From positions 62,001 through 126,000 of the forward strand of contig MPNN01000002.1 of assembly GCA_002239045.1 (NCBI GenBank): a stretch of 64,000 nucleotides of DNA. The letters are read 5' to 3'. Numbering within the stretch: position 1 is the stretch's first letter; the number at the start of each line of letters is the position of its first letter. The notes beneath the pieces are model-generated. The model did no database searches. It saw nothing but the letters and a program-made list of their open reading frames with translations, and had not been told where the DNA came from. The stretch is from SAR202 cluster bacterium bin127. GTDB taxonomy: Bacteria > Chloroflexota > Dehalococcoidia > Lucifugimonadales > Lucifugimonadaceae. Position numbers and translations under genes: made by a program. Positions 1 through 64,000 of this stretch are shown here, in pieces.

Positions 1-57
1 GGTGGTAGACTGCGCGTACCAAACGACTCTAAAACCGTTGCTCAAGGAGGCACCGCG

Positions 58-546
58 ATGGATGGAATGAAGAGTTACATGGTTCGATTGGGCTCGCTCG
101 AGTTAATCACTGTGATCTTTTGGATGCTGTTCTGGCTTGCGAACGGATTGGCGAAGCTGATACCAGGCGTTCACATTGGCGTGAAGTTTGCGGAGAAGGG
201 CAACCCGTTCACCGGGGCGTTGGACAAGATGGGTTGGGGCACTGGACTGGGCGATTTCGCCTATTACTTCACGGGCGTGTTCGAATTGATCGTCGGGATA
301 ATCTTCCTGTGGGGATTGATCCAGTTCATCATGGGCAGCGGTTCGGCGGCTCGCAGACCTTGGATCCTGTTCGGGTTGTTCTTGAGCGCGGTCATCTTCA
401 CGGTGTTTACGTTCCAGAACGTCGTCACAGCTGCTCGTCCTACACCGTTGGTTTGGCACATGGTGTACTTCGCGGCGGTCGGCGTGTCATGGGCCGTGAT
501 CATCGGACAAGGCATGTGGGCAAGCTCGGCTGGCGACGATAGTTAG
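58..546 (+). CDS. Small integral membrane protein, DoxX-like
   Basis: 162 aa ORF with several hydrophobic segments; RBS-like aaggaggc upstream of ATG. Confidence 0.6.
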   Translation: MDGMKSYMVRLGSLELITVIFWMLFWLANGLAKLIPGVHIGVKFAEKGNPFTGALDKMGWGTGLGDFAYYFTGVFELIVGIIFLWGLIQFIMGSGSAARRPWILFGLFLSAVIFTVFTFQNVVTAARPTPLVWHMVYFAAVGVSWAVIIGQGMWASSAGDDS

Positions 547-626
547 CTGCCAGCGCTCGCGTCAGACGCGCCGATTCCTCAGTTCATGGGGATCGGTCGA
601 TCTGGCATGAGTTCTTCAACAAAAAA

Positions 627-654
627 TCCCCTCTCCCTGCGCCGGGAGAGGGGA
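627..654. terminator. GC-rich hairpin between convergent genes (cccctctccc-tgcgcc-gggagagggg)
   Basis: Near-perfect inverted repeat in the convergent intergenic region; preceded by A6. Confidence 0.6.
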
Positions 655-695
655 GGTTCGTTGCGAGGATGTCGACCGGTTGGACGACTCGCCGA

Positions 696-1409
696 TTAAC
701 GCGGGTAGTTGTTGTGCGGATTGAATTTGGACGCTTGGATGGTCATGTTCTGCGCCTGCTGCTGTTTGCGGTCTTCCATGCTCTCGTTGACCATGTCGAT
801 CCCTTGCCGGACCTGCATCAGCGTCTGCGAAAGGCGCTCTTCTAGCCTCATCAGCATGCGCCGGGAGTACTCGTCGGTCTCATTGGTCTGACGATGTGAG
901 CGTTCGTCCGCGTTCTCGACGATTGTGTTGGCTTCGCGTTTGGCTCTGATGAGCAGCTTTTCCGCCTCTTCGCCAGCTTCGTTAATGATGCGCTTGGCTT
1001 CTTCCTTGGAGGCGTTTACGACCGACGTCTGGTCGATCGTCTCCATCGCCTTCTTGCGGGCTTGGGCGAGAATGATGTCGCGCTCCTCTTCGGCGCGCTG
1101 CCGGAGTTGCTCTGCCTCGCTCATGGCGTCGTTTCTGGCAGTTTGCATGAAATCTTCGGCGTCGCTGAGCATTTGATCGCGCTTGGTTACGATCTGGTCG
1201 GACAGCGATGTGACCTTGGGCAGTTCTCGCTTGAGTTCCTCGATGAGACCCAATGTTTCATCTGACCGAACGAGACTGCGCCCGGTGGCACGCACGCGGT
1301 TGTCCTCGACCGAATTGGATATACGAGAAAGCAATTCGTAGATGACCGGCTGAGCCGAAACGAATTCGCTGCTTTCTGAGTTAAAGCTAACGCGGGTTTC
1401 AAGGGCCAT
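696..1409 (-). CDS. Coiled-coil protein, DivIVA / F0F1 subunit b-like
   Basis: 237 aa, long Glu/Arg/Ala-rich heptad-like region. Confidence 0.6.
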   Translation of the reverse strand: MALETRVSFNSESSEFVSAQPVIYELLSRISNSVEDNRVRATGRSLVRSDETLGLIEELKRELPKVTSLSDQIVTKRDQMLSDAEDFMQTARNDAMSEAEQLRQRAEEERDIILAQARKKAMETIDQTSVVNASKEEAKRIINEAGEEAEKLLIRAKREANTIVENADERSHRQTNETDEYSRRMLMRLEERLSQTLMQVRQGIDMVNESMEDRKQQQAQNMTIQASKFNPHNNYPR

Positions 1410-1485
1410 TTTGTTCTCCTTGTGCTTCAGTTCGGTTGTCCGACTGCACTGATTGTGGTTACTTAGAAATCGTTAGTTTCGGTAG

Positions 1486-1980
1486 CTAGTTGGGTACAGG
1501 TGCCAGTTTCGCGTTGGTTGGTGCGACAACGTTGGGCGGAACCAGGCCAGAGATTTCTCCGCCGAGTGCCGCGATCTCTTTGACGCGGGACGAGCTGACG
1601 TATTGGTTCTCGATCGATGAGAAGAGGCATACGGTTTCGATGTCGTCGTCGAGGTGACGGTTCATGAGTGCCATGGCGCCCTCATATTCAAAGTCACTTG
1701 TGATTCTAAGCCCCCGAACGATCGCCTTGGCACCGGTTTGGCGCGCAAAATCCACGGTCAGTCCACTGAATGTCATGACCTCGACGTTTGCGGATTTGTC
1801 GATGGCTTCTTGGAACATATCGACGCGTTGTTGGACAGTGAACGTGACGCTCTTTTGAGATCCTTCGTAGATTGCGACGATGAGCAGATCAAACAGCGCG
1901 GCGGCGCGGCGCACGACATCGGTGTGTCCGTTCGTAACAGGGTCAAAGGTGCCGGGGTACAAGGCTGTCACTGTGCTCAT
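1486..1980 (-). CDS. coaD: Phosphopantetheine adenylyltransferase
   Basis: ALYPGTFDPVTNGHTDVVRRA nucleotidyltransferase motif; 164 aa; ISS..VKE C-terminal motif. Confidence 0.95.
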   Translation of the reverse strand: MSTVTALYPGTFDPVTNGHTDVVRRAAALFDLLIVAIYEGSQKSVTFTVQQRVDMFQEAIDKSANVEVMTFSGLTVDFARQTGAKAIVRGLRITSDFEYEGAMALMNRHLDDDIETVCLFSSIENQYVSSSRVKEIAALGGEISGLVPPNVVAPTNAKLAPVPN

Positions 1981-2663
1981 GTTTGGTTATCTTCGAGATC
2001 GGGAAATCGGTAGACGGTGATGGTTGAGTCGCCGTATCTTCTTCGGTTAACTGCAATTGCTCCAGATATTCTGTCGGGTAGTGGTTTGCGTGTTGCGTGC
2101 TCTGCGATGATCCAAGCGTTGGGGTTGAGTAGGTCGTGTGATTGGAGTCCGGTTAGGAGTTCTTCCCAAGGATCAAGTTCGTATGGTGGGTCTGCGAAGA
2201 CTAAGTCGTATCTTCTGCCGGTCAACTTGGCAAAGACTTTGACGGCGTCGGCTCGGTGTGTCGAAGCTTTTTCACTGACACCCCTATTTTGGATCTCCCT
2301 CTTGATTTCGGCGTTTCTTCTGTGGTCGAACTCTACGAAGTCGACAATTTCGGCGCCGTGTTCCAACAGATCGAAACCTACGGAGCCAGTTCCAGCATAG
2401 AGTTCAAGAACTGCCAAACCAAGTGCGCCGTTGGGACCCAACATCGAGATGATCGCTGATCGGGTCCTCGATGATGTCGGCCTTAATCCGAATCTCGCTC
2501 TTCGTATATTCCTATTGCGGTGTTTCACTCCTCGTGCGCTTAGCTGGCGCGGTATTGGGGTCGCAGATTCACTGGATGTGAATGCGTTGCTTACGATTAT
2601 GCGGAATCGGGTGATGTGCCTTTCAATGATGCGCGGTGCGATTAGTGGCGTTTCTGCCAGCAT
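1977..2663 (-). CDS. rsmD: 16S rRNA (guanine966-N2)-methyltransferase
   Basis: LRPTSSRTRSAIISML, ELYAGTGSVGFDLLEHGA, FADPPYE motifs; adjacent to coaD; true start may be internal. Confidence 0.88.
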   Translation of the reverse strand: MLAETPLIAPRIIERHITRFRIIVSNAFTSSESATPIPRQLSARGVKHRNRNIRRARFGLRPTSSRTRSAIISMLGPNGALGLAVLELYAGTGSVGFDLLEHGAEIVDFVEFDHRRNAEIKREIQNRGVSEKASTHRADAVKVFAKLTGRRYDLVFADPPYELDPWEELLTGLQSHDLLNPNAWIIAEHATRKPLPDRISGAIAVNRRRYGDSTITVYRFPDLEDNQT

Positions 2664-2737
2664 CTTGAGAACCGTTCAGCATCTGTAAGATTGATTCCAT
2701 TGGCTATGCGCTCGATTGGACAGATGAAAGGTCGAAA

Positions 2738-4291
2738 TTGAACCAGACTTCGGAAAATTCGGGGACCTCACCGGAATCTGGTGACAACGTCGGGTATTCA
2801 CGTCTGGAACTCGACCGACTGCGGAAAATCGACCGACTGCGCGAATTGGGGATAGACCCTTTTCCGGCGCGCGTAAAGAGAAGTCATTCGCTCGCCGAAG
2901 CCGTCGAACTTTTCGAAGCACATGAAGCCGCAACGGAGGGCGATGAAGGCGCAACTCAAGCTCGCACGGACGCAGTGAGGGTTGCTGGTCGAGTGATGGC
3001 GCGGCGCGGGATGGGCAAGATGTCGTTCTTGGACGTGCGCGATGGCAGCGGTCAAATCCAAGTTCAGGCGCGGGCCGATGTGCTCGCCGACGATTTCGGG
3101 TTGCTCGAACTACTGGACATCGGAGACTTCGTTTCCGTTTCGGGGCCCGTGATCCGGACTCGGCGGGGACAGATTTCGGTGGAAGCCCAATCGTTCGGGA
3201 TTATTTCTAAGTCGATGCGACCTCTGCCCGAGAAGTGGCACGGTTTACAGGATGCCGAGACGCGCGTTCGGCAGCGGTACCTTGATCTTTTGTCGAATGA
3301 ACGCGCCGTTCAAAACGCTCGTGCGCGCTCGCAGGTCGCTTCCGCAGTCCGCCGATTTATGGAGAGCCGCGGATTCATCGAGGTCGAAACCCCGATATTG
3401 GTGCCGATCGCGGCCGGTGGTTTCGCTGAGCCATTCGAAACACACCACAACGCGTTGGGACGGGATTTGTTCTTGCGCATCGCCACGGAGTTGTACCTAA
3501 AGCAGTTAGTCGTGGGCGGGTTGGACAAGGTTTTCGAAGTCGGCAAGATATTCCGCAATGAAGGTATCGATGCGGATCACAATCCCGAGTTCACGACGAT
3601 GGAAAGCTACGAGGCGTACGCCGATTACAACGATGTGATGCGGATGACGGAGGACTTGGTCGCGTATGTGGCTATGGAGGTGAACGGTGATACAGTGGTT
3701 CCGGTTCCGGATGGTGAGGATGGTGCGACGATTGACTTGGCACCGCCTTGGCCTCGGGTCGATTTGAGGCAAGCGATCATTGACGTTTCGGGCATCGATT
3801 TCCGCGAGTGTTCGAATCGTGAAGCTTTGGCCTCCGCGATGCACGAGCGCGGGATGCACGTCGAGCCGAATTCGACTTGGCAGCAGTTGTTGGACAAGGT
3901 GATATCCGCATCGCTCGAGCCGACATTGGTCGCGCCAACTTTCTTGGTAGATTATCCATTGGCCATGTCACCATTGGCGAAGAAGAAACCGGGGCATCAA
4001 GACATCGTGGAGCGCTTCGAAGCGTTCGTGTTGGGTCGTGAGTTGGCGAACGCGTTCACTGAGTTGAACGACCCGGTCGACCAGCGCGAACGGTTTGAAG
4101 AACAGGAACGGCAAAGGGACGAGTTCGATGATGTTGAAGCGGACCGGTTGGACGAGTCGTTTTTGCTAGCGGTGGAGCACGGATTGCCGCCGACAGGTGG
4201 GCTTGGAATCGGGATTGACCGATTGGCGATGCTTGTGACCGGCGAGAGTTCGATACGAGAAGTGACGCTGTTCCCGCAGTTGAGATCTTGA
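2738..4291 (+). CDS. lysS: Lysyl-tRNA synthetase, class II
   Basis: Class II motifs [18 protein letters not shown] and [15 protein letters not shown] start in track. Confidence 0.96.
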
Positions 4292-4303
4292 GGACTTGAA
4301 GCG

Positions 4304-5569
4304 ATGTTGGATCTACGCAGGATAGTGAACGACACGGATGCCGTCCGCGCTGGTCTCGCCAAGCGAGGCGAAGAGGATGCGCCGATCGACGCGATTATCG
4401 AGTTGGATGAGCGACGCCGGTCGTTAATTCAACAAACGGACTCGGCACGCCATTTTCGCAACGAGGTTTCACGGCGAATAGGCGAGGAGAAGCGACGTCC
4501 GACAGACGATGAGATTCAGCAGATGCGGGCGACGGGTGACCGGATATCTGCTCTTGAGGATGAGGCACGAACGGTGGAAACCGATTTGCGTGTTTTGATG
4601 CTGGGATTGCCTAACTTGCCGCTTGAAGACGTGCCCGATGGATTGGACGAGACGTTCAACGAGATTGTTAGCGAGGTCGAACCACCTCCTGCGCGTGAAT
4701 GGGACACGCCGCACTGGGATGTCGGCGAACGGCTCGGCATCATCGACATGGAAAGTGCGGCAAACATCTCGGGCAGCCGGTTTTACATGTTGCGAGGGCC
4801 GGGTGCGAGACTGCATAGAGCGATCGTCGGTTGGTTGCTGGATACGTTGGTAGATGAGTTTGGGTACGAAGAGACGAATCCGCCGTATCTGGTGCGCGAG
4901 GAGGCGTTGGTCGGAACCGGGAATTTGCCGAAGTTTGCCGATGATTTGTATCGGGACGAAGATGCCGGTCTGTGGATGATCCCGACGTCAGAGGTATCGC
5001 TGAACGCGATCCATCAAGGCAACATCATCGATGGTGATTTGCCGCTCAAATACTGCGCGCACACACCTTGTTTCCGCAAGGAGCATGCGGCGGCGGGCCG
5101 GGATGTTCGCGGGATGAAACGCGTGAAGCAGTTCGAGAAGGTGGAGATGTTCCGGTTTGTGGAGCCTGACGAATCGGAAGCCGCATTGGAGGAAATGATC
5201 GAGATTTCGCTGGAGCTGTGTCGGCGGTTGGGGTTTACGACCCGGTTGCTGAAACTCTGCGCGGGCGATATCGCATTTCAATCGGCAAAGACCTACGACA
5301 TCGAGGTTTGGTCACCTGGGGCTCAGGAGTGGCTTGAGATCAGTTCGCTGTCTACCTGCACAGATTTCCAAGCGCGACGGAATAATACGCGTTATCGACC
5401 CAAGGTAGGAAGCGGTACGCGGTTCCCACACACCTTGAACGGGTCGGCTTTGGGAATGCCGCGGACGTTTATCGCCGTTCTGGAAAATGGGTTGCAGGCG
5501 GATGGGAGTGTGGTGTTGCCGGAGGTGCTTTGGGGGCGGATGGGGGTTGATAGGATTGGATCTTGTTAA
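4304..5569 (+). CDS. serS: Seryl-tRNA synthetase
   Basis: MLDLRRIVND N-terminal coiled coil; TSEVSLNAIH, FRKEHAAAGRDVRGMKRVKQFEKVEMF, NGSALGMPRTFIAVLEN. Confidence 0.96.
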   Translation: MLDLRRIVNDTDAVRAGLAKRGEEDAPIDAIIELDERRRSLIQQTDSARHFRNEVSRRIGEEKRRPTDDEIQQMRATGDRISALEDEARTVETDLRVLMLGLPNLPLEDVPDGLDETFNEIVSEVEPPPAREWDTPHWDVGERLGIIDMESAANISGSRFYMLRGPGARLHRAIVGWLLDTLVDEFGYEETNPPYLVREEALVGTGNLPKFADDLYRDEDAGLWMIPTSEVSLNAIHQGNIIDGDLPLKYCAHTPCFRKEHAAAGRDVRGMKRVKQFEKVEMFRFVEPDESEAALEEMIEISLELCRRLGFTTRLLKLCAGDIAFQSAKTYDIEVWSPGAQEWLEISSLSTCTDFQARRNNTRYRPKVGSGTRFPHTLNGSALGMPRTFIAVLENGLQADGSVVLPEVLWGRMGVDRIGSC

Positions 5570-5599
5570 TGGTTTTGGAGTTTGTTTTGAGAGTAGAGC

Positions 5600-6631
5600 A
5601 TGACGAGATTTGTCGAACAGTTCGATCCTAAAGAGATTGATGCAGCGGGGCGCGTATTGGCGAACGTGCAGGAGGTAGGCGAAGAGGATAGCGAGTGGTT
5701 TGAGGCATTTAGGTTAGTCAGTGATTGGCGCGCGGTTCACGCAGCACCGTTGAAGACGTTTCGCAACAGGCTCGGGCGTCGAGTCGGACGGCGTGGGACC
5801 GTCGCGCAACGGTTGAAGCGGATGCCGACGATCATCTCAAAACTTGAGAGATTGCCGCGGCTGAAGTTGTCAAAGGTGCAAGACATCGGGGGGTGCAGAG
5901 CAATCGTCCCTACGACGAATGACGCGTTCCGGCACGCGACGGAATTGCTTGATAGCCGAGTCCGACATCGGCTAGTTCGTTACCGAGATTACATTGAACG
6001 GCCTCGATCGTCTGGATACCGCAGCCTGCACCTGATTTATTCGTATAACAGCGAAAAATCAGCTATTTGGAACGGCCTGAACACCGAAATTCAGATTCGT
6101 TCCAGATTGCAACACCAATGGGCAACCGCGGTGGAGGTCGTTGGATTTTTCACGGAAAACGATCTCAAGTCGAGTTCAGGCGACGCGAAATGGTTGCGTT
6201 TTTTTGCGTTGATGAGTTCCGCAATTTCGCGCCTGGAAGATATGCCAATCGTTCCCGACACGCCGGGAAACGAGTCAGACTTAGTGCATGAGGTCAGCGC
6301 ACTTGCGACCGAACTTGAAGTGACAAAACAACTGAATGCTTTTAGAGCGATTACCGGAGGAATACGGCATTTTCAAGGTTTTGGTAACCCTTGGATCGTA
6401 TTGGAATTGGATTTGGATGCTCGGAACGTGATGATGCGGCCATTTCGACCGAACGAAGAAGACGCCGCGACGGCTTGGTACGCTGAAAAGGAACTGGAAA
6501 GCCGCGGAATCCGAAACAAACACGTTGTGTTGGTTTCAGCGAGGTCCGTGAATGAACTTCGGCGTGCGTATCCCAATTTTTTCGCGGACTTGAGCGAGTT
6601 CCGTAAATTGGTCGAAGAGACTATTGATTAG
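5600..6631 (+). CDS. RelA/SpoT synthetase-domain protein (no HD hydrolase domain visible)
   Basis: RLKRMPTIISKLER, VQDIGGCRAIV, RPRSSGYRSLHLIYSY, NTEIQIRSRLQHQWA motifs of RelA/SpoT domain. Confidence 0.85.
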   Translation: MTRFVEQFDPKEIDAAGRVLANVQEVGEEDSEWFEAFRLVSDWRAVHAAPLKTFRNRLGRRVGRRGTVAQRLKRMPTIISKLERLPRLKLSKVQDIGGCRAIVPTTNDAFRHATELLDSRVRHRLVRYRDYIERPRSSGYRSLHLIYSYNSEKSAIWNGLNTEIQIRSRLQHQWATAVEVVGFFTENDLKSSSGDAKWLRFFALMSSAISRLEDMPIVPDTPGNESDLVHEVSALATELEVTKQLNAFRAITGGIRHFQGFGNPWIVLELDLDARNVMMRPFRPNEEDAATAWYAEKELESRGIRNKHVVLVSARSVNELRRAYPNFFADLSEFRKLVEETID

Positions 6632-6770
6632 TGTTTGCGGTGGCTTTCGATCCGCGCGTGGCGCGCCGTTGATCCGCTCGGCGCTGTCGAGCCAGTACTT
6701 TTTCGGCGACCCTCTCAAACCTTTGTGAGGGGGTTTCTTGGGATTGGACCTTCTTGGTCTTGACAGCCAT
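6621..6770 (-). CDS. Short basic protein (49 aa), below ORF-track cutoff
   Basis: ATG at 6770 to TAG at 6621: MAVKTKKVQSQETPSQRFERVAEKVLARQRRADQRRATRGSKATANTNQ; in the gap between relA-like gene and pth. Confidence 0.4.
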   Translation of the reverse strand: MAVKTKKVQSQETPSQRFERVAEKVLARQRRADQRRATRGSKATANTNQ

Positions 6771-6864
6771 GTTGAACTTCCAATTTTGGAACTCTGCAGG
6801 ATACTGTACCTTAAATTATCGCATGTTGATGAACGGAGCGATTTTGTTGGTGCTAAGTGCCTGT

Positions 6865-9638
<2,774 letters not shown>

Positions 9639-9699
9639 TCAGATTCTAGCAATCCGCACAGCGATAGAATCGAATCATCAAGCTCCCGTCAAACCCCGC

Positions 9700-9789
9700 G
9701 GAGGGGTGGCAGAGCGGTTTAATGCGCTGGTTTTGAAAACCAGTGTCACTTCACGGTGACCGCAGGTTCGAATCCTGTCCCCTCCGCCA
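9700..9789 (+). tRNA. tRNA-Ser (anticodon TGA), CCA encoded
   Basis: Acceptor ggagggg/cccctcc, anticodon loop tttgaaa closed by ctggt/accag, long variable arm, T-arm gcaggttcgaatcctgt, terminal gCCA. Confidence 0.95.
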
Positions 9790-9803
9790 CAACACAACAT
9801 GAC

Positions 9804-10562
9804 ATGCCAGACCTGAACCAATCCGACCGACCCAAAGCAGCTCTGATCATCGGTGCCAAACGTGTCGGCCAAGTTGTCGCACACCGGCTGGCCCAGGATG
9901 GAATCAATCTCGCGATCGCATACCGTAGCAGCGCAGACGAGGCGCAACAACTCGCCGATTCCATCACATCCGTCGATACCACCCTCATCCAAGCCGACCT
10001 CAGCGATGAGCTTCAGGCTAACAGCGCGGTAAAGGAGACCATCGGAGCCCTCGGCGGCATCGACTACGTCATAAACCTTGCCTCTGACTATCCCTACGCA
10101 CCCTTCGACTCGCTCGATGGTGCCGCTTGGGATCGTGCCATGGCCACTGCGAAAGGGTCTTACCTCGTCGGGGTGGAGGCGGCACGAAATATGCGCCGAA
10201 ATCCCGGTCCAAACCGCGGGCACATAATCTTCTTCGGAGATTGGGCAGCCGAAGAGACCCCGTATAACGACTACCTCCCTTACCTCACAGCAAAGGCCGC
10301 CATCCACTTCATGACGAGATGTCTCGCCGCCGAGGTCGCACCCTTCGGAGTACGCGTCAACGCCGTGGCACCGGGTCCTACGATGCGCCCGCCCGAAATC
10401 ACCCCGGTCGATTGGAACCGAGCCATTGCAGCAAAGGCACCACTTCAGCAAGAGTCCTCCGTCAACGACATCGCCGAAATCATTGCAACCCTCTTGCAGA
10501 CTTCCTCCGTTACCGGCGAGATAATCCGCGTCGACTCCGGCCGGCACATACGAGGTGTCTAA
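9804..10562 (+). CDS. SDR-family oxidoreductase (pteridine reductase/FolM-like)
   Basis: ALIIGAKRVGQVVAHRLAQDG nucleotide-binding, YLTAKAAIHFMTRCLAAEVAPFGVRVNAVAPG; start placed after tRNA. Confidence 0.85.
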   Translation: MPDLNQSDRPKAALIIGAKRVGQVVAHRLAQDGINLAIAYRSSADEAQQLADSITSVDTTLIQADLSDELQANSAVKETIGALGGIDYVINLASDYPYAPFDSLDGAAWDRAMATAKGSYLVGVEAARNMRRNPGPNRGHIIFFGDWAAEETPYNDYLPYLTAKAAIHFMTRCLAAEVAPFGVRVNAVAPGPTMRPPEITPVDWNRAIAAKAPLQQESSVNDIAEIIATLLQTSSVTGEIIRVDSGRHIRGV

Positions 10563-10565
10563 TCG

Positions 10566-10991
10566 ATGACCTACAAGGTAACGACCACCATCGACTTCAG
10601 TTACGGGCACCGCCTCCTGAACTACGAGGGCGAGTGCCGACATCTCCATGGCCACAACGGACGCGTCGAAGTAGATATTCAGACTCCAGAGACCGACTAC
10701 CGAGGGATGGTCGTCGACTTCTCCGACGTCAAAGACATTGTCAAAACCTGGATCGACGAAAACCTCGACCACCGGATGATTCTCCACCGCGATGATCCCC
10801 TAGTCGCCGTCCTATCAGAACTCGGTGAAGCCCACTACGTCATCGACTGTAACCCCACGGCCGAGAACCTAGCTGCCCACATCCACGAAATGACTTCCTC
10901 CGATCAACTCCGGATCGACGAGATCCGCCTCTGGGAGACGGCCAACTCCTACGCCACGTACCGGGCTGACACGAACGGACACCAGTCGTGA
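10566..10991 (+). CDS. queD: 6-carboxytetrahydropterin synthase (PTPS/QueD family)
   Basis: FSYGHRLLNYEGECRHLHGHNGRVEVDI zinc-binding His motif; DHRMIL; next to queC. Confidence 0.92.
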   Translation: MTYKVTTTIDFSYGHRLLNYEGECRHLHGHNGRVEVDIQTPETDYRGMVVDFSDVKDIVKTWIDENLDHRMILHRDDPLVAVLSELGEAHYVIDCNPTAENLAAHIHEMTSSDQLRIDEIRLWETANSYATYRADTNGHQS

Positions 10992-11671
10992 ACCCACCCA
11001 CCGCGGTCCTCGCGAGTGGCGGTATGGACAGTTGCGTGCTCCTCGCGAACGTGGCTGAACGCGGCGTTGCGTATCCAATCTACGTTGAAACTGGCATCCC
11101 TTGGGAATGGGCGGAAAAGCGAATGCTGGATAACTTCATCCAAGCCTTAGACAACCCCAACATCAAGCCCGTAACCACGCTCGCGCTCCCGGTCAAAGCA
11201 CTTTACGGTCAATCCCACTGGACCATGTCTGGCGAAACCGTCCCCGAATACGACGCTCCGGACGAGACCGTGTACATTCCAGGTCGCAACATCATCCTCA
11301 TCACCCTCGCCGCAATTTGGTGTTCACTCAACGACGTGCACCGCATCGTCATCGGCTCCCTCGCCGGCAACCCATTCCCCGATGCCACACCAGAGTTCTT
11401 CGAAAGCATCGCCAACTCCAACGGACTTGGGCTTGACCACGACATCGTAGTTGAGGCTCCGATGCGTCATCTACATAAGGAAGACATCCTTGCCGCCAAC
11501 GCGTCGACGCTTCCACTGCATCTCACGTTGACTTGTGCCAACCCGAAAATGGCATGTGGCGACGGAGATGTGATCGTGCACTGTGCCGAATGCAACAAGT
11601 GCCGCGAACGCCACGAAGCGTTCGTCGACGCCAGCATACCCGACAACACACTCTACGCCAAACCGCTATGA
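10988..11671 (+). CDS. queC: 7-cyano-7-deazaguanine synthase
   Basis: VLASGGMDSCVLL PP-loop; YIPGRNIILIT; C-terminal CGDGD..HCAECNKCRER zinc motif. Confidence 0.9.
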   Translation: MNPPTAVLASGGMDSCVLLANVAERGVAYPIYVETGIPWEWAEKRMLDNFIQALDNPNIKPVTTLALPVKALYGQSHWTMSGETVPEYDAPDETVYIPGRNIILITLAAIWCSLNDVHRIVIGSLAGNPFPDATPEFFESIANSNGLGLDHDIVVEAPMRHLHKEDILAANASTLPLHLTLTCANPKMACGDGDVIVHCAECNKCRERHEAFVDASIPDNTLYAKPL

Positions 11672-12480
11672 CTCAATCAGGCGACACTCCCTGGTATGTC
11701 CAATTCTTCAAAGGCGACTACCTCCGCATCTACGGCCATACCCTCCAACAGGACCGAACCGACCTAGAAACACAATTCGCCATCCACGCCTTGGGTCTCG
11801 AACCTCATCACAACGTCTTGGACCTCTGCTGTGGTCAAGGCCGGCACAGCATCGCGCTGGCCAAAACGGGTTTGGAAGTGACGGGTGTCGACCTCAGCGA
11901 GGAGATGCTGGCGATCGCTCGATCGACCGCCGCACAGATAACGTTTGCCCCCGCTCGCGGGGGAAATGCCGAAGGCAAAGGGGGCCTCCAGTTCCAACAA
12001 GCCGACATGCGGCGGCTACCGAATGAATTTAGCGGCAAGTTTGATGCGGTCATCAACATGTTCTCGTCGTTCGGATACCTCGAAACCGAATCCGACGACC
12101 AGCAAGTCCTCCATCAAATCGCTAGGTGCCTCAAACCCGGCGGCAAACTATTGATGGACCTCCTCAACCGGGAGTGGGTGATCATCAACAACGAAGAAAC
12201 CGACTGGCATCGACACGACGACGGGCGGATAGTTCTCGAACGCCGTCAACTCGACCTCCAAACCAGCACCAACCACCTAACTTACACGGAAATTCTTCCG
12301 GACGGATCGCGCAATGAGATGTCGGATCTGCACATGCGGCTCTACAGCTTGACCGAGTTGACGAAGATGCTTGCTGTTGCGGGTCTGAACCTTGAGTACG
12401 TACACGGTGGGTTCCGTGGCGAGGCCTACTCGGTGGACACGCGTCGGATGATCATCGTCGCTGCCAAGCGGGAAGCATGA
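11668..12480 (+). CDS. Class I SAM-dependent methyltransferase
   Basis: VLDLCCGQGRHSIALAKTGLEVTGVDLSEEML, FDAVINMFSSFGYLE; ATGA overlap with queC stop. Confidence 0.85.
   Translation: MTQSGDTPWYVQFFKGDYLRIYGHTLQQDRTDLETQFAIHALGLEPHHNVLDLCCGQGRHSIALAKTGLEVTGVDLSEEMLAIARSTAAQITFAPARGGNAEGKGGLQFQQADMRRLPNEFSGKFDAVINMFSSFGYLETESDDQQVLHQIARCLKPGGKLLMDLLNREWVIINNEETDWHRHDDGRIVLERRQLDLQTSTNHLTYTEILPDGSRNEMSDLHMRLYSLTELTKMLAVAGLNLEYVHGGFRGEAYSVDTRRMIIVAAKREA
11947..11986. repeat. Palindromic GC-rich repeat inside coding sequence
   Basis: gcccccgctcgcgggggaaatgccgaaggcaaagggggcc contains hairpins ccccc/ggggg and tgcc/ggca; in frame in the methyltransferase. Confidence 0.6.
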
Positions 12481-12689
12481 CGCGCGTGTTGAATCTGAAA
12501 CACGACACCAATGCCGACGTCCTTTATTTAAGGCTCGACGACTCGCGCATCATCGAGTCTGAAGAGGTCTCACCCGGGGTCATCCTCGACTACAACGAAT
12601 CCAACGAAGTTGTCGGCATCGAGATGCACTACATCTCCAAACGCTCGTCAAAGCTCGATCTATCTGACATCGAGATCGAATCGGTCTAG
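12477..12689 (+). CDS. DUF2283-family protein
   Basis: DTNADVLYLRLDDSRIIESEEVSPGVILDYNESNEVVGIEM. Confidence 0.8.
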   Translation: MTRVLNLKHDTNADVLYLRLDDSRIIESEEVSPGVILDYNESNEVVGIEMHYISKRSSKLDLSDIEIESV

Positions 12690-12743
12690 TACCAACCCCC
12701 ATTTCCGATAGGTACGTCAAACTGTCCTACCGCGGTGCGCGGG

Positions 12744-13505
12744 TCATCCCATGTCGCCTATCGGTTGATGCCTACCCCGATACCGTGCATTCGGTCCCTC
12801 TAAGATCCCGCGCTGAACCTCGGTGAGCCCCGGGTAGTTGTCAGCATCGAAGTACTGCGCCGACCATGAGACTGAGTGGGGGCTGTATTTGAAGAAGATT
12901 GTCCGCCGTTCGTCGGCGCCTGCCCATGGCAGCGTGCCATGCGTGAGGGCTTCGGTGAATATGATCGCGGTCCCCGCTGGACCCGTGACCCGCTCGACTA
13001 ACGGACCGGGTTCTTCCATCTCCTTCCATTCGTCCGGGAAGGAATAGTTGCTCTTGTGCGAGCCTGGCACGCAACCAAAACCGCCGTCCATGGGGCCAAC
13101 GTCCTTCAGGTTGTAGGCGACCACCGAGAGGCCGTTGTGCATCTGGCCGCCTTCGAAACGGAAGTAGTGCGTGGGATTGAACGGGATGGCGCCGCCGTGG
13201 AGCCGAGTGCCGATTGGTCCCTTGCCCGACCTGATCACGTCGGCGTAAACGTGATCGAGCCGAAAACCGTCGCCCAGCAGTTCGGACAGGTAAGGAGTAA
13301 TCCCCGGGTTGTCGATCAGGTCGCGATATTCCTTCCCCCATTCGAGCACCGGACCGAACCTGTGCGTGCGCATGTCTGGCGGGCACTCGGCGGCGATGTG
13401 CTCGTCGAGGATGCTGTTGAGTGTGGCGACCTGCTCCTGGGTCAGCGCATCGGGCACGGCGAGGTAGCCCTTAAGGTCGAACAGATATCGTTCATGGTCG
13501 TTCAT
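12744..13505 (-). CDS. Phytanoyl-CoA dioxygenase (PhyH) family protein
   Basis: 253 aa; NGLSVVAYNLKDVGPMDGGFGCVPGSHKSN; EALTHGTLPW 2OG-Fe(II) motif. Confidence 0.85.
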   Translation of the reverse strand: MNDHERYLFDLKGYLAVPDALTQEQVATLNSILDEHIAAECPPDMRTHRFGPVLEWGKEYRDLIDNPGITPYLSELLGDGFRLDHVYADVIRSGKGPIGTRLHGGAIPFNPTHYFRFEGGQMHNGLSVVAYNLKDVGPMDGGFGCVPGSHKSNYSFPDEWKEMEEPGPLVERVTGPAGTAIIFTEALTHGTLPWAGADERRTIFFKYSPHSVSWSAQYFDADNYPGLTEVQRGILEGPNARYRGRHQPIGDMG

Positions 13506-13574
13506 GGGGAGACTCCTGCTGGTTTGTGACAGGATACGTTATTCCGCCCCACCACCGTCATTCCAGCGCACATC

Positions 13575-13601
13575 CGTCATTCCTGCGAAAGCAGGAACCC
13601 A
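13575..13601 (-). repeat. Copy of dispersed palindromic repeat (cgtcattcctgcgaaagcaggaaccca)
   Basis: Matches copies at 21517, 22828 and 58196. Confidence 0.7.
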
Positions 13602-13621
13602 AACCACGGGCCGCCTAAACC

Positions 13622-13658
13622 AAAACGGCGAGGGACAGTGATTATCCCTCGCCGTTTT
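13622..13658. terminator. Perfect 14-bp hairpin downstream of the substrate-binding protein gene
   Basis: aaaacggcgaggga ... tccctcgccgtttt, 9-nt loop, A/T-flanked on both strands. Confidence 0.8.
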
Positions 13659-13675
13659 GCCCTATGTGAATTTTG

Positions 13676-15607
13676 TTAATTCGCCTCTAACCGCGTCACG
13701 ATCTTCAGGAATTCCTGCTGCCATGGGTGCAACACGCCGTAGTTGTCGTCGAATGAAGGCCAGCCTTTCCAGTAGTTTTCGCTGCCAAGGTGGCGGATTA
13801 TCAGCTGCGACACATAGATATCTGGCAGTTCTTCGTACCAGATCTCCATCGCGTCCTCGAAGAGATCCATCGTCTGCGGATCCGTGGCCGGAATCTTCGA
13901 CATCTCAGTCACGATATCGTCGAATTCCGAGTTGCGCCAGCGTGCCGTGGCCCATGGGTTCACGGGTGGTTCGCCGATGTCGCGGAAGGTCGCTGACGAG
14001 TAGAGCGAGAGCATGTAGTACGGGTCTGCGCCCAACACGCCAGACGGGCCCTTGCAACCGAACTGATAGTCGCGCTCGCCGCGGCCGAATGCCTCGCCCG
14101 TGCCCGGGCTCTGGTCCATCTCCGCGTCGAAGCCCGCGTCTTCGAGCTGTTTGACGATGTGGACACCGTAACGTGCGAGCCAAGACGGGAAGCCGATGCT
14201 CATCTCGATCACGTCGCCGTCCTTCTCCCACATGTCGTCGCTGTTCTTGGTGTATCCAGCCGTAGCCATGCGTTCGTCGAGAAGGTCGTAGTGGTCCGAG
14301 GTGTCGAGGGAATGTTTCTCGTAGATTGGTTGCAACACCTCTTCGAACGGGTCGAACCAAGCGTACGGGGTGACCATGTGATAGGCCACGGTTCCCGCGC
14401 CGCGTTCGGCGTTGCTGACCAATGTCTCGCGGTTGAGCGCGTAGTTGAGCGCCCATCGGATGTCCTTGCTCTGGGCCACCGGGCTGTCGCCAGCATTGTT
14501 GACGAACAAACCGATTGGACACCAGTCGAGATATCCGTAAGGCGGTTCCTGCTTGCTCCAGCTAACGACACTCGGGTTCTGCTCAAAGACGTCCAGCAAA
14601 GTGTCGACGGGCACCATACTCATAGCATCGATCTCGTTGCGAATGATCATCTGGGCCCGTGCTGTTTCGTCTCTTTGCGGTATGTAAACGACCTTCTCGA
14701 TAGCGGGGAGGTCTTTGAATCCCGCTTCCACAGCCCACCAGTCGTCGCGACGCACGAAGACTTTCTGCTCCGGCGATGCGGAGGCTAGGGCGAACGGTCC
14801 GGTCGAAATCGGCCATCCTTGTGCCGGGTCATAGAACGTGAATTCTTGCGCGTTTTGGCCTTCCCAGATGTGCTTCGGTAGGATGTGTTCAGACAGGCCG
14901 TGGTTGCTGGTCAGCGTGTTGACCCACCAGCTCGGTGAAGGCTCTTTCAGCGTGAAGTGCACCTTGTTGCCGTCGATCACTTCTACAGAATCGAGGAGGT
15001 GGATCTCGGCCGTATGAACCATCGAGTCTTGGTTTTCTTGCACCAATGCGAAGGTGAATGCAACGTCGTCCGCAGAGAACGGCGTGCCGTCGCTCCAGTA
15101 GACACCGTCTCGGATTGAGAGTGTCACCTCTCGGAAGTCATCGCTGATGTCCATCGACTCGGCCAACCACATCTCGTGCTCACCAGTCAGCAGATTGAAC
15201 ATGATCAGCGGCTCGCTCATGGTCTGCAACGGTCCGGTGTGCCAACCTCCCACGCCACCAGGGACGTAGTTGTTGAAGTTCTCCCAGTCCGGGTATCGAC
15301 CGTCTTGACCGCCGCTCATGACGATCAAAGTTTTCTCACGCGATACCGAATCGGGGTCGATCAACGGCGCTGGTTCCTTCATCATCATCCCATCACCATC
15401 CATCGCATCTTCATGCTCTGGTTCAGGCTCAGGCGCCGTGGTCGCCGTCGGCGGTACCGCTGTGGCGGTCGGTGGGACGGGCGTCGCCGTCGGTTCCTCT
15501 TCGCTGCACGCAACAGCTGCGACCATCACAGTCGTGACGACCAGCGAAAGCGCCAACAAACGGAACAGCCAAGCCTTTCGCGTCGTTGAATTCAAACGTC
15601 TATACAT
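13676..15607 (-). CDS. ABC transporter substrate-binding lipoprotein (family 5, oligopeptide-like)
   Basis: Signal + AVACSEEE lipobox; TP-rich linker; WHTGPLQTMSEPLIMFN, DGVYWSDGTPFSADDVAFTF. Confidence 0.92.
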   Translation of the reverse strand: MYRRLNSTTRKAWLFRLLALSLVVTTVMVAAVACSEEEPTATPVPPTATAVPPTATTAPEPEPEHEDAMDGDGMMMKEPAPLIDPDSVSREKTLIVMSGGQDGRYPDWENFNNYVPGGVGGWHTGPLQTMSEPLIMFNLLTGEHEMWLAESMDISDDFREVTLSIRDGVYWSDGTPFSADDVAFTFALVQENQDSMVHTAEIHLLDSVEVIDGNKVHFTLKEPSPSWWVNTLTSNHGLSEHILPKHIWEGQNAQEFTFYDPAQGWPISTGPFALASASPEQKVFVRRDDWWAVEAGFKDLPAIEKVVYIPQRDETARAQMIIRNEIDAMSMVPVDTLLDVFEQNPSVVSWSKQEPPYGYLDWCPIGLFVNNAGDSPVAQSKDIRWALNYALNRETLVSNAERGAGTVAYHMVTPYAWFDPFEEVLQPIYEKHSLDTSDHYDLLDERMATAGYTKNSDDMWEKDGDVIEMSIGFPSWLARYGVHIVKQLEDAGFDAEMDQSPGTGEAFGRGERDYQFGCKGPSGVLGADPYYMLSLYSSATFRDIGEPPVNPWATARWRNSEFDDIVTEMSKIPATDPQTMDLFEDAMEIWYEELPDIYVSQLIIRHLGSENYWKGWPSFDDNYGVLHPWQQEFLKIVTRLEAN

Positions 15608-15787
15608 GTCTCGATATCTTTCTTCTCTTCAATATGTGAATCCAATGCCTTGTGGTTGTGCTAGTCTGTTGCCAATCCATCGTTCGAGGGTCGCAATGAT
15701 GCGACCCGAACGGGCTTTGGATACCATTGCTAACGCAATTTAACACATCGCGAACGCACACGCGCGAGATACGACGTATCAACAACT

Positions 15788-16795
15788 ATGACTGCTGAGT
15801 ACTTACTAAGACGCATTGGGGTCTTCTTCCTCGTCGTCTGGGGCGCCGCTTCCTTTAACTTCATCTTGCCGCGCATCGCGGACGTCAACCCCATCGAAGA
15901 GCGCATGAGTCAGCTCGCGTCGCGAGGTGCGGTCTCCAGCGGGAACACCGAAGCGATGATCAAGCACTTTGAGAAGCGTTTCGGGTTGGACAAGCCGCTC
16001 TGGGAACAATACGTTCGCTATATCTGGAACTTCGCGCGTTTCGACTTCGGATTTTCCATCGCGTTTTTCCCGACGCAAGTCCGTTCAGTCATATCCCAGG
16101 CATTACCTTGGACGCTCGTGCTGGTCACCGTGTCTTCACTTATCTATATGTTTCTCGGCATGGCCTTAGGCGCGCTCGTCGCTTGGCCCGGAGCATCTAG
16201 AGCGTTCAAACTACTTTTCCCTCCAATAATGGCCCTATCTGCCATCCCCTACTACCTCGTCGGCATCGCGCTTATCCACTTCTTCGCCTTCCAACTCGAG
16301 TGGTTTCCGTTAGGTGGCGGTTACACCGTCGGGTCATCTCCGGGTTGGGACTTCGATTTCTACTTGGACGCGGCCAAACACGCAATCCTCCCCGCGCTCG
16401 CCATCATCCTTGTCAGCATCGGCTTCTCGGCGATCCAGATGCGCGGCATGATGGTGACGACTCAGGGCGAAGACTACATGCTGCTCGCCGAGGCGAAAGG
16501 CGCGAAAAGCTGGCGACTTTTCGCCTGGTACGGCGTGCGGAACGCCATGTTGCCGCAAATCACATCATTCGCTCTCACGCTCGGCCACGTCGTCTCGGGT
16601 GTCATCCTCGTTGAAGTCGTCTTTGGATACCCTGGCATTGGCACTATGCTCCTGCAATCGATCCGCAATTTCGACTACACGTTGCTTTACGGAATCGTGT
16701 ACCTCGTGATCCTCTCAATCGCTCTCGCGACATTGATTCTCGATTTGATTTATCCCCGCCTTGACCCGCGTATCACCTACGCGCCAAGGAGCTAA
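15788..16795 (+). CDS. ABC transporter permease (DppB/OppB type)
   Basis: Binding-protein-dependent permease; YMLLAEAKGAKSWRLFAWYGVRNAMLP EAA-like loop. Confidence 0.92.
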   Translation: MTAEYLLRRIGVFFLVVWGAASFNFILPRIADVNPIEERMSQLASRGAVSSGNTEAMIKHFEKRFGLDKPLWEQYVRYIWNFARFDFGFSIAFFPTQVRSVISQALPWTLVLVTVSSLIYMFLGMALGALVAWPGASRAFKLLFPPIMALSAIPYYLVGIALIHFFAFQLEWFPLGGGYTVGSSPGWDFDFYLDAAKHAILPALAIILVSIGFSAIQMRGMMVTTQGEDYMLLAEAKGAKSWRLFAWYGVRNAMLPQITSFALTLGHVVSGVILVEVVFGYPGIGTMLLQSIRNFDYTLLYGIVYLVILSIALATLILDLIYPRLDPRITYAPRS

Positions 16796-16802
16796 CTACA
16801 GG

Positions 16803-17774
16803 ATGACCACCGCGCAGCCAGAATCCCAAGGTTCGATGTTCGACACCACGATCGAGCATCAAGAGGGTAGCGGTTTCGTGCGCTCTCTCCTCGCGCCGTT
16901 ACGCTGGATGAGAGACTATCCGACGCTGTGGGCCGGCCTCTTCCTGCTCGCATTCATGGTTCTTTTCGGCATCGTCGGCTCTCAGTTCGTAGATCCCGAG
17001 TTGGCGCGCGCCGGCACCGTGGAGATCGATTTGAGTCCTGGTCAGACCGTCGACTACCGTGTTAAAGGCGAAGACCGAAGCGCGTTCTCGGTGTTAGGCA
17101 CTGACAGCCAAGGTCGAGACGTTTGGGCCGTGACGATGCTGGGCACACCCCTGACTATCTATGTTGGTTTCCTCGCGGCATTGATCGGAATGACTATCGG
17201 TACCGTGCTCGGATTCATCGGTGGATTTTACGGTGGGATTGTCGACAACTTCTTCAAGAGCTTCGCCGATATGCTCATTACCGTACCTGTCTTGATGATC
17301 CTCGTCGTCGTCGCCGTGACCCTGAAATCTTCGATCGATGTCACTCAGCAGGCCCTCATAATCTCGGCTTTTGTTTGGATGTGGCCCCTCAGAACCATCC
17401 GCGCGCAGGTCCTGTCCATGCGCGAACGTGCTTACATCTCGGTCGCTCAGATATCAGGTGCCAACACCCTTGAAGTCATCTTTCTCGAGATGCTTCCGAA
17501 TCTGTTGCCTTTCCTCGCCGCAAGCCTTGCGACCGCGGTCGCCACGGCGATGCTTACGACGATCGGGATGGATGCACTCGGGCTTGGACCTCAAAACCAG
17601 CCAACGCTCGGCAACACGATTTATTGGGCGCTCTTCTACTCCGCACCATTCCGTGGAATCTGGTGGTGGTGGACGCCGCCAGTGCTCGCGCTAGCTCTCG
17701 TCTTCGGTAGCCTGTATCTCATAACTGCCGGTCTAGACCCGTTGGCTAACCCGCGTTTGCGGAGGCAGGTATGA
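16803..17774 (+). CDS. ABC transporter permease (DppC/OppC type)
   Basis: LGTDSQGRDVWAVTMLGTPLTIYVG; ERAYISVAQISGANTLEVIFLEMLPN. Confidence 0.92.
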   Translation: MTTAQPESQGSMFDTTIEHQEGSGFVRSLLAPLRWMRDYPTLWAGLFLLAFMVLFGIVGSQFVDPELARAGTVEIDLSPGQTVDYRVKGEDRSAFSVLGTDSQGRDVWAVTMLGTPLTIYVGFLAALIGMTIGTVLGFIGGFYGGIVDNFFKSFADMLITVPVLMILVVVAVTLKSSIDVTQQALIISAFVWMWPLRTIRAQVLSMRERAYISVAQISGANTLEVIFLEMLPNLLPFLAASLATAVATAMLTTIGMDALGLGPQNQPTLGNTIYWALFYSAPFRGIWWWWTPPVLALALVFGSLYLITAGLDPLANPRLRRQV

Positions 17775-18787
17775 GTGCCGAAACCCACGCAAACGGGGGA
17801 CATAGCGCCGCACTCGACGTCAACGACCTCGGCGTCTCCTATTACACATCAAGCGGTGAGATCAAAGCCGCAGACGGTGTCAGCTTCTCGATCATGCCCG
17901 GGAAACGCATGGGGCTCGTGGGAGAATCGGGATCGGGCAAAACCACAACCGCACTCGCGTTGATGCGGTTGATCAAACCGCCCGGGCGCATCACCAAGGG
18001 CTCCGCGGTGATCGACGGAATCGACTTGCTCTCACTAAGCGAGGAGGAGATGCGCACCGCGAAACTGTCGCAGATCGCCCTTGTCCCACAAGGTGCCATG
18101 AACTCTCTCAACCCGGTTGCCAAGGTGAAGAATCAGATCATCGACGGTTTGAGAGACCACGACGCCCAACACTCGGCATCTCAATACCGCGAACTGGTGA
18201 CGGAACTTCTCGATAAAGTCGGGTTAAACCGGCAAGTCGGAGACATGTACCCGCACGAACTGAGCGGAGGGATGAAGCAGCGCGTCACCATCGCGATCGC
18301 CATCTCGATGGGACCGAAAGTCATCATCGCCGACGAACCCACTTCCGCGCTCGACGTTGTCGTCCAACGCCAGATCATGGAAACCCTCGCCGAACTCCAA
18401 GACGAACTCGCTGCCGCGATACTGCTGATTGGTCACGACATCGGCTTGATGGCGCAGTTCGTCGACACGCTGGGCGTCATGTATGCGGGCAGATTGGTGG
18501 AGACCGGGACGCTCAGGCAGCTCCTCAGCGAGCCTAAACATCCTTATACGCAGATGCTGATAGACAGTCTGCCTTCGCTCGAACGCAAAGACCGCAAGCG
18601 TGGCGACCTGCGTGGTATACCCGGCACTGCGCCGTCGCTATACGCGCTGCCCAGTGGATGCCCGTTTCATCCGCGGTGTCCCCAAGCGATGGATATTTGC
18701 CCGTCGGAAGAACCGTTGCTCAAGGTCGTCAACGACGATCATGTGGCGAACCAAGGTGAACAACAGGCGGCCTGCCTTCTTTATTGA
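17771..18787 (+). CDS. Oligopeptide ABC transporter ATP-binding protein (DppD-like)
   Basis: GESGSGKTTTAL Walker A; LSGGMKQRV signature; ADEPTSALD Walker B; C-terminal CPFHPRCPQAMDIC. Confidence 0.94.
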   Translation: MSAETHANGGHSAALDVNDLGVSYYTSSGEIKAADGVSFSIMPGKRMGLVGESGSGKTTTALALMRLIKPPGRITKGSAVIDGIDLLSLSEEEMRTAKLSQIALVPQGAMNSLNPVAKVKNQIIDGLRDHDAQHSASQYRELVTELLDKVGLNRQVGDMYPHELSGGMKQRVTIAIAISMGPKVIIADEPTSALDVVVQRQIMETLAELQDELAAAILLIGHDIGLMAQFVDTLGVMYAGRLVETGTLRQLLSEPKHPYTQMLIDSLPSLERKDRKRGDLRGIPGTAPSLYALPSGCPFHPRCPQAMDICPSEEPLLKVVNDDHVANQGEQQAACLLY

Positions 18788-18790
18788 TAC

Positions 18791-19786
18791 GTGATGTCAT
18801 CGCTAATCGAACTCAAGAACACGAGCAAAATCTTCGGCACCGGATGGTTCAGCCGCAAGACGGTGGCGCTCCGCGATTTCTCGATATCCGTCAATGAAGA
18901 CGAGCCAGCGATCACCGCGTTGGTAGGCGAAAGCGGGAGTGGAAAGACAACCATCGCTCGCTTGATACTTGGTATCATACCCCCAACCACCGGTGAAGTT
19001 CTCTACCGAGGCAAGGCCGTTGCCCAGCTCTCACGCGCCGAGCGTCGACAGTTCAGGCGCGACGTCCAGGTAATCTTCCAAGACCCTTTCGAGGTCTACA
19101 ACCCTTTCTACAAAGTCGACCACGCGCTCCATCTTCCCGTCCGCAAAGCTGGTCTCGCCTCGTCACGCGACGAAGCCGTGGAGATCATTGAGACTACCTT
19201 GCGGCAAGTCGGACTTAACCCCCGGGACACGCTCGGGCGATACCCGCACCAGCTCAGCGGTGGACAGCGTCAACGGGTCATGGTTGCACGGGCTCTCTTG
19301 CTCAATCCCAAGCTCATCGTCGCCGACGAGCCGGTTTCGATGGTTGACGCATCCCTCCGAGCCACTATCCTTGAAAATCTGCGACTGCTCAACACCGAGT
19401 TCGGTATCTCGATCATCTACATCACCCACGATCTGACCACTGCTTACGAGATCAGCGAGAAGATTGTCGTCCTGTATCGTGGTGTCGTCGCGGAACAGGG
19501 CGACGTGGTGCCGGTCGTCGAAGAACCTGAGCATCCATACACGCAACTCTTGATCGGCTCGATTCCGATGCCCGATCCCGACCAGAAATGGCAGCAGGGC
19601 CTAGAGGTGGTTTCGCCAACGACTGACGGTGCCGACGATACGATGAACGCGGAGTACACCGGCTGCCAATTCGCCGACCGTTGCCCGCACGCGATGGATA
19701 TCTGCCAAGTAGCCGCACCGCTCTATCAAACCGCGCCCAATCGCGTCGTTTCCTGCCACCTTTACCGAGAAACCGCGGTCGTCTAG
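18791..19786 (+). CDS. Oligopeptide ABC transporter ATP-binding protein (DppF-like)
   Basis: GESGSGKTTIARL; LSGGQRQRVMVARAL; VADEPVSMVD; CQFADRCPHAMDIC. Confidence 0.94.
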   Translation: MMSSLIELKNTSKIFGTGWFSRKTVALRDFSISVNEDEPAITALVGESGSGKTTIARLILGIIPPTTGEVLYRGKAVAQLSRAERRQFRRDVQVIFQDPFEVYNPFYKVDHALHLPVRKAGLASSRDEAVEIIETTLRQVGLNPRDTLGRYPHQLSGGQRQRVMVARALLLNPKLIVADEPVSMVDASLRATILENLRLLNTEFGISIIYITHDLTTAYEISEKIVVLYRGVVAEQGDVVPVVEEPEHPYTQLLIGSIPMPDPDQKWQQGLEVVSPTTDGADDTMNAEYTGCQFADRCPHAMDICQVAAPLYQTAPNRVVSCHLYRETAVV

Positions 19787-19869
19787 ATTCGTCTGGGCGA
19801 CCACCGGAGTTGACCCGACGATTGTCCACCAACGCCGATCGTTCAGGAAACATCAATACCATCGGAGAA

Positions 19870-20271
19870 TCACTCAATCCAAAAGTGGGGGTTCCAGGCG
19901 ATTTCCCAGAGGTATCCTTCGGGGTCGGAGAAGTAGCCGGAGTAGCCGCCCCAGAAGGTGTCTTGGGCGGGTTTGACTAGGGTTGCTCCTGCGGTGACTG
20001 CGATGTCCAGGAGGGTGTCTACTTCTTCGCGGGTGCGGACGTTGTGGGCTAGTGTGACGCCGGAGAAGCCGCTGCCTTTGGCGTCGATGCCGATGTCGTC
20101 TGCCAAGGCCTCTCGTGGGTATAGCGCGAGCCAAGTTCCGGCGTTTTGGAAGAAAGCGATGGATTCGGTGTTTTGGTCGAATAGGGGCAGTCCGAGTCCG
20201 TCGCGGTAGAATTGGACGGCTCTGGGGAGGTTGTTGACGCCTAGGGTGATGATGCTGATGCGGGGTTCCAT
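19870..20271 (-). CDS. VOC (glyoxalase/bleomycin resistance) family protein
   Basis: ISIITLGVNNLPRAVQFYRDGLGLPL; GYFSDPEGYLWEIAWNP. Confidence 0.9.
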   Translation of the reverse strand: MEPRISIITLGVNNLPRAVQFYRDGLGLPLFDQNTESIAFFQNAGTWLALYPREALADDIGIDAKGSGFSGVTLAHNVRTREEVDTLLDIAVTAGATLVKPAQDTFWGGYSGYFSDPEGYLWEIAWNPHFWIE

Positions 20272-20361
20272 GGGGTTTTAGGATACTGCGGGGGGTGTGG
20301 TAGGGGATTGTGTGTTTGGAACTGGCGCGTTTGGTTTTTCTCTGGGTTCCCGCGTCCGCGG

Positions 20362-20441
20362 GAATGACGGATGGTTTGCTGGAACGTCGGATGGTGTGCC
20401 GAAATGACGGATGGCTTGCGGGAATGACAGGGTTTCCGCTG
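20362..20441. repeat. About four degenerate 20-bp tandem units (gaatgacggatggtttgctg-like)
   Basis: Units at 20362, 20382, 20402, 20422 align by eye; adjoins palindromic tcccgcgtccgcggga. Confidence 0.75.
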
Positions 20442-20512
20442 CTGCGGAGCGATGTTCGCCGCGAGGTTTGGCTGGTAGGCCGCCCCTTGGCCGCCCGGTG
20501 CCCTCACCCTAG

Positions 20513-20538
20513 CCCTCTCCCGCCGAGCGGGAGAGGGG
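20513..20538. repeat. GC-rich palindrome ccctctcccgccgagcgggagagggg
   Basis: Inverted repeat; related to the hairpin at 627-654. Confidence 0.65.
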
Positions 20539-20625
20539 ATGGTTGTCGTGTTGTTTCGGTGGCGCGGTGATGTTGGCGGTTTCCAACGGGTTTTGGCAAA
20601 CATCCGGCGTGTGAGGCGACGCGGG

Positions 20626-21498
20626 TTATCCGAGGATGTTCTTCATCGCCTCGCCGATGTAGGCGGGGGATTCGACGACGGTGGCGCCGGCGGCTTCTAG
20701 TGCTTTGTTCTTTTCGGAGGCTAGTCCGGCCTTGCCGGTGATGATGGCGCCGGCGTGGCCCATGCGTTTGCCGGGTGGCGCGGTTTGGCCGGCGATGGAG
20801 GCGACTACGGGTTTGGTGACGTGTTGCTTTATGAAGTCGGCCGCGGCTTGTTCGCGGGTGCCGCCGATCTCGCCGATCATGACGATAGCTTCGGTTTCGT
20901 CGTCGTCTTGGAACTGGGTTAGGACGTCGATGAAGTTGGTTCCGGGTATGGGGTCTCCGCCGATGCCGACGCAGGTGGATTGTCCCATGCCGACGGCGCC
21001 AAGTTGGGCAACGGCTTCGTAGGTGAGGGTTCCGGAGCGTGAGACGACGCCGACGTTGCCGGGGGAAACCGCTACGCCTGGAATGATACCGAGTTTGACC
21101 CGCTCGCCGGGGTGTATGAGTCCGGGACAGTTTGGTCCGAGGAGTCGGGAGTTGGTGCGGTCGAGGTATGATTTGGCTTTCATCATGTCGTGGACGGGGA
21201 CGCCCTCGGTGATGCAGACGATCAACGAGAGTCCGGCGTCGGCTTGTTCGAGTATGGCGTCCATGGCGAAGGGAGCGGGTACGAAGACGAGTCCGGTGTT
21301 GGCTCCGGTGGCGGCGATGGCTTCGCGAGCCGTCTCGAAGTAGGGGATTTCGTCCATGAACTTGGTGCCGGATCGGTTGGGATGGACGGCTGCGACCATG
21401 TTGGTGCCGTATTCGACGATGCGCTGGGCTTGGAATGAGCCGTCACGGCCCAATCCCTGCACGAGTAGGCGACATGGGTCTTCGACTAGGACTGGCAT
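20626..21498 (-). CDS. sucD: Succinate-CoA ligase (ADP-forming) subunit alpha
   Basis: From [53 protein letters not shown]. Track ORF start (21948) is upstream of the plausible start. Confidence 0.93.
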
Positions 21499-22727
21499 GA
21501 TTTGTTGGGTTCCCCGGCCCCTCTGGATTCCTGCTTTCGCAGGAATGACGTGTGTTGCTCTCCCATGCTGGCGAGTTTGTCTCGGAGTATTTCGGCTGCG
21601 CTCGCCATATCGGGTGCTGGCGTGATGTCCATGTCCGAATCGTCGAGCAGTTGGAGCCCTTCTTCGGCGTTGGTGCCGCGCATTGCCGCGACGACCGGCT
21701 TTTTGGAGCCGACTTCTTTGGAGGCGTTGATGATTCCGGTGGCCACGACGTCGGAACGGGCGATGCCGGCGAAGAGATTGACGAGGATGATTTCGACGTC
21801 GGGATCGGAGACGATGATCTTGAAGGCGTGCTCGATGCGTTCGAGGTCGGCAGATCCGCCGATGTCGAGGAAGTTCGCCGGTTCTGCGCCCGCCCACTTC
21901 GTGATGTCCATAGTGGCCATGGCGAGGCCGGCGCCGTTGACCATGCATCCGACGCGTCCGCCTTCGAGCTTTACATAGGCGAGGTCGAATTCGGAGGCTT
22001 CGCGTTCGAGCGGGTCCATCTGGGCCGGATCGTGGAGTTCGAGGAGTCCGGGATGGCGGAAGAGGGCGTCGTCTTCGATACCGACCTTGGCGTCGAGGGC
22101 GATGATCTTACCGTCCTCACTCTCGATGAGCGGATTGATCTCGACCAGCGAGCAGTCGTTGTCGATGAAGAGCTGGTAGGCATTGGCGATGAGTGCGGTG
22201 GCGGGTCGGATTAGCGGCGGAGGGAAGCCGAGAGCCAACGCGGCATCGCGGGCTTTGTACGGAAGGAGGCCGATGAGTGGGTCGCCGATGATACGAACGA
22301 TCTTTTCAGGCTGCTCCTCGGCTACCTGTTCAATCTCGACGCCGCCCTCGCGAGTGGCTATGATGGCAGGCGCGCCCTCGTCGCCGTCCATAACGATTGA
22401 GACATAGTATTCGTGGGCGATGTCGGCGGCCGGCGTGATCATCACCTTGTCGATCGGGACGCCCTTAGGGCCGGTCTGGTTGGTGACCATCCGAGTTCCC
22501 AACATGTCAGAGGCGTACTGGACCGCGTCTTCAGCGGTGGCGGCGAACTTCACACCACCTGCTTTGCCTCGGCCGCCCGCATGGACTTGGGCTTTGACGA
22601 TGACCGGGCAGCCGAGTTCGTTGGCTGCGGTTTCCGCATCGTTAGCAGATTCCACGATGCGCCAAGGCAATACGGGGATGCCGTAGTCTTTGAAGAGTTG
22701 CTTGGCCTGGTACTCGTGGAGGTTCAT
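21486..22727 (-). CDS. sucC: Succinate-CoA ligase (ADP-forming) subunit beta
   Basis: [51 protein letters not shown]; unusual repeat-derived C-terminus. Confidence 0.94.
21517..21550 (+). repeat. Dispersed palindromic repeat, gcccctctggattcctgctttcgcaggaatgacg
   Basis: Same orientation as copy at 22828-22861, inverted relative to 58196-58229. Confidence 0.9.
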
Positions 22728-22827
22728 TCGGTGCGGTTCGGATTCGGGTCGCGACGACTCATCGATTCTAGATGATGAGTTTTTCGCAGTTGTTAACCGA
22801 TTGGGATCGCGTTATCGACGTTGCCCT

Positions 22828-22861
22828 GCCCCTCTGGATTCCTGCTTTCGCCGGAATGACG
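22828..22861 (+). repeat. Dispersed palindromic repeat, gcccctctggattcctgctttcgccggaatgacg
   Basis: One mismatch to copy at 21517-21550. Confidence 0.9.
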
Positions 22862-22881
22862 GAAGTTGGTCATCCCTCCGC

Positions 22882-23778
22882 CTATGCCAACAACCCAGTC
22901 TCCCGCAAGACCGCCTCGATGGCGGCTTTGGATTCATCGGACACCGGCGCAGTAGGTCGTCGCGGGTCGCCGTATTCCCAACCCAACATCGACATTGCCG
23001 TCTTCGGCGCGCCGATGGTGTTCATCACGATGGCGTTGAGCTTTGACGCGGTGCGTTGGAGCTCGACCGCGGTCTTGTAGTCTCCATTGAATCCGGCGCT
23101 AACGATGTCCATGCAGAGCGCAGGTGCGATGTTGCCGAGGAGCATGCAGGCGCCATCGCAACCGATCATGGTGCCAAACGCGAGCAAGGCGCCGCTACAG
23201 TTCCACTTGCGAACGTTGGACGGAATGTTCGGGATGACCTGCTGTTCGAAGAGGATTGAATGGTCGGTGATGTAGGCGAAGACGTTGTCCATGCCGCAGA
23301 GTTCGGCGATGACAGGAGGCGGTGCGGCCGGGTCGCCGCCGCGGGCGAAGGTCTGGTGTATCACCACCACCGGGAGCGGGCAGCGGGAGGTCACGTAGCT
23401 GTAGTAAGTCACCAGGTCCGCGGGCGACATGTTGCGCGGTATTCGCATCCGAATGAAGTCGGCACCCGCCTCGGCGTAGTTCTCGGACAATCGCAGGGTT
23501 TCGATGGTGGAGCGTTCGTCGACGCCGGCGATGACGAATTTCTGACCATTGTGGGCGGCAGATACGGTCTTGACGGTTTGCAGTCGTTCCGCTTCGCTGA
23601 GCATCGTCTCCTCGCCGTTGGCGGTTACGACCACGAAGCCGGAGAGCGGGGTGTCGAGCCAACGCCCGACGTTGCGTTCTAGGGCGTCGAAATCGAGCGA
23701 TTGATCGGCGTCGTCTCGGAATGGCGTGGGTGTCGGAGCTACTACGATGGGCTGGTCGATAGATGGTATCGTTGACAT
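22882..23778 (-). CDS. Dihydrodipicolinate synthase (DapA) family protein
   Basis: VVAPTPTPFRDDADQSLDFDALERNV; GFVVVTANGEETMLSEAER. Confidence 0.88.
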   Translation of the reverse strand: MSTIPSIDQPIVVAPTPTPFRDDADQSLDFDALERNVGRWLDTPLSGFVVVTANGEETMLSEAERLQTVKTVSAAHNGQKFVIAGVDERSTIETLRLSENYAEAGADFIRMRIPRNMSPADLVTYYSYVTSRCPLPVVVIHQTFARGGDPAAPPPVIAELCGMDNVFAYITDHSILFEQQVIPNIPSNVRKWNCSGALLAFGTMIGCDGACMLLGNIAPALCMDIVSAGFNGDYKTAVELQRTASKLNAIVMNTIGAPKTAMSMLGWEYGDPRRPTAPVSDESKAAIEAVLRETGLLA

Positions 23779-23811
23779 TTAAGGATTGATCCTCGATCTT
23801 GGTCTTGCGAG

Positions 23812-24603
23812 ATGTATGCGAGTTTAACTTTGTTGCGCAACTGCCAGATAACGTGTCGCTCCTACCTGCCGATCGTAGCAGTGGTAGTGCTTGGTCTTGC
23901 GTTGGTCAGCTGTGGAGCCGAAGAAGGTGACGGAGTCGAAGTCGCGCAAGTCGCCGCGACAGCAACATCTGCACCAGAGCCAACAGCAACCACTGCACCT
24001 CCGCCGACCACGACGCAGGCTCCGACCGCAACGATCGCACCAACCGCGACCGAATCCCCGTATTGGGCCAAGAAGATCCTACCCGGCATCGCCATGGAGC
24101 AGTATCCTCCGGTTAACGACCGAACCGATTACGAACTTAAGAACACGCAAGAGTGGTTAAATGGGGAGCCGACCACGATTGCCGAGATCCGCGACAGCGG
24201 GAGAGTGGTGGTGGTCGATTTCTGGACCTATACCTGATACAACTGTAAGAACACGTGGCCGGCCTTGAGGGCATGGCATGAGAGCTACGCTAACGCCGGG
24301 CTCACCATCCTAGGAGTGCACACTCCCGAATTCGATTTCGAGAAGAGGATCAACAGACTTAGCGCCGCAGTCGAAGAGAACGACATCGGCTGGCTCGTGG
24401 TCCAGGACAACGAATACTCCACCTGGCGCTACTTCACCAACCGCTACTGGCCCGCCAAGTACATCTTCGACCCGGCTGGCAACCTCCGCTTCCGCCACTT
24501 CGGCGAAGGGAAGTATGAGGAGACGGAGCAAGTCATCCGACTGCTACTCGACGAAGCTGGCTTTGATGTTACGGGGATCGAACCTACTTACCCGCTCAAC
24601 TGA
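23812..24603 (+). CDS. Redoxin/TlpA-like lipoprotein with in-frame TGA at the first position of CxxC (putative selenoprotein)
   Basis: Two same-frame track ORFs (23812-24237, 24265-24603) join through TGA 24235-24237: VVVVDFWTYT-[TGA]-YNCKNTWPALRAWHESYANAGLTILGVHTPEFDFEKR; lipobox LVSC. Confidence 0.75.
24256..24278 (+). promoter_or_regulatory. Candidate SECIS-like hairpin downstream of the TGA
   Basis: tggccg-gcc-ttgag-ggc-atggca folds as two stacked short stems, 18 nt after the TGA; not a perfect consensus. Confidence 0.35.
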
Positions 24604-24846
24604 CGGCGGGCAATTTCACACCGAAATCGTTTTAGCGCTGAAACGGGTTCTCAAAGTAGTGGTTCAGATCGCTTCCTACAGGCACGGCTGACGCTCGCTG
24701 TTTCGATCGCGTACCTCGGTTTGACGTCCGTAACCCGTCTTGCCCGAAATCCGATGCCACTTCTTTTTGGATCCACAAAGCGTTTCTGATGCGCGACTAA
24801 ATGGCATCACATGTTATGATCATTTGCTGCAAGATATAAACCAGCA

Positions 24847-27471
24847 GTGAATGACACCGAGGGCTGTGAAAAAGTGACGGAACATAAGTACATAGATCAT
24901 TTGTTGAACAGAGCCGAAAGAGATAAACAGGATGGGGATTTTTCATACTTTTGGTCGCTTTTACTTGCAGGTGAGGCCTTGCACAAATTGGTAGTTCTCG
25001 GCATGGTCTCAGCCGTCGGGGATGATCGAGAAAGAAATCGGTATCGTTTGCAGTATCGATTGGTGCGAGCGCAAGGATTGGGTGAATGGAACGACGTACT
25101 GGGAGAAGTGCTAAACGGACCCCCGTCACAATACCTGCATCCAGATCTATCCGTTGACCGGGATCAACTCACGAAAAGAAATCCGGACGACGCTTGGCAA
25201 GTGGAGTGCGTCGAGTTGCTGCGGCAATGTCTGAGTCAACTTGACATCGAACAGCGCCAAACTGAAAGAGGCTCTCCTCTGATGTCTTGGTTCAGGTTGT
25301 TTGCCCTTTTGAGGAACAAAACCAGAGGACACGGCGCAACACGTACGACGGTCTCTGGTTTGGCTGGCAAATACTTAAACGATAGCATTCGCGTCTTGTA
25401 TGGAAATTTGAAACTGTTTCATCGACCCTGGGTTCACTTGCATCAAAACATTAACGGCAGGTATCGCGTTACTGGAATTGGGGGTGATGCGACGGTTTAC
25501 GACTATCTCAAAAACGAATCATCTCATAATCTCGCGGACGGAGTGTACATGTATGTTGACGTCCCAATGCGACTTGAGCTAGTTGTCGGTGAGCCAGATG
25601 GAAGAGACTTCTTCTTGCCGAATGGAAATTTCAATAAACATCATTACGAGCTTTTGTCATACGTAACAGACGACCGAATTTCAGGCGATTCGTCACAGTT
25701 TGCACAATCTCCCCATATGCGAATAAGTAAGACGCATGGAAATAAAGAACTACTGATAAGAGGTAACAGTCTAACGAATGCACCAAAATTTGCGGAAGAC
25801 TACGTCGCCAGGCCCGATATAGAATACCGTCTTTTGGATCTGCTGACCGATGATCGCCATCCGATCATCACTTTACAAGGAACAGGCGGTATCGGAAAAA
25901 CTTCAACGACTTTAAATATCATCGACAAAATCGTCGATCAAGAAAGGTTTGAATTGATTGCTTGGTTCAGCGCAAGAGACATCGATCTTGATTATGCTGG
26001 CGCCAGACCAGTGAAACCAAGTGTCGTGACTGAAAACGACATCGCTGACCGATACGCCCAACTGGTGTTATCACCGGACGCAATTAATGATCGGAAATTC
26101 GATCGTCGGACGTTTTTTGAGCAACAATTGGCATCTTACGACGGTGATGATAGCTGCCTGTTCATATTTGATAATTTCGAGACGGTCCGCAATCCAGTCG
26201 AGATGTTCGATTGGATCGAGCGGAACGTAAGACTGCCCAACAAAGTGTTGATTACGACTCGGTTGAGAGATTTCAAAGGCGATTACCCCATCGAAGTTTA
26301 TGGGATGACAGACGATCAGGCCGAGGATCTCATCAGAAAAACCGCTTCGCGTCTAGGTATTTGGGGTTTGCTCGACGAAAACAACGTCGCTGACCTTGCC
26401 AAGTCCTCGGGCGGTCATCCATACGTTATCAAAATCTTGTTGGGCGAAGTCGTGGATTCTAGGCGTTTCTCGTCGCCGCGCCATGTGATCGCCCGTAGCG
26501 ACGAGATATTGACGGCATTGTTCGAGCGCACGTTCAGAGCGTTGTCACCTTGCGGCCAACGGATTTTCATGACTTTGGCGGCCTGGAACTCAGCAGTGCC
26601 CCGCGTGGCACTCGAGGCTGTGTTGATCGGTTCGACTAATGACAATTACGAAGTTGACAAGGCAATCGAGTCGCTACTTAATTACTCATTCGCAGAGCAA
26701 CACGTCGCCGCCGAAGACGGTCAAACTTTTATCAGTCTACCATTGACTGCGCACGCGTTCGGTAAAAAGAAATTAGAGACTAGTATCTTGAAATCTGCGA
26801 TCGAAACTGATGTGCAAATCCTGCAAATGTTCAGTCCCAGTACGATTTCAGATATCAATCTCAATCTCGACAGGCGTCTTAGGAGCTTTATCAATAACGT
26901 ATCATCGCAGATAGACCGCGGTGAACCTTTTTCCCGTTTCGAACCGATTCTTCACATGGTGTGCAGGTCGTATAATCCCGGATGGTTGCAACTTGCCCGT
27001 TGGCGGATCGAGCGCGGCACCGCTGCCGATCTGGATCTGGCGATTTCAGATATTGAAACGTTCATTCAAAATGACGACAATGGTCCGTCTTCGGCAATAG
27101 CTTGGCGCATGTTGGCCGAAATATATGGAATTAAACACGATATACTCGGCGAGATTAATGCACTAGTTGAACGATCTATGTTGGATTCCGTGCCTTTTCA
27201 TGACATATCGAATACCGCGAATTTTTTGAACCACATATACCGCGAATTAGATATCGACCAAGGAAGGCTTGTGCTAGTCGAACGATTGCTTGAAGTTCTT
27301 GAAAAGCGAAGTGACGAAGCCAATGCAAACGACTTTTCTAGGATGGCTTGGCTCGCCATGCATTTGTTAAAAGAAGAACGGGCAAAAGAATTTGCAGAAC
27401 GCGGACTAAAACTGGATCCATCTAATGTGCATTGCATTAGAATTGCCAACCGACCGATCTTTTCTGTTTGA
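24847..27471 (+). CDS. STAND-type (NB-ARC-like) NTPase with N-terminal HEPN-like RNxxxxH motif
   Basis: LLRNKTRGHGA in a helical N-terminus; GTGGIGKTSTTLNII Walker A; DDSCLFIFDNFE Walker B; KVLITTRLRDF. Confidence 0.75.
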   Translation: MNDTEGCEKVTEHKYIDHLLNRAERDKQDGDFSYFWSLLLAGEALHKLVVLGMVSAVGDDRERNRYRLQYRLVRAQGLGEWNDVLGEVLNGPPSQYLHPDLSVDRDQLTKRNPDDAWQVECVELLRQCLSQLDIEQRQTERGSPLMSWFRLFALLRNKTRGHGATRTTVSGLAGKYLNDSIRVLYGNLKLFHRPWVHLHQNINGRYRVTGIGGDATVYDYLKNESSHNLADGVYMYVDVPMRLELVVGEPDGRDFFLPNGNFNKHHYELLSYVTDDRISGDSSQFAQSPHMRISKTHGNKELLIRGNSLTNAPKFAEDYVARPDIEYRLLDLLTDDRHPIITLQGTGGIGKTSTTLNIIDKIVDQERFELIAWFSARDIDLDYAGARPVKPSVVTENDIADRYAQLVLSPDAINDRKFDRRTFFEQQLASYDGDDSCLFIFDNFETVRNPVEMFDWIERNVRLPNKVLITTRLRDFKGDYPIEVYGMTDDQAEDLIRKTASRLGIWGLLDENNVADLAKSSGGHPYVIKILLGEVVDSRRFSSPRHVIARSDEILTALFERTFRALSPCGQRIFMTLAAWNSAVPRVALEAVLIGSTNDNYEVDKAIESLLNYSFAEQHVAAEDGQTFISLPLTAHAFGKKKLETSILKSAIETDVQILQMFSPSTISDINLNLDRRLRSFINNVSSQIDRGEPFSRFEPILHMVCRSYNPGWLQLARWRIERGTAADLDLAISDIETFIQNDDNGPSSAIAWRMLAEIYGIKHDILGEINALVERSMLDSVPFHDISNTANFLNHIYRELDIDQGRLVLVERLLEVLEKRSDEANANDFSRMAWLAMHLLKEERAKEFAERGLKLDPSNVHCIRIANRPIFSV

Positions 27472-27667
27472 TGGAACCAAGGTTTTTGTTTTACCTCCGG
27501 TTTAATCCCGTTCCTCAGTTCATCAGTCGCGGCGGTTATAAGTTGGTCTACGCAAGTGGATCGGAAAGCGGACTTTGGTAAGCGATTCATTGAGGAAATT
27601 GGCTCGGGTCTCGCATTTCTAGGTCTTGGGTTTTGGTGAGAATTGTCACGGCGTACACTCTGGTTAC

Positions 27668-28363
27668 ATGACCGTATACTCCAACGAACGATCCGGCAGC
27701 ATCGTCCAAAACGAACTCCCTCCTTCGATTCCCCGCGACACTCGCGTTGCCATGGACGGCCTCGATTTCCTTGCTCAACTGCCCGATGCCTCCATCGCCG
27801 CAACCTTTTTCGATCCTCAATACCGCGGCGTCCTCGACGAACTCAGCTACGGCAACGAAGGCGTCCTCCGAGGCAAGCAACGCTCGGCCCTACCCCAGAT
27901 GCCATCCGAGATCATCGCCGAGTTCATACGATCCATCGACCGCGTCCTCGGCCCCAGCGGACACCTCTTTCTGTGGACCGACAAATTCCATCTTTGCTCC
28001 GGCATCGACGAATGGACCGAACACACGACCCTAGAAACCGTCGACCTCATCACCTGGAACAAAGGCCGCATCGGCATGGGTTACCGCACCCGCCGCACCG
28101 CCGAATACCTCATCGTCCTTCAAAAAGCCCCGAAGCGAGCCAAAGGCGTTTGGACAAGCCACAACATCCCCGACGTCTGGGACGAAAAAGCCCCGTCATT
28201 GAAGGGTGTCCACCCCAAACCGATTGAACTTCAAAAAGCCTTGATCGAAGCGACGACCGCGCCGGCAGATCCGGTACTCGATCCGGCCGCTGGCAGTTTC
28301 AGTGTGCTGAAAGCGTGTCAGTTGGCAGGACGCATATTTGTCGGTTGCGACGTGAATGGTTGA
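27668..28363 (+). CDS. Orphan site-specific DNA methyltransferase (DPQY motif IV)
   Basis: ATFFDPQYRGVLDELSYGNEG; HPKPIELQKALIEATTAPADPVLDPAAGSFSVLKAC. Confidence 0.82.
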   Translation: MTVYSNERSGSIVQNELPPSIPRDTRVAMDGLDFLAQLPDASIAATFFDPQYRGVLDELSYGNEGVLRGKQRSALPQMPSEIIAEFIRSIDRVLGPSGHLFLWTDKFHLCSGIDEWTEHTTLETVDLITWNKGRIGMGYRTRRTAEYLIVLQKAPKRAKGVWTSHNIPDVWDEKAPSLKGVHPKPIELQKALIEATTAPADPVLDPAAGSFSVLKACQLAGRIFVGCDVNG

Positions 28364-28471
28364 AATCTTACCTTCCCCTTTTTGCGCAGCAAAAGGGGGA
28401 CGCGTTGAGCATATCGAAACGCAGGGAGTTCATACCGTCGCCAGCATCCACAACCTCAATCCTTACCAGAC

Positions 28472-28672
28472 TCAGTTCGATTCAAACTGCAAATCCGTCA
28501 GATCAATCTCCGAGGAACGCTTAGAAAGGTGGTGCATCTCAACCCCGACCACCTCATCCGCCTCGTTGTAGTCCAGCACCACACCCGGCGATACCTCCTC
28601 TGAACCCGCGATTCGAGAGTCATCGATCTTCAGATACAGCGCATCAGCGTTCTGGTCCACACTCAGTTTCAC
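28472..28672 (-). CDS. DUF2283-family protein (paralogue of 12477-12689)
   Basis: DQNADALYLKIDDSRIAGSEEVSPGVVLDYNEADEVVGVEM. Confidence 0.8.
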   Translation of the reverse strand: MKLSVDQNADALYLKIDDSRIAGSEEVSPGVVLDYNEADEVVGVEMHHLSKRSSEIDLTDLQFESN

Positions 28673-28715
28673 AATTGATCTCTCATCCTACGATCATAGA
28701 GTCTCGTGGAAATAA

Positions 28716-29660
28716 CTAAACCAAATCCGCCAAATATGGACTGAACACTTCCTTGAACTTCAGCAGATTCTCAACCATCCATTCTCTTAGTTCCCTCAGG
28801 TCTCGCTCGGAACTGTCGATAGACCCTTCAGTGTAGAGAGCAATTCTGCTCGATTTTCTGGTGTCCAAGCGTTCCCATCCCAAAGTTTCGTTCAGGGATT
28901 GCTCGATTTCGGCGCGTTTTTCGTTCAACGAATCGAAAAGTTGCTTGTTGAATTCGCTGTCGCGATCCAGGTAGAGTTCGACTCGAACACGCGATTGTTC
29001 GCCGAAAACAGCACAATAACCTATTTTGGCGTGACCTGAGGAAAACCAATGCCAACCTTGAGGATGCGCTGTTTTCGCGTTGGTAAATCCGTGATTTGTG
29101 CGTAGTTCATCAACCAACGTTTGGAAGAACACCCGCTGTTTTTCTCGACGGGGAGAAATGTCTCGTTCACGAGTTTTCGTCGCTTTCTGCCAAGCGTTCG
29201 GAAATGCCACTGGACGAAACTCAGGCGCTGGATGCGATCCGCCTATCCTCTTAACGTTGATTGTGACACCGTAGAATTCGAGCGAGTCATCAGTACGTTG
29301 ATTCAACCAGTCAAGAGCTTGACGATGCTCATCTCTGAACTCGGTGGCCACCCAAATGACGATGTCCGCACGTTGTCCCGAGGCGTAGGTCATTAGTTGA
29401 CCGAGATGGTTGTGATCTGTCGTCACAAGTTGGTTCTCAACAATTACTTTCGCTTTACGGCCCGATTCAGTCGCCGTAATGTCTGCGAAGAAATCTCCAA
29501 CTGCCGACTCGGTGTCTTCGATTTCCAAATCCAAGCCTAGTTCTTCACCGAGCAAATCTAGATTTTCAGCGAGCCAAGGCGTGAAATCATGTGCTTCGTG
29601 CTGCCAGATCTTGCGGGGATCCACCGAAACGAGTTTGCCCAGTTGTTGTGCGTTCGTCAT
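28716..29660 (-). CDS. DUF4268-like protein with PD-(D/E)xK-like N-terminal part
   Basis: DFFADITATESGRKAKVIVENQLVTTDHNHLGQLMTYASG; C-terminal RVFFQTLVDELR..LYLDRD region. Confidence 0.65.
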   Translation of the reverse strand: MTNAQQLGKLVSVDPRKIWQHEAHDFTPWLAENLDLLGEELGLDLEIEDTESAVGDFFADITATESGRKAKVIVENQLVTTDHNHLGQLMTYASGQRADIVIWVATEFRDEHRQALDWLNQRTDDSLEFYGVTINVKRIGGSHPAPEFRPVAFPNAWQKATKTRERDISPRREKQRVFFQTLVDELRTNHGFTNAKTAHPQGWHWFSSGHAKIGYCAVFGEQSRVRVELYLDRDSEFNKQLFDSLNEKRAEIEQSLNETLGWERLDTRKSSRIALYTEGSIDSSERDLRELREWMVENLLKFKEVFSPYLADLV

Positions 29661-29799
29661 GTTGTCGTGTCAAACCTTGCTACGAATTTCGATATTTCGA
29701 CCATGTCAAGATGGTAGCCGATGGTCAGATATCGTCGAAGCAACCATCTCCACATATATCCTTAATCACGCAAAACCAACTATCCAACGACCCCACCCC

Positions 29800-30597
29800 A
29801 TGTCCCACCACTCCCTCCACGACTCCCCCTTCGACCTTTCAAACAAAACCGCCTTCGTAACCGGCGGTAACGGCGGCATCGGCCTAGGCATCGCACTTGG
29901 CTTCATCGAGCACGGTGCCAACGTAACGATCGCCGCACGAAACGCCGACAAGCTCGATGCGGCTGTCGAAACCCTCGCCCAAGCGGCCGGCGGCGAATCC
30001 TCACACGTCTTGGCCCTATCCTGCGATGTGACCGACCGAGCATCCATCCAAGCGGCGCTCGATGAGACGATGTCCGCTTTCGGCGGGTGGGACATCATCG
30101 TCAACAACGCCGGCACCAACAAGCGCTCCGACGAGCCACAGAATCTATCCGACGAGGACTGGCGCTACGTCATCGACACCAACCTCACGTCGATGCACAA
30201 TGTCTCGTCGCTGACCTTCGATCACATGCGAGATAAAGGCGCAGGAAAATACATCAACATCGGATCGATGATGTCGATCTTCGGCACCGCATATGCCTCC
30301 GCGTACGCCGCTTCGAAAGGCGGAGTGGTGCAGTACACCAAATCCTGCGCCGTCGCGTGGGCCAGACACAACGTCCAAGCCAATGCCATCCTCCCCGGTT
30401 GGATTATCACCGAGATGACCAACCAATTTAAGGAACTCTTCCCCGAGCGCTACCAACTCGTCCAGGAACGCACTCCCGCCGACCGCTGGGGCAACCCCGC
30501 CGACCTCGCCGGAACCGCCGTATTCCTAGCTTCAAACGCCTCCGACTTCGTCACCGGCACCTCCATCCCAGTAGATGGCGGCTACTCCGTCTGGTAG
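29800..30597 (+). CDS. SDR-family oxidoreductase
   Basis: NKTAFVTGGNGGIGLGIALGF; INIGSMMSIFGTAYASAYAASKGGV; VDGGYSVW; internal start chosen. Confidence 0.9.
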   Translation: MSHHSLHDSPFDLSNKTAFVTGGNGGIGLGIALGFIEHGANVTIAARNADKLDAAVETLAQAAGGESSHVLALSCDVTDRASIQAALDETMSAFGGWDIIVNNAGTNKRSDEPQNLSDEDWRYVIDTNLTSMHNVSSLTFDHMRDKGAGKYINIGSMMSIFGTAYASAYAASKGGVVQYTKSCAVAWARHNVQANAILPGWIITEMTNQFKELFPERYQLVQERTPADRWGNPADLAGTAVFLASNASDFVTGTSIPVDGGYSVW

Positions 30598-30609
30598 GAA
30601 GAAATCGTC

Positions 30610-31719
30610 CTATCCCTTCGCCCGCGCGATTCTCCGGCTAACGCTCGGATGGCTGTGCAATACTGTCTCGATCAGCGGATGCGGTTCGGCATTCGATAAA
30701 TTCTGCTTCGCCAGCTTCTCCATCGCGCTAATGAACTCCGCGCGCATATCGGTGGTGTCGATTGCGAAGTCGTCCGCCGCGGTCTCTCGGCGTCGGGAGT
30801 AGGTATTGATCAGCGGGAGGGCGATAACGCCGACAAAGGTCGTGATCAGCGCGAGCAGGGGCATATTCGCGTAGTCGTGCAACGTCCCATCCAATCCAAA
30901 CGCACCCGACCACGCTCCCAGCGCCAGATTGATTACCCACATCGACACGAAGATGACCACCACCTGAACTGCGATGCCTCGCCAGATGTCGCCGTTGACG
31001 TGGTGGCCGAGCTCGTGGGCGATGATCACCTCGATCTCATCAGGATCATGACTCTCGATCAACGTGTCCGATATGATGATCCGCCGAGTCCTTCCCCAAC
31101 CGGCGAGTGCAGCGTTCGCCTTCACCGTCTTATCGCCCAGTTTCCACACGTACGCTCCTTGCACGAACGTCCCCAACTGTTTGGAACGTCGCATCAGACG
31201 ATCCTTCAACTCCCCATCCGGCAACGGCTCGAACTTGAAGAAGATCGGCATTAGAACGACGGGCGCGATTGCGGCGATGAACACGGATATGGCGGAGAAC
31301 AGCAACGACGCCCAAACCCACCAGTACTTGGGATCGGCGGCGAGCAGCGCGTACAGACAGGCAACAAAGACGGCCAACATCACCGTCTGCACCGCCAATC
31401 CCTTCAACCAGTCCAAGGTCCAACCGCGTACCGATCGGCGAGTGAGACCGTATCGACGTTCCAGAACATGGCCGGAAAAGTATCCGATAGGGAGCGTCAC
31501 CAATTCTAGAGCGATCGAAGCGAACACGATGTACGCGACCGCTCCCAAAACTACGATGCTGGTGATTTCGTCTGAGATTATGTCTCGTATCGACGCCGAT
31601 GCGCCCGTGACGAGGATGATCGCAGGGGCAAAGATGTAAATGGCCAGATTGGCCAACCCAATCCACAGCTTCGTCCGCTCGTATCGCTTGGGGTCGCGGG
31701 AGTCTAAGCACTCAGTCAC
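30610..31719 (-). CDS. M48-family metallopeptidase (Ste24/HtpX-like)
   Basis: VIIAHELGHHVNGD HExxH in a multi-spanning membrane protein; ETAADDFAID. Confidence 0.9.
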   Translation of the reverse strand: MTECLDSRDPKRYERTKLWIGLANLAIYIFAPAIILVTGASASIRDIISDEITSIVVLGAVAYIVFASIALELVTLPIGYFSGHVLERRYGLTRRSVRGWTLDWLKGLAVQTVMLAVFVACLYALLAADPKYWWVWASLLFSAISVFIAAIAPVVLMPIFFKFEPLPDGELKDRLMRRSKQLGTFVQGAYVWKLGDKTVKANAALAGWGRTRRIIISDTLIESHDPDEIEVIIAHELGHHVNGDIWRGIAVQVVVIFVSMWVINLALGAWSGAFGLDGTLHDYANMPLLALITTFVGVIALPLINTYSRRRETAADDFAIDTTDMRAEFISAMEKLAKQNLSNAEPHPLIETVLHSHPSVSRRIARAKG

Positions 31720-32374
31720 GTTTACTCCGTCTGTGTAATTTCTCAGCGATGCGTTTCACACCTGCCTCGAATTCTGGTGCTCCGCCAAATGAAGGGTGTC
31801 TAACGTAGCAGCATTTCACGCCTATCGTTTCGAATGCCTCTTTCGCTTTCTTGCCGACGGCGACGACCAAAGAATCAGGGTAAATCTCGACTATATGAAG
31901 CAACCAACGATGCCCGAGTTCCAGTTCGAGATCATCAGGGGTCCGATTGCCCCGCCCAACTCCCGGTCCAGGCCAAAACGGAAAGGCATTCCACGTTAAA
32001 GGTCTAGGCAAGTCGGCAAAATAGCGACTGACGCGGCTCCAAAATATCGTGGCGGCCGGCTCCTTTTGCGCGCTGTTTTCACTAACAGGTATCCGATAAC
32101 ACCCAGCAGGTCCGAATGTATCCCAGAGATGGGGTTGCCGGTGAGTGATGATCGCTGGCGAGGTGAATCCAACACCCGTTATACGTGCGCCGTTGATGCC
32201 GGGCGCTTCTCCAACGAAGATAGCGGAACGACTCGAATCAGCGAACGATGTTAACCATTGCTCTAGGTTTTCGCGACGTGTAGCACAGAGGTATATGTTG
32301 GAGCTTTTGTCATTTGGTAGTTCGGCGTCGGTCAGCGAATCAACGAACCGTTTAGTCTGGCGTTCGCGACTCAC
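31712..32374 (-). CDS. Uracil-DNA glycosylase-family protein
   Basis: IFVGEAPGINGARITGVGFTSP; TWNAFPFWP; YVRHPSFGG. Confidence 0.75.
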   Translation of the reverse strand: MSRERQTKRFVDSLTDAELPNDKSSNIYLCATRRENLEQWLTSFADSSRSAIFVGEAPGINGARITGVGFTSPAIITHRQPHLWDTFGPAGCYRIPVSENSAQKEPAATIFWSRVSRYFADLPRPLTWNAFPFWPGPGVGRGNRTPDDLELELGHRWLLHIVEIYPDSLVVAVGKKAKEAFETIGVKCCYVRHPSFGGAPEFEAGVKRIAEKLHRRSKRD

Positions 32375-33540
32375 CCCACAACCTCAACCGTCCGCGTCTC
32401 GAACTGCTTCCAATCCCACTCCGCACCCCAACCCGGCGCATCCGGCGGACTGAGCTTGCCGTCGATCGGCACAACCGGATTCAACAGCCCGATTTGCTCG
32501 CCATCCAGATCGAGATGACCGCCCGGAAAGAACTCGTAGTACGACGTGTTCTGAATACAGCACAACAGATGCGCATGAACCAACCCGTACAAACCACCGG
32601 GCCCGTTCAACTCCACATTAGTTCCATGCAACTCAGCGAGATGCGCCAACTTCATCAGATTCGTCGTCCCGTGGCGAGCGTTCTGTCGGATCAAGTCGGT
32701 CGCACCCGAAATCAGATACTGCGCACACAGATCCGTGTCATACATAAACGTCTCGGTCGCCATGATCGGGATATCCAGCGTCGAAGCCAATCGAACCAAG
32801 AGATTGTGGCTCCGCTCCGGCAACGGCTCCTCGAACCAGCGATAGTCTAGATCTTCCAATGCACGCCCGACCTTCAACGCCTCCTCGAACGTGTAGATCG
32901 CAACCGGATCGTGCATGCAGTCGATTTCATTACCGACGGCTTCTCGAATCGCCGTCAACCATCGGATGTTTTCTTCGACGGGGTGGTAGAAATGGTCCTT
33001 CACCGCCACAAAACCCAGATCTAATGCTCTTTGCGCGTCCTCGACCGCCTCCTCGATGGTCGCTCCACGAGTGTTGTAATAAGCATGGATCTCATCTCTC
33101 ACCTTGCCGAGCAGCGAATAAACCGGCATACCCGCGACCTTCCCGGCGATGTCCCACAGACAGTTGTCGAAACCGCCGAACCAACTCGGTGACCGGTAGA
33201 CCCACCGTGTCCCTTGGTGCAATTTCTGGTAGAGATACTCCCGCTTCAATGGGTCTTCGCCGACAACCAACGCCTGCAACTGCGGCACATCTGCCGGATG
33301 CAACCCCGTGTGACCATCGCCCGGAGTGGTGCAGACCCCGACTACACCCTCATCCGTCTCGACATGCAACACATACTCGTAACGAGGTTTGCTGCGCGCT
33401 GGCACTGTGTGGTGCAACCAACGCTCTCGTCGCTGCCCCTGCAATTTGATCAGATCGAAATACCGATCCTCTCCATCCATCTCGAGGATCGACATCTTGA
33501 CATTGGTGATTTTCATGGCGTCAACGGGTCCGGCGAGCAA
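32371..33540 (-). CDS. Mandelate racemase/muconate-lactonizing (enolase superfamily) protein
   Basis: VGVCTTPGDGHTG; VAVKDHFYHP; LDYRWFEEPLPERS; likely start MKITNVKMSI downstream of track start. Confidence 0.85.
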   Translation of the reverse strand: MLAGPVDAMKITNVKMSILEMDGEDRYFDLIKLQGQRRERWLHHTVPARSKPRYEYVLHVETDEGVVGVCTTPGDGHTGLHPADVPQLQALVVGEDPLKREYLYQKLHQGTRWVYRSPSWFGGFDNCLWDIAGKVAGMPVYSLLGKVRDEIHAYYNTRGATIEEAVEDAQRALDLGFVAVKDHFYHPVEENIRWLTAIREAVGNEIDCMHDPVAIYTFEEALKVGRALEDLDYRWFEEPLPERSHNLLVRLASTLDIPIMATETFMYDTDLCAQYLISGATDLIRQNARHGTTNLMKLAHLAELHGTNVELNGPGGLYGLVHAHLLCCIQNTSYYEFFPGGHLDLDGEQIGLLNPVVPIDGKLSPPDAPGWGAEWDWKQFETRTVEVVG

Positions 33541-33712
33541 CTTCCGTCATTCCCGCGCACGCGGGCGCTTCAGCGGGCGGAACGCCCATCCAGACGGGAG
33601 GGGCAAATGTCTTGTCAAGTAATGGGGTATTAGCTGCCAACGAGTTTATCGGTTGGGCGCAGGTCTTGATTGCGCGTATCCTTAACGCAATACCAGACCC
33701 AAGCAAAAACCG

Positions 33713-34777
33713 ATGGACGAGGCGACGACAATGGCGAACACGATGAGAGCAGCTCTCGATGACGGAACCCGCACCTACACCACGCAGGATGCACCCATGC
33801 CCGAGATGTTCGATGGCGCGGCACTGATCCGCGTTAGGCAAACGGGCATCTGCGGATCCGACCTCCACATGACCGCTCGTCGAAATGAAGCACAAGACGT
33901 ACCATCTGGCCACGAGGTGACCGGCGAAATCGTCGAACTCCCCGCAGGCAACCACAACCTGCAAGTCGGCGACCGGGTCGCTATCGACACCGTCTGCTCC
34001 GGTCGTGCCTGTTTCGACTGCCGTTACTGCAACTACGGTCAGTACCGCCACTGCCTCAACTTCGTCGAAGACTCAGGTGGCGGGTTCGCCGAGTACATGA
34101 CGCGCCGCCCCCTCGGCCTCTTCAAGCTGGAAGACGACATGGACTGGACCGACGGCGCACTCGTCGAACCCATGGCGGTATCCGTGCACGGACTCCGCTA
34201 CGCCGGCATGAAGCCCGGCGATGTTGTCGCAGTCGTCGGTTCCGCACCGATCGGACTCTCTTCTATCGCCAGCGCACACGCCTTTGGAGCCAGCAAGGTC
34301 ATCGCCTCAGCCAAATATCCGCAGCAGGCAGAACTCGCCGCCAAGATGGGCGCCGACGTCGTAACCGGTGCCGAACCCGGTGAGCTGACCGATCGCGTTC
34401 GCGAACTGACCGATGGGGTAGGCGCAGACGTAGTTGTCGAATCCGTCGGCGGACATCAGACCGTCTCGTTTCACGAGGCGATGAACGCCACCCGCAACCA
34501 AGGAACCATGGTCTACCTCGGCGGCATAAAGGTGCCGATGGAAGTCGACCTCTTCGACCCGATGTTGCGAGAGATCAAGATCATCTCCTCCAACTGCTAC
34601 GGCATCATCGACGGCATCCACGACTACGAAGTCGCCATCCGCATCCTATCCTCCGGCAACCACCCCTACCGCGACACCGTCAAACACCGCTACGGACTAG
34701 AGGAAATCGCACCAGCCTTCGACACCGCGTTCGACAAGACTACGGGGGCTGTAAAGGTGCATATTGTTCAGAATTAA
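33713..34777 (+). CDS. Zinc-dependent medium-chain alcohol/polyol dehydrogenase
   Basis: RQTGICGSDLHMT; GHEVTGEIVELPAG; structural Zn CFDCRYCNYGQYRHC. Confidence 0.92.
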   Translation: MDEATTMANTMRAALDDGTRTYTTQDAPMPEMFDGAALIRVRQTGICGSDLHMTARRNEAQDVPSGHEVTGEIVELPAGNHNLQVGDRVAIDTVCSGRACFDCRYCNYGQYRHCLNFVEDSGGGFAEYMTRRPLGLFKLEDDMDWTDGALVEPMAVSVHGLRYAGMKPGDVVAVVGSAPIGLSSIASAHAFGASKVIASAKYPQQAELAAKMGADVVTGAEPGELTDRVRELTDGVGADVVVESVGGHQTVSFHEAMNATRNQGTMVYLGGIKVPMEVDLFDPMLREIKIISSNCYGIIDGIHDYEVAIRILSSGNHPYRDTVKHRYGLEEIAPAFDTAFDKTTGAVKVHIVQN

Positions 34778-34835
34778 GTGCTGAACAGAAGGTTAAAATC
34801 GCACCATAGCCCCGAATTCACCGACGTGCGTTGCA

Positions 34836-35138
34836 ATGACCTCAAAACTCAACAGAGACGACGTCCTTGATCTCCTTCGTGAACACAAGCCGATCATGAA
34901 GGAGCGTTTCGGCGTGTCTGAGATTTCGCTGTACGGATCCTTCGCCCGCGACGAAGCCAACGATGACAGCGACATTGATGTTGTCGTGAAGTTCGGTGTG
35001 AAACCGACCTTCAGGTCGTACTTTGGGGCGCAGATCTATCTGGAAGATGTTTTCGGCCGTTCAGTAGACTTGGCACGAATGCACGAGCTGCGTAAAGAGA
35101 TTCACCCCTACGTTGAGCGTGATTTGATCAATGTCTGA
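34836..35138 (+). CDS. MNT-type nucleotidyltransferase (MntA-like)
   Basis: ISLYGSFARDEANDDSDIDVVV GSF-x10-DxD motif. Confidence 0.88.
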   Translation: MTSKLNRDDVLDLLREHKPIMKERFGVSEISLYGSFARDEANDDSDIDVVVKFGVKPTFRSYFGAQIYLEDVFGRSVDLARMHELRKEIHPYVERDLINV

Positions 35139-35250
35139 TGGAGAGAGGCCTGAGCGGGGATGGCGGTCGTTTATCTCGGACATGATCGCAAGCGGTGAAT
35201 CGGTCTTGGCGTTCACCCACGGCTTGAAAGTCAATGAATTTCCCAAGTAA
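35131..35250 (+). pseudogene. Truncated HepT-like toxin remnant
   Basis: MSDGERPERGWRSFISDMIASGESVLAFTHGLKVNEFPK* resembles a HepT N-terminus; start overlaps mntA stop; RNase motif region missing. Confidence 0.6.
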
Positions 35251-35815
35251 CCCACCCTAGATGGACAGAATGGAACGTTACAAGATTGAAGGTTGATCAA
35301 GGACGTGATCGCGATCCTCGACTCCGACCGGATTCAACGAGATATGGTGCCGGATGTGAACTTCGTTCAACTCACGAACCGGGTGCCAATTCCTCATCCA
35401 GCGATGGAAAGAGGCTTCAAAAAGCTTATAGCCGGCTCGGGCGCAAACCGCCAAAATACCCTTACCGTGCAAAAGCCACGTTTGGGGTTCACGAATGGCC
35501 CTTTCCTACTTCAGCAGGCTCACTCCGGCCTGCGGGGATCACGAGGTTCACCGTGAGGGATGCGGATATCTGCCCGGCGTTGAGAATGGGTCTTTCTAGG
35601 TATCTAGGGTTCGTGCGACGACACGGCTAAGGCAGCTATAGAGCGTTTTCCGCAGATCAACAGTCGCGCCGACTTTTAGCCCGAATGCCATACGTCTTGA
35701 AACGAGCAGCTTAGCGCATTTCCACTTTGATAGCGTCTTTTCGTGGGTCCTTGGTGTTTGCTCAGATCGTGTTGCAATGATACGTTTGATGGACTCCGAC
35801 CAATAAGGAACGGGA

Positions 35816-36097
35816 ATGTCGTTGCCCAGCCTACAAGAATTCGTCGTGATGCTCGTGGCGGGTGTCGCTGTTGCTATTGTCGTTAAAGTCATTTTCAACT
35901 CGTGGAAGACTGCGATTCAACCCTTCTTGCGGTTCCTGCGCGATTGCCTCATGGGTGTTCGGTGCAAGCTGTTCAACAAACACTCCAGGTACCAAGGCTT
36001 CCGATGGGGGGTGGTTGATCTGTCAGCCCCGCCAACCGACCTCTGCAAATACTGTGGGAAGGTCTACGCGTCCGACGACAGGAGCGTAGTTCCTTAA
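35816..36097 (+). CDS. Hypothetical small membrane-anchored protein with CKYC pair
   Basis: 93 aa, N-terminal hydrophobic segment. Confidence 0.45.
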   Translation: MSLPSLQEFVVMLVAGVAVAIVVKVIFNSWKTAIQPFLRFLRDCLMGVRCKLFNKHSRYQGFRWGVVDLSAPPTDLCKYCGKVYASDDRSVVP

Positions 36098-36357
36098 ACG
36101 AACAGGGACAACCCTTGTAACGAGAACCCAGCAATCATCATTATCAGACCGACGCGCAGCATTCGCCTGTTCAGCTTGTCACGCTTCTGCCACTTATCGC
36201 GGCTGTTGTCCTCGATCGCAAAGAACGCTAACGATTGAGGATCGGGAGTCAGGGCAAAAACGAACAACATGATGACTCCGACAATGTCTAGCACCAGCCC
36301 GGTAATCATCACCATGTCCGCAGTGTTCAACACGACCAACTCCTTTGCAAATTGCAA
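36094..36357 (-). CDS. Hypothetical small two-TM protein
   Basis: 87 aa with two hydrophobic segments. Confidence 0.45.
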   Translation of the reverse strand: MQFAKELVVLNTADMVMITGLVLDIVGVIMLFVFALTPDPQSLAFFAIEDNSRDKWQKRDKLNRRMLRVGLIMMIAGFSLQGLSLFV

Positions 36358-36396
36358 AAAGAACCATATCTCTTGACCATTGACACCCCAAAGAAT

Positions 36397-37230
36397 CTAA
36401 TGCGGGTTACCGGATGGGTCAAAAATCAGGCCAGACTCCCGATCTTGATTGCTCAAGTTCAAATGGGGTGCGAAGTAAATCGCTAGCATCTCGATATCCT
36501 CGTCAGTCACACTTTCCATAACTCGTTCAAAGCCCTCACCTGCCTCGAGCCGTGCCAATACCGGTGCAAGACGTTTCCAGCGCATCTGGATTGACTTCAC
36601 GTGTTCCGTGAACAACGTCCCATTGTATTGTCCTTTAATGGTCCGTTTTTCTTCATCTGAGAAGATGCGAGGCTGGTTGGCACCAAGATGTGGCCCGTCG
36701 AATTCAGATGTGGTGGGCACAGAATCGCCGGAATCGGGGATAAGCGTTAATTTGAAACGGATTTGTATGCGACGTTCCAGGTCCAACCATTTCCCTGCGA
36801 TTTCACGCAACCTCGGTTCTGTGTAATCGAACGGTTTTTCATCTCCTTGATATCGGTACGTCCCGATGAAATTGCCATGCTCGTCTACGAAACCGACGGC
36901 GTGTGTGAAGACGTCCCTTTCTCGTTTCAACTCTTTACGTTCAGTTGTTGACAAGACTTTGAGCAGGTCGATCATCACGTCGCCAGGATCAGACGGCTGT
37001 TTAGAGCCACGCCACAACGGTTCGGAGTTCGCCATCTGCCGATGTATGATGCCGAGATGCGAATACGACCGTGTTTGAATAGGAGTGAAGTGGTAAGTAG
37101 CCGGTTCACCGGTGTACGATTTCCCGCGCGTTGCGTTCAATCCGCTGATGTGCGTGACACCAGGCACTTTCCTAAGAACATCGTCCAGCTCGGATTTTCT
37201 GAAGACGACGCGTTTGGGTCTCGGTGACAT
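36397..37230 (-). CDS. Hypothetical protein
   Basis: 277 aa, no family recognised; co-oriented with the methyltransferase-nuclease gene. Confidence 0.55.
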   Translation of the reverse strand: MSPRPKRVVFRKSELDDVLRKVPGVTHISGLNATRGKSYTGEPATYHFTPIQTRSYSHLGIIHRQMANSEPLWRGSKQPSDPGDVMIDLLKVLSTTERKELKRERDVFTHAVGFVDEHGNFIGTYRYQGDEKPFDYTEPRLREIAGKWLDLERRIQIRFKLTLIPDSGDSVPTTSEFDGPHLGANQPRIFSDEEKRTIKGQYNGTLFTEHVKSIQMRWKRLAPVLARLEAGEGFERVMESVTDEDIEMLAIYFAPHLNLSNQDRESGLIFDPSGNPH

Positions 37231-37447
37231 ACCTAGATTCTAAAACGTATGCTCTGAAATGCGATATAAACACCATTCTTTTCGGTATCCGACGCAGAGT
37301 GGACGTCTGACTGCGACCAGATCGATTTCAAGAAAGAGTACGAACTGGAATTCTGGGATAATACTCATGGTTTAGTGAATGGTGATCAAATCGTAATCAA
37401 GAATTACAGCGATTTAGAGACGAACAACAGCAGCCACCCGGTCGCTA

Positions 37448-39088
37448 TCAATCCATCAGCCGCTGCGAACTCGACGACTGCCTCCGTCTTGGCGCGCGAG
37501 CAAATGTAGCGTCAGGTGCGAACCTCGGGTATTCCGCTTGCGTGCCTGACAGCAGATCCTCGATGGTGAGTATCTGAACACGCGGATAGCGATGATCGGG
37601 GTAATGTTCAGGGGTGTAGATGCCTGCTGAGGTCGCTTCCTGAATCATCGGGCGTGTAGGTGCGTTAAGCGTGATGAATAGTCCGATCTCTGCGTTTTCA
37701 CGCGCCATATCGCCCTTGAGCGTGGCGATCATGTCGCGCCGGACTTGACCGCTCTTTACCTGCACTATGATTCGCTTCGCTTTACCGCTGTTGTCGTCGA
37801 AGAAGTTGATGTAGCCGTCTATGCCAGAATCCGCGCCTCTGCGTCCTCTGTTTGCAGGGCGCGCTTCCACGAGTCCTAGCGCCCAGTACTCGAACTGGTA
37901 GCGTCCGTCATGTTCGCTTTCGACAGCGAGTGCCCGCGCGCTTTCGACGTCCTGTGGAACCCCTACTACATCGTAATCAGAGAGATTGGAGTTGAATGTA
38001 TCTCGTAACCGGCTCTTCATGAGGGATATAGCTAGGTGAGTTATGTCTATGCCTATCCATCTACGCTTGAGTCGTTCGGCGACTGCGATCGCGGTACCGC
38101 ATCCGCAAAATGGATCGAGAACTAGGTCGCCTTCATTGCTGGAGGCAGCGATGATGCGTTCGAGCAGGGCTTCAGGTTTTTGGGTATCGTAGCCAAGACG
38201 TTCTTCGTGCCAAGACCGTAATGGTTGTACGTCTGTCCACACATCTTGTGCCGGATATCCTTGGTTCTCATCCAAGTAGACCTTCAACCTCGGAACACCG
38301 TTACGCGTCCAATAAATCCTGTCTTCCTGCAGTAACTTGAGTATCCCATCGTCGCCGTACATCCAGTGTCGGCCATCAGGAGGCGGAATCAATCCGCGAT
38401 CACCGAAATTACGCACTGGTCCCGGCCCAGCACCAGAAAGGTCGCCCGACATGAAAATGCGACCATCGGGATCTGTGTAACGGTAGTAGTTCTTCACATA
38501 ATCGGGGTCTAGTTCATGGAATATTTCGTTCCACGTAAACTCAGCGCTCTTGTTGTAAAGGAGAATCGTGTCGTGAACTCGTCCCAATCCTTTCGCGTCA
38601 CTATGTGAAGTCGTGCGGCGCCAAATTATCTCATTACGAAAGTTCCGTTGATCGAAGACAGCATCCAACATCAACTTGAGATAATGACTCGCGGTTGAAT
38701 CACAATGCAGGTAGACGCTACCGGTTGGTTTCAGAACGCGGTGCAACTCAGCCATTCTCTGCGCCATCATGGTTAGATAAGCCATCATGTCGTTCTGTCC
38801 GAGGAATCCACGCATGGACTGGAGAAGGTCACCAAGCTTTTCCGGCCCGTCCGTAATCACATCCTGGTAGGCGTACTCGGACTCCATGCTCCACTTCCAG
38901 GTGTCCTCGAATGCAGTGATCTGGGCGGCAGAATCCTCACCGCTTCGCTCTCGGAATAGGACGTTGTAGGTTGCGTTGGAGTTGAACGGCGGGTCTAAGT
39001 AGATAAGGTCGACACTCTCATCCGCGACGTTCTCGCGCAGGATGTTGAGGTTATCCCCGAAGTAGAGCTTGTTAGTTGATTCAGTCAT
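37448..39088 (-). CDS. DNA methyltransferase fused to Mrr-like restriction endonuclease domain
   Basis: LIYLDPPFNSN and VLDPFCGCGTAI (beta-class order); C-terminal GADSGIDGYINF...RIIVQVKSGQV PD-(D/E)xK-like. Confidence 0.85.
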   Translation of the reverse strand: MTESTNKLYFGDNLNILRENVADESVDLIYLDPPFNSNATYNVLFRERSGEDSAAQITAFEDTWKWSMESEYAYQDVITDGPEKLGDLLQSMRGFLGQNDMMAYLTMMAQRMAELHRVLKPTGSVYLHCDSTASHYLKLMLDAVFDQRNFRNEIIWRRTTSHSDAKGLGRVHDTILLYNKSAEFTWNEIFHELDPDYVKNYYRYTDPDGRIFMSGDLSGAGPGPVRNFGDRGLIPPPDGRHWMYGDDGILKLLQEDRIYWTRNGVPRLKVYLDENQGYPAQDVWTDVQPLRSWHEERLGYDTQKPEALLERIIAASSNEGDLVLDPFCGCGTAIAVAERLKRRWIGIDITHLAISLMKSRLRDTFNSNLSDYDVVGVPQDVESARALAVESEHDGRYQFEYWALGLVEARPANRGRRGADSGIDGYINFFDDNSGKAKRIIVQVKSGQVRRDMIATLKGDMARENAEIGLFITLNAPTRPMIQEATSAGIYTPEHYPDHRYPRVQILTIEDLLSGTQAEYPRFAPDATFARAPRRRQSSSSQRLMD

Positions 39089-39302
39089 GCTGAAACGATT
39101 GTATAGGCGTCTATCGCTTGCACGTCTCACATGTGGCGAGATCGGCGGTTAAAACGCGGCATCAAAAACGGCGGCAACGATCGATGTTTGATCTTGGACG
39201 TCAACGACAACATCGTGAACTTTGAGCGCAACCTCGCGTTCACCGAACTCGACTGGTTCTGGGATTGACACGCCAACCTGTCCAGCAAAACCTAAACCAA
39301 CC

Positions 39303-39356
39303 ATCATCTTCGACGAAACCACCGACGCCGTGAAATTCCACATCGTCGAGAATTAA
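39303..39356 (+). pseudogene. C-terminal relic of a zinc-dependent dehydrogenase
   Basis: IIFDETTDAVKFHIVEN* vs FDKTTGAVKVHIVQN* at the end of the 33713-34777 dehydrogenase. Confidence 0.6.
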
Positions 39357-39382
39357 ACCAACCACCGAGAACGCGTACACGT

Positions 39383-41092
39383 TCAATCGGGCCAACCTGT
39401 GTCGATACTGCCTATCGCTTCTCGGGTTTCGAGTTCGTCGCGCGCGGCGTAGACCGCATCTTCTACCGTCTCCAAATCTGGTCCAATCGCCAAAAACATG
39501 GTGTAGAAACGGTTGACGGGCTCGAGCATGACACCCATGGCAATGGCGCCTGTGTCTCCTCGCCAGATATACAGTTCCTCGAAGGGTTGGTGACCCGAAC
39601 GTTGGGGGGCTTGAATAGGTTTCAGACGTGGTTCGTCGTTGAATGTCCGACGCAGACTCTCTATAAACCGGCGATTCTCCCACTCCGCCGCCTGCAGATG
39701 TAGCGCACGACCATCCGCGTCCTCCAATAGCAGCCCAAAATCGCCCCTCCAACCGGGATGTTCCGGTTCGATTTCGTCACTCCCCACATTCGACAATGCG
39801 GCGAGCAACGCGATCCATCGGGATTTTCCCATCGTCGAACCGCGACGCTGCTCCCAATCCCCACCCATCAAGTCGCCCGGCAACCTCAACTTCTCGGCTC
39901 CCTCTCCTTTGAAATATTTCCCTTCGTGATAAATCTGTTCAGTCGTGTACGGCGGGTTTTTGAATAGGAAATCGATCTTCTCTCGGTTGCTACCGCAACT
40001 TTCGCACTCGAAGTCCCATCCCACTCTCAAAACGAACAACGATCCAACCGAATACGTGAAGCGATTGTCTTCGTCCCCGTACCGTTTCATGACCGGTTCT
40101 GGCGAAGGAGCAGGTTCCTCCTCAACGTTTGAATCAAAATACTCATCGAGTCGGTCCCATCCGATCACTTCGTCGATATACACGAACTGCGTGTTCGAAG
40201 CGTCTCCCTCAATCAACGCTCTATACGCGCTCCCCGCATCTCCATCGGCTTCGAAACACTCCCCCCACGGCACGTAATCGTACTTTTCGTTTTGGACGTA
40301 ATGTGCATACTCGTGCACGTACACTATCTCCGCTTCAAGGTCGAATTCGCCTTCGCTGCCGCGAATCACAATCTCGCGATTTGTCGAGTCGTAGAGCCCA
40401 ATGTAGCTTTCGCCTTGGTAATCGGAAATGAATTCGACGTAGTCGCTCTCGGCAGAAAGCAAGGTCAACGTCCGATTGATCTGTTCCCACAAGTCGATCG
40501 TCGAGTCCTCATCGTTCGCCCAATCTTCGACAGCGTCCGCACGCCACTCTTTCCATACCTCGTCAGCCACGAACCTTCGATTGAAATCACCAACCGTGGC
40601 AGGATCAACTTCGTAAAAATCGAGTACCCAATCCTCAATCTCGTTCATCTTCACCATCCACTCCTCAGGCACCTCATCGTCAGCAATCCCAGGCGGTGAA
40701 GTCGGAACGATAGTCGGCGTTACATCCGGCTCAGGGGTAGACGTGGGCAACGCGTGTTCGCGGCAATACGCCTCACGTTCCGCCACCGCGGTCGCCGTCG
40801 GGCCGGGCAACGGCGTCGACGTTGGTTCGGGAGTCGGTGCCTCGGGATCTGGTGTGGCCGTCGGAATCTCAGTCGGTGTGACGGTAGCCGTCGATGTCGG
40901 AGTGGCGGTTGGTGAAGGATTATCATGGGTTGGCGATGGCGTAACCGTGGGCACGCGAGCCGCATTCACCAACTCCGTGCGAGTCGTCGTCGGTCCGTCA
41001 CGACCCGAACTGCATGCGATGGCCGCAAATGCTGGCAGGAGGCTGAGAGCCGTCAATGCTGCTAGAAAACCAGAGATTCGAAAGTATGTCAT
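39383..41092 (-). CDS. Secreted lipoprotein, putative zinc metallopeptidase (HEYAH)
   Basis: Lipobox AAIACSS, long TP-rich linker, IVYVHEYAHYVQNEKYD HExxH. Confidence 0.75.
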   Translation of the reverse strand: MTYFRISGFLAALTALSLLPAFAAIACSSGRDGPTTTRTELVNAARVPTVTPSPTHDNPSPTATPTSTATVTPTEIPTATPDPEAPTPEPTSTPLPGPTATAVAEREAYCREHALPTSTPEPDVTPTIVPTSPPGIADDEVPEEWMVKMNEIEDWVLDFYEVDPATVGDFNRRFVADEVWKEWRADAVEDWANDEDSTIDLWEQINRTLTLLSAESDYVEFISDYQGESYIGLYDSTNREIVIRGSEGEFDLEAEIVYVHEYAHYVQNEKYDYVPWGECFEADGDAGSAYRALIEGDASNTQFVYIDEVIGWDRLDEYFDSNVEEEPAPSPEPVMKRYGDEDNRFTYSVGSLFVLRVGWDFECESCGSNREKIDFLFKNPPYTTEQIYHEGKYFKGEGAEKLRLPGDLMGGDWEQRRGSTMGKSRWIALLAALSNVGSDEIEPEHPGWRGDFGLLLEDADGRALHLQAAEWENRRFIESLRRTFNDEPRLKPIQAPQRSGHQPFEELYIWRGDTGAIAMGVMLEPVNRFYTMFLAIGPDLETVEDAVYAARDELETREAIGSIDTGWPD

Positions 41093-41152
41093 TGACGAAA
41101 TTATCTGATGCGCGGGTACCGCGACTTAAAACTGCCACGCAATCGGGCCCCC

Positions 41153-42697
41153 TCACATCCCCGCCGCCACCTTCTCCGCAATCATGATCGTCGTAGCGTT
41201 CGTGTTCGCCCGAATCACGTCCGGCATCACCGACGCGTCCACGACCATCAACCTGTCAACCGCATGCATCTCGCACTGCGGCGACACCACCGCCATCGGA
41301 TCGGACGACGGCCCCATCTTGCAGGTTCCTGACGAGTGGTGCTGCGTCCGCACATTTGAAAGCAGCCAATTGTTGAGAGCCTCGTCATCGAACAACACAT
41401 CGTCGGTAGGATCTACCCGTCGCATCATCGCGGGTGCGTACTTGGGCATCTCCGTCAGTTCCGCACTTAGTCGCACCGCGCCCCGCATCCGCTCCATGTC
41501 GAACGGCTCGCTTAGGTAGCGGTAGTCGAGGATCGGCTGATCGTGCGGATCTGTTGTCGCCAAACGAAGCTCGCCCTTGCCAACCGCCTTTTGCAGCGCG
41601 ATGCTGAAACCAGTCGGAGTTTTGGCTATCGAAGGATCGAAATCGGCCGGGACATGCTCGGTCCTTATCGATATCGGCCGCATGTGCATGTCGTTGCGGT
41701 AGGGCGAACCGGGCGTCGTGTAGCGCATCCCGATCTGGAGCGGCGCCGGACGCTCGGGCACCGGCTCCTCAAGATCGCTTTCGCATTTCACGAAAACCGC
41801 GATGTGGTCGCGCAGATTCTGTCCGACACCGGGAACATCTGCAATCACCGAGATACCGTTCTCCGACAAATGGTCGGCAGGCCCGACGCCCGAGAGCATC
41901 AATAGTTGTGGCGAATTGATGGCTCCTCCGCTCAAAATCGTAAGTTCCGATTCCACACGATAGGTTTCACCACCCGATTCGACCTCGACGCCAACGGCCC
42001 GACCATTCTCGATCAAAACTCGGTGAACCAGCACGTCTGATCGCACAGTGAGATTCATCCGGTCCCGCGCCATTTGCAGATACGTCACCGCGGTGCTCAT
42101 GCGTATATCGTTGATGCGATTCACGACCAAGTAGCCAACGCCAGTCGACTCCGGGTGGTTGTGATCGTGCGTGAACGGATATCCCGCAGCTTGGCACGCA
42201 TCTATAAACGCCTTCGGGCTCGCGAACAACTCGTCTTCTTTGTAACGACGTACCGGTATTGGCCCGTCAGACCCGTGAAAATCGTCGCCCGGAAAGTCGA
42301 GATCCGTTTCGATCTTCCGGAAATAGGGGAGAACGTCGAGATACCCCCAGCCTTCGTTGCCCTCCGCCGCCCAGTCGTCGTAATCTTCCGGGATGCCGCG
42401 GAACCAAATCTGTCCGTTGATGGCGCTCGATCCGCCTACCACCTTGCCGCGTGGAAGTTTGAACGGTTGCTGCAACGGCGTCGCCAGGGCTTTGTAGCCC
42501 CATGTATGTTCATCAATGTCGTACGATTCGTACCAGGCTTGAACGCCGTACTTGATATGGTCCGGCATCGAGTTGACATCCGGATAATCGGGTCCCGCTT
42601 CGAGCAGCAGGACGTTACGGTTGCGGTCCTCCGACAATCTGGAAGCCAATACGCAACCGGCTGATCCGGCGCCCACGATCACCACGTCGTACTTCAC
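41153..42697 (-). CDS. GMC-family oxidoreductase (choline dehydrogenase-like)
   Basis: DVVIVGAGSAGCVLASRLSED; LPRGKVVGGSSAINGQIWFRG; HSSGTCKMG. Confidence 0.93.
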   Translation of the reverse strand: MKYDVVIVGAGSAGCVLASRLSEDRNRNVLLLEAGPDYPDVNSMPDHIKYGVQAWYESYDIDEHTWGYKALATPLQQPFKLPRGKVVGGSSAINGQIWFRGIPEDYDDWAAEGNEGWGYLDVLPYFRKIETDLDFPGDDFHGSDGPIPVRRYKEDELFASPKAFIDACQAAGYPFTHDHNHPESTGVGYLVVNRINDIRMSTAVTYLQMARDRMNLTVRSDVLVHRVLIENGRAVGVEVESGGETYRVESELTILSGGAINSPQLLMLSGVGPADHLSENGISVIADVPGVGQNLRDHIAVFVKCESDLEEPVPERPAPLQIGMRYTTPGSPYRNDMHMRPISIRTEHVPADFDPSIAKTPTGFSIALQKAVGKGELRLATTDPHDQPILDYRYLSEPFDMERMRGAVRLSAELTEMPKYAPAMMRRVDPTDDVLFDDEALNNWLLSNVRTQHHSSGTCKMGPSSDPMAVVSPQCEMHAVDRLMVVDASVMPDVIRANTNATTIMIAEKVAAGM

Positions 42698-42959
42698 GGC
42701 AAATGTCCTTGGCTGACATCGAAGAATCGATGCCGTGAATTCTATGCGCTTCCGCGATATTTAGGTTCAACGGACACGACCAAATTTCAAGCCGCTTGAC
42801 GGTAGTGGTCGTACCAATCGCTTCGGATCTGATCAGACGGAACCCGCGTCGCGGGGTAGAACAAAATCAACGGCAGATCATGATCTCCGAGTTTAGATTT
42901 TCACACGCCCGGTAGTTACGCGGAATCCGCCGGCGCTACAACGGCGGATATCACGCGCC

Positions 42960-43421
42960 TCAACCAGCCGCGGCCTCTGGCATCCGATGCTGTTGCCAAT
43001 CAGCGACCTGAGCAGTATGCGGCCGCTCCCGGCGCTCGGTATTACGCCGGTTTGATTTGCGTCGCCTCTGAGTTGTCACCGGTAGTTGAATGCCCTCGCG
43101 CAAAGCGACGCGGTACACGGTTCGCTCGCTAGTCTTGACGATCTTCGCTATCTGCGAAACCTTCAAGCCCTGCCCGCGCAGTCGTACGATCTCTTGATCC
43201 CGCATAGTCGTCTGGTTGCGGCGACCCCAATTCGGGACGTCGTATTTACAGAGCGCGAGCGGACACTCTAGGCACGACGGCGCTAAGTCGCAACCGGTAT
43301 CGGTGTAGTCGTAGTTCTCTGGTAGGCCCTTGTCGGTACTGTAGGAACTGGTTAAGCGTTTGCGTTTTCTGCTCTGGCTGGTATTTGTCTGATCAATCTG
43401 CTCGTAACTGGCCGCAAACAT
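42960..43421 (-). CDS. Cys-motif helix-turn-helix DNA-binding protein
   Basis: CDLAPSCLECPLALCKYD cluster followed by IVRLRGQGLKVSQIAKIVKTSERTVYRVAL HTH. Confidence 0.65.
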   Translation of the reverse strand: MFAASYEQIDQTNTSQSRKRKRLTSSYSTDKGLPENYDYTDTGCDLAPSCLECPLALCKYDVPNWGRRNQTTMRDQEIVRLRGQGLKVSQIAKIVKTSERTVYRVALREGIQLPVTTQRRRKSNRRNTERRERPHTAQVADWQQHRMPEAAAG

Positions 43422-43424
43422 CTC

Positions 43425-44135
43425 TTATACGTTTCCTCTGACTTGGCAGTCCTGCCATGCACGTTCGAATAACGATCCATCAAAACCAGATTGTCCGTAG
43501 TAAACAAAGGTCAAGGCCTCGTCACGACAGCGCGGAGCAACGACTCGGTCGAACCACTCCGGATCGATCAGATGTGCACCAACGATCTCGACTAGCAAGC
43601 TCGGAAAGACATTCGTCGCATCGTCACGGACGGGATTGTCGACGCTGACGAAAATGTGCCGTGCCGCGCCGACGCCGATGCTGCGTTCACCGATCGGCTG
43701 CCATAGTTCGTCAGCGCCGGATTTTGCGAGCGCCGCGACCAACATGTCCATAGCCGGCCAAGTGTGCAAATTCAACGATGGTGAGATAGTGGCGCTCATT
43801 CCGCCGAATGCTGAGGAAAGCGTCAGCAACATGCTCCGCATCGGAGTCGAAAAATCGGTCGCATGCGTTACTGATCGGCACTTGACGGCGAACGAGCCGA
43901 ATTCCTGCGATGCCGAGGATTGCATGATTCGCTGACCGAGAATTTCACGATCTTCGATGAATTCGATCGATTCCTCGGTGAGCATCCGCAACTCAGCGTC
44001 AATATCGAAATCTACCGGCAACCGCTGACGCGTCGCCGCATCGCCCTGCTGCGCCACGAAGTCCGATTCATGTGGATCATGCCGACGTCGCGGCGCCTGA
44101 TGCGAAATGCGTTCCAAAATCTGCGTTGTCATCAT
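43425..44135 (-). CDS. Hypothetical protein, possibly co-transcribed with the HTH gene
   Basis: 236 aa, 3 nt upstream of the HTH gene. Confidence 0.5.
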   Translation of the reverse strand: MMTTQILERISHQAPRRRHDPHESDFVAQQGDAATRQRLPVDFDIDAELRMLTEESIEFIEDREILGQRIMQSSASQEFGSFAVKCRSVTHATDFSTPMRSMLLTLSSAFGGMSATISPSLNLHTWPAMDMLVAALAKSGADELWQPIGERSIGVGAARHIFVSVDNPVRDDATNVFPSLLVEIVGAHLIDPEWFDRVVAPRCRDEALTFVYYGQSGFDGSLFERAWQDCQVRGNV

Positions 44136-44312
44136 AAATTTCCTGTCTCTATGGAAATGGCGTTCTATTTAGAACATATATCGTGTTAGAACGTTTGTCA
44201 ACTCTTGCGTTGAAATTCCAAAATCCAGACGACGGTCGTTTCGTGATGCCCGCGCTCATTGGTGCATAATGGACATCGGCACGGCATCTCAAGCAAGCAG
44301 CGCCGCAGGCAC

Positions 44313-45557
44313 ATGTCAGTAAACGTTGAAATCGTCTCCATCGGCTCGGAACTTTTGTTGGGCCAGATCGTCGACACCAACTCCGCGTGGATCTCGCAGC
44401 GACTAGCAGAAAACGGCGCTAACGTCTACTACAAGTCGTGCGTAGGTGACAACCTGAACCGCATGACGGAGGTACTGCGCATCGCACTTCAGCGCGCAGA
44501 TGTAGTGATCACGGGAGGCGGCATCGGCCCGACACAAGACGATCTGACCCGAGAAGCTGTCGCAGATGTCTTCGACGTCGACGTCGTTACTGACCCTGCT
44601 TCCCTAATCGAACTCCATGAGCGATTCCAGAACCGCGGATTCATCCTTACCAAAAACAACGAGCGTCAAGCCCAGATCCCCGACGGCGCCACCGTGATCC
44701 GCAACCCCAACGGCACTGCTCCCGCATTCATGGTTGAATCCGACAGAGGCACCATCATCAGCCTTCCCGGCGTGCCGTTCGAGATGAAGTGGCTCATCAC
44801 CAACGAGATAATTCCATATCTGCAAAAGAAGTACGATCTCGGAGAGACGATCCACTACCGCGTCCTCAAAGTTGCCGATCTCGGCGAAAGCGCCGTCGAC
44901 CACGAGATCGGACATCTCATTGCCGAATCATCCAACCCAACGGTCGGCGTGCTCGCACGTCCCGGTCAGGTTGATGTCCGGATCGCAGCACGCGCCGCCA
45001 CTATTGACGCCGCGATGGAACTTATCCAACCAATGGAGCACCAAGTCCGCGAGCTCCTCGGCGACCATATTTTTGGTGTTGACGAGGAAACGATTGAGAG
45101 CGTAATCGGCGCCATGTTGCGGGAACGCGAAGCAACGGTCGCTGTCTACGAAGACCTCAGCGCAGGTGCCGTCTCGGATTCCATGCGGACCGCCGCCGGT
45201 GATAGGTTCCTTGAAGCCATCGTCGCAAACACCGACTTGCCCGGTGATCGTCTGATAGGCACCCGTAACGGTAACGAGATCGTCGGCGAAAAACGTGCTA
45301 CTGCACTAGCCCGCGCAATCCGGGAACACTCTGGTGCGTCAATCGGGGTCGCAGTCCACGGCATTACCGAAACGGCCGAGAACGAAAGCAGCGCTGTAAA
45401 CCTCGGGCGCGGTGACACCTACATCGTGATCTGCGACGCTGAAAAGACCGAGATACGGCATGTGAGGTCGGCTGGCAGTGGTGCACCCGACCGCAGACGG
45501 GCGGCGATGTACGCGTTTGGTACCCTCCGGCAGCACCTGCTCGGATCATCTGATTGA
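44313..45557 (+). CDS. cinA: CinA-like competence/damage-inducible protein
   Basis: [56 protein letters not shown]. Confidence 0.93.
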
Positions 45558-45585
45558 CGTCGAGACAACAGTACGAGGAAGTGAC

Positions 45586-46303
45586 ATGAATCCGACAACC
45601 AAAACCAAAATAGCTCGTATCAGTGTCGTCTTGGCGGTGCTAGTGGTAACGATGACAATTGTCGTCACCGCATGTTCCTCTCCTGAACCAACTCCAACCC
45701 CAGTACCTCCGACTGCGACTCCAGTACCGCCCACGGCCACTCCGGTACCTCCGACCCCGACCCCCGTGCCGCCCACGCCGACACCTGTGCAGCCAACCGC
45801 AACGCCAGTGCCGCCGACCGCCACTCCTTGCCCGCCAACCCGCACCCCCAGTCCCGCCGACCGCGACTCCCGAGCCAACCGAAGCTCCAGAAGAGCCCGC
45901 GGCTGACTCGATCGATGAAATCAGTCCCGCCGGTTTGTCCGCGCACGACGCGGCATGCATCGAAGAGCACACCGCCGCCGAAACCGCCGCCAATGTCTTC
46001 GTAGCGATTGAATCCTTGACATCAGGATCAGGCGAAAACCAGCACATCCTCGACTTGTTGGCCGCCGCCGATCCGTTGTCCCACTGCGGTGTGATGCCGG
46101 AACGATTCGCACCCATCGTCGCTCAAATATCCGTTGAAGATGCCGAGTGTGTGCTTGAGAAGGCCGGAGTCGAGATGCTGATGCCCTTCTTCACCATCAC
46201 CGAAGAGCAGCAGACCCAGCCGCTCAACCTAATGGAACTCGCTCCCCTTCTTGGTTCTCTGAACGAATGCGACGTGGCACTCGACTTGACCGCGGGGCAA
46301 TAA
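45586..46303 (+). pseudogene. Pro/Thr-linker lipoprotein interrupted by a +1 frameshift
   Basis: Lipobox VTACSS, (TPVPPTA)n linker in frame 1, mature domain ISPAGLSAHDAACIEEH... continues in frame 2; one extra C in the C5 run at 45845-45849 explains it. Confidence 0.75.
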
Positions 46304-46408
46304 CATCCGATTCGGTTCTGCGACCCGAACCACCAACGCGTATCATTTTCCGTAACGAAGCGACGGACCATCGATCGAACAACTAACATCCGTTAGGAGC
46401 TCATCAAC

Positions 46409-47461
46409 ATGAGAAGCAAGGCAGCAATCCACGTCGAACACGGCAAACCCTTGGCGGTCGACGAAATCGAACTCCCGGATCCACGCGCCGATCAAGTGCA
46501 CGTCAAACTGCACTCCAGCGGTGTTTGCCACTCGCAGCTCCACCAGATGCACAACCCGCAAACTCCGACGCCGTCCCTCCTAGGGCACGAAGGCACCGGA
46601 ACGGTCGTCTCTGTAGGCGCCGATGTCTCCCACGTCAAGGAGGGCGATCTCGCGATCGTGACCTGGGTCCCCAAAGACCCGATCCAAGGGCGATGGACTC
46701 CCGAACTCAGCGGCGCAACCTACCGCGAAGAACCCCTCAATGGCGCAACCTACACCTGGGGCGAAGACGCCCTTGTATGGGGCGGATACGTTGTTCCCAT
46801 CGACGATGACAACCCCAAAGACATCTCGTCCATCGTAGGATGCGCCGTCCTCACCGGAGCGGGCGCAGTCCTGAACACCGCGCGCGTCCGACCCGGTGAC
46901 TCCGTAGCCATCTACGGCATCGGCGGTGTCGGAACCTCCGCCCTCATCATGGCCAGCATCCTTGAGGCGTACCCCCTAATCGCCGTCGACATCGAAGACT
47001 CCAAGCTCGAATACGCCAAAGAGATGGGCGCGACGCACACCGTCAACGCCATGGAAACCGACCCGATCGAGGCGATCCACGAGATCACCGGCGGCGGCAC
47101 CGACTACGCCTTCGACGCCATCGGCCTCCAGATCACCAGCGAACAAATCCTACCGACCGTCCGCGGCGGTGGTCCCGGCGCCGACAACCACGGCGGAATG
47201 GCAGTCCTGATCGGAATGCCAGCACCGCAAATGACCGTTGACCCCGGTCAATTTATGTACCACCAGAAGCAGTACCGAGGCTCCTTGGGCGCAACCTACC
47301 CCAAAAAAGACTTCGATCAGTTCCTCCGCTGGCATCACGAAGGCAAATTCCCCCTCGACAAACTCGTCACCCGACGCTACACGCTAGACCAGATAAACGA
47401 GGCCTGCGACGACCTCCAAAACGGCGAAATCCTAGGCCGCGCCATCATGGTCTACGACTAG
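46409..47461 (+). CDS. Zinc-dependent alcohol dehydrogenase (MDR)
   Basis: SSGVCHSQLHQMH; LLGHEGTGTVVSVG; SVAIYGIGGVGTSALIMA. Confidence 0.9.
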   Translation: MRSKAAIHVEHGKPLAVDEIELPDPRADQVHVKLHSSGVCHSQLHQMHNPQTPTPSLLGHEGTGTVVSVGADVSHVKEGDLAIVTWVPKDPIQGRWTPELSGATYREEPLNGATYTWGEDALVWGGYVVPIDDDNPKDISSIVGCAVLTGAGAVLNTARVRPGDSVAIYGIGGVGTSALIMASILEAYPLIAVDIEDSKLEYAKEMGATHTVNAMETDPIEAIHEITGGGTDYAFDAIGLQITSEQILPTVRGGGPGADNHGGMAVLIGMPAPQMTVDPGQFMYHQKQYRGSLGATYPKKDFDQFLRWHHEGKFPLDKLVTRRYTLDQINEACDDLQNGEILGRAIMVYD

Positions 47462-47478
47462 ACGGCGAATGGATGGCC

Positions 47479-48123
47479 TCACCTAGATATTCGGCGCAAC
47501 CAATCGAGGAATGCCGCGCCGACGGCTGTGTTCGTTGGATCGGCAAGTTGCCCATGGTTTAACGCGTCATCAAAACTCCAGCCAGGATAATACGCCGACA
47601 GCCAAGAATGCGCCACGTGTTTAGCGACACGATGGTCCTCGAACTGAAACTGTTCCGTAGGCAACCCAGTAATGTAACTGAATGCCAGCGCTTTAACAGG
47701 GTCTCTGTCCGGTACCAAGCGGAGCACGAAATCCTCAAGTTGTCCAGGGCTATGATTGTCTGGCATTACCCAGATGCCAACCGCGACATTTGATGAACCG
47801 AATCGGCAGTCGGCTACAAAACCGGATTCTGGTAAGGTTTGCTCCCCGATTTCAGGTTCCGTTTCCGAAAGGATGGGCAACTGCTGCAAACGTCGCCAAA
47901 TCCGATACGGATCGCGGTCGCCGTCAACGATCAGTCCGACAGACTTGACATTAGCCGCAAGCAACCGCGCCAACAGAATCGAATTTAATCGTTTGTCGCC
48001 GTTTTCGCGGCGGGGCAGACCATTGATTTTTTCGACTTGAAAATCCCGATCTGCAAAAAACTGATCGCAGATGGTACGTATGAACGCCTCGTCATGAAAT
48101 CCTTCGACCAATATAACGTTCAA
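47479..48123 (-). CDS. TOPRIM-like (DUF3226-type) protein
   Basis: NVILVEGFHDEAFIRTIC Glu motif; VGLIVDGDRDP DxD-like motif. Confidence 0.65.
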   Translation of the reverse strand: MNVILVEGFHDEAFIRTICDQFFADRDFQVEKINGLPRRENGDKRLNSILLARLLAANVKSVGLIVDGDRDPYRIWRRLQQLPILSETEPEIGEQTLPESGFVADCRFGSSNVAVGIWVMPDNHSPGQLEDFVLRLVPDRDPVKALAFSYITGLPTEQFQFEDHRVAKHVAHSWLSAYYPGWSFDDALNHGQLADPTNTAVGAAFLDWLRRISR

Positions 48124-48177
48124 CTTAAAGATTCACCGGTTTTGATTGACTACGCTGGACGGTAGCTCGGTCTATCC

Positions 48178-49158
48178 CTAACGTGGGTCGATATTGAACT
48201 CAAACGAGACTTGAAGGGTGTATGGATCGTAGTTGACGTAGTGGGTCCGGTCTACTCCCTGTTCCAATCTAAAATACGTCGATTCCAAGTCATCAATTGC
48301 CGTTGCTGCATCTGCAAAACCAGCGATGCAGTCCCATGAGTTCGTGGTGGCTAGCAATTGAATGTGACGCGACTTGACCTCGCCCAATATCAACTCCCAA
48401 AACCTAGCTTGTACCTGACGACCACCCGGCACCTCAAAGCCGTCGATCAACAATACGGGCGATCGGCCCTCGTTTTCGGCCCGTAACGAGAATACGACAA
48501 TTGCCGACGCTATCATCATCAGCCGCACAGCATCCGCGCCGATAGCAATCACACTGCGGAATCTTGCTTCGGATGAAGTTCCTGCCTCAGCATAGTGATA
48601 TCCAAACTCATATTCACCGCGATATTCCCGCACCACTGGCGTCATCGTCGACCGCAATGGTCGATGCCCGTACTCCTCCGGCATTTTCATAGGCTGCCCG
48701 TATTCGGCCCCAATTTCCGAGGCGAATAGCGCGCCCGCTTGAAACACGCGCTCAGCATTGGCAATCTCGATAAACCTTTCGCCGACGGTCCCGTTTTTGA
48801 TTTCGAAAAAAACAATCTCTTCGCTGAGACGTTGGATCAAAATAGGTCTTGGAACCCCATTTGCCGATTGCTTCCTCACCATAAGAGCCATCATGTCAGG
48901 GTTAGTTCGATAGAAACTATCGTCATCGGCAACGTATCTTACCGTCTTCCAAGCTAGTGGATGCATCTCGGCATCGGTCGCGCCGTTCCGCCCGTCCAAC
49001 AAATACGTGAGAAAATCGGACCTAAACCGACTGGATTCGCCGGCGAAGAGGTTTACTTGCCCTAAACGCGGGATCTCAAGATCCTTGATACCGCGATAGT
49101 CATCGATTTTGATGCTCGGGATGTGAATCCCAGAACTCAGTTTTTCAGCTTGACGCAT
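48178..49158 (-). CDS. AAA/ABC-type ATPase-like protein with degenerate P-loop
   Basis: IKIDDYRGIKDLEIPRLGQVNLFAGESSRFRSDFLTYL (GxxxxGK[ST] lost); VLLIDGFEVPGG; IQLLATTNSWD. Start at MRQAEK assumed; track start is 49236. Confidence 0.65.
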   Translation of the reverse strand: MRQAEKLSSGIHIPSIKIDDYRGIKDLEIPRLGQVNLFAGESSRFRSDFLTYLLDGRNGATDAEMHPLAWKTVRYVADDDSFYRTNPDMMALMVRKQSANGVPRPILIQRLSEEIVFFEIKNGTVGERFIEIANAERVFQAGALFASEIGAEYGQPMKMPEEYGHRPLRSTMTPVVREYRGEYEFGYHYAEAGTSSEARFRSVIAIGADAVRLMMIASAIVVFSLRAENEGRSPVLLIDGFEVPGGRQVQARFWELILGEVKSRHIQLLATTNSWDCIAGFADAATAIDDLESTYFRLEQGVDRTHYVNYDPYTLQVSFEFNIDPR

Positions 49159-49250
49159 CACGAAACTGTCCTTAAACGGATGCGGGTTTGATGCGAAAGT
49201 GCCCGCGTTTCTGTTGTAACGTGAGTCTACACCCAACCAACTGACTCACC

Positions 49251-50195
49251 ATGCTACACCGCACCCTCGGAAAATCCGGCATCCCAGTCTCCATCGCTTC
49301 TTACGGCGGTGGTGGCCCGAGTCAGTTCGGCAAAGCCGCCGGCCTAACTTCGAATCAACGCCGTGACCTCATCGCCCGCGCTCTGGACCTCGGCATCAAC
49401 ATGTTCGACACCGCTGCCAATTACGGCGACAGCGAGGAACAACTCGGGCAAGCCCTAAACGGCGCCCCGCGCGACTCGTTCCTCATCGCCACAAAGTGGA
49501 CTTGGAAGACGCCCGACGGCAACTTGCCCGACACCGATTCAGTAGTCTCATCGGTAGAGCGAAGCTTGCGCCGCTTCAACACCGATGTCATCGACATCAT
49601 GCAGATCCACGGCATCCGCCCGGAGAATTACTTCGAACTCACTGAGCGATACGCACCGACGCTTCAGAATCTCAAAGAGCAAGGCAAAGTCCGACTCATC
49701 GGCTTCTCCGAGATGATGACCGATGATTCGAAACACACCGTGCCGCAAACCGCCCTCGAAGAGCATCCCGACGTATGGGACACCATCATGCTCAAATACG
49801 GCATCCTCAACCAATACGCCGCCAAAGAAATCCTTCCGCTCGCCCAGAAACTCGGCGTCGCCATCCTAAACATGGCACCCGTCCGTTTCACCCTCACCAG
49901 ACAACACGAATACGAGCAACTCCTACAAAACTGGCGCAAAGAAGGCGACATCGACGTCGACCATCCAAAACTCCGCGACGGCCTAGATTGGCTAATCACC
50001 GAAGACGCTCCCTCCATCATCGCCGCCGGCTACAAATTCGCCGCCGACCATCCCGGAATCTCAACCGTCATCACCGGAACATCCAACATCCAACACCTAG
50101 AAGAAAACGTTGCCGCCTTCGAAAACCCAACCCTCCCCGACGAACACATGGAACTACTCAAACAACTCCTAGGCAACTCCGCCGCACCGCGTTAA
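49251..50195 (+). CDS. Aldo/keto reductase family protein
   Basis: NMFDTAANYGDSEEQLGQAL; DIMQIHGI. Confidence 0.93.
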   Translation: MLHRTLGKSGIPVSIASYGGGGPSQFGKAAGLTSNQRRDLIARALDLGINMFDTAANYGDSEEQLGQALNGAPRDSFLIATKWTWKTPDGNLPDTDSVVSSVERSLRRFNTDVIDIMQIHGIRPENYFELTERYAPTLQNLKEQGKVRLIGFSEMMTDDSKHTVPQTALEEHPDVWDTIMLKYGILNQYAAKEILPLAQKLGVAILNMAPVRFTLTRQHEYEQLLQNWRKEGDIDVDHPKLRDGLDWLITEDAPSIIAAGYKFAADHPGISTVITGTSNIQHLEENVAAFENPTLPDEHMELLKQLLGNSAAPR

Positions 50196-50203
50196 CTCAC
50201 CAC

Positions 50204-51706
50204 TCATTCCAACGGAAACAGAGCCGAATTCTTCTCGATACGTCGGAACAGCTCGTCCAGCGACAAAACACTCAGTCTCGGCAGGACTCGATCCTCGATC
50301 TCAACCATTCCGGATTCTTCGGCTTCGCGTAAAATCTCTCCGTCAACGTAGCCCGTCGTAATTAGCACTCCCGCTACCACGCCATCCTCGCTTCTCTGAT
50401 CCAATATCCGTTTTGAGACGGCCAGTATCGACTTGTCAATCGTACTTTCACCCACAACCTTGACGATCGCGTGGTAAGACCCGCTAAGAGCACCCGCAAA
50501 CGAAACGACGCCGTCGATCCCTTCGCCGATGTCTTGTAGGTTGCGCCACGGGACGCAGTTCGGAATCTGACTGATCACCGCGCGTTCGAATCTCAACGGA
50601 TCGACATCTGCAAACTCACGCCAAGCGGCGACATCGGTGGGTTTTGTTGACAACAACCCTTTGACCTGAAAATCATCGTTCATTTCGCCCCGACGGAATC
50701 GATCGCGCAGAACGCTCAACGCCATCGGCTCTACGTCGATGCCAACCCAAGATCGCCTAAGTCGTTCCGCTGCGACCATCGTCGTTCCACAGCCGCAGAA
50801 AGGGTCCAAAACCAAATCGCCTTCGTTGCTTGAAGACTGGATTATGCGCTCAAGCAATCGCAGAGGTTTTTGCGTCGGATATCCGGTTCGCTCCGGAGAC
50901 CAAGTCTGCAACGAGTTGATGTCCGTCCACCAATCAGGCATGTGTGCACCGCGATCGAGGTCGCGTTCTCGGGCATCGATGCTCACACCTCCTCGAGACT
51001 CTACGAGATTTTTCGAAGCCTCCGAATACTCGGTGTACTGTGGATTGAAGAGATACTCCCCGCTCTTGGAGAAACGTAGTATCACATCGTGCTTCCGGGC
51101 GAAATCGCGACGCGGCACACCGCCGCCTCGATACGCCCAAACTATCTCGTTACGGAAATTCTCGCGCCCGAATACCGCATCCATGATCACCTTCAGATAG
51201 TGGCTAGCCGTCGGATCGCAATGCAGATAGACGCTACCGGAAGGCTTGAGCAGGCGACTTATCTCGACGAGACGAGGTGTCATGTTCACCAGATACGCCA
51301 TCAATCGATCCCGTCCAATCACCTTGAGTAACCCTGAAACAGTCTCAGTGACTCGTTCGCCACGATGCTCCTGTACCGTCGTCTCGTACAACGCTTCCGA
51401 CTCATCATCCCAAACCCAAACATCCTCGAACGCCGGAAGATGTGCTTCCGACCTCAACACCGAAGGCCCACGAAACACGATCTTGTAGTTTTTATTCGAA
51501 TTGAATGGCGGATCCAGATAAACCAGATCGACCGTCCCCGCCTCCATCCCCCGCATCACCTCAAGGTTGTCGCCGAGATAAAGACGCCGCTGCCCGATTC
51601 TTAAATGATCAACATTAGAAACCGATCCGATTGCAGATGCGTATTCCGTCATGTCGAATTGCGTGTCGCGTCGCTGGGTTCGTGTCCGCAATCTGTCAGA
51701 AGACAA
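50204..51706 (-). CDS. DNA methyltransferase with C-terminal degenerate Mrr-like domain
   Basis: LVYLDPPFNSN, VLDPFCGCGTTM; C-terminus aligns with the 37448 protein but has AIVKVVGE where that one has IIVQVKSG; likely start MTEYASAIG at about 51652. Confidence 0.82.
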   Translation of the reverse strand: MSSDRLRTRTQRRDTQFDMTEYASAIGSVSNVDHLRIGQRRLYLGDNLEVMRGMEAGTVDLVYLDPPFNSNKNYKIVFRGPSVLRSEAHLPAFEDVWVWDDESEALYETTVQEHRGERVTETVSGLLKVIGRDRLMAYLVNMTPRLVEISRLLKPSGSVYLHCDPTASHYLKVIMDAVFGRENFRNEIVWAYRGGGVPRRDFARKHDVILRFSKSGEYLFNPQYTEYSEASKNLVESRGGVSIDARERDLDRGAHMPDWWTDINSLQTWSPERTGYPTQKPLRLLERIIQSSSNEGDLVLDPFCGCGTTMVAAERLRRSWVGIDVEPMALSVLRDRFRRGEMNDDFQVKGLLSTKPTDVAAWREFADVDPLRFERAVISQIPNCVPWRNLQDIGEGIDGVVSFAGALSGSYHAIVKVVGESTIDKSILAVSKRILDQRSEDGVVAGVLITTGYVDGEILREAEESGMVEIEDRVLPRLSVLSLDELFRRIEKNSALFPLE

Positions 51707-51845
51707 CCTCGCGGGGTGTGAATTTAAGGTTGATGCTATATTTGGCGCAGTCTACGATTGAACTCACAGATAACTCCCGGGTCCGATAGAAAAACCAACA
51801 TCATACCCGTCATCGCATCCTCCCGATATCGAAAGGACCCTTAAC

Positions 51846-52856
51846 TTGACCACATCGTCAGCCACTGTCGCCGAATCTACCGTCAACCGTGAACACGCCG
51901 AGACCATCGAGCGCATCGTCGCTAACGTCGGACGCGTGATCATCGGTAAAGATGACGCCATCCGGCTCGGCGTGGTTGCTTTGCTCAGTCGCGGGCATAC
52001 TCTCGTCGAAGACGTCCCGGGAGTTGGCAAGACGATGCTGGCGCGCTCCCTCGCCATCACTACCGGTTGCGATTTCAAACGACTGCAGTTTACCCCCGAT
52101 CTGCTGCCCAGCGACGTCACTGGCGCATCGGTGTACAACCAGCAGATCGGCCAGTTCGAGTACCGACCCGGCCCGGTTATGGCACAAGTCGTGTTGGCGG
52201 ACGAAATCAACCGCGCCACGCCCAAAACACAGTCCGCATTGCTCGAGGCAATGGGCGAGCAGCAGGTGACCGTAGAAGGCGTAACCCACCTGCTCCCTAG
52301 TCCCTTCACCGTCATCGCGACCCAGAACCCGATCGAATACGAAGGCACCTTCCCTCTGCCAGAAGCGCAACTCGACCGTTTCTTCATGCGCATTTCGCTC
52401 GGATATCCAGACCCGCGCGAAGAGGTCTCGATCATGGATGGCCGGGAAGCCACCGATCCTATCGACTTGTTGCAACCAAGTTGCACTCCCGCAGAAGTCG
52501 TCGCTCTTCAGCAATACGCCGATTCGATCTACATCGACGAGCTCATTAAGCAGTACATCGTCGAGATTGCCAACGCAACCAGAAGCCACCCGGATACAAC
52601 GCTCGGCGTCTCGCCGCGCGCCAGCATCAATTTGATGAAGGGTGCGAAAGCATTTGCGATGTTGCAGGGGCGCGACTACGTGATACCCGACGACGTGAAG
52701 GCCATCGCCGTCCCCGTCATGTCTCACCGCGTTCTCCTGTCGCCGTCGGCTCGGATGCGAGGCATCAATCAGAGCACAATCGTCAACGAGGCGCTCGATC
52801 AAATCAGCGTGCCCGGCGCCGCCGGTGGCCGCATCGCCGCCGCAGTGACCGCGTAG
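51846..52856 (+). CDS. MoxR-family AAA ATPase
   Basis: LVEDVPGVGKTMLARSLA; QFTPDLLPSDVTGASVYNQ; EYEGTFPLPEAQLDRFFMRI; TTG start. Confidence 0.94.
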   Translation: MTTSSATVAESTVNREHAETIERIVANVGRVIIGKDDAIRLGVVALLSRGHTLVEDVPGVGKTMLARSLAITTGCDFKRLQFTPDLLPSDVTGASVYNQQIGQFEYRPGPVMAQVVLADEINRATPKTQSALLEAMGEQQVTVEGVTHLLPSPFTVIATQNPIEYEGTFPLPEAQLDRFFMRISLGYPDPREEVSIMDGREATDPIDLLQPSCTPAEVVALQQYADSIYIDELIKQYIVEIANATRSHPDTTLGVSPRASINLMKGAKAFAMLQGRDYVIPDDVKAIAVPVMSHRVLLSPSARMRGINQSTIVNEALDQISVPGAAGGRIAAAVTA

Positions 52857-52890
52857 CGCCCATCTAAAGCCGATAAGAAGCAAACAAACC

Positions 52891-54300
52891 GTGCAAGGAA
52901 CGCTCCCGAAGATTGGAAGAGGCATCGCGACCCGAGTCGAAGGCCGCAGTTTATTGCGCACGATCTGGAGCGGATTGGTTAGTTACCGGGTGCTGATCGG
53001 CATCATCGTCCTGATCAGCATGATGGTCTTAAACAGTGTCTCCACCGGTTTCGACCTCGCGATGCGGCTCGCTTATCTGTTAGTGATACTGGTTATCATC
53101 TCGTGGGTTTGGTCACGTGTCGGCGCATTTAACATGCGGGCCAGCGTCAGTCGTCCGACCGGACCATTCTCAGTCGGCGACGTGTTGAGCGAACGCATCA
53201 TCATCCAAAACTCCAACGGCGCGCCTAAGGCATGGGTAGAGGTCGAAGACAAAACCACCCTGCCAAACGTCCAATTCCGCGAGGTCACCAATTTCGGCCT
53301 CATGGTCACCTTCAAACGCGTCGAGATGGCGGCGGCGCTCACGCAACGCGGAGAGTACGATCTCGGTCCCTTGGTTATCCGAGCTTCTGACCCATTCAAC
53401 CTCTTTCCTCGCGACATCCAGTTCGAAGGCATCGACAAGGTTCTCGTATATCCGCGAGTACTACCCATCCCCGATATCGCGGTCTCCCGCGTTCTGCTGG
53501 CCGATGGCCACTCCCGTCGTCAACGCATGAACGTACTCTCGACCGACGTCGCATCGGTCCGCGAATACGCTGACGGCGACCCCATTGGCCGGATCCATTG
53601 GTTGACTACCGCCCGTACTGGCGAACTCATGGTCAAGCAGTTCGATCAGGGGTCGGCAGGGGAGATGTGGGTGATTTTCGATCAACACATCGAATCCCAA
53701 GCCGGAACCGGCGAGGACTCCACTGACGAATACGGCGCAACCGTCGTCGCCTCGATCATCGACAAGTACACCCGTGTCTTTACGGAAGTCGGATATGTGG
53801 CCCACGGTAGCAATTCACTGCTCGCCGCGCCCGACCATACCGGTTCGCACAGAGAAAACATCCTCCGTCACATCGCCGCATCAAAACCCTCCGGCAATGT
53901 TCCAATCCTGGAAATCCTCGCTGTCCTCGACCGCGAACTCTTCGTCAGCTCAACCGTCGTCATAGTTACCGCGGCCGGCGAGGGCGACTGGATCGACGCC
54001 CTTGGCATGCTCCGCAGACGTGGAATCCAAGTCATCTGCATCGTGCTCGATCGACAGTCGTTCGGTGGCGATTCAAACGAATCGGCCATCCCGCGCCTCT
54101 CCACCGCCGGCATCACCACATACCGCATCTCCAAAGGCGACGACATCACCGACGCTTTGGGTACCACCGCCGACGCCGACGCCGCTGCGGCACGCATATC
54201 CGCACTATACGCCAGCGGCGCTGGTCAACCAGAAACCGTCCTCACCCAACCCATCCCACCAACCGCATCCAATTTCAAACCTCCGTCTGACGTTTCGTGA
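52891..54300 (+). CDS. DUF58-domain protein
   Basis: N-terminal TM segments; VREYADGDPIGRIHWLTTARTGELMVKQFD. Confidence 0.9.
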   Translation: MQGTLPKIGRGIATRVEGRSLLRTIWSGLVSYRVLIGIIVLISMMVLNSVSTGFDLAMRLAYLLVILVIISWVWSRVGAFNMRASVSRPTGPFSVGDVLSERIIIQNSNGAPKAWVEVEDKTTLPNVQFREVTNFGLMVTFKRVEMAAALTQRGEYDLGPLVIRASDPFNLFPRDIQFEGIDKVLVYPRVLPIPDIAVSRVLLADGHSRRQRMNVLSTDVASVREYADGDPIGRIHWLTTARTGELMVKQFDQGSAGEMWVIFDQHIESQAGTGEDSTDEYGATVVASIIDKYTRVFTEVGYVAHGSNSLLAAPDHTGSHRENILRHIAASKPSGNVPILEILAVLDRELFVSSTVVIVTAAGEGDWIDALGMLRRRGIQVICIVLDRQSFGGDSNESAIPRLSTAGITTYRISKGDDITDALGTTADADAAAARISALYASGAGQPETVLTQPIPPTASNFKPPSDVS

Positions 54301-57300
54301 CTACCGCTACCGCAGAACTCGGCAACATCTTCGGCCGCTCGAACCGTTCAGCACGAACGCGTCGTTTATTGCGTCGACGCCTGATGCGGCGCGCCTTACT
54401 CGCCGATATACCCGCCAATGATTGGATCGCACTCGGCCTCCTGACTTGGATGCTCACGATGGTCGCATGGTCCGTCCAGCTAGCAGATTGGGGAGACTTA
54501 CCGAACATCGCACCAACCGCGATCCTGGCCGCCGGGATCGCATTTTTCGCATCGCGCATCCGCGGCCACCAATCGAACCTCGTTCTCGCATCGAAATTCG
54601 CCCTGTTCCTCCTCGCCGGTATCGTCGTCGTCTTCTGGCAAGGCTCGCTTAACGCCGAGGGCGGCAATCCTATCGCTCGCTCAGTCGACGCCTGGGACCG
54701 CTTCGGAATCTGGATCGATATCGCCATCAACGGCGGTGTCAGCGCAGACCAGATCCCATTCGCAATGCTAATGATGACCTTCGCATGGGTACTTGGCTAC
54801 ATCGTCACCGCCCTCACTTTCCGATTTCATAGCCCGTGGATACCCGCACTGATGCTTGGTTTGGCCCTGTTGACAAACTTGAGCCACCGCATCGGAGAAC
54901 ACGAACAGACCTTTTATCTATTCATGTTCGGCGCGGTCGCACAGTTCGCGCATCTCGTTGCCGTCGGCCGTATCAATCAATGGCGAGAATCCGGACTTAC
55001 CTTTCCTCGTGAAGCACGGTGGATCGCCGCTCGAGACGGACTGATCCTCGGTTTCGTCGTCATGATCATCGCTGCATTGTTGCCGCTAGCTCTACCAAGA
55101 TCAGAACCGCTCAGCGACCGATGGAACACGATATTCCTCGATCCCATCACCCAGTTCCGCGATACCGCCGAACGACTCCTAGCCGGGATCCCAAGCGGCG
55201 ACGATGACCTCATCTACTCACCCAACTCCATATTGCCCTTCCAGGGCGGCATCCAACTCACCGACGATCCTGTGATGTGGATCCGTTCACGATACGCCAA
55301 GCTACACCCGGCGCGCGTTTATCAGGAGTACACATCCCAGGGTTGGCTCACCGCGCCCAGCGTCGCACTACCCGCCAACTCCGGTACCAAACTCCTCGTC
55401 AACCCAATCGAAAACGGTGTCACTGATCGCGCCAGAATCGATATCGCCGTCGAACCACTCGGCAAGACCGATCTCGTGATTCCCGCCGCGGCCGTCTACG
55501 CACTCGATTACAAAGCCGAAATCGAAGTCTTGGAGCCCCTGGCCTGGGACATTCCCCTGGCCGGCAGCCCGGCCACCCTTGCCGATCTACCCGAAGATCT
55601 GCGCGATTTCGCCTTCAGGTTGCGCGAACGACTGATGAAACTCGCCGAGGACTCGCCAATATACTCGCCCCCGGACAGCGCAAACGATAGGCCGCCCTTC
55701 ACCCTAAACACGCAACCCGTCATGACCGCTGACGAGGTCAACTCCGTTATTCGCCAGATGCAATCCGGCGTCGACCCGGTTATCAATGTCGACGAACAAA
55801 TCACCTACACCATCACCGCCAGTTCTCTCGAAGATATTGCACTGAACAGGGCCGGTGATTTCGTCGAAATCACATTCGCCATATCCGACGAATCCCTCGA
55901 CGAGATGCTCAACGGTTTCGACTCAACGCCGGAAACGGTCGGCATTCGAGTCTCAACCCAGATACTCAATATTGCTGCAGAATTGAACGATGGCGCCGGG
56001 CCGAGAAGGCTTGAAATCATCATCTCACCCGAAAACCTAAATTCGTTGGCAATCCCCGATCTAGACCCCCTCGGATCGACCCGACAACAGGCATCCACCC
56101 GCTTCCGCATCACCGCCGAAAACATCAAAGACATGGACCTCCGACGTTCCGGTATCGACTGGCAATCTTTCAGCTACCGAGTCTTTGCCGAAGCCGACGG
56201 CACTAACGCCAGTATCATGCGGCTCGTCCGCCGAGGTCCAACCGAGCAGAACACCGTCACGTTCGACAAGATCCTTGAAGAAAACCAGCGATACAACGTA
56301 ACCACCTACATCTCCACCGCCGAGAATGCGGAACTTGCCGCATCGTCCGAAGACTACCCAGGTTGGATCACCGACCGATACCTGCAGCTCCCAGAATCCA
56401 TACCCATCGAGGTCGGCGCTCTCGCCAGAAAAATCGTCGATGATGCCGGCGCCGTGACATCTTGGGAGAAGACCATTGCCATCAAGGAATGGCTCCAACA
56501 GCAGGTCTATTCGCTCGAGATCGAAGGCCCCGGACCGCGCGATGACGCCGTCTACTACTTCCTATTCAAAACCGTCCACGAACCGTGCCCCGCTGATTTC
56601 ACGAATTGCGATCAATCCAAGCGCAAAGGCTACAGCCAATACTTCGGATCCACCGCCACCGTCATGCTCCGGCACGTCGGAGTTCCCGCACGCATGATCG
56701 CCGGATGGAGCATTGGCGAATACGTCCCCGAACAAGGCCAATTCCTCATCCGCGACCGAAACCGCCACGGTTGGACCCAGATTTTCGCCCCTCCCTACGG
56801 TTGGATCGACATTGAAGTCACACCCGGGAGACCAGCAGCCCCCCGAAACATTCTCGTTCCGACCTCGCCGACCACCGGCATCCCACCCGAACTTCCAAGC
56901 TCGGCAGAGTTCGATCCCGACTACCTCGAATACCTAGAGGACCTCGACGACCTCGCCCTCCTCGAACAGGAACTGCGAGCCCGTGGACAGTTCACCAACT
57001 CCGCCAGGGACGAATCCATCTTCGATATTCCCGTCGTCCCCACCGCATCCGCCGCCGCCGCTATCGCGATTCTCATCCTTATTCTCGTCGCTTGGCGTTG
57101 GAACCTTAGAGGCCAACCTGAAGCCGTACGAGCCTACTCCCAGTTCATCCGCGTCGCATCGATCCTCGGATACAGCAGACCTTCCCACGCATCAGTGCGG
57201 GAATTCACCAGCCAGATCGGGGCCATGACTGGCCGCTACGGCGACGCAAGATTGATCACAGATGCATTCGAAAAGACCGTCTACGGTCCGCCAATGCCAG

Positions 57301-57566
57301 CCTCAACGGAAACCGCAACCACAGACGCCACTCCTAGTATCGAAAACTCCGAAAAAATCGGCGCGTCTCCAGCCGACTCGACCGACGCCGACCTCACCGA
57401 CAACGCTACAATCGAGGTCGAACCATCTCCCATCGCACCCAACTTGGGTGACGCATGGCGCAGCTTGGCTCGCGCAATGCTACGACACCGACTACTCAGC
57501 ATTTTCGGCATGACTCCACCATTCGCCGCTGACGAACCCCAAGAACAATACCGCTTTACTACATGA
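54297..57566 (+). CDS. Transglutaminase-like membrane protein (TgpA/DUF3488-like)
   Basis: N-terminal TM segments; YSQYFGSTATVMLRHVGVPARMIAGWS...RHGWTQIFAPPYGWIDIEVTPG catalytic C/H/D-type region (Cys position appears as S/G). Confidence 0.88.
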   Translation: MTTATAELGNIFGRSNRSARTRRLLRRRLMRRALLADIPANDWIALGLLTWMLTMVAWSVQLADWGDLPNIAPTAILAAGIAFFASRIRGHQSNLVLASKFALFLLAGIVVVFWQGSLNAEGGNPIARSVDAWDRFGIWIDIAINGGVSADQIPFAMLMMTFAWVLGYIVTALTFRFHSPWIPALMLGLALLTNLSHRIGEHEQTFYLFMFGAVAQFAHLVAVGRINQWRESGLTFPREARWIAARDGLILGFVVMIIAALLPLALPRSEPLSDRWNTIFLDPITQFRDTAERLLAGIPSGDDDLIYSPNSILPFQGGIQLTDDPVMWIRSRYAKLHPARVYQEYTSQGWLTAPSVALPANSGTKLLVNPIENGVTDRARIDIAVEPLGKTDLVIPAAAVYALDYKAEIEVLEPLAWDIPLAGSPATLADLPEDLRDFAFRLRERLMKLAEDSPIYSPPDSANDRPPFTLNTQPVMTADEVNSVIRQMQSGVDPVINVDEQITYTITASSLEDIALNRAGDFVEITFAISDESLDEMLNGFDSTPETVGIRVSTQILNIAAELNDGAGPRRLEIIISPENLNSLAIPDLDPLGSTRQQASTRFRITAENIKDMDLRRSGIDWQSFSYRVFAEADGTNASIMRLVRRGPTEQNTVTFDKILEENQRYNVTTYISTAENAELAASSEDYPGWITDRYLQLPESIPIEVGALARKIVDDAGAVTSWEKTIAIKEWLQQQVYSLEIEGPGPRDDAVYYFLFKTVHEPCPADFTNCDQSKRKGYSQYFGSTATVMLRHVGVPARMIAGWSIGEYVPEQGQFLIRDRNRHGWTQIFAPPYGWIDIEVTPGRPAAPRNILVPTSPTTGIPPELPSSAEFDPDYLEYLEDLDDLALLEQELRARGQFTNSARDESIFDIPVVPTASAAAAIAILILILVAWRWNLRGQPEAVRAYSQFIRVASILGYSRPSHASVREFTSQIGAMTGRYGDARLITDAFEKTVYGPPMPASTETATTDATPSIENSEKIGASPADSTDADLTDNATIEVEPSPIAPNLGDAWRSLARAMLRHRLLSIFGMTPPFAADEPQEQYRFTT

Positions 57567-58111
57567 CCCCAAACCACATCGCAACAGAAATCTTCCAAAC
57601 CGACCTCGGCTGGATCGCAATCGCTGCCAACCACCGCGGCATCGTTCGGACCTCCTTACCAGAACCAACGCCAGAATCCGCCCTCCAAAGCATCGAACCG
57701 ACCAACACCAAATTCGAAACGTCCAAAGCCGTCGATCACAGTTCTGGCAACCGACCCGAACTCCTAGCCCAAACGAAAGACCTCCTAACTCGCTACTGCA
57801 ACGGTGAAGACGTCCGACTCGCCGACATCCCCATCGACGATACCGCTTGGACTCCTTATACCTCGCGCGCCCGAGCCGCATGCCGCGAAATTCCACGAGG
57901 CCAAACTCGGACCTACGCCTGGCTCGCCCAACAAGCATCCGGCAACACCAACTCAGCCCGCGCCGCCGGCAGAGCAATGGCTACCAATCCCACACCCATA
58001 ATCGTCCCCTGCCACCGAGTAATCGCCACCAACGGCCATCTAAACGGATTCGGCGGCACCATCGGCCTACCCCTAAAACAACGCCTCCTACAAATGGAAG
58101 GCGCAATCTAG
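57563..58111 (+). CDS. ogt: Methylated-DNA-[protein]-cysteine S-methyltransferase
   Basis: AGRAMATNPTPIIVPCHRVIATNGHLNGFGG. Confidence 0.93.
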   Translation: MTPNHIATEIFQTDLGWIAIAANHRGIVRTSLPEPTPESALQSIEPTNTKFETSKAVDHSSGNRPELLAQTKDLLTRYCNGEDVRLADIPIDDTAWTPYTSRARAACREIPRGQTRTYAWLAQQASGNTNSARAAGRAMATNPTPIIVPCHRVIATNGHLNGFGGTIGLPLKQRLLQMEGAI

Positions 58112-58176
58112 CACCACAATCGCCGGTACGACGAATCCAGAAACCTGAAGCACACTCCCTCCCCTCACCCGCGAAG

Positions 58177-58296
58177 GGGTTCTGTGCACAACTACCGTCA
58201 TTCCGGCGAAAGCCGGAATCCAGAGGGGCCGGGCAAGGGGAAAGCGCCTTAGATCAGTGCTTTAAGCTGTCCTGCCAGCGGTTGTGCACAGAACCC
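58177..58296. repeat. 16-bp perfect inverted repeat (gggttctgtgcacaac / gttgtgcacagaaccc) bracketing a dispersed palindromic repeat
   Basis: Arms 58177-58192 and 58281-58296. Confidence 0.85.
58196..58229 (-). repeat. Dispersed palindromic repeat copy (inverted)
   Basis: Reverse complement gcccctctggattccggctttcgccggaatgacg matches copies near sucC. Confidence 0.9.
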
Positions 58297-58588
58297 GAAG
58301 GGGGCGGCGTAGGGGCGGGTTTCAAACCCGCCCTCGCACGCAGGTGATGCCCGAAATTCAACGTAACATTCCCTTTATCGACTAACCACCACTCCTTGGC
58401 GAGAGCAGGAGGGGGACCGCAGGTGGTACCACCACTCTTGCCTCGTGCCGAACTCCCCGAAACCCGACAGTTTTACGATTGAAGGTTGAACCAACCCACA
58501 TTCAACAGGGAATTATATACAATCTTACCCAAAACCGCCTGATTCCGCTTGGCTTTCGCCAATCGTGACGGGTAACATTGTTCTTATG

Positions 58589-59524
58589 AGCGATGCAAAT
58601 TCAGCACCCGGCCAATCACATCGAACTGGTATCTCGCTGGTTCAAGCAGTCCGTAAGTTCAGCGACGAGCATCGAGCGGAACGTTGGTTCATCAACGCTC
58701 GATGGGCTGACGGCGTAATCTGCCCTCACTGCGAATCCGACAAAGTATCGGAACGTCCTACTCGCAAGCCACAACCCTATCGTTGTCGCGCCTGCCGCAA
58801 GGATTTCAGCGTCAAGACGGGAACGGTGATGCAGGGATCCAACCTCAAGCTCGGAACATGGGCGTTGGCGGCATACATCCTGACTACCAACATCAAGGGC
58901 GTATCCTCCATGAAGCTCCATAGAGACTTGGGGATCACCCAAAAGACCGCGTGGCATCTGGCGCATCGCATCCGAGAGTCTTGGGAAGACGGCACTTTCC
59001 GCTTCGGCGGTACCGTAGAGATCGACGAAGCGTATATCGGCGGCAAAGATCGCAATCGGCATGAATGGAAGGTTCGGAGCGGACGCGGACCCAAAGGCAA
59101 AACCGCCGTAGTCGGCATGAAGGAACGTGAGAGCAACGAGGTCAGGGCGAAAGTCGTAGAGGCGATGAACCAACCCATGATGCGAGACTTCATCAGCACC
59201 AACATTGACTGGGGCGCAACGGTCTACACGGACGAGGCGCAGGTGTATCGCGGTACGAACCGCAATCACGAGTCGGTTCAGCACTCCGTCAAGGAATACG
59301 TGCGAGGGAATGCCAGCATCAACGGCATGGAATCGTTGTGGGCGAGCCTCAAGCGTGGATACAACGGTATCTACCACCACTTCAGCGCCAAGCATCTGCA
59401 AAGGTACGTCAAAGAGTTCTCGGGGCGGCACAATGCCCGACCTCGAGACACCGAGGATCAGTTGAAGCGCATGGTAGCGGGGATGTCGGGCAAGCGGTTG
59501 CGTTACTGCGACTTGATCGCCTAA
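58589..59524 (+). CDS. IS1595 (ISXO2-like) family transposase
   Basis: Zn ribbon ICPHCESDKV...YRCRACRKDFSVKTGTVMQGSNL; GGTVEIDEAYIGGK; TVYTDEAQVY; LKRGYNGIYHHFS. Confidence 0.93.
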   Translation, partial: SDANSAPGQSHRTGISLVQAVRKFSDEHRAERWFINARWADGVICPHCESDKVSERPTRKPQPYRCRACRKDFSVKTGTVMQGSNLKLGTWALAAYILTTNIKGVSSMKLHRDLGITQKTAWHLAHRIRESWEDGTFRFGGTVEIDEAYIGGKDRNRHEWKVRSGRGPKGKTAVVGMKERESNEVRAKVVEAMNQPMMRDFISTNIDWGATVYTDEAQVYRGTNRNHESVQHSVKEYVRGNASINGMESLWASLKRGYNGIYHHFSAKHLQRYVKEFSGRHNARPRDTEDQLKRMVAGMSGKRLRYCDLIA

Positions 59525-59539
59525 CACCGGAGGGGTCAA

Positions 59540-60163
59540 GTGAGAATCTACCAAACTAGATCAGAAGCAGCTCGGCACGTCAGACTATCGCAAGTCACCA
59601 TCAACCACTGGTACAGAAAGGGCGTTTTGAAGGCGAAGCTGGTGCCGCACGGACGGGGCAAAGAGCGATTAGAGATCACCCGTCCCGACCTGATCAAAGC
59701 CATGCGCCGCATGAAGCGGTTATGCGAAACATGCTTCACAAATAATCTTCGTTGTAGTTGCAATGATAGCGACATTCATAGTTACGACAATAACTACGGA
59801 AAGGAAGGCGCTATGCAACACAAGCCGATCCCGTTCGGTCATCGCTTGTTCACATCCGTTGTAGTGCAGCGCGCGTTCGGGAAAACGGCAAAAGATATTT
59901 ACTTGGCTAAGCAGAAACATGCCATCGTCCCGTACATGCCGGGCAAGAGTGCGCGGCACGACGGTTACTCCGCCGACGGAGTAGCCACGTGGCTGTCCCA
60001 GAGGCCCGGGATAACGTTCCGTCTCCTGAAAAAGACGGCCTACGCTATGGCGTTGTATCACGAGCTTCACAACTGCGGAAAATGCGCGGTGAAGTATCAA
60101 ACCGAACTGGATAGAAAGGTGGAAGAGATATGGGAGAACAATCCTTTACAAGACACAGACTAA
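59540..60163 (+). CDS. Element passenger protein with N-terminal HTH
   Basis: SEAARHVRLSQVTINHWYRKGVLKAKL HTH-like; lies between the TIRs. Confidence 0.6.
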   Translation: MRIYQTRSEAARHVRLSQVTINHWYRKGVLKAKLVPHGRGKERLEITRPDLIKAMRRMKRLCETCFTNNLRCSCNDSDIHSYDNNYGKEGAMQHKPIPFGHRLFTSVVVQRAFGKTAKDIYLAKQKHAIVPYMPGKSARHDGYSADGVATWLSQRPGITFRLLKKTAYAMALYHELHNCGKCAVKYQTELDRKVEEIWENNPLQDTD

Positions 60164-60837
60164 GCTACGTCTACCCTGAAGACCCCCGATTGATCGAGCG
60201 CATCGCGGAGAACATGCGAACCCAAGGGTTCGACAATATGTTCCCAGTCGTCACGTTCAACGGCGAGATCCTAGATGGATGGCATCGCTTTTCCGCGGCG
60301 AAACGAGCCAACGTCGAACCGGTATTTTCCGAGTTCGAGGGTGACGCGAAAGAAGCGGAAGAATTCATATTGAGGGCTAACAGCGATCGGCGGCACCTGT
60401 CGAAAAAGGCACAGATCACCGCCGTGCTTCTGTCGCATGAACACTTGCCGGATGATGAGCAGTTGCCCGACAGTGCGATTGTCTACATGTACGGAGTCAG
60501 TCAGTCTCAGGTCAACGTGGCGCGGAAAGCGATCGCTGAGGATCGTGACGGAGCCGAGGAAGTAGCGCAAGGCAGGAAGTCGGCGGACCAACATGAAAGA
60601 GACACGGGTGCTAGGACGGACAACCCTCCGCGCATCAAACCGCTCGAATGCACCAATTCGCGGCTAGTGGAGCGTTACTACAAGGCGATTGGCGGGGACC
60701 CGGCGATAAACCGAAAGGCAATCAGGCCGAAAAGCGCGCTTAACGACCTTCTCAAGACGTTCTGCGACGCGAGAGAAAATGGACTCAAGGTCGTAGCCGC
60801 CAAGCAGGATTGTTCCTGCGGCGCGCTTGTCGCCTAA
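60130..60837 (+). CDS. Element passenger protein with ParB/Srx-like N-terminal domain
   Basis: DPRLIERIAENMRTQGFDNMFPVVTFNGEILDGWHRFSAAKRANVEPVFSEFEGDAKEAEEFILRAN. Confidence 0.8.
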   Translation: MGEQSFTRHRLSYVYPEDPRLIERIAENMRTQGFDNMFPVVTFNGEILDGWHRFSAAKRANVEPVFSEFEGDAKEAEEFILRANSDRRHLSKKAQITAVLLSHEHLPDDEQLPDSAIVYMYGVSQSQVNVARKAIAEDRDGAEEVAQGRKSADQHERDTGARTDNPPRIKPLECTNSRLVERYYKAIGGDPAINRKAIRPKSALNDLLKTFCDARENGLKVVAAKQDCSCGALVA

Positions 60838-60856
60838 ACGACGGACACGCATGTTG

Positions 60857-60889
60857 AAGCCCCTGCTAAATGCGGGGGCTTTGTTGTTT
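60857..60889 (+). terminator. Rho-independent terminator after the ParB-like gene
   Basis: aagcccctgc-taaat-gcgggggctt followed by tgttgttt. Confidence 0.8.
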
Positions 60890-60908
60890 GAGGGGTATAA
60901 TCCTTCTT

Positions 60909-61061
60909 ATGGCTGAACCCAAGCGAAAACGGCAACCCAAACGCCCCTACACGTTGCCCGAACCTATACCCGACACCTTCGCCAACGTGACGCAAGCGTT
61001 GGTATCCACGCCGCCCAAAGATCAGAGCGAATGGCGGTATCTCAAACGGAAGCGTGGGTAA
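60909..61061 (+). CDS. Small basic passenger protein (50 aa)
   Basis: MAEPKRKRQPKRPYTLPEPIPDTFANVTQALVSTPPKDQSEWRYLKRKRG; TATAAT at 60896-60901 just upstream. Confidence 0.6.
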   Translation: MAEPKRKRQPKRPYTLPEPIPDTFANVTQALVSTPPKDQSEWRYLKRKRG

Positions 61062-61111
61062 GATTGTACATAATTCCCATTCAACAGACCAACTAGGGAA
61101 CCGATCACCAA

Positions 61112-62335
61112 ATGGCCAGAGACAAATGCGTACTCGCGTATAGCGGCGGAATGGACTCCACCATCTCCATCGTCTGGATCCGTGAAAACTACAACCTCGA
61201 TGTCGTAACCCTCACCGTCGACATCGGCGGTGGACCCGAACTCGAAGGTGTCCGAGAGCGCGCCGCCTCCGCTGGTGCCGTCGAATCCCTGGTCTGGGAT
61301 GTCAAAGACGAGTTCGCCCGCGACTTCATCGTCCCCGGCCTCAAAGCCGGCGCTATGTACGAATCGGTATACGCACTCTCCACCGCATTTGGCCGACCCC
61401 TGATGGCCAAGAAACTCGTCGAAGCCGCACGCCAAGTCGGAGCTGTCGCCGTCGCACACGGATGCACTGGCAAAGGCAATGATCAAGTTCGCTTCGACGC
61501 CGGCATCAAAACCCTCGCCGCGCACGGCGAACCCCTCCGCATCATCGCACCCGCTCGCGAGTGGGAGATGACCCGCGACGAAGAGAAAGAGTTCGCCGCC
61601 CGCGCCGGTCTCGAACTCCGCGAAGTCGGGGACGACCAACGCGTTTACTCCATCGACCGCAACATGTGGGGGCTTGCCATCGAAGGCGAAGACCTTGAAG
61701 ACACCTGGTTTTCTGCACCCGAAGACGCCTACTCCTGGACCCAAGCTCCAGATCAAACACCGGATCAAGCCGAAGAAGTCGAAATCTCATTCGACAAAGG
61801 CGTGCCGACAGCTCTCAACGGCAATAAATTGGGTCTCGTTGAACTCATCGAGCAACTAAACCTCCTCGCCGGATCACACGGAGTCGGACGTGTCGACCAC
61901 CTCGAAAACCGCCTCGTCGGCATCAAGTCCCGCGAGGTCTACGAAACTCCCGCCGCTGTCGTCCTATACCAAGCACTAGCCGCACTTGAGACTGCGACTC
62001 TTGCCCGCGACCAACAACGCGTAAAAGCGCAACTCGCACCAATCTACGCCGACCTCGTCTACGATGGCCGATGGTACACCGGACTTCGCGAAAACCTCGA
62101 CGCATTCGTCAGATCCGCCATGCGCTACACCTCCGGCGATGTTCGCGTCAAACTCTACAAAGGTTCCTCCACCGTAACCGGACGTCGCTCACCTCATTCT
62201 CTCTACGACTTCGAACTGGCCACCTACTCCACCGAAGACGAGTTCGACCACGCCGCCGCCGTAGGTTTTATCGACATCTACAGTCTCCCGGCACGTACTC
62301 AAATGAAACGCCAAACAATGCGCGACGCACGATAG
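61112..62335 (+). CDS. argG: Argininosuccinate synthase
   Basis: KCVLAYSGGMDSTISIVWIRENY; HGCTGKGNDQVRF; ENRLVGIKSREVYETPA. Confidence 0.96.
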   Translation: MARDKCVLAYSGGMDSTISIVWIRENYNLDVVTLTVDIGGGPELEGVRERAASAGAVESLVWDVKDEFARDFIVPGLKAGAMYESVYALSTAFGRPLMAKKLVEAARQVGAVAVAHGCTGKGNDQVRFDAGIKTLAAHGEPLRIIAPAREWEMTRDEEKEFAARAGLELREVGDDQRVYSIDRNMWGLAIEGEDLEDTWFSAPEDAYSWTQAPDQTPDQAEEVEISFDKGVPTALNGNKLGLVELIEQLNLLAGSHGVGRVDHLENRLVGIKSREVYETPAAVVLYQALAALETATLARDQQRVKAQLAPIYADLVYDGRWYTGLRENLDAFVRSAMRYTSGDVRVKLYKGSSTVTGRRSPHSLYDFELATYSTEDEFDHAAAVGFIDIYSLPARTQMKRQTMRDAR

Positions 62336-62385
62336 CGATCGTCCATCCGAACCGCAAAACGCGACAAACGTTACCATTCGATGTT

Positions 62386-64000
62386 GTGCAAACACGCGCA
62401 ACATTCATCCTGCTCGTCGCCTCCATCGCCGCGATCGCAACCCTAATCGCTTTCGACAACGTCGCATCCGCCGACACCGTCACCCCCACCTTCTCCGACG
62501 GCATCCACCAAATCGGCGCCGACATTGCCGCCGGAACCTATGTGACCGACACCGAAGATGGCATCTGCCTCGTCAGCATCACCGACAACAACGACCGCAC
62601 GCGTAACCCTACCTTCATCAATCGCGCAATCATCACGTTGACCGGTAACGACCGCACCATAGAAACTACCAACTGCGGCGAGTGGCGCGAGCACAGCACA
62701 TCCCAGAAACCTCGTGCAGCACAGTTTGGTCAAGGGATGTACCACATCGGAGTAGACATCGCTCCCGGCATCTATACCGCAAACGCGAACAACGGTCGAT
62801 GCCTTTGGTTCACCGTTAACGACTTCACTCACAACGCCGATCCCAACCAGCTCCTGACCTGGTGGAAAACCGGAACACCAATCGTTGAGATCACGAATGA
62901 AAACGTCGGTTTCTACTCCATAAGATGCGGCACATGGAAGGTGCGCGAAGCCGAACCACCAACAGAACCAGCGACCCGGTTCTACGACGGCTCTTACCTC
63001 GTCGACATCGAGATCGCATCCGGCAACTACATCGCCGACGCAGGCGAAGGCCTCTGCAACTGGTTCCGCACCGCGCCCTTCGGAGACCATGCGCCCGATA
63101 ACACGGGAGGTTACGTCTCGAAAGGGCGGCAGATAGTCACCATACTTCCAACAGATACCGGCTTTTTCAGTGAAGGGTGCGGCACTTGGCAACCGATCTC
63201 GAGCGTTGACCTCACAGCCGATCCCGCCCAAGCCATCGGCCGCGGAACTTTCGCTGTGGGCATCGACATCCAACCCGGCGCATACGTCGCCGACGCGATA
63301 GACCAACGCTCGTGCAGATGGTTCTTGCTGAGCGGTTTTGCCGGGCGTTCCACCGACATAATCGCCTCAGGCAATGGTTTGCTCCGTGGTGTGACGGATA
63401 TCCCTCCCGACGCGATCGGATTTCGCTCTATCGACTGCCACGACTGGACGCTGGTAGACAACCTCTCGCAAGACATCGCTACCCATGCATTCGGCGACGG
63501 CGAACACGTCGTCAACGTTCATGTTTCTCCAGGTCTTTATGAATCACCCGGTCCAGAATCCGGCAGATGCACGTGGCGACGCCTCAGCGGATACGCCGGC
63601 ACGTCAGCAGATCACGTCGCCGTGCGGAACCCGGTGGGCAAGAACATCGCAGAAATCAGAGAGATCGACGCCGTCTTCACGACCCTTGGTTGCGGCGAAT
63701 GGGTACCACTTGTGCACGAGGCGAACGTGGAAGTTCAGGACAGTTTCGACCACGGTACCTGGGTCGTCGACGCCGAGATTGCACCCGGGACCTACGCTGC
63801 CGACGTGCCTTCTGGATCGATATGCTTTTGGAGCCGCTTGGCAGGTTTTAACGGCGAAATCGATGCTCTGACCGAATCCGAGTCTTCGGTTGGCCGTTCA
63901 GTGACGACGATAACCGACTTTGATACCGGCTTTTACTCCGACGGATGCGGCACCTGGGAGATAATCGCGGATGACGATATTGACCGCAAAGGTACTCAAG
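62386..64000 (+). CDS. Secreted multi-repeat protein, six repeats of about 80-88 aa, truncated by window edge
   Basis: GTG start, signal-like VQTRATFILLVASIAAIATLIAF; open to 64000; repeats 'G.Y.VG.DIAPG.Y.A......C.W ... GFYS.GCGTW'. Confidence 0.85.
   Translation, partial: MQTRATFILLVASIAAIATLIAFDNVASADTVTPTFSDGIHQIGADIAAGTYVTDTEDGICLVSITDNNDRTRNPTFINRAIITLTGNDRTIETTNCGEWREHSTSQKPRAAQFGQGMYHIGVDIAPGIYTANANNGRCLWFTVNDFTHNADPNQLLTWWKTGTPIVEITNENVGFYSIRCGTWKVREAEPPTEPATRFYDGSYLVDIEIASGNYIADAGEGLCNWFRTAPFGDHAPDNTGGYVSKGRQIVTILPTDTGFFSEGCGTWQPISSVDLTADPAQAIGRGTFAVGIDIQPGAYVADAIDQRSCRWFLLSGFAGRSTDIIASGNGLLRGVTDIPPDAIGFRSIDCHDWTLVDNLSQDIATHAFGDGEHVVNVHVSPGLYESPGPESGRCTWRRLSGYAGTSADHVAVRNPVGKNIAEIREIDAVFTTLGCGEWVPLVHEANVEVQDSFDHGTWVVDAEIAPGTYAADVPSGSICFWSRLAGFNGEIDALTESESSVGRSVTTITDFDTGFYSDGCGTWEIIADDDIDRKGTQ

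Follow-up and report, generated by a model that had tools for sequence, protein, structure and literature searches.

The window, by which we mean the whole analysed stretch of 64,000 nucleotides from the SAR202 cluster bacterium bin127, contains on its forward strand a reading frame (positions 23812 to 24603) for which ORF analysis and direct reading of the sequence showed a single interruption, the TGA codon at 24235-24237. An earlier reading based on the sequence only had described two same-frame ORFs separated by nothing but this TGA, and that description was confirmed. With read-through of the inner TGA, the frame from the ATG at 23812 to the TGA at 24601-24603 encodes 263 residues. They begin with an N-terminal signal and its lipobox (LVS-C34); a linker rich in Pro, Thr and Ala leads to the redoxin domain, which has the active site FWTYT-U-YNCKNTWPAL. 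The positions of these features are listed in Table 1. The gene is flanked by a divergent DHDPS-family gene and a gene for an NB-ARC protein, neighbours that suggest no functional link with the redoxin. The latter, adjoining gene (24847-27471, forward strand) encodes 874 aa including an NB-ARC ATPase domain, and its product may be a defence or signalling protein of the STAND type.

Table 1. Features of the candidate selenoprotein gene (positions in the window)
Feature	Position	Strand	Basis
Putative selenoprotein gene, predicted lipoprotein with DipZ-type redoxin domain	23812..24603	+	Sec at 142; Pfam; alignment with orthologues from a common start
Cys34, probable lipidation site (lipobox LVS-C)	23911..23913	+	Sequence; lipobox consensus
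Redoxin (thioredoxin-fold) domain, residues ~106-250	24127..24561	+	Pfam; phmmer to DipZ 107-252; AlphaFold and Foldseek
In-frame TGA, predicted selenocysteine residue 142, first position of U-x-x-C	24235..24237	+	TGA in 7/7 genus members and G007; TGC in G009
TGT, predicted resolving Cys145 of the UxxC motif	24244..24246	+	Column invariant in 49 homologues
Candidate SECIS hairpin; apical loop UGA 24266-24268, bulged A 24273	24254..24280	+	RNA fold, bSECIS constraints, comparative pairs

The full read-through protein matched the Pfam AhpC-TSA family across the TGA (3.7e-10), and the segment downstream of the TGA still matched it when searched alone (6.5e-5). The frame stays open for 121 codons after the TGA; of the window's 2031 TGA codons, 3.7% are followed by a run of equal or greater length, and nine ORF pairs of comparable size are found there. 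Such a length is ordinary for a window of 56% GC, and we dropped it as evidence. The sequence-only reading had argued from both the length of the downstream frame (about 120 codons) and its family-typical sequence; the length proved unremarkable, and the family match stood. The gene pair accordingly rises above chance because of the homology on both sides of the TGA, not because of frame length.

An AlphaFold model computed with 49 homologues had a mean pLDDT of 93.2 and a pTM of 0.89, and its best solved match by Foldseek was the C-terminal redoxin domain of M. tuberculosis DipZ (PDB 2hyx, 5cyy; E 1.4e-18, 38% identity), followed by NHLRC2, SOQ1, ResA and DsbE-like proteins. A phmmer search likewise matched the DipZ redoxin domain (E 1.7e-35), with a DipZ Cys aligned to the window TGA. 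The window protein thus combines a thioredoxin fold closest to DipZ with the shared site FW-x-Y-x-[C/U]-x-N-C, in which DipZ has Cys and the window protein a predicted Sec at the first motif position. At its N terminus DipZ has a CcdA-like membrane part, and it carries further C-terminal sequence, whereas the window protein is a predicted lipoprotein with the redoxin domain alone; its 263 residues lack the full DipZ architecture with its fused CcdA-like membrane part and its C-terminal domain. A Cys paralogue in the same genome (C8, L184) has a C-terminal Thioredoxin_10 domain. The Trx-like domains of NHLRC2 and SOQ1 (PDB 6gc1, 7djj) belong to the same DipZ-like thioredoxin branch (phmmer 3e-19 and 4e-20), but these proteins have a CCINC site and an NHL-repeat beta-propeller, neither of which occurs in the window protein. 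The ResA/DsbE/TlpA thiol-disulfide oxidoreductases share its fold and predicted location; its identity to ResA is nevertheless below 20% in the structural alignment, and its scores lie far below the NCBIfam cut-offs.

If the TGA were a sequencing error, or a recent mutation from TGT or TGC in a single genome, the true or ancestral residue would be Cys, and Cys does occupy this column almost everywhere else in the family in the alignment of 49 homologues. However, TGA stands at exactly the same codon in all seven sampled genomes of the genus and in G007, which belongs to a different genus of the family, while the G009 orthologue has TGC (Cys) at this position. The TGA carriers differ by up to ~20-30% at the protein level within the genus, and G007 is 50% identical. 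Because these genomes were assembled separately and carry the same TGA, an error or mutation, which the sequence-only reading had named as the main alternative, is excluded in practice, and we consider it exceedingly improbable.

The same orthologues bear on a second alternative, namely a pseudogene or two separate proteins divided by a genuine stop. Gene callers would indeed yield two ORFs, and the piece after the TGA begins inside the fold; a thioredoxin fold split in this way, however, would lose its active site. Moreover, dN is far below dS on either side of the TGA (L064 versus L066, dN/dS of 0.082/0.99 before and 0.077/0.84 after it), and the codons on both sides are therefore under purifying selection. 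The end stops of the TGA-bearing orthologues vary among TGA, TAG and TAA while the inner codon is always TGA, which indicates that the inner TGA is not merely a preferred stop. We regard a pseudogene or a pair of proteins as very unlikely.

The genome to which the window belongs (G000; 3.02 Mb, 93.7% complete) encodes the selenocysteine machinery for which the sequence-only reading had proposed a search: selA (515 bits), selB (321 bits), selD (366 bits) and tRNA-Sec with anticodon TCA (67.8 bits). A second tRNA-Sec-like match (L005) was rejected, being a tRNA-Ser according to ARAGORN. The SelD gene of this genome (L019; G000:C11:7098-8027, minus strand) itself has a single in-frame TGA, at ASCAG-U-AGK, and UxxK is the site listed for Sec-containing SelD (PMC13188914). 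This SelD is thus a predicted selenoprotein in its own right, and its TGA at a listed Sec site points independently to the decoding of TGA as Sec by this organism.

These observations also bear on a third alternative, in which TGA would be reassigned throughout the genome or read by another suppressor (e.g. as Cys or Trp) without SelB. The SECIS evidence at the redoxin gene is weak by energy alone (see below), as such decoding would allow, but the Sec system is complete and SelD has its TGA at a known Sec site. In addition, TGA ends 57 of the 100 long ORFs in the window, mostly with another stop soon after, as expected from the earlier statement that genome-wide recoding is unlikely, and the tRNA-Cys that we examined (L008) has the anticodon GCA. 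We rejected genome-wide recoding on the tRNA anticodons and on the use of TGA as an ordinary stop, and decoding by reassignment or by another suppressor appears highly improbable. Since the codon is retained by relatives at this active-site position, and since the full decoding machinery is encoded in the genome, the inner TGA is almost certainly read as selenocysteine. The earlier proposal of a candidate selenoprotein is therefore supported by the conserved TGA, by selA, selB, selD and tRNA-Sec, and by Cys homologues; homologues with Cys and with a predicted Sec at the position, both of which had been suggested as a check, were found.

We surveyed 250 genomes of the order for the nucleotide pattern W-T-Y-x-TGA-x-N-C and found it in 126, whereas the reversed control pattern gave no match in the same survey. 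Within the family of the window, 43 out of 76 genomes contained the pattern and 38 of these 43 also contained selA (counted by hand). The five pattern-positive genomes without selA were G001, G073, G028, G027 and G075 (completeness 56-82%; G027 and G075 are absent from the listed pattern positives). The TGA pattern and the Sec system go together, except in genomes that are incomplete.

Among the genes that were fetched and translated, 23 putative Sec genes (including that of the window) were redoxins of the window type, spanning six lineages (g1, g2, f19/g40, f7/g18, f31 and the more distant f23); most remaining matches were a different, NHLRC2-like gene. In a maximum-likelihood tree of 105 rows, it takes five changes to explain the distribution of Sec, and as many are imposed by the branches with good support. 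The clade of the window comprises the seven genus members together with the pair G007 (Sec) and G009 (Cys, TGC), and the next branch consists of Cys forms. In genus g40 (L127, L130, L125, L126), individual genomes carry a Cys and a Sec DipZ-type redoxin gene a short distance apart, and the two copies are sister groups in the tree. As judged from these gene sequences, the distribution requires several Cys/Sec exchanges in the lipoprotein redoxin, each of which may have been a gain or a loss of a predicted Sec.

The RNA downstream of the window TGA can fold into a hairpin of -11.5 kcal/mol, which has a bulged A and whose UGA loop lies 28 nt past the Sec codon. The published bSECIS constraints are a loop of 3-9 nt whose first two positions include a G, a stem of 4-16 bp, a spacing of 16-37 nt from the UGA, and an MFE of <= -7.5 (PMC13188914). 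The window and all seven genus members fit this model; several further Sec genes of the redoxin family do not. The model also accepts ~60% of synonymous shuffles. As 29% of the Cys genes pass too, we rejected the model scan as too loose a discriminator. The folding energies of the redoxin genes did not differ significantly from those of synonymous shuffles (z-scores near zero), and silent-site constraint over codons +6 to +17 was borderline (p 0.057) and was not relied on. The strongest support comes from comparison: 23/23 Sec genes retain pairs 27-40 and 28-38 (numbering begins with the U of the UGA), and the two pairs occur together in 29/82 Cys genes, or in 23/50 if only Cys genes from the same class are counted. 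For the Pro codon in the hairpin, every one of the 23 Sec genes uses CCG or CCA, compared with 219 out of 464 for their other Pro codons; both the pair and the codon counts ignore relatedness and represent about six lineages. The comparison with Cys genes gives modest support for a SECIS-like hairpin, the evidence for which is moderate and falls short of decisive. In the SECIS check proposed earlier, the hairpin fits the published model and its pairs are retained, but its folding energy is no better than that of shuffles.

The NHLRC2-like gene encodes a Trx-like domain with an in-frame TGA at FWTYC-U-INC, followed by NHL repeats, and its C-U-I-N-C corresponds to the CCINC active site of NHLRC2 (PMC6107167). 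It is present in the genome of the window (L094:1601-3496, forward strand; G000:C11, TGA near 151800), with further examples in L095, L096, L099-L102 and L190-L198. By its W-T-Y-C-TGA signature, it occurs in most of the 126 pattern-positive genomes of the order, over 100, and also elsewhere in Chloroflexota. It has a clear, strong SECIS-type hairpin, CCGCAGUUGCGG, with variants UCCCAGUUGGGG and CCCGCGUUGCGGG in which stem changes preserve pairing, and every example tested met the bSECIS model. No NCBIfam model scored above its cut-off against the protein, our literature searches for NHL or NHLRC2 selenoproteins found nothing relevant, and the term 'NHL' was absent from the selenoprotein papers searched for it (including PMC9312934 and PMC13188914). 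This Trx-NHL gene with CUxxC is possibly a new selenoprotein family. A relative with HFWTYA-U-INC, in which Ala replaces the extra Cys, and with the CCGCAGUUGCGG hairpin (L199-L201, from G149, G116 and G167) is, from its sequence, another predicted Sec form of the NHLRC2-like type. A distant redoxin (L104, G058:C5) has FWTYG-U-INC and a strong hairpin, CCCACAGUUGGUGGG; its TGG-ACN-TAY-GGC-TGA signature recurs in seven genomes from other parts of the phylum (G620, G626, G665, G700, G735, G791 and G865), translation covering G058 only, and the FWTYG-U-INC redoxins are possibly a further Sec redoxin lineage. We consider it an evenly balanced question whether this one order of Chloroflexota has, in the DipZ/NHLRC2 redoxin branch, a hot spot where Cys and Sec were exchanged repeatedly, with the NHLRC2-like CUxxC sister as an uncatalogued selenoprotein family.

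Reviews of predicted selenoproteins list a 'Redoxin family protein' (UxxC), a 'Prx-like thiol:disulfide oxidoreductase' (PF00578, UxxC/UxxU) and a 'Thiol-disulfide isomerase-like protein' (UxxC), and describe the first by motif and accession only (representative records HEU0032618.1 and MBA3499694.1) (PMC9312934, PMC13188914). Like the window protein, the catalogued redoxin and Prx-like selenoproteins have a domain of redoxin/AhpC-TSA type with Sec first in UxxC. No Chloroflexota member of them was named in the portions of review text searched (PMC9312934, PMC13188914), and literature searches on selenoproteins in SAR202 found nothing relevant. Because the reviews list such proteins and no NCBIfam model matched the window protein above its cut-off, we place it among the known UxxC redoxin selenoproteins, to which, likened by domain and motif descriptions, it adds one more.

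Taken together, we consider it highly probable that the gene encodes a selenoprotein for which SelB and a hairpin deliver Sec, and which is an exported, lipid-anchored redoxin of the DipZ type. SelA and SelD would make Sec-tRNA(UCA), which SelB, together with the hairpin just downstream of the codon, would bring to the UGA at 24235. The product would then be exported and anchored by a lipid on Cys34, placing the redoxin domain outside the cytoplasmic membrane. We infer from this layout an extracytoplasmic, lipid-anchored thiol-disulfide oxidoreductase. In the presumed direction of the reaction, Sec142 would attack oxidised substrates such as disulfides, and the mixed selenenyl-sulfide would then be resolved by Cys145. 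The sequence-only reading had correctly placed the TGA at the first Cys position of the redoxin CxxC, but its label 'resolving' would apply to Cys145 and not to the attacking first residue. A redox partner is presumed as well; a search of the same genome found no strong one, the only CcdA-like protein (L189) scoring 22.6 bits against a Pfam cut-off of 27.1.

These results suggest that these Chloroflexota incorporate selenium into a disulfide enzyme that is probably exported and whose gene is cut in two by ordinary gene callers. The closely spaced Cys and Sec redoxins of g40 form a natural Cys/Sec pair, and such tandem copies, together with the repeated exchanges within one order, may provide a natural series on the benefit of Sec versus Cys in the same fold.
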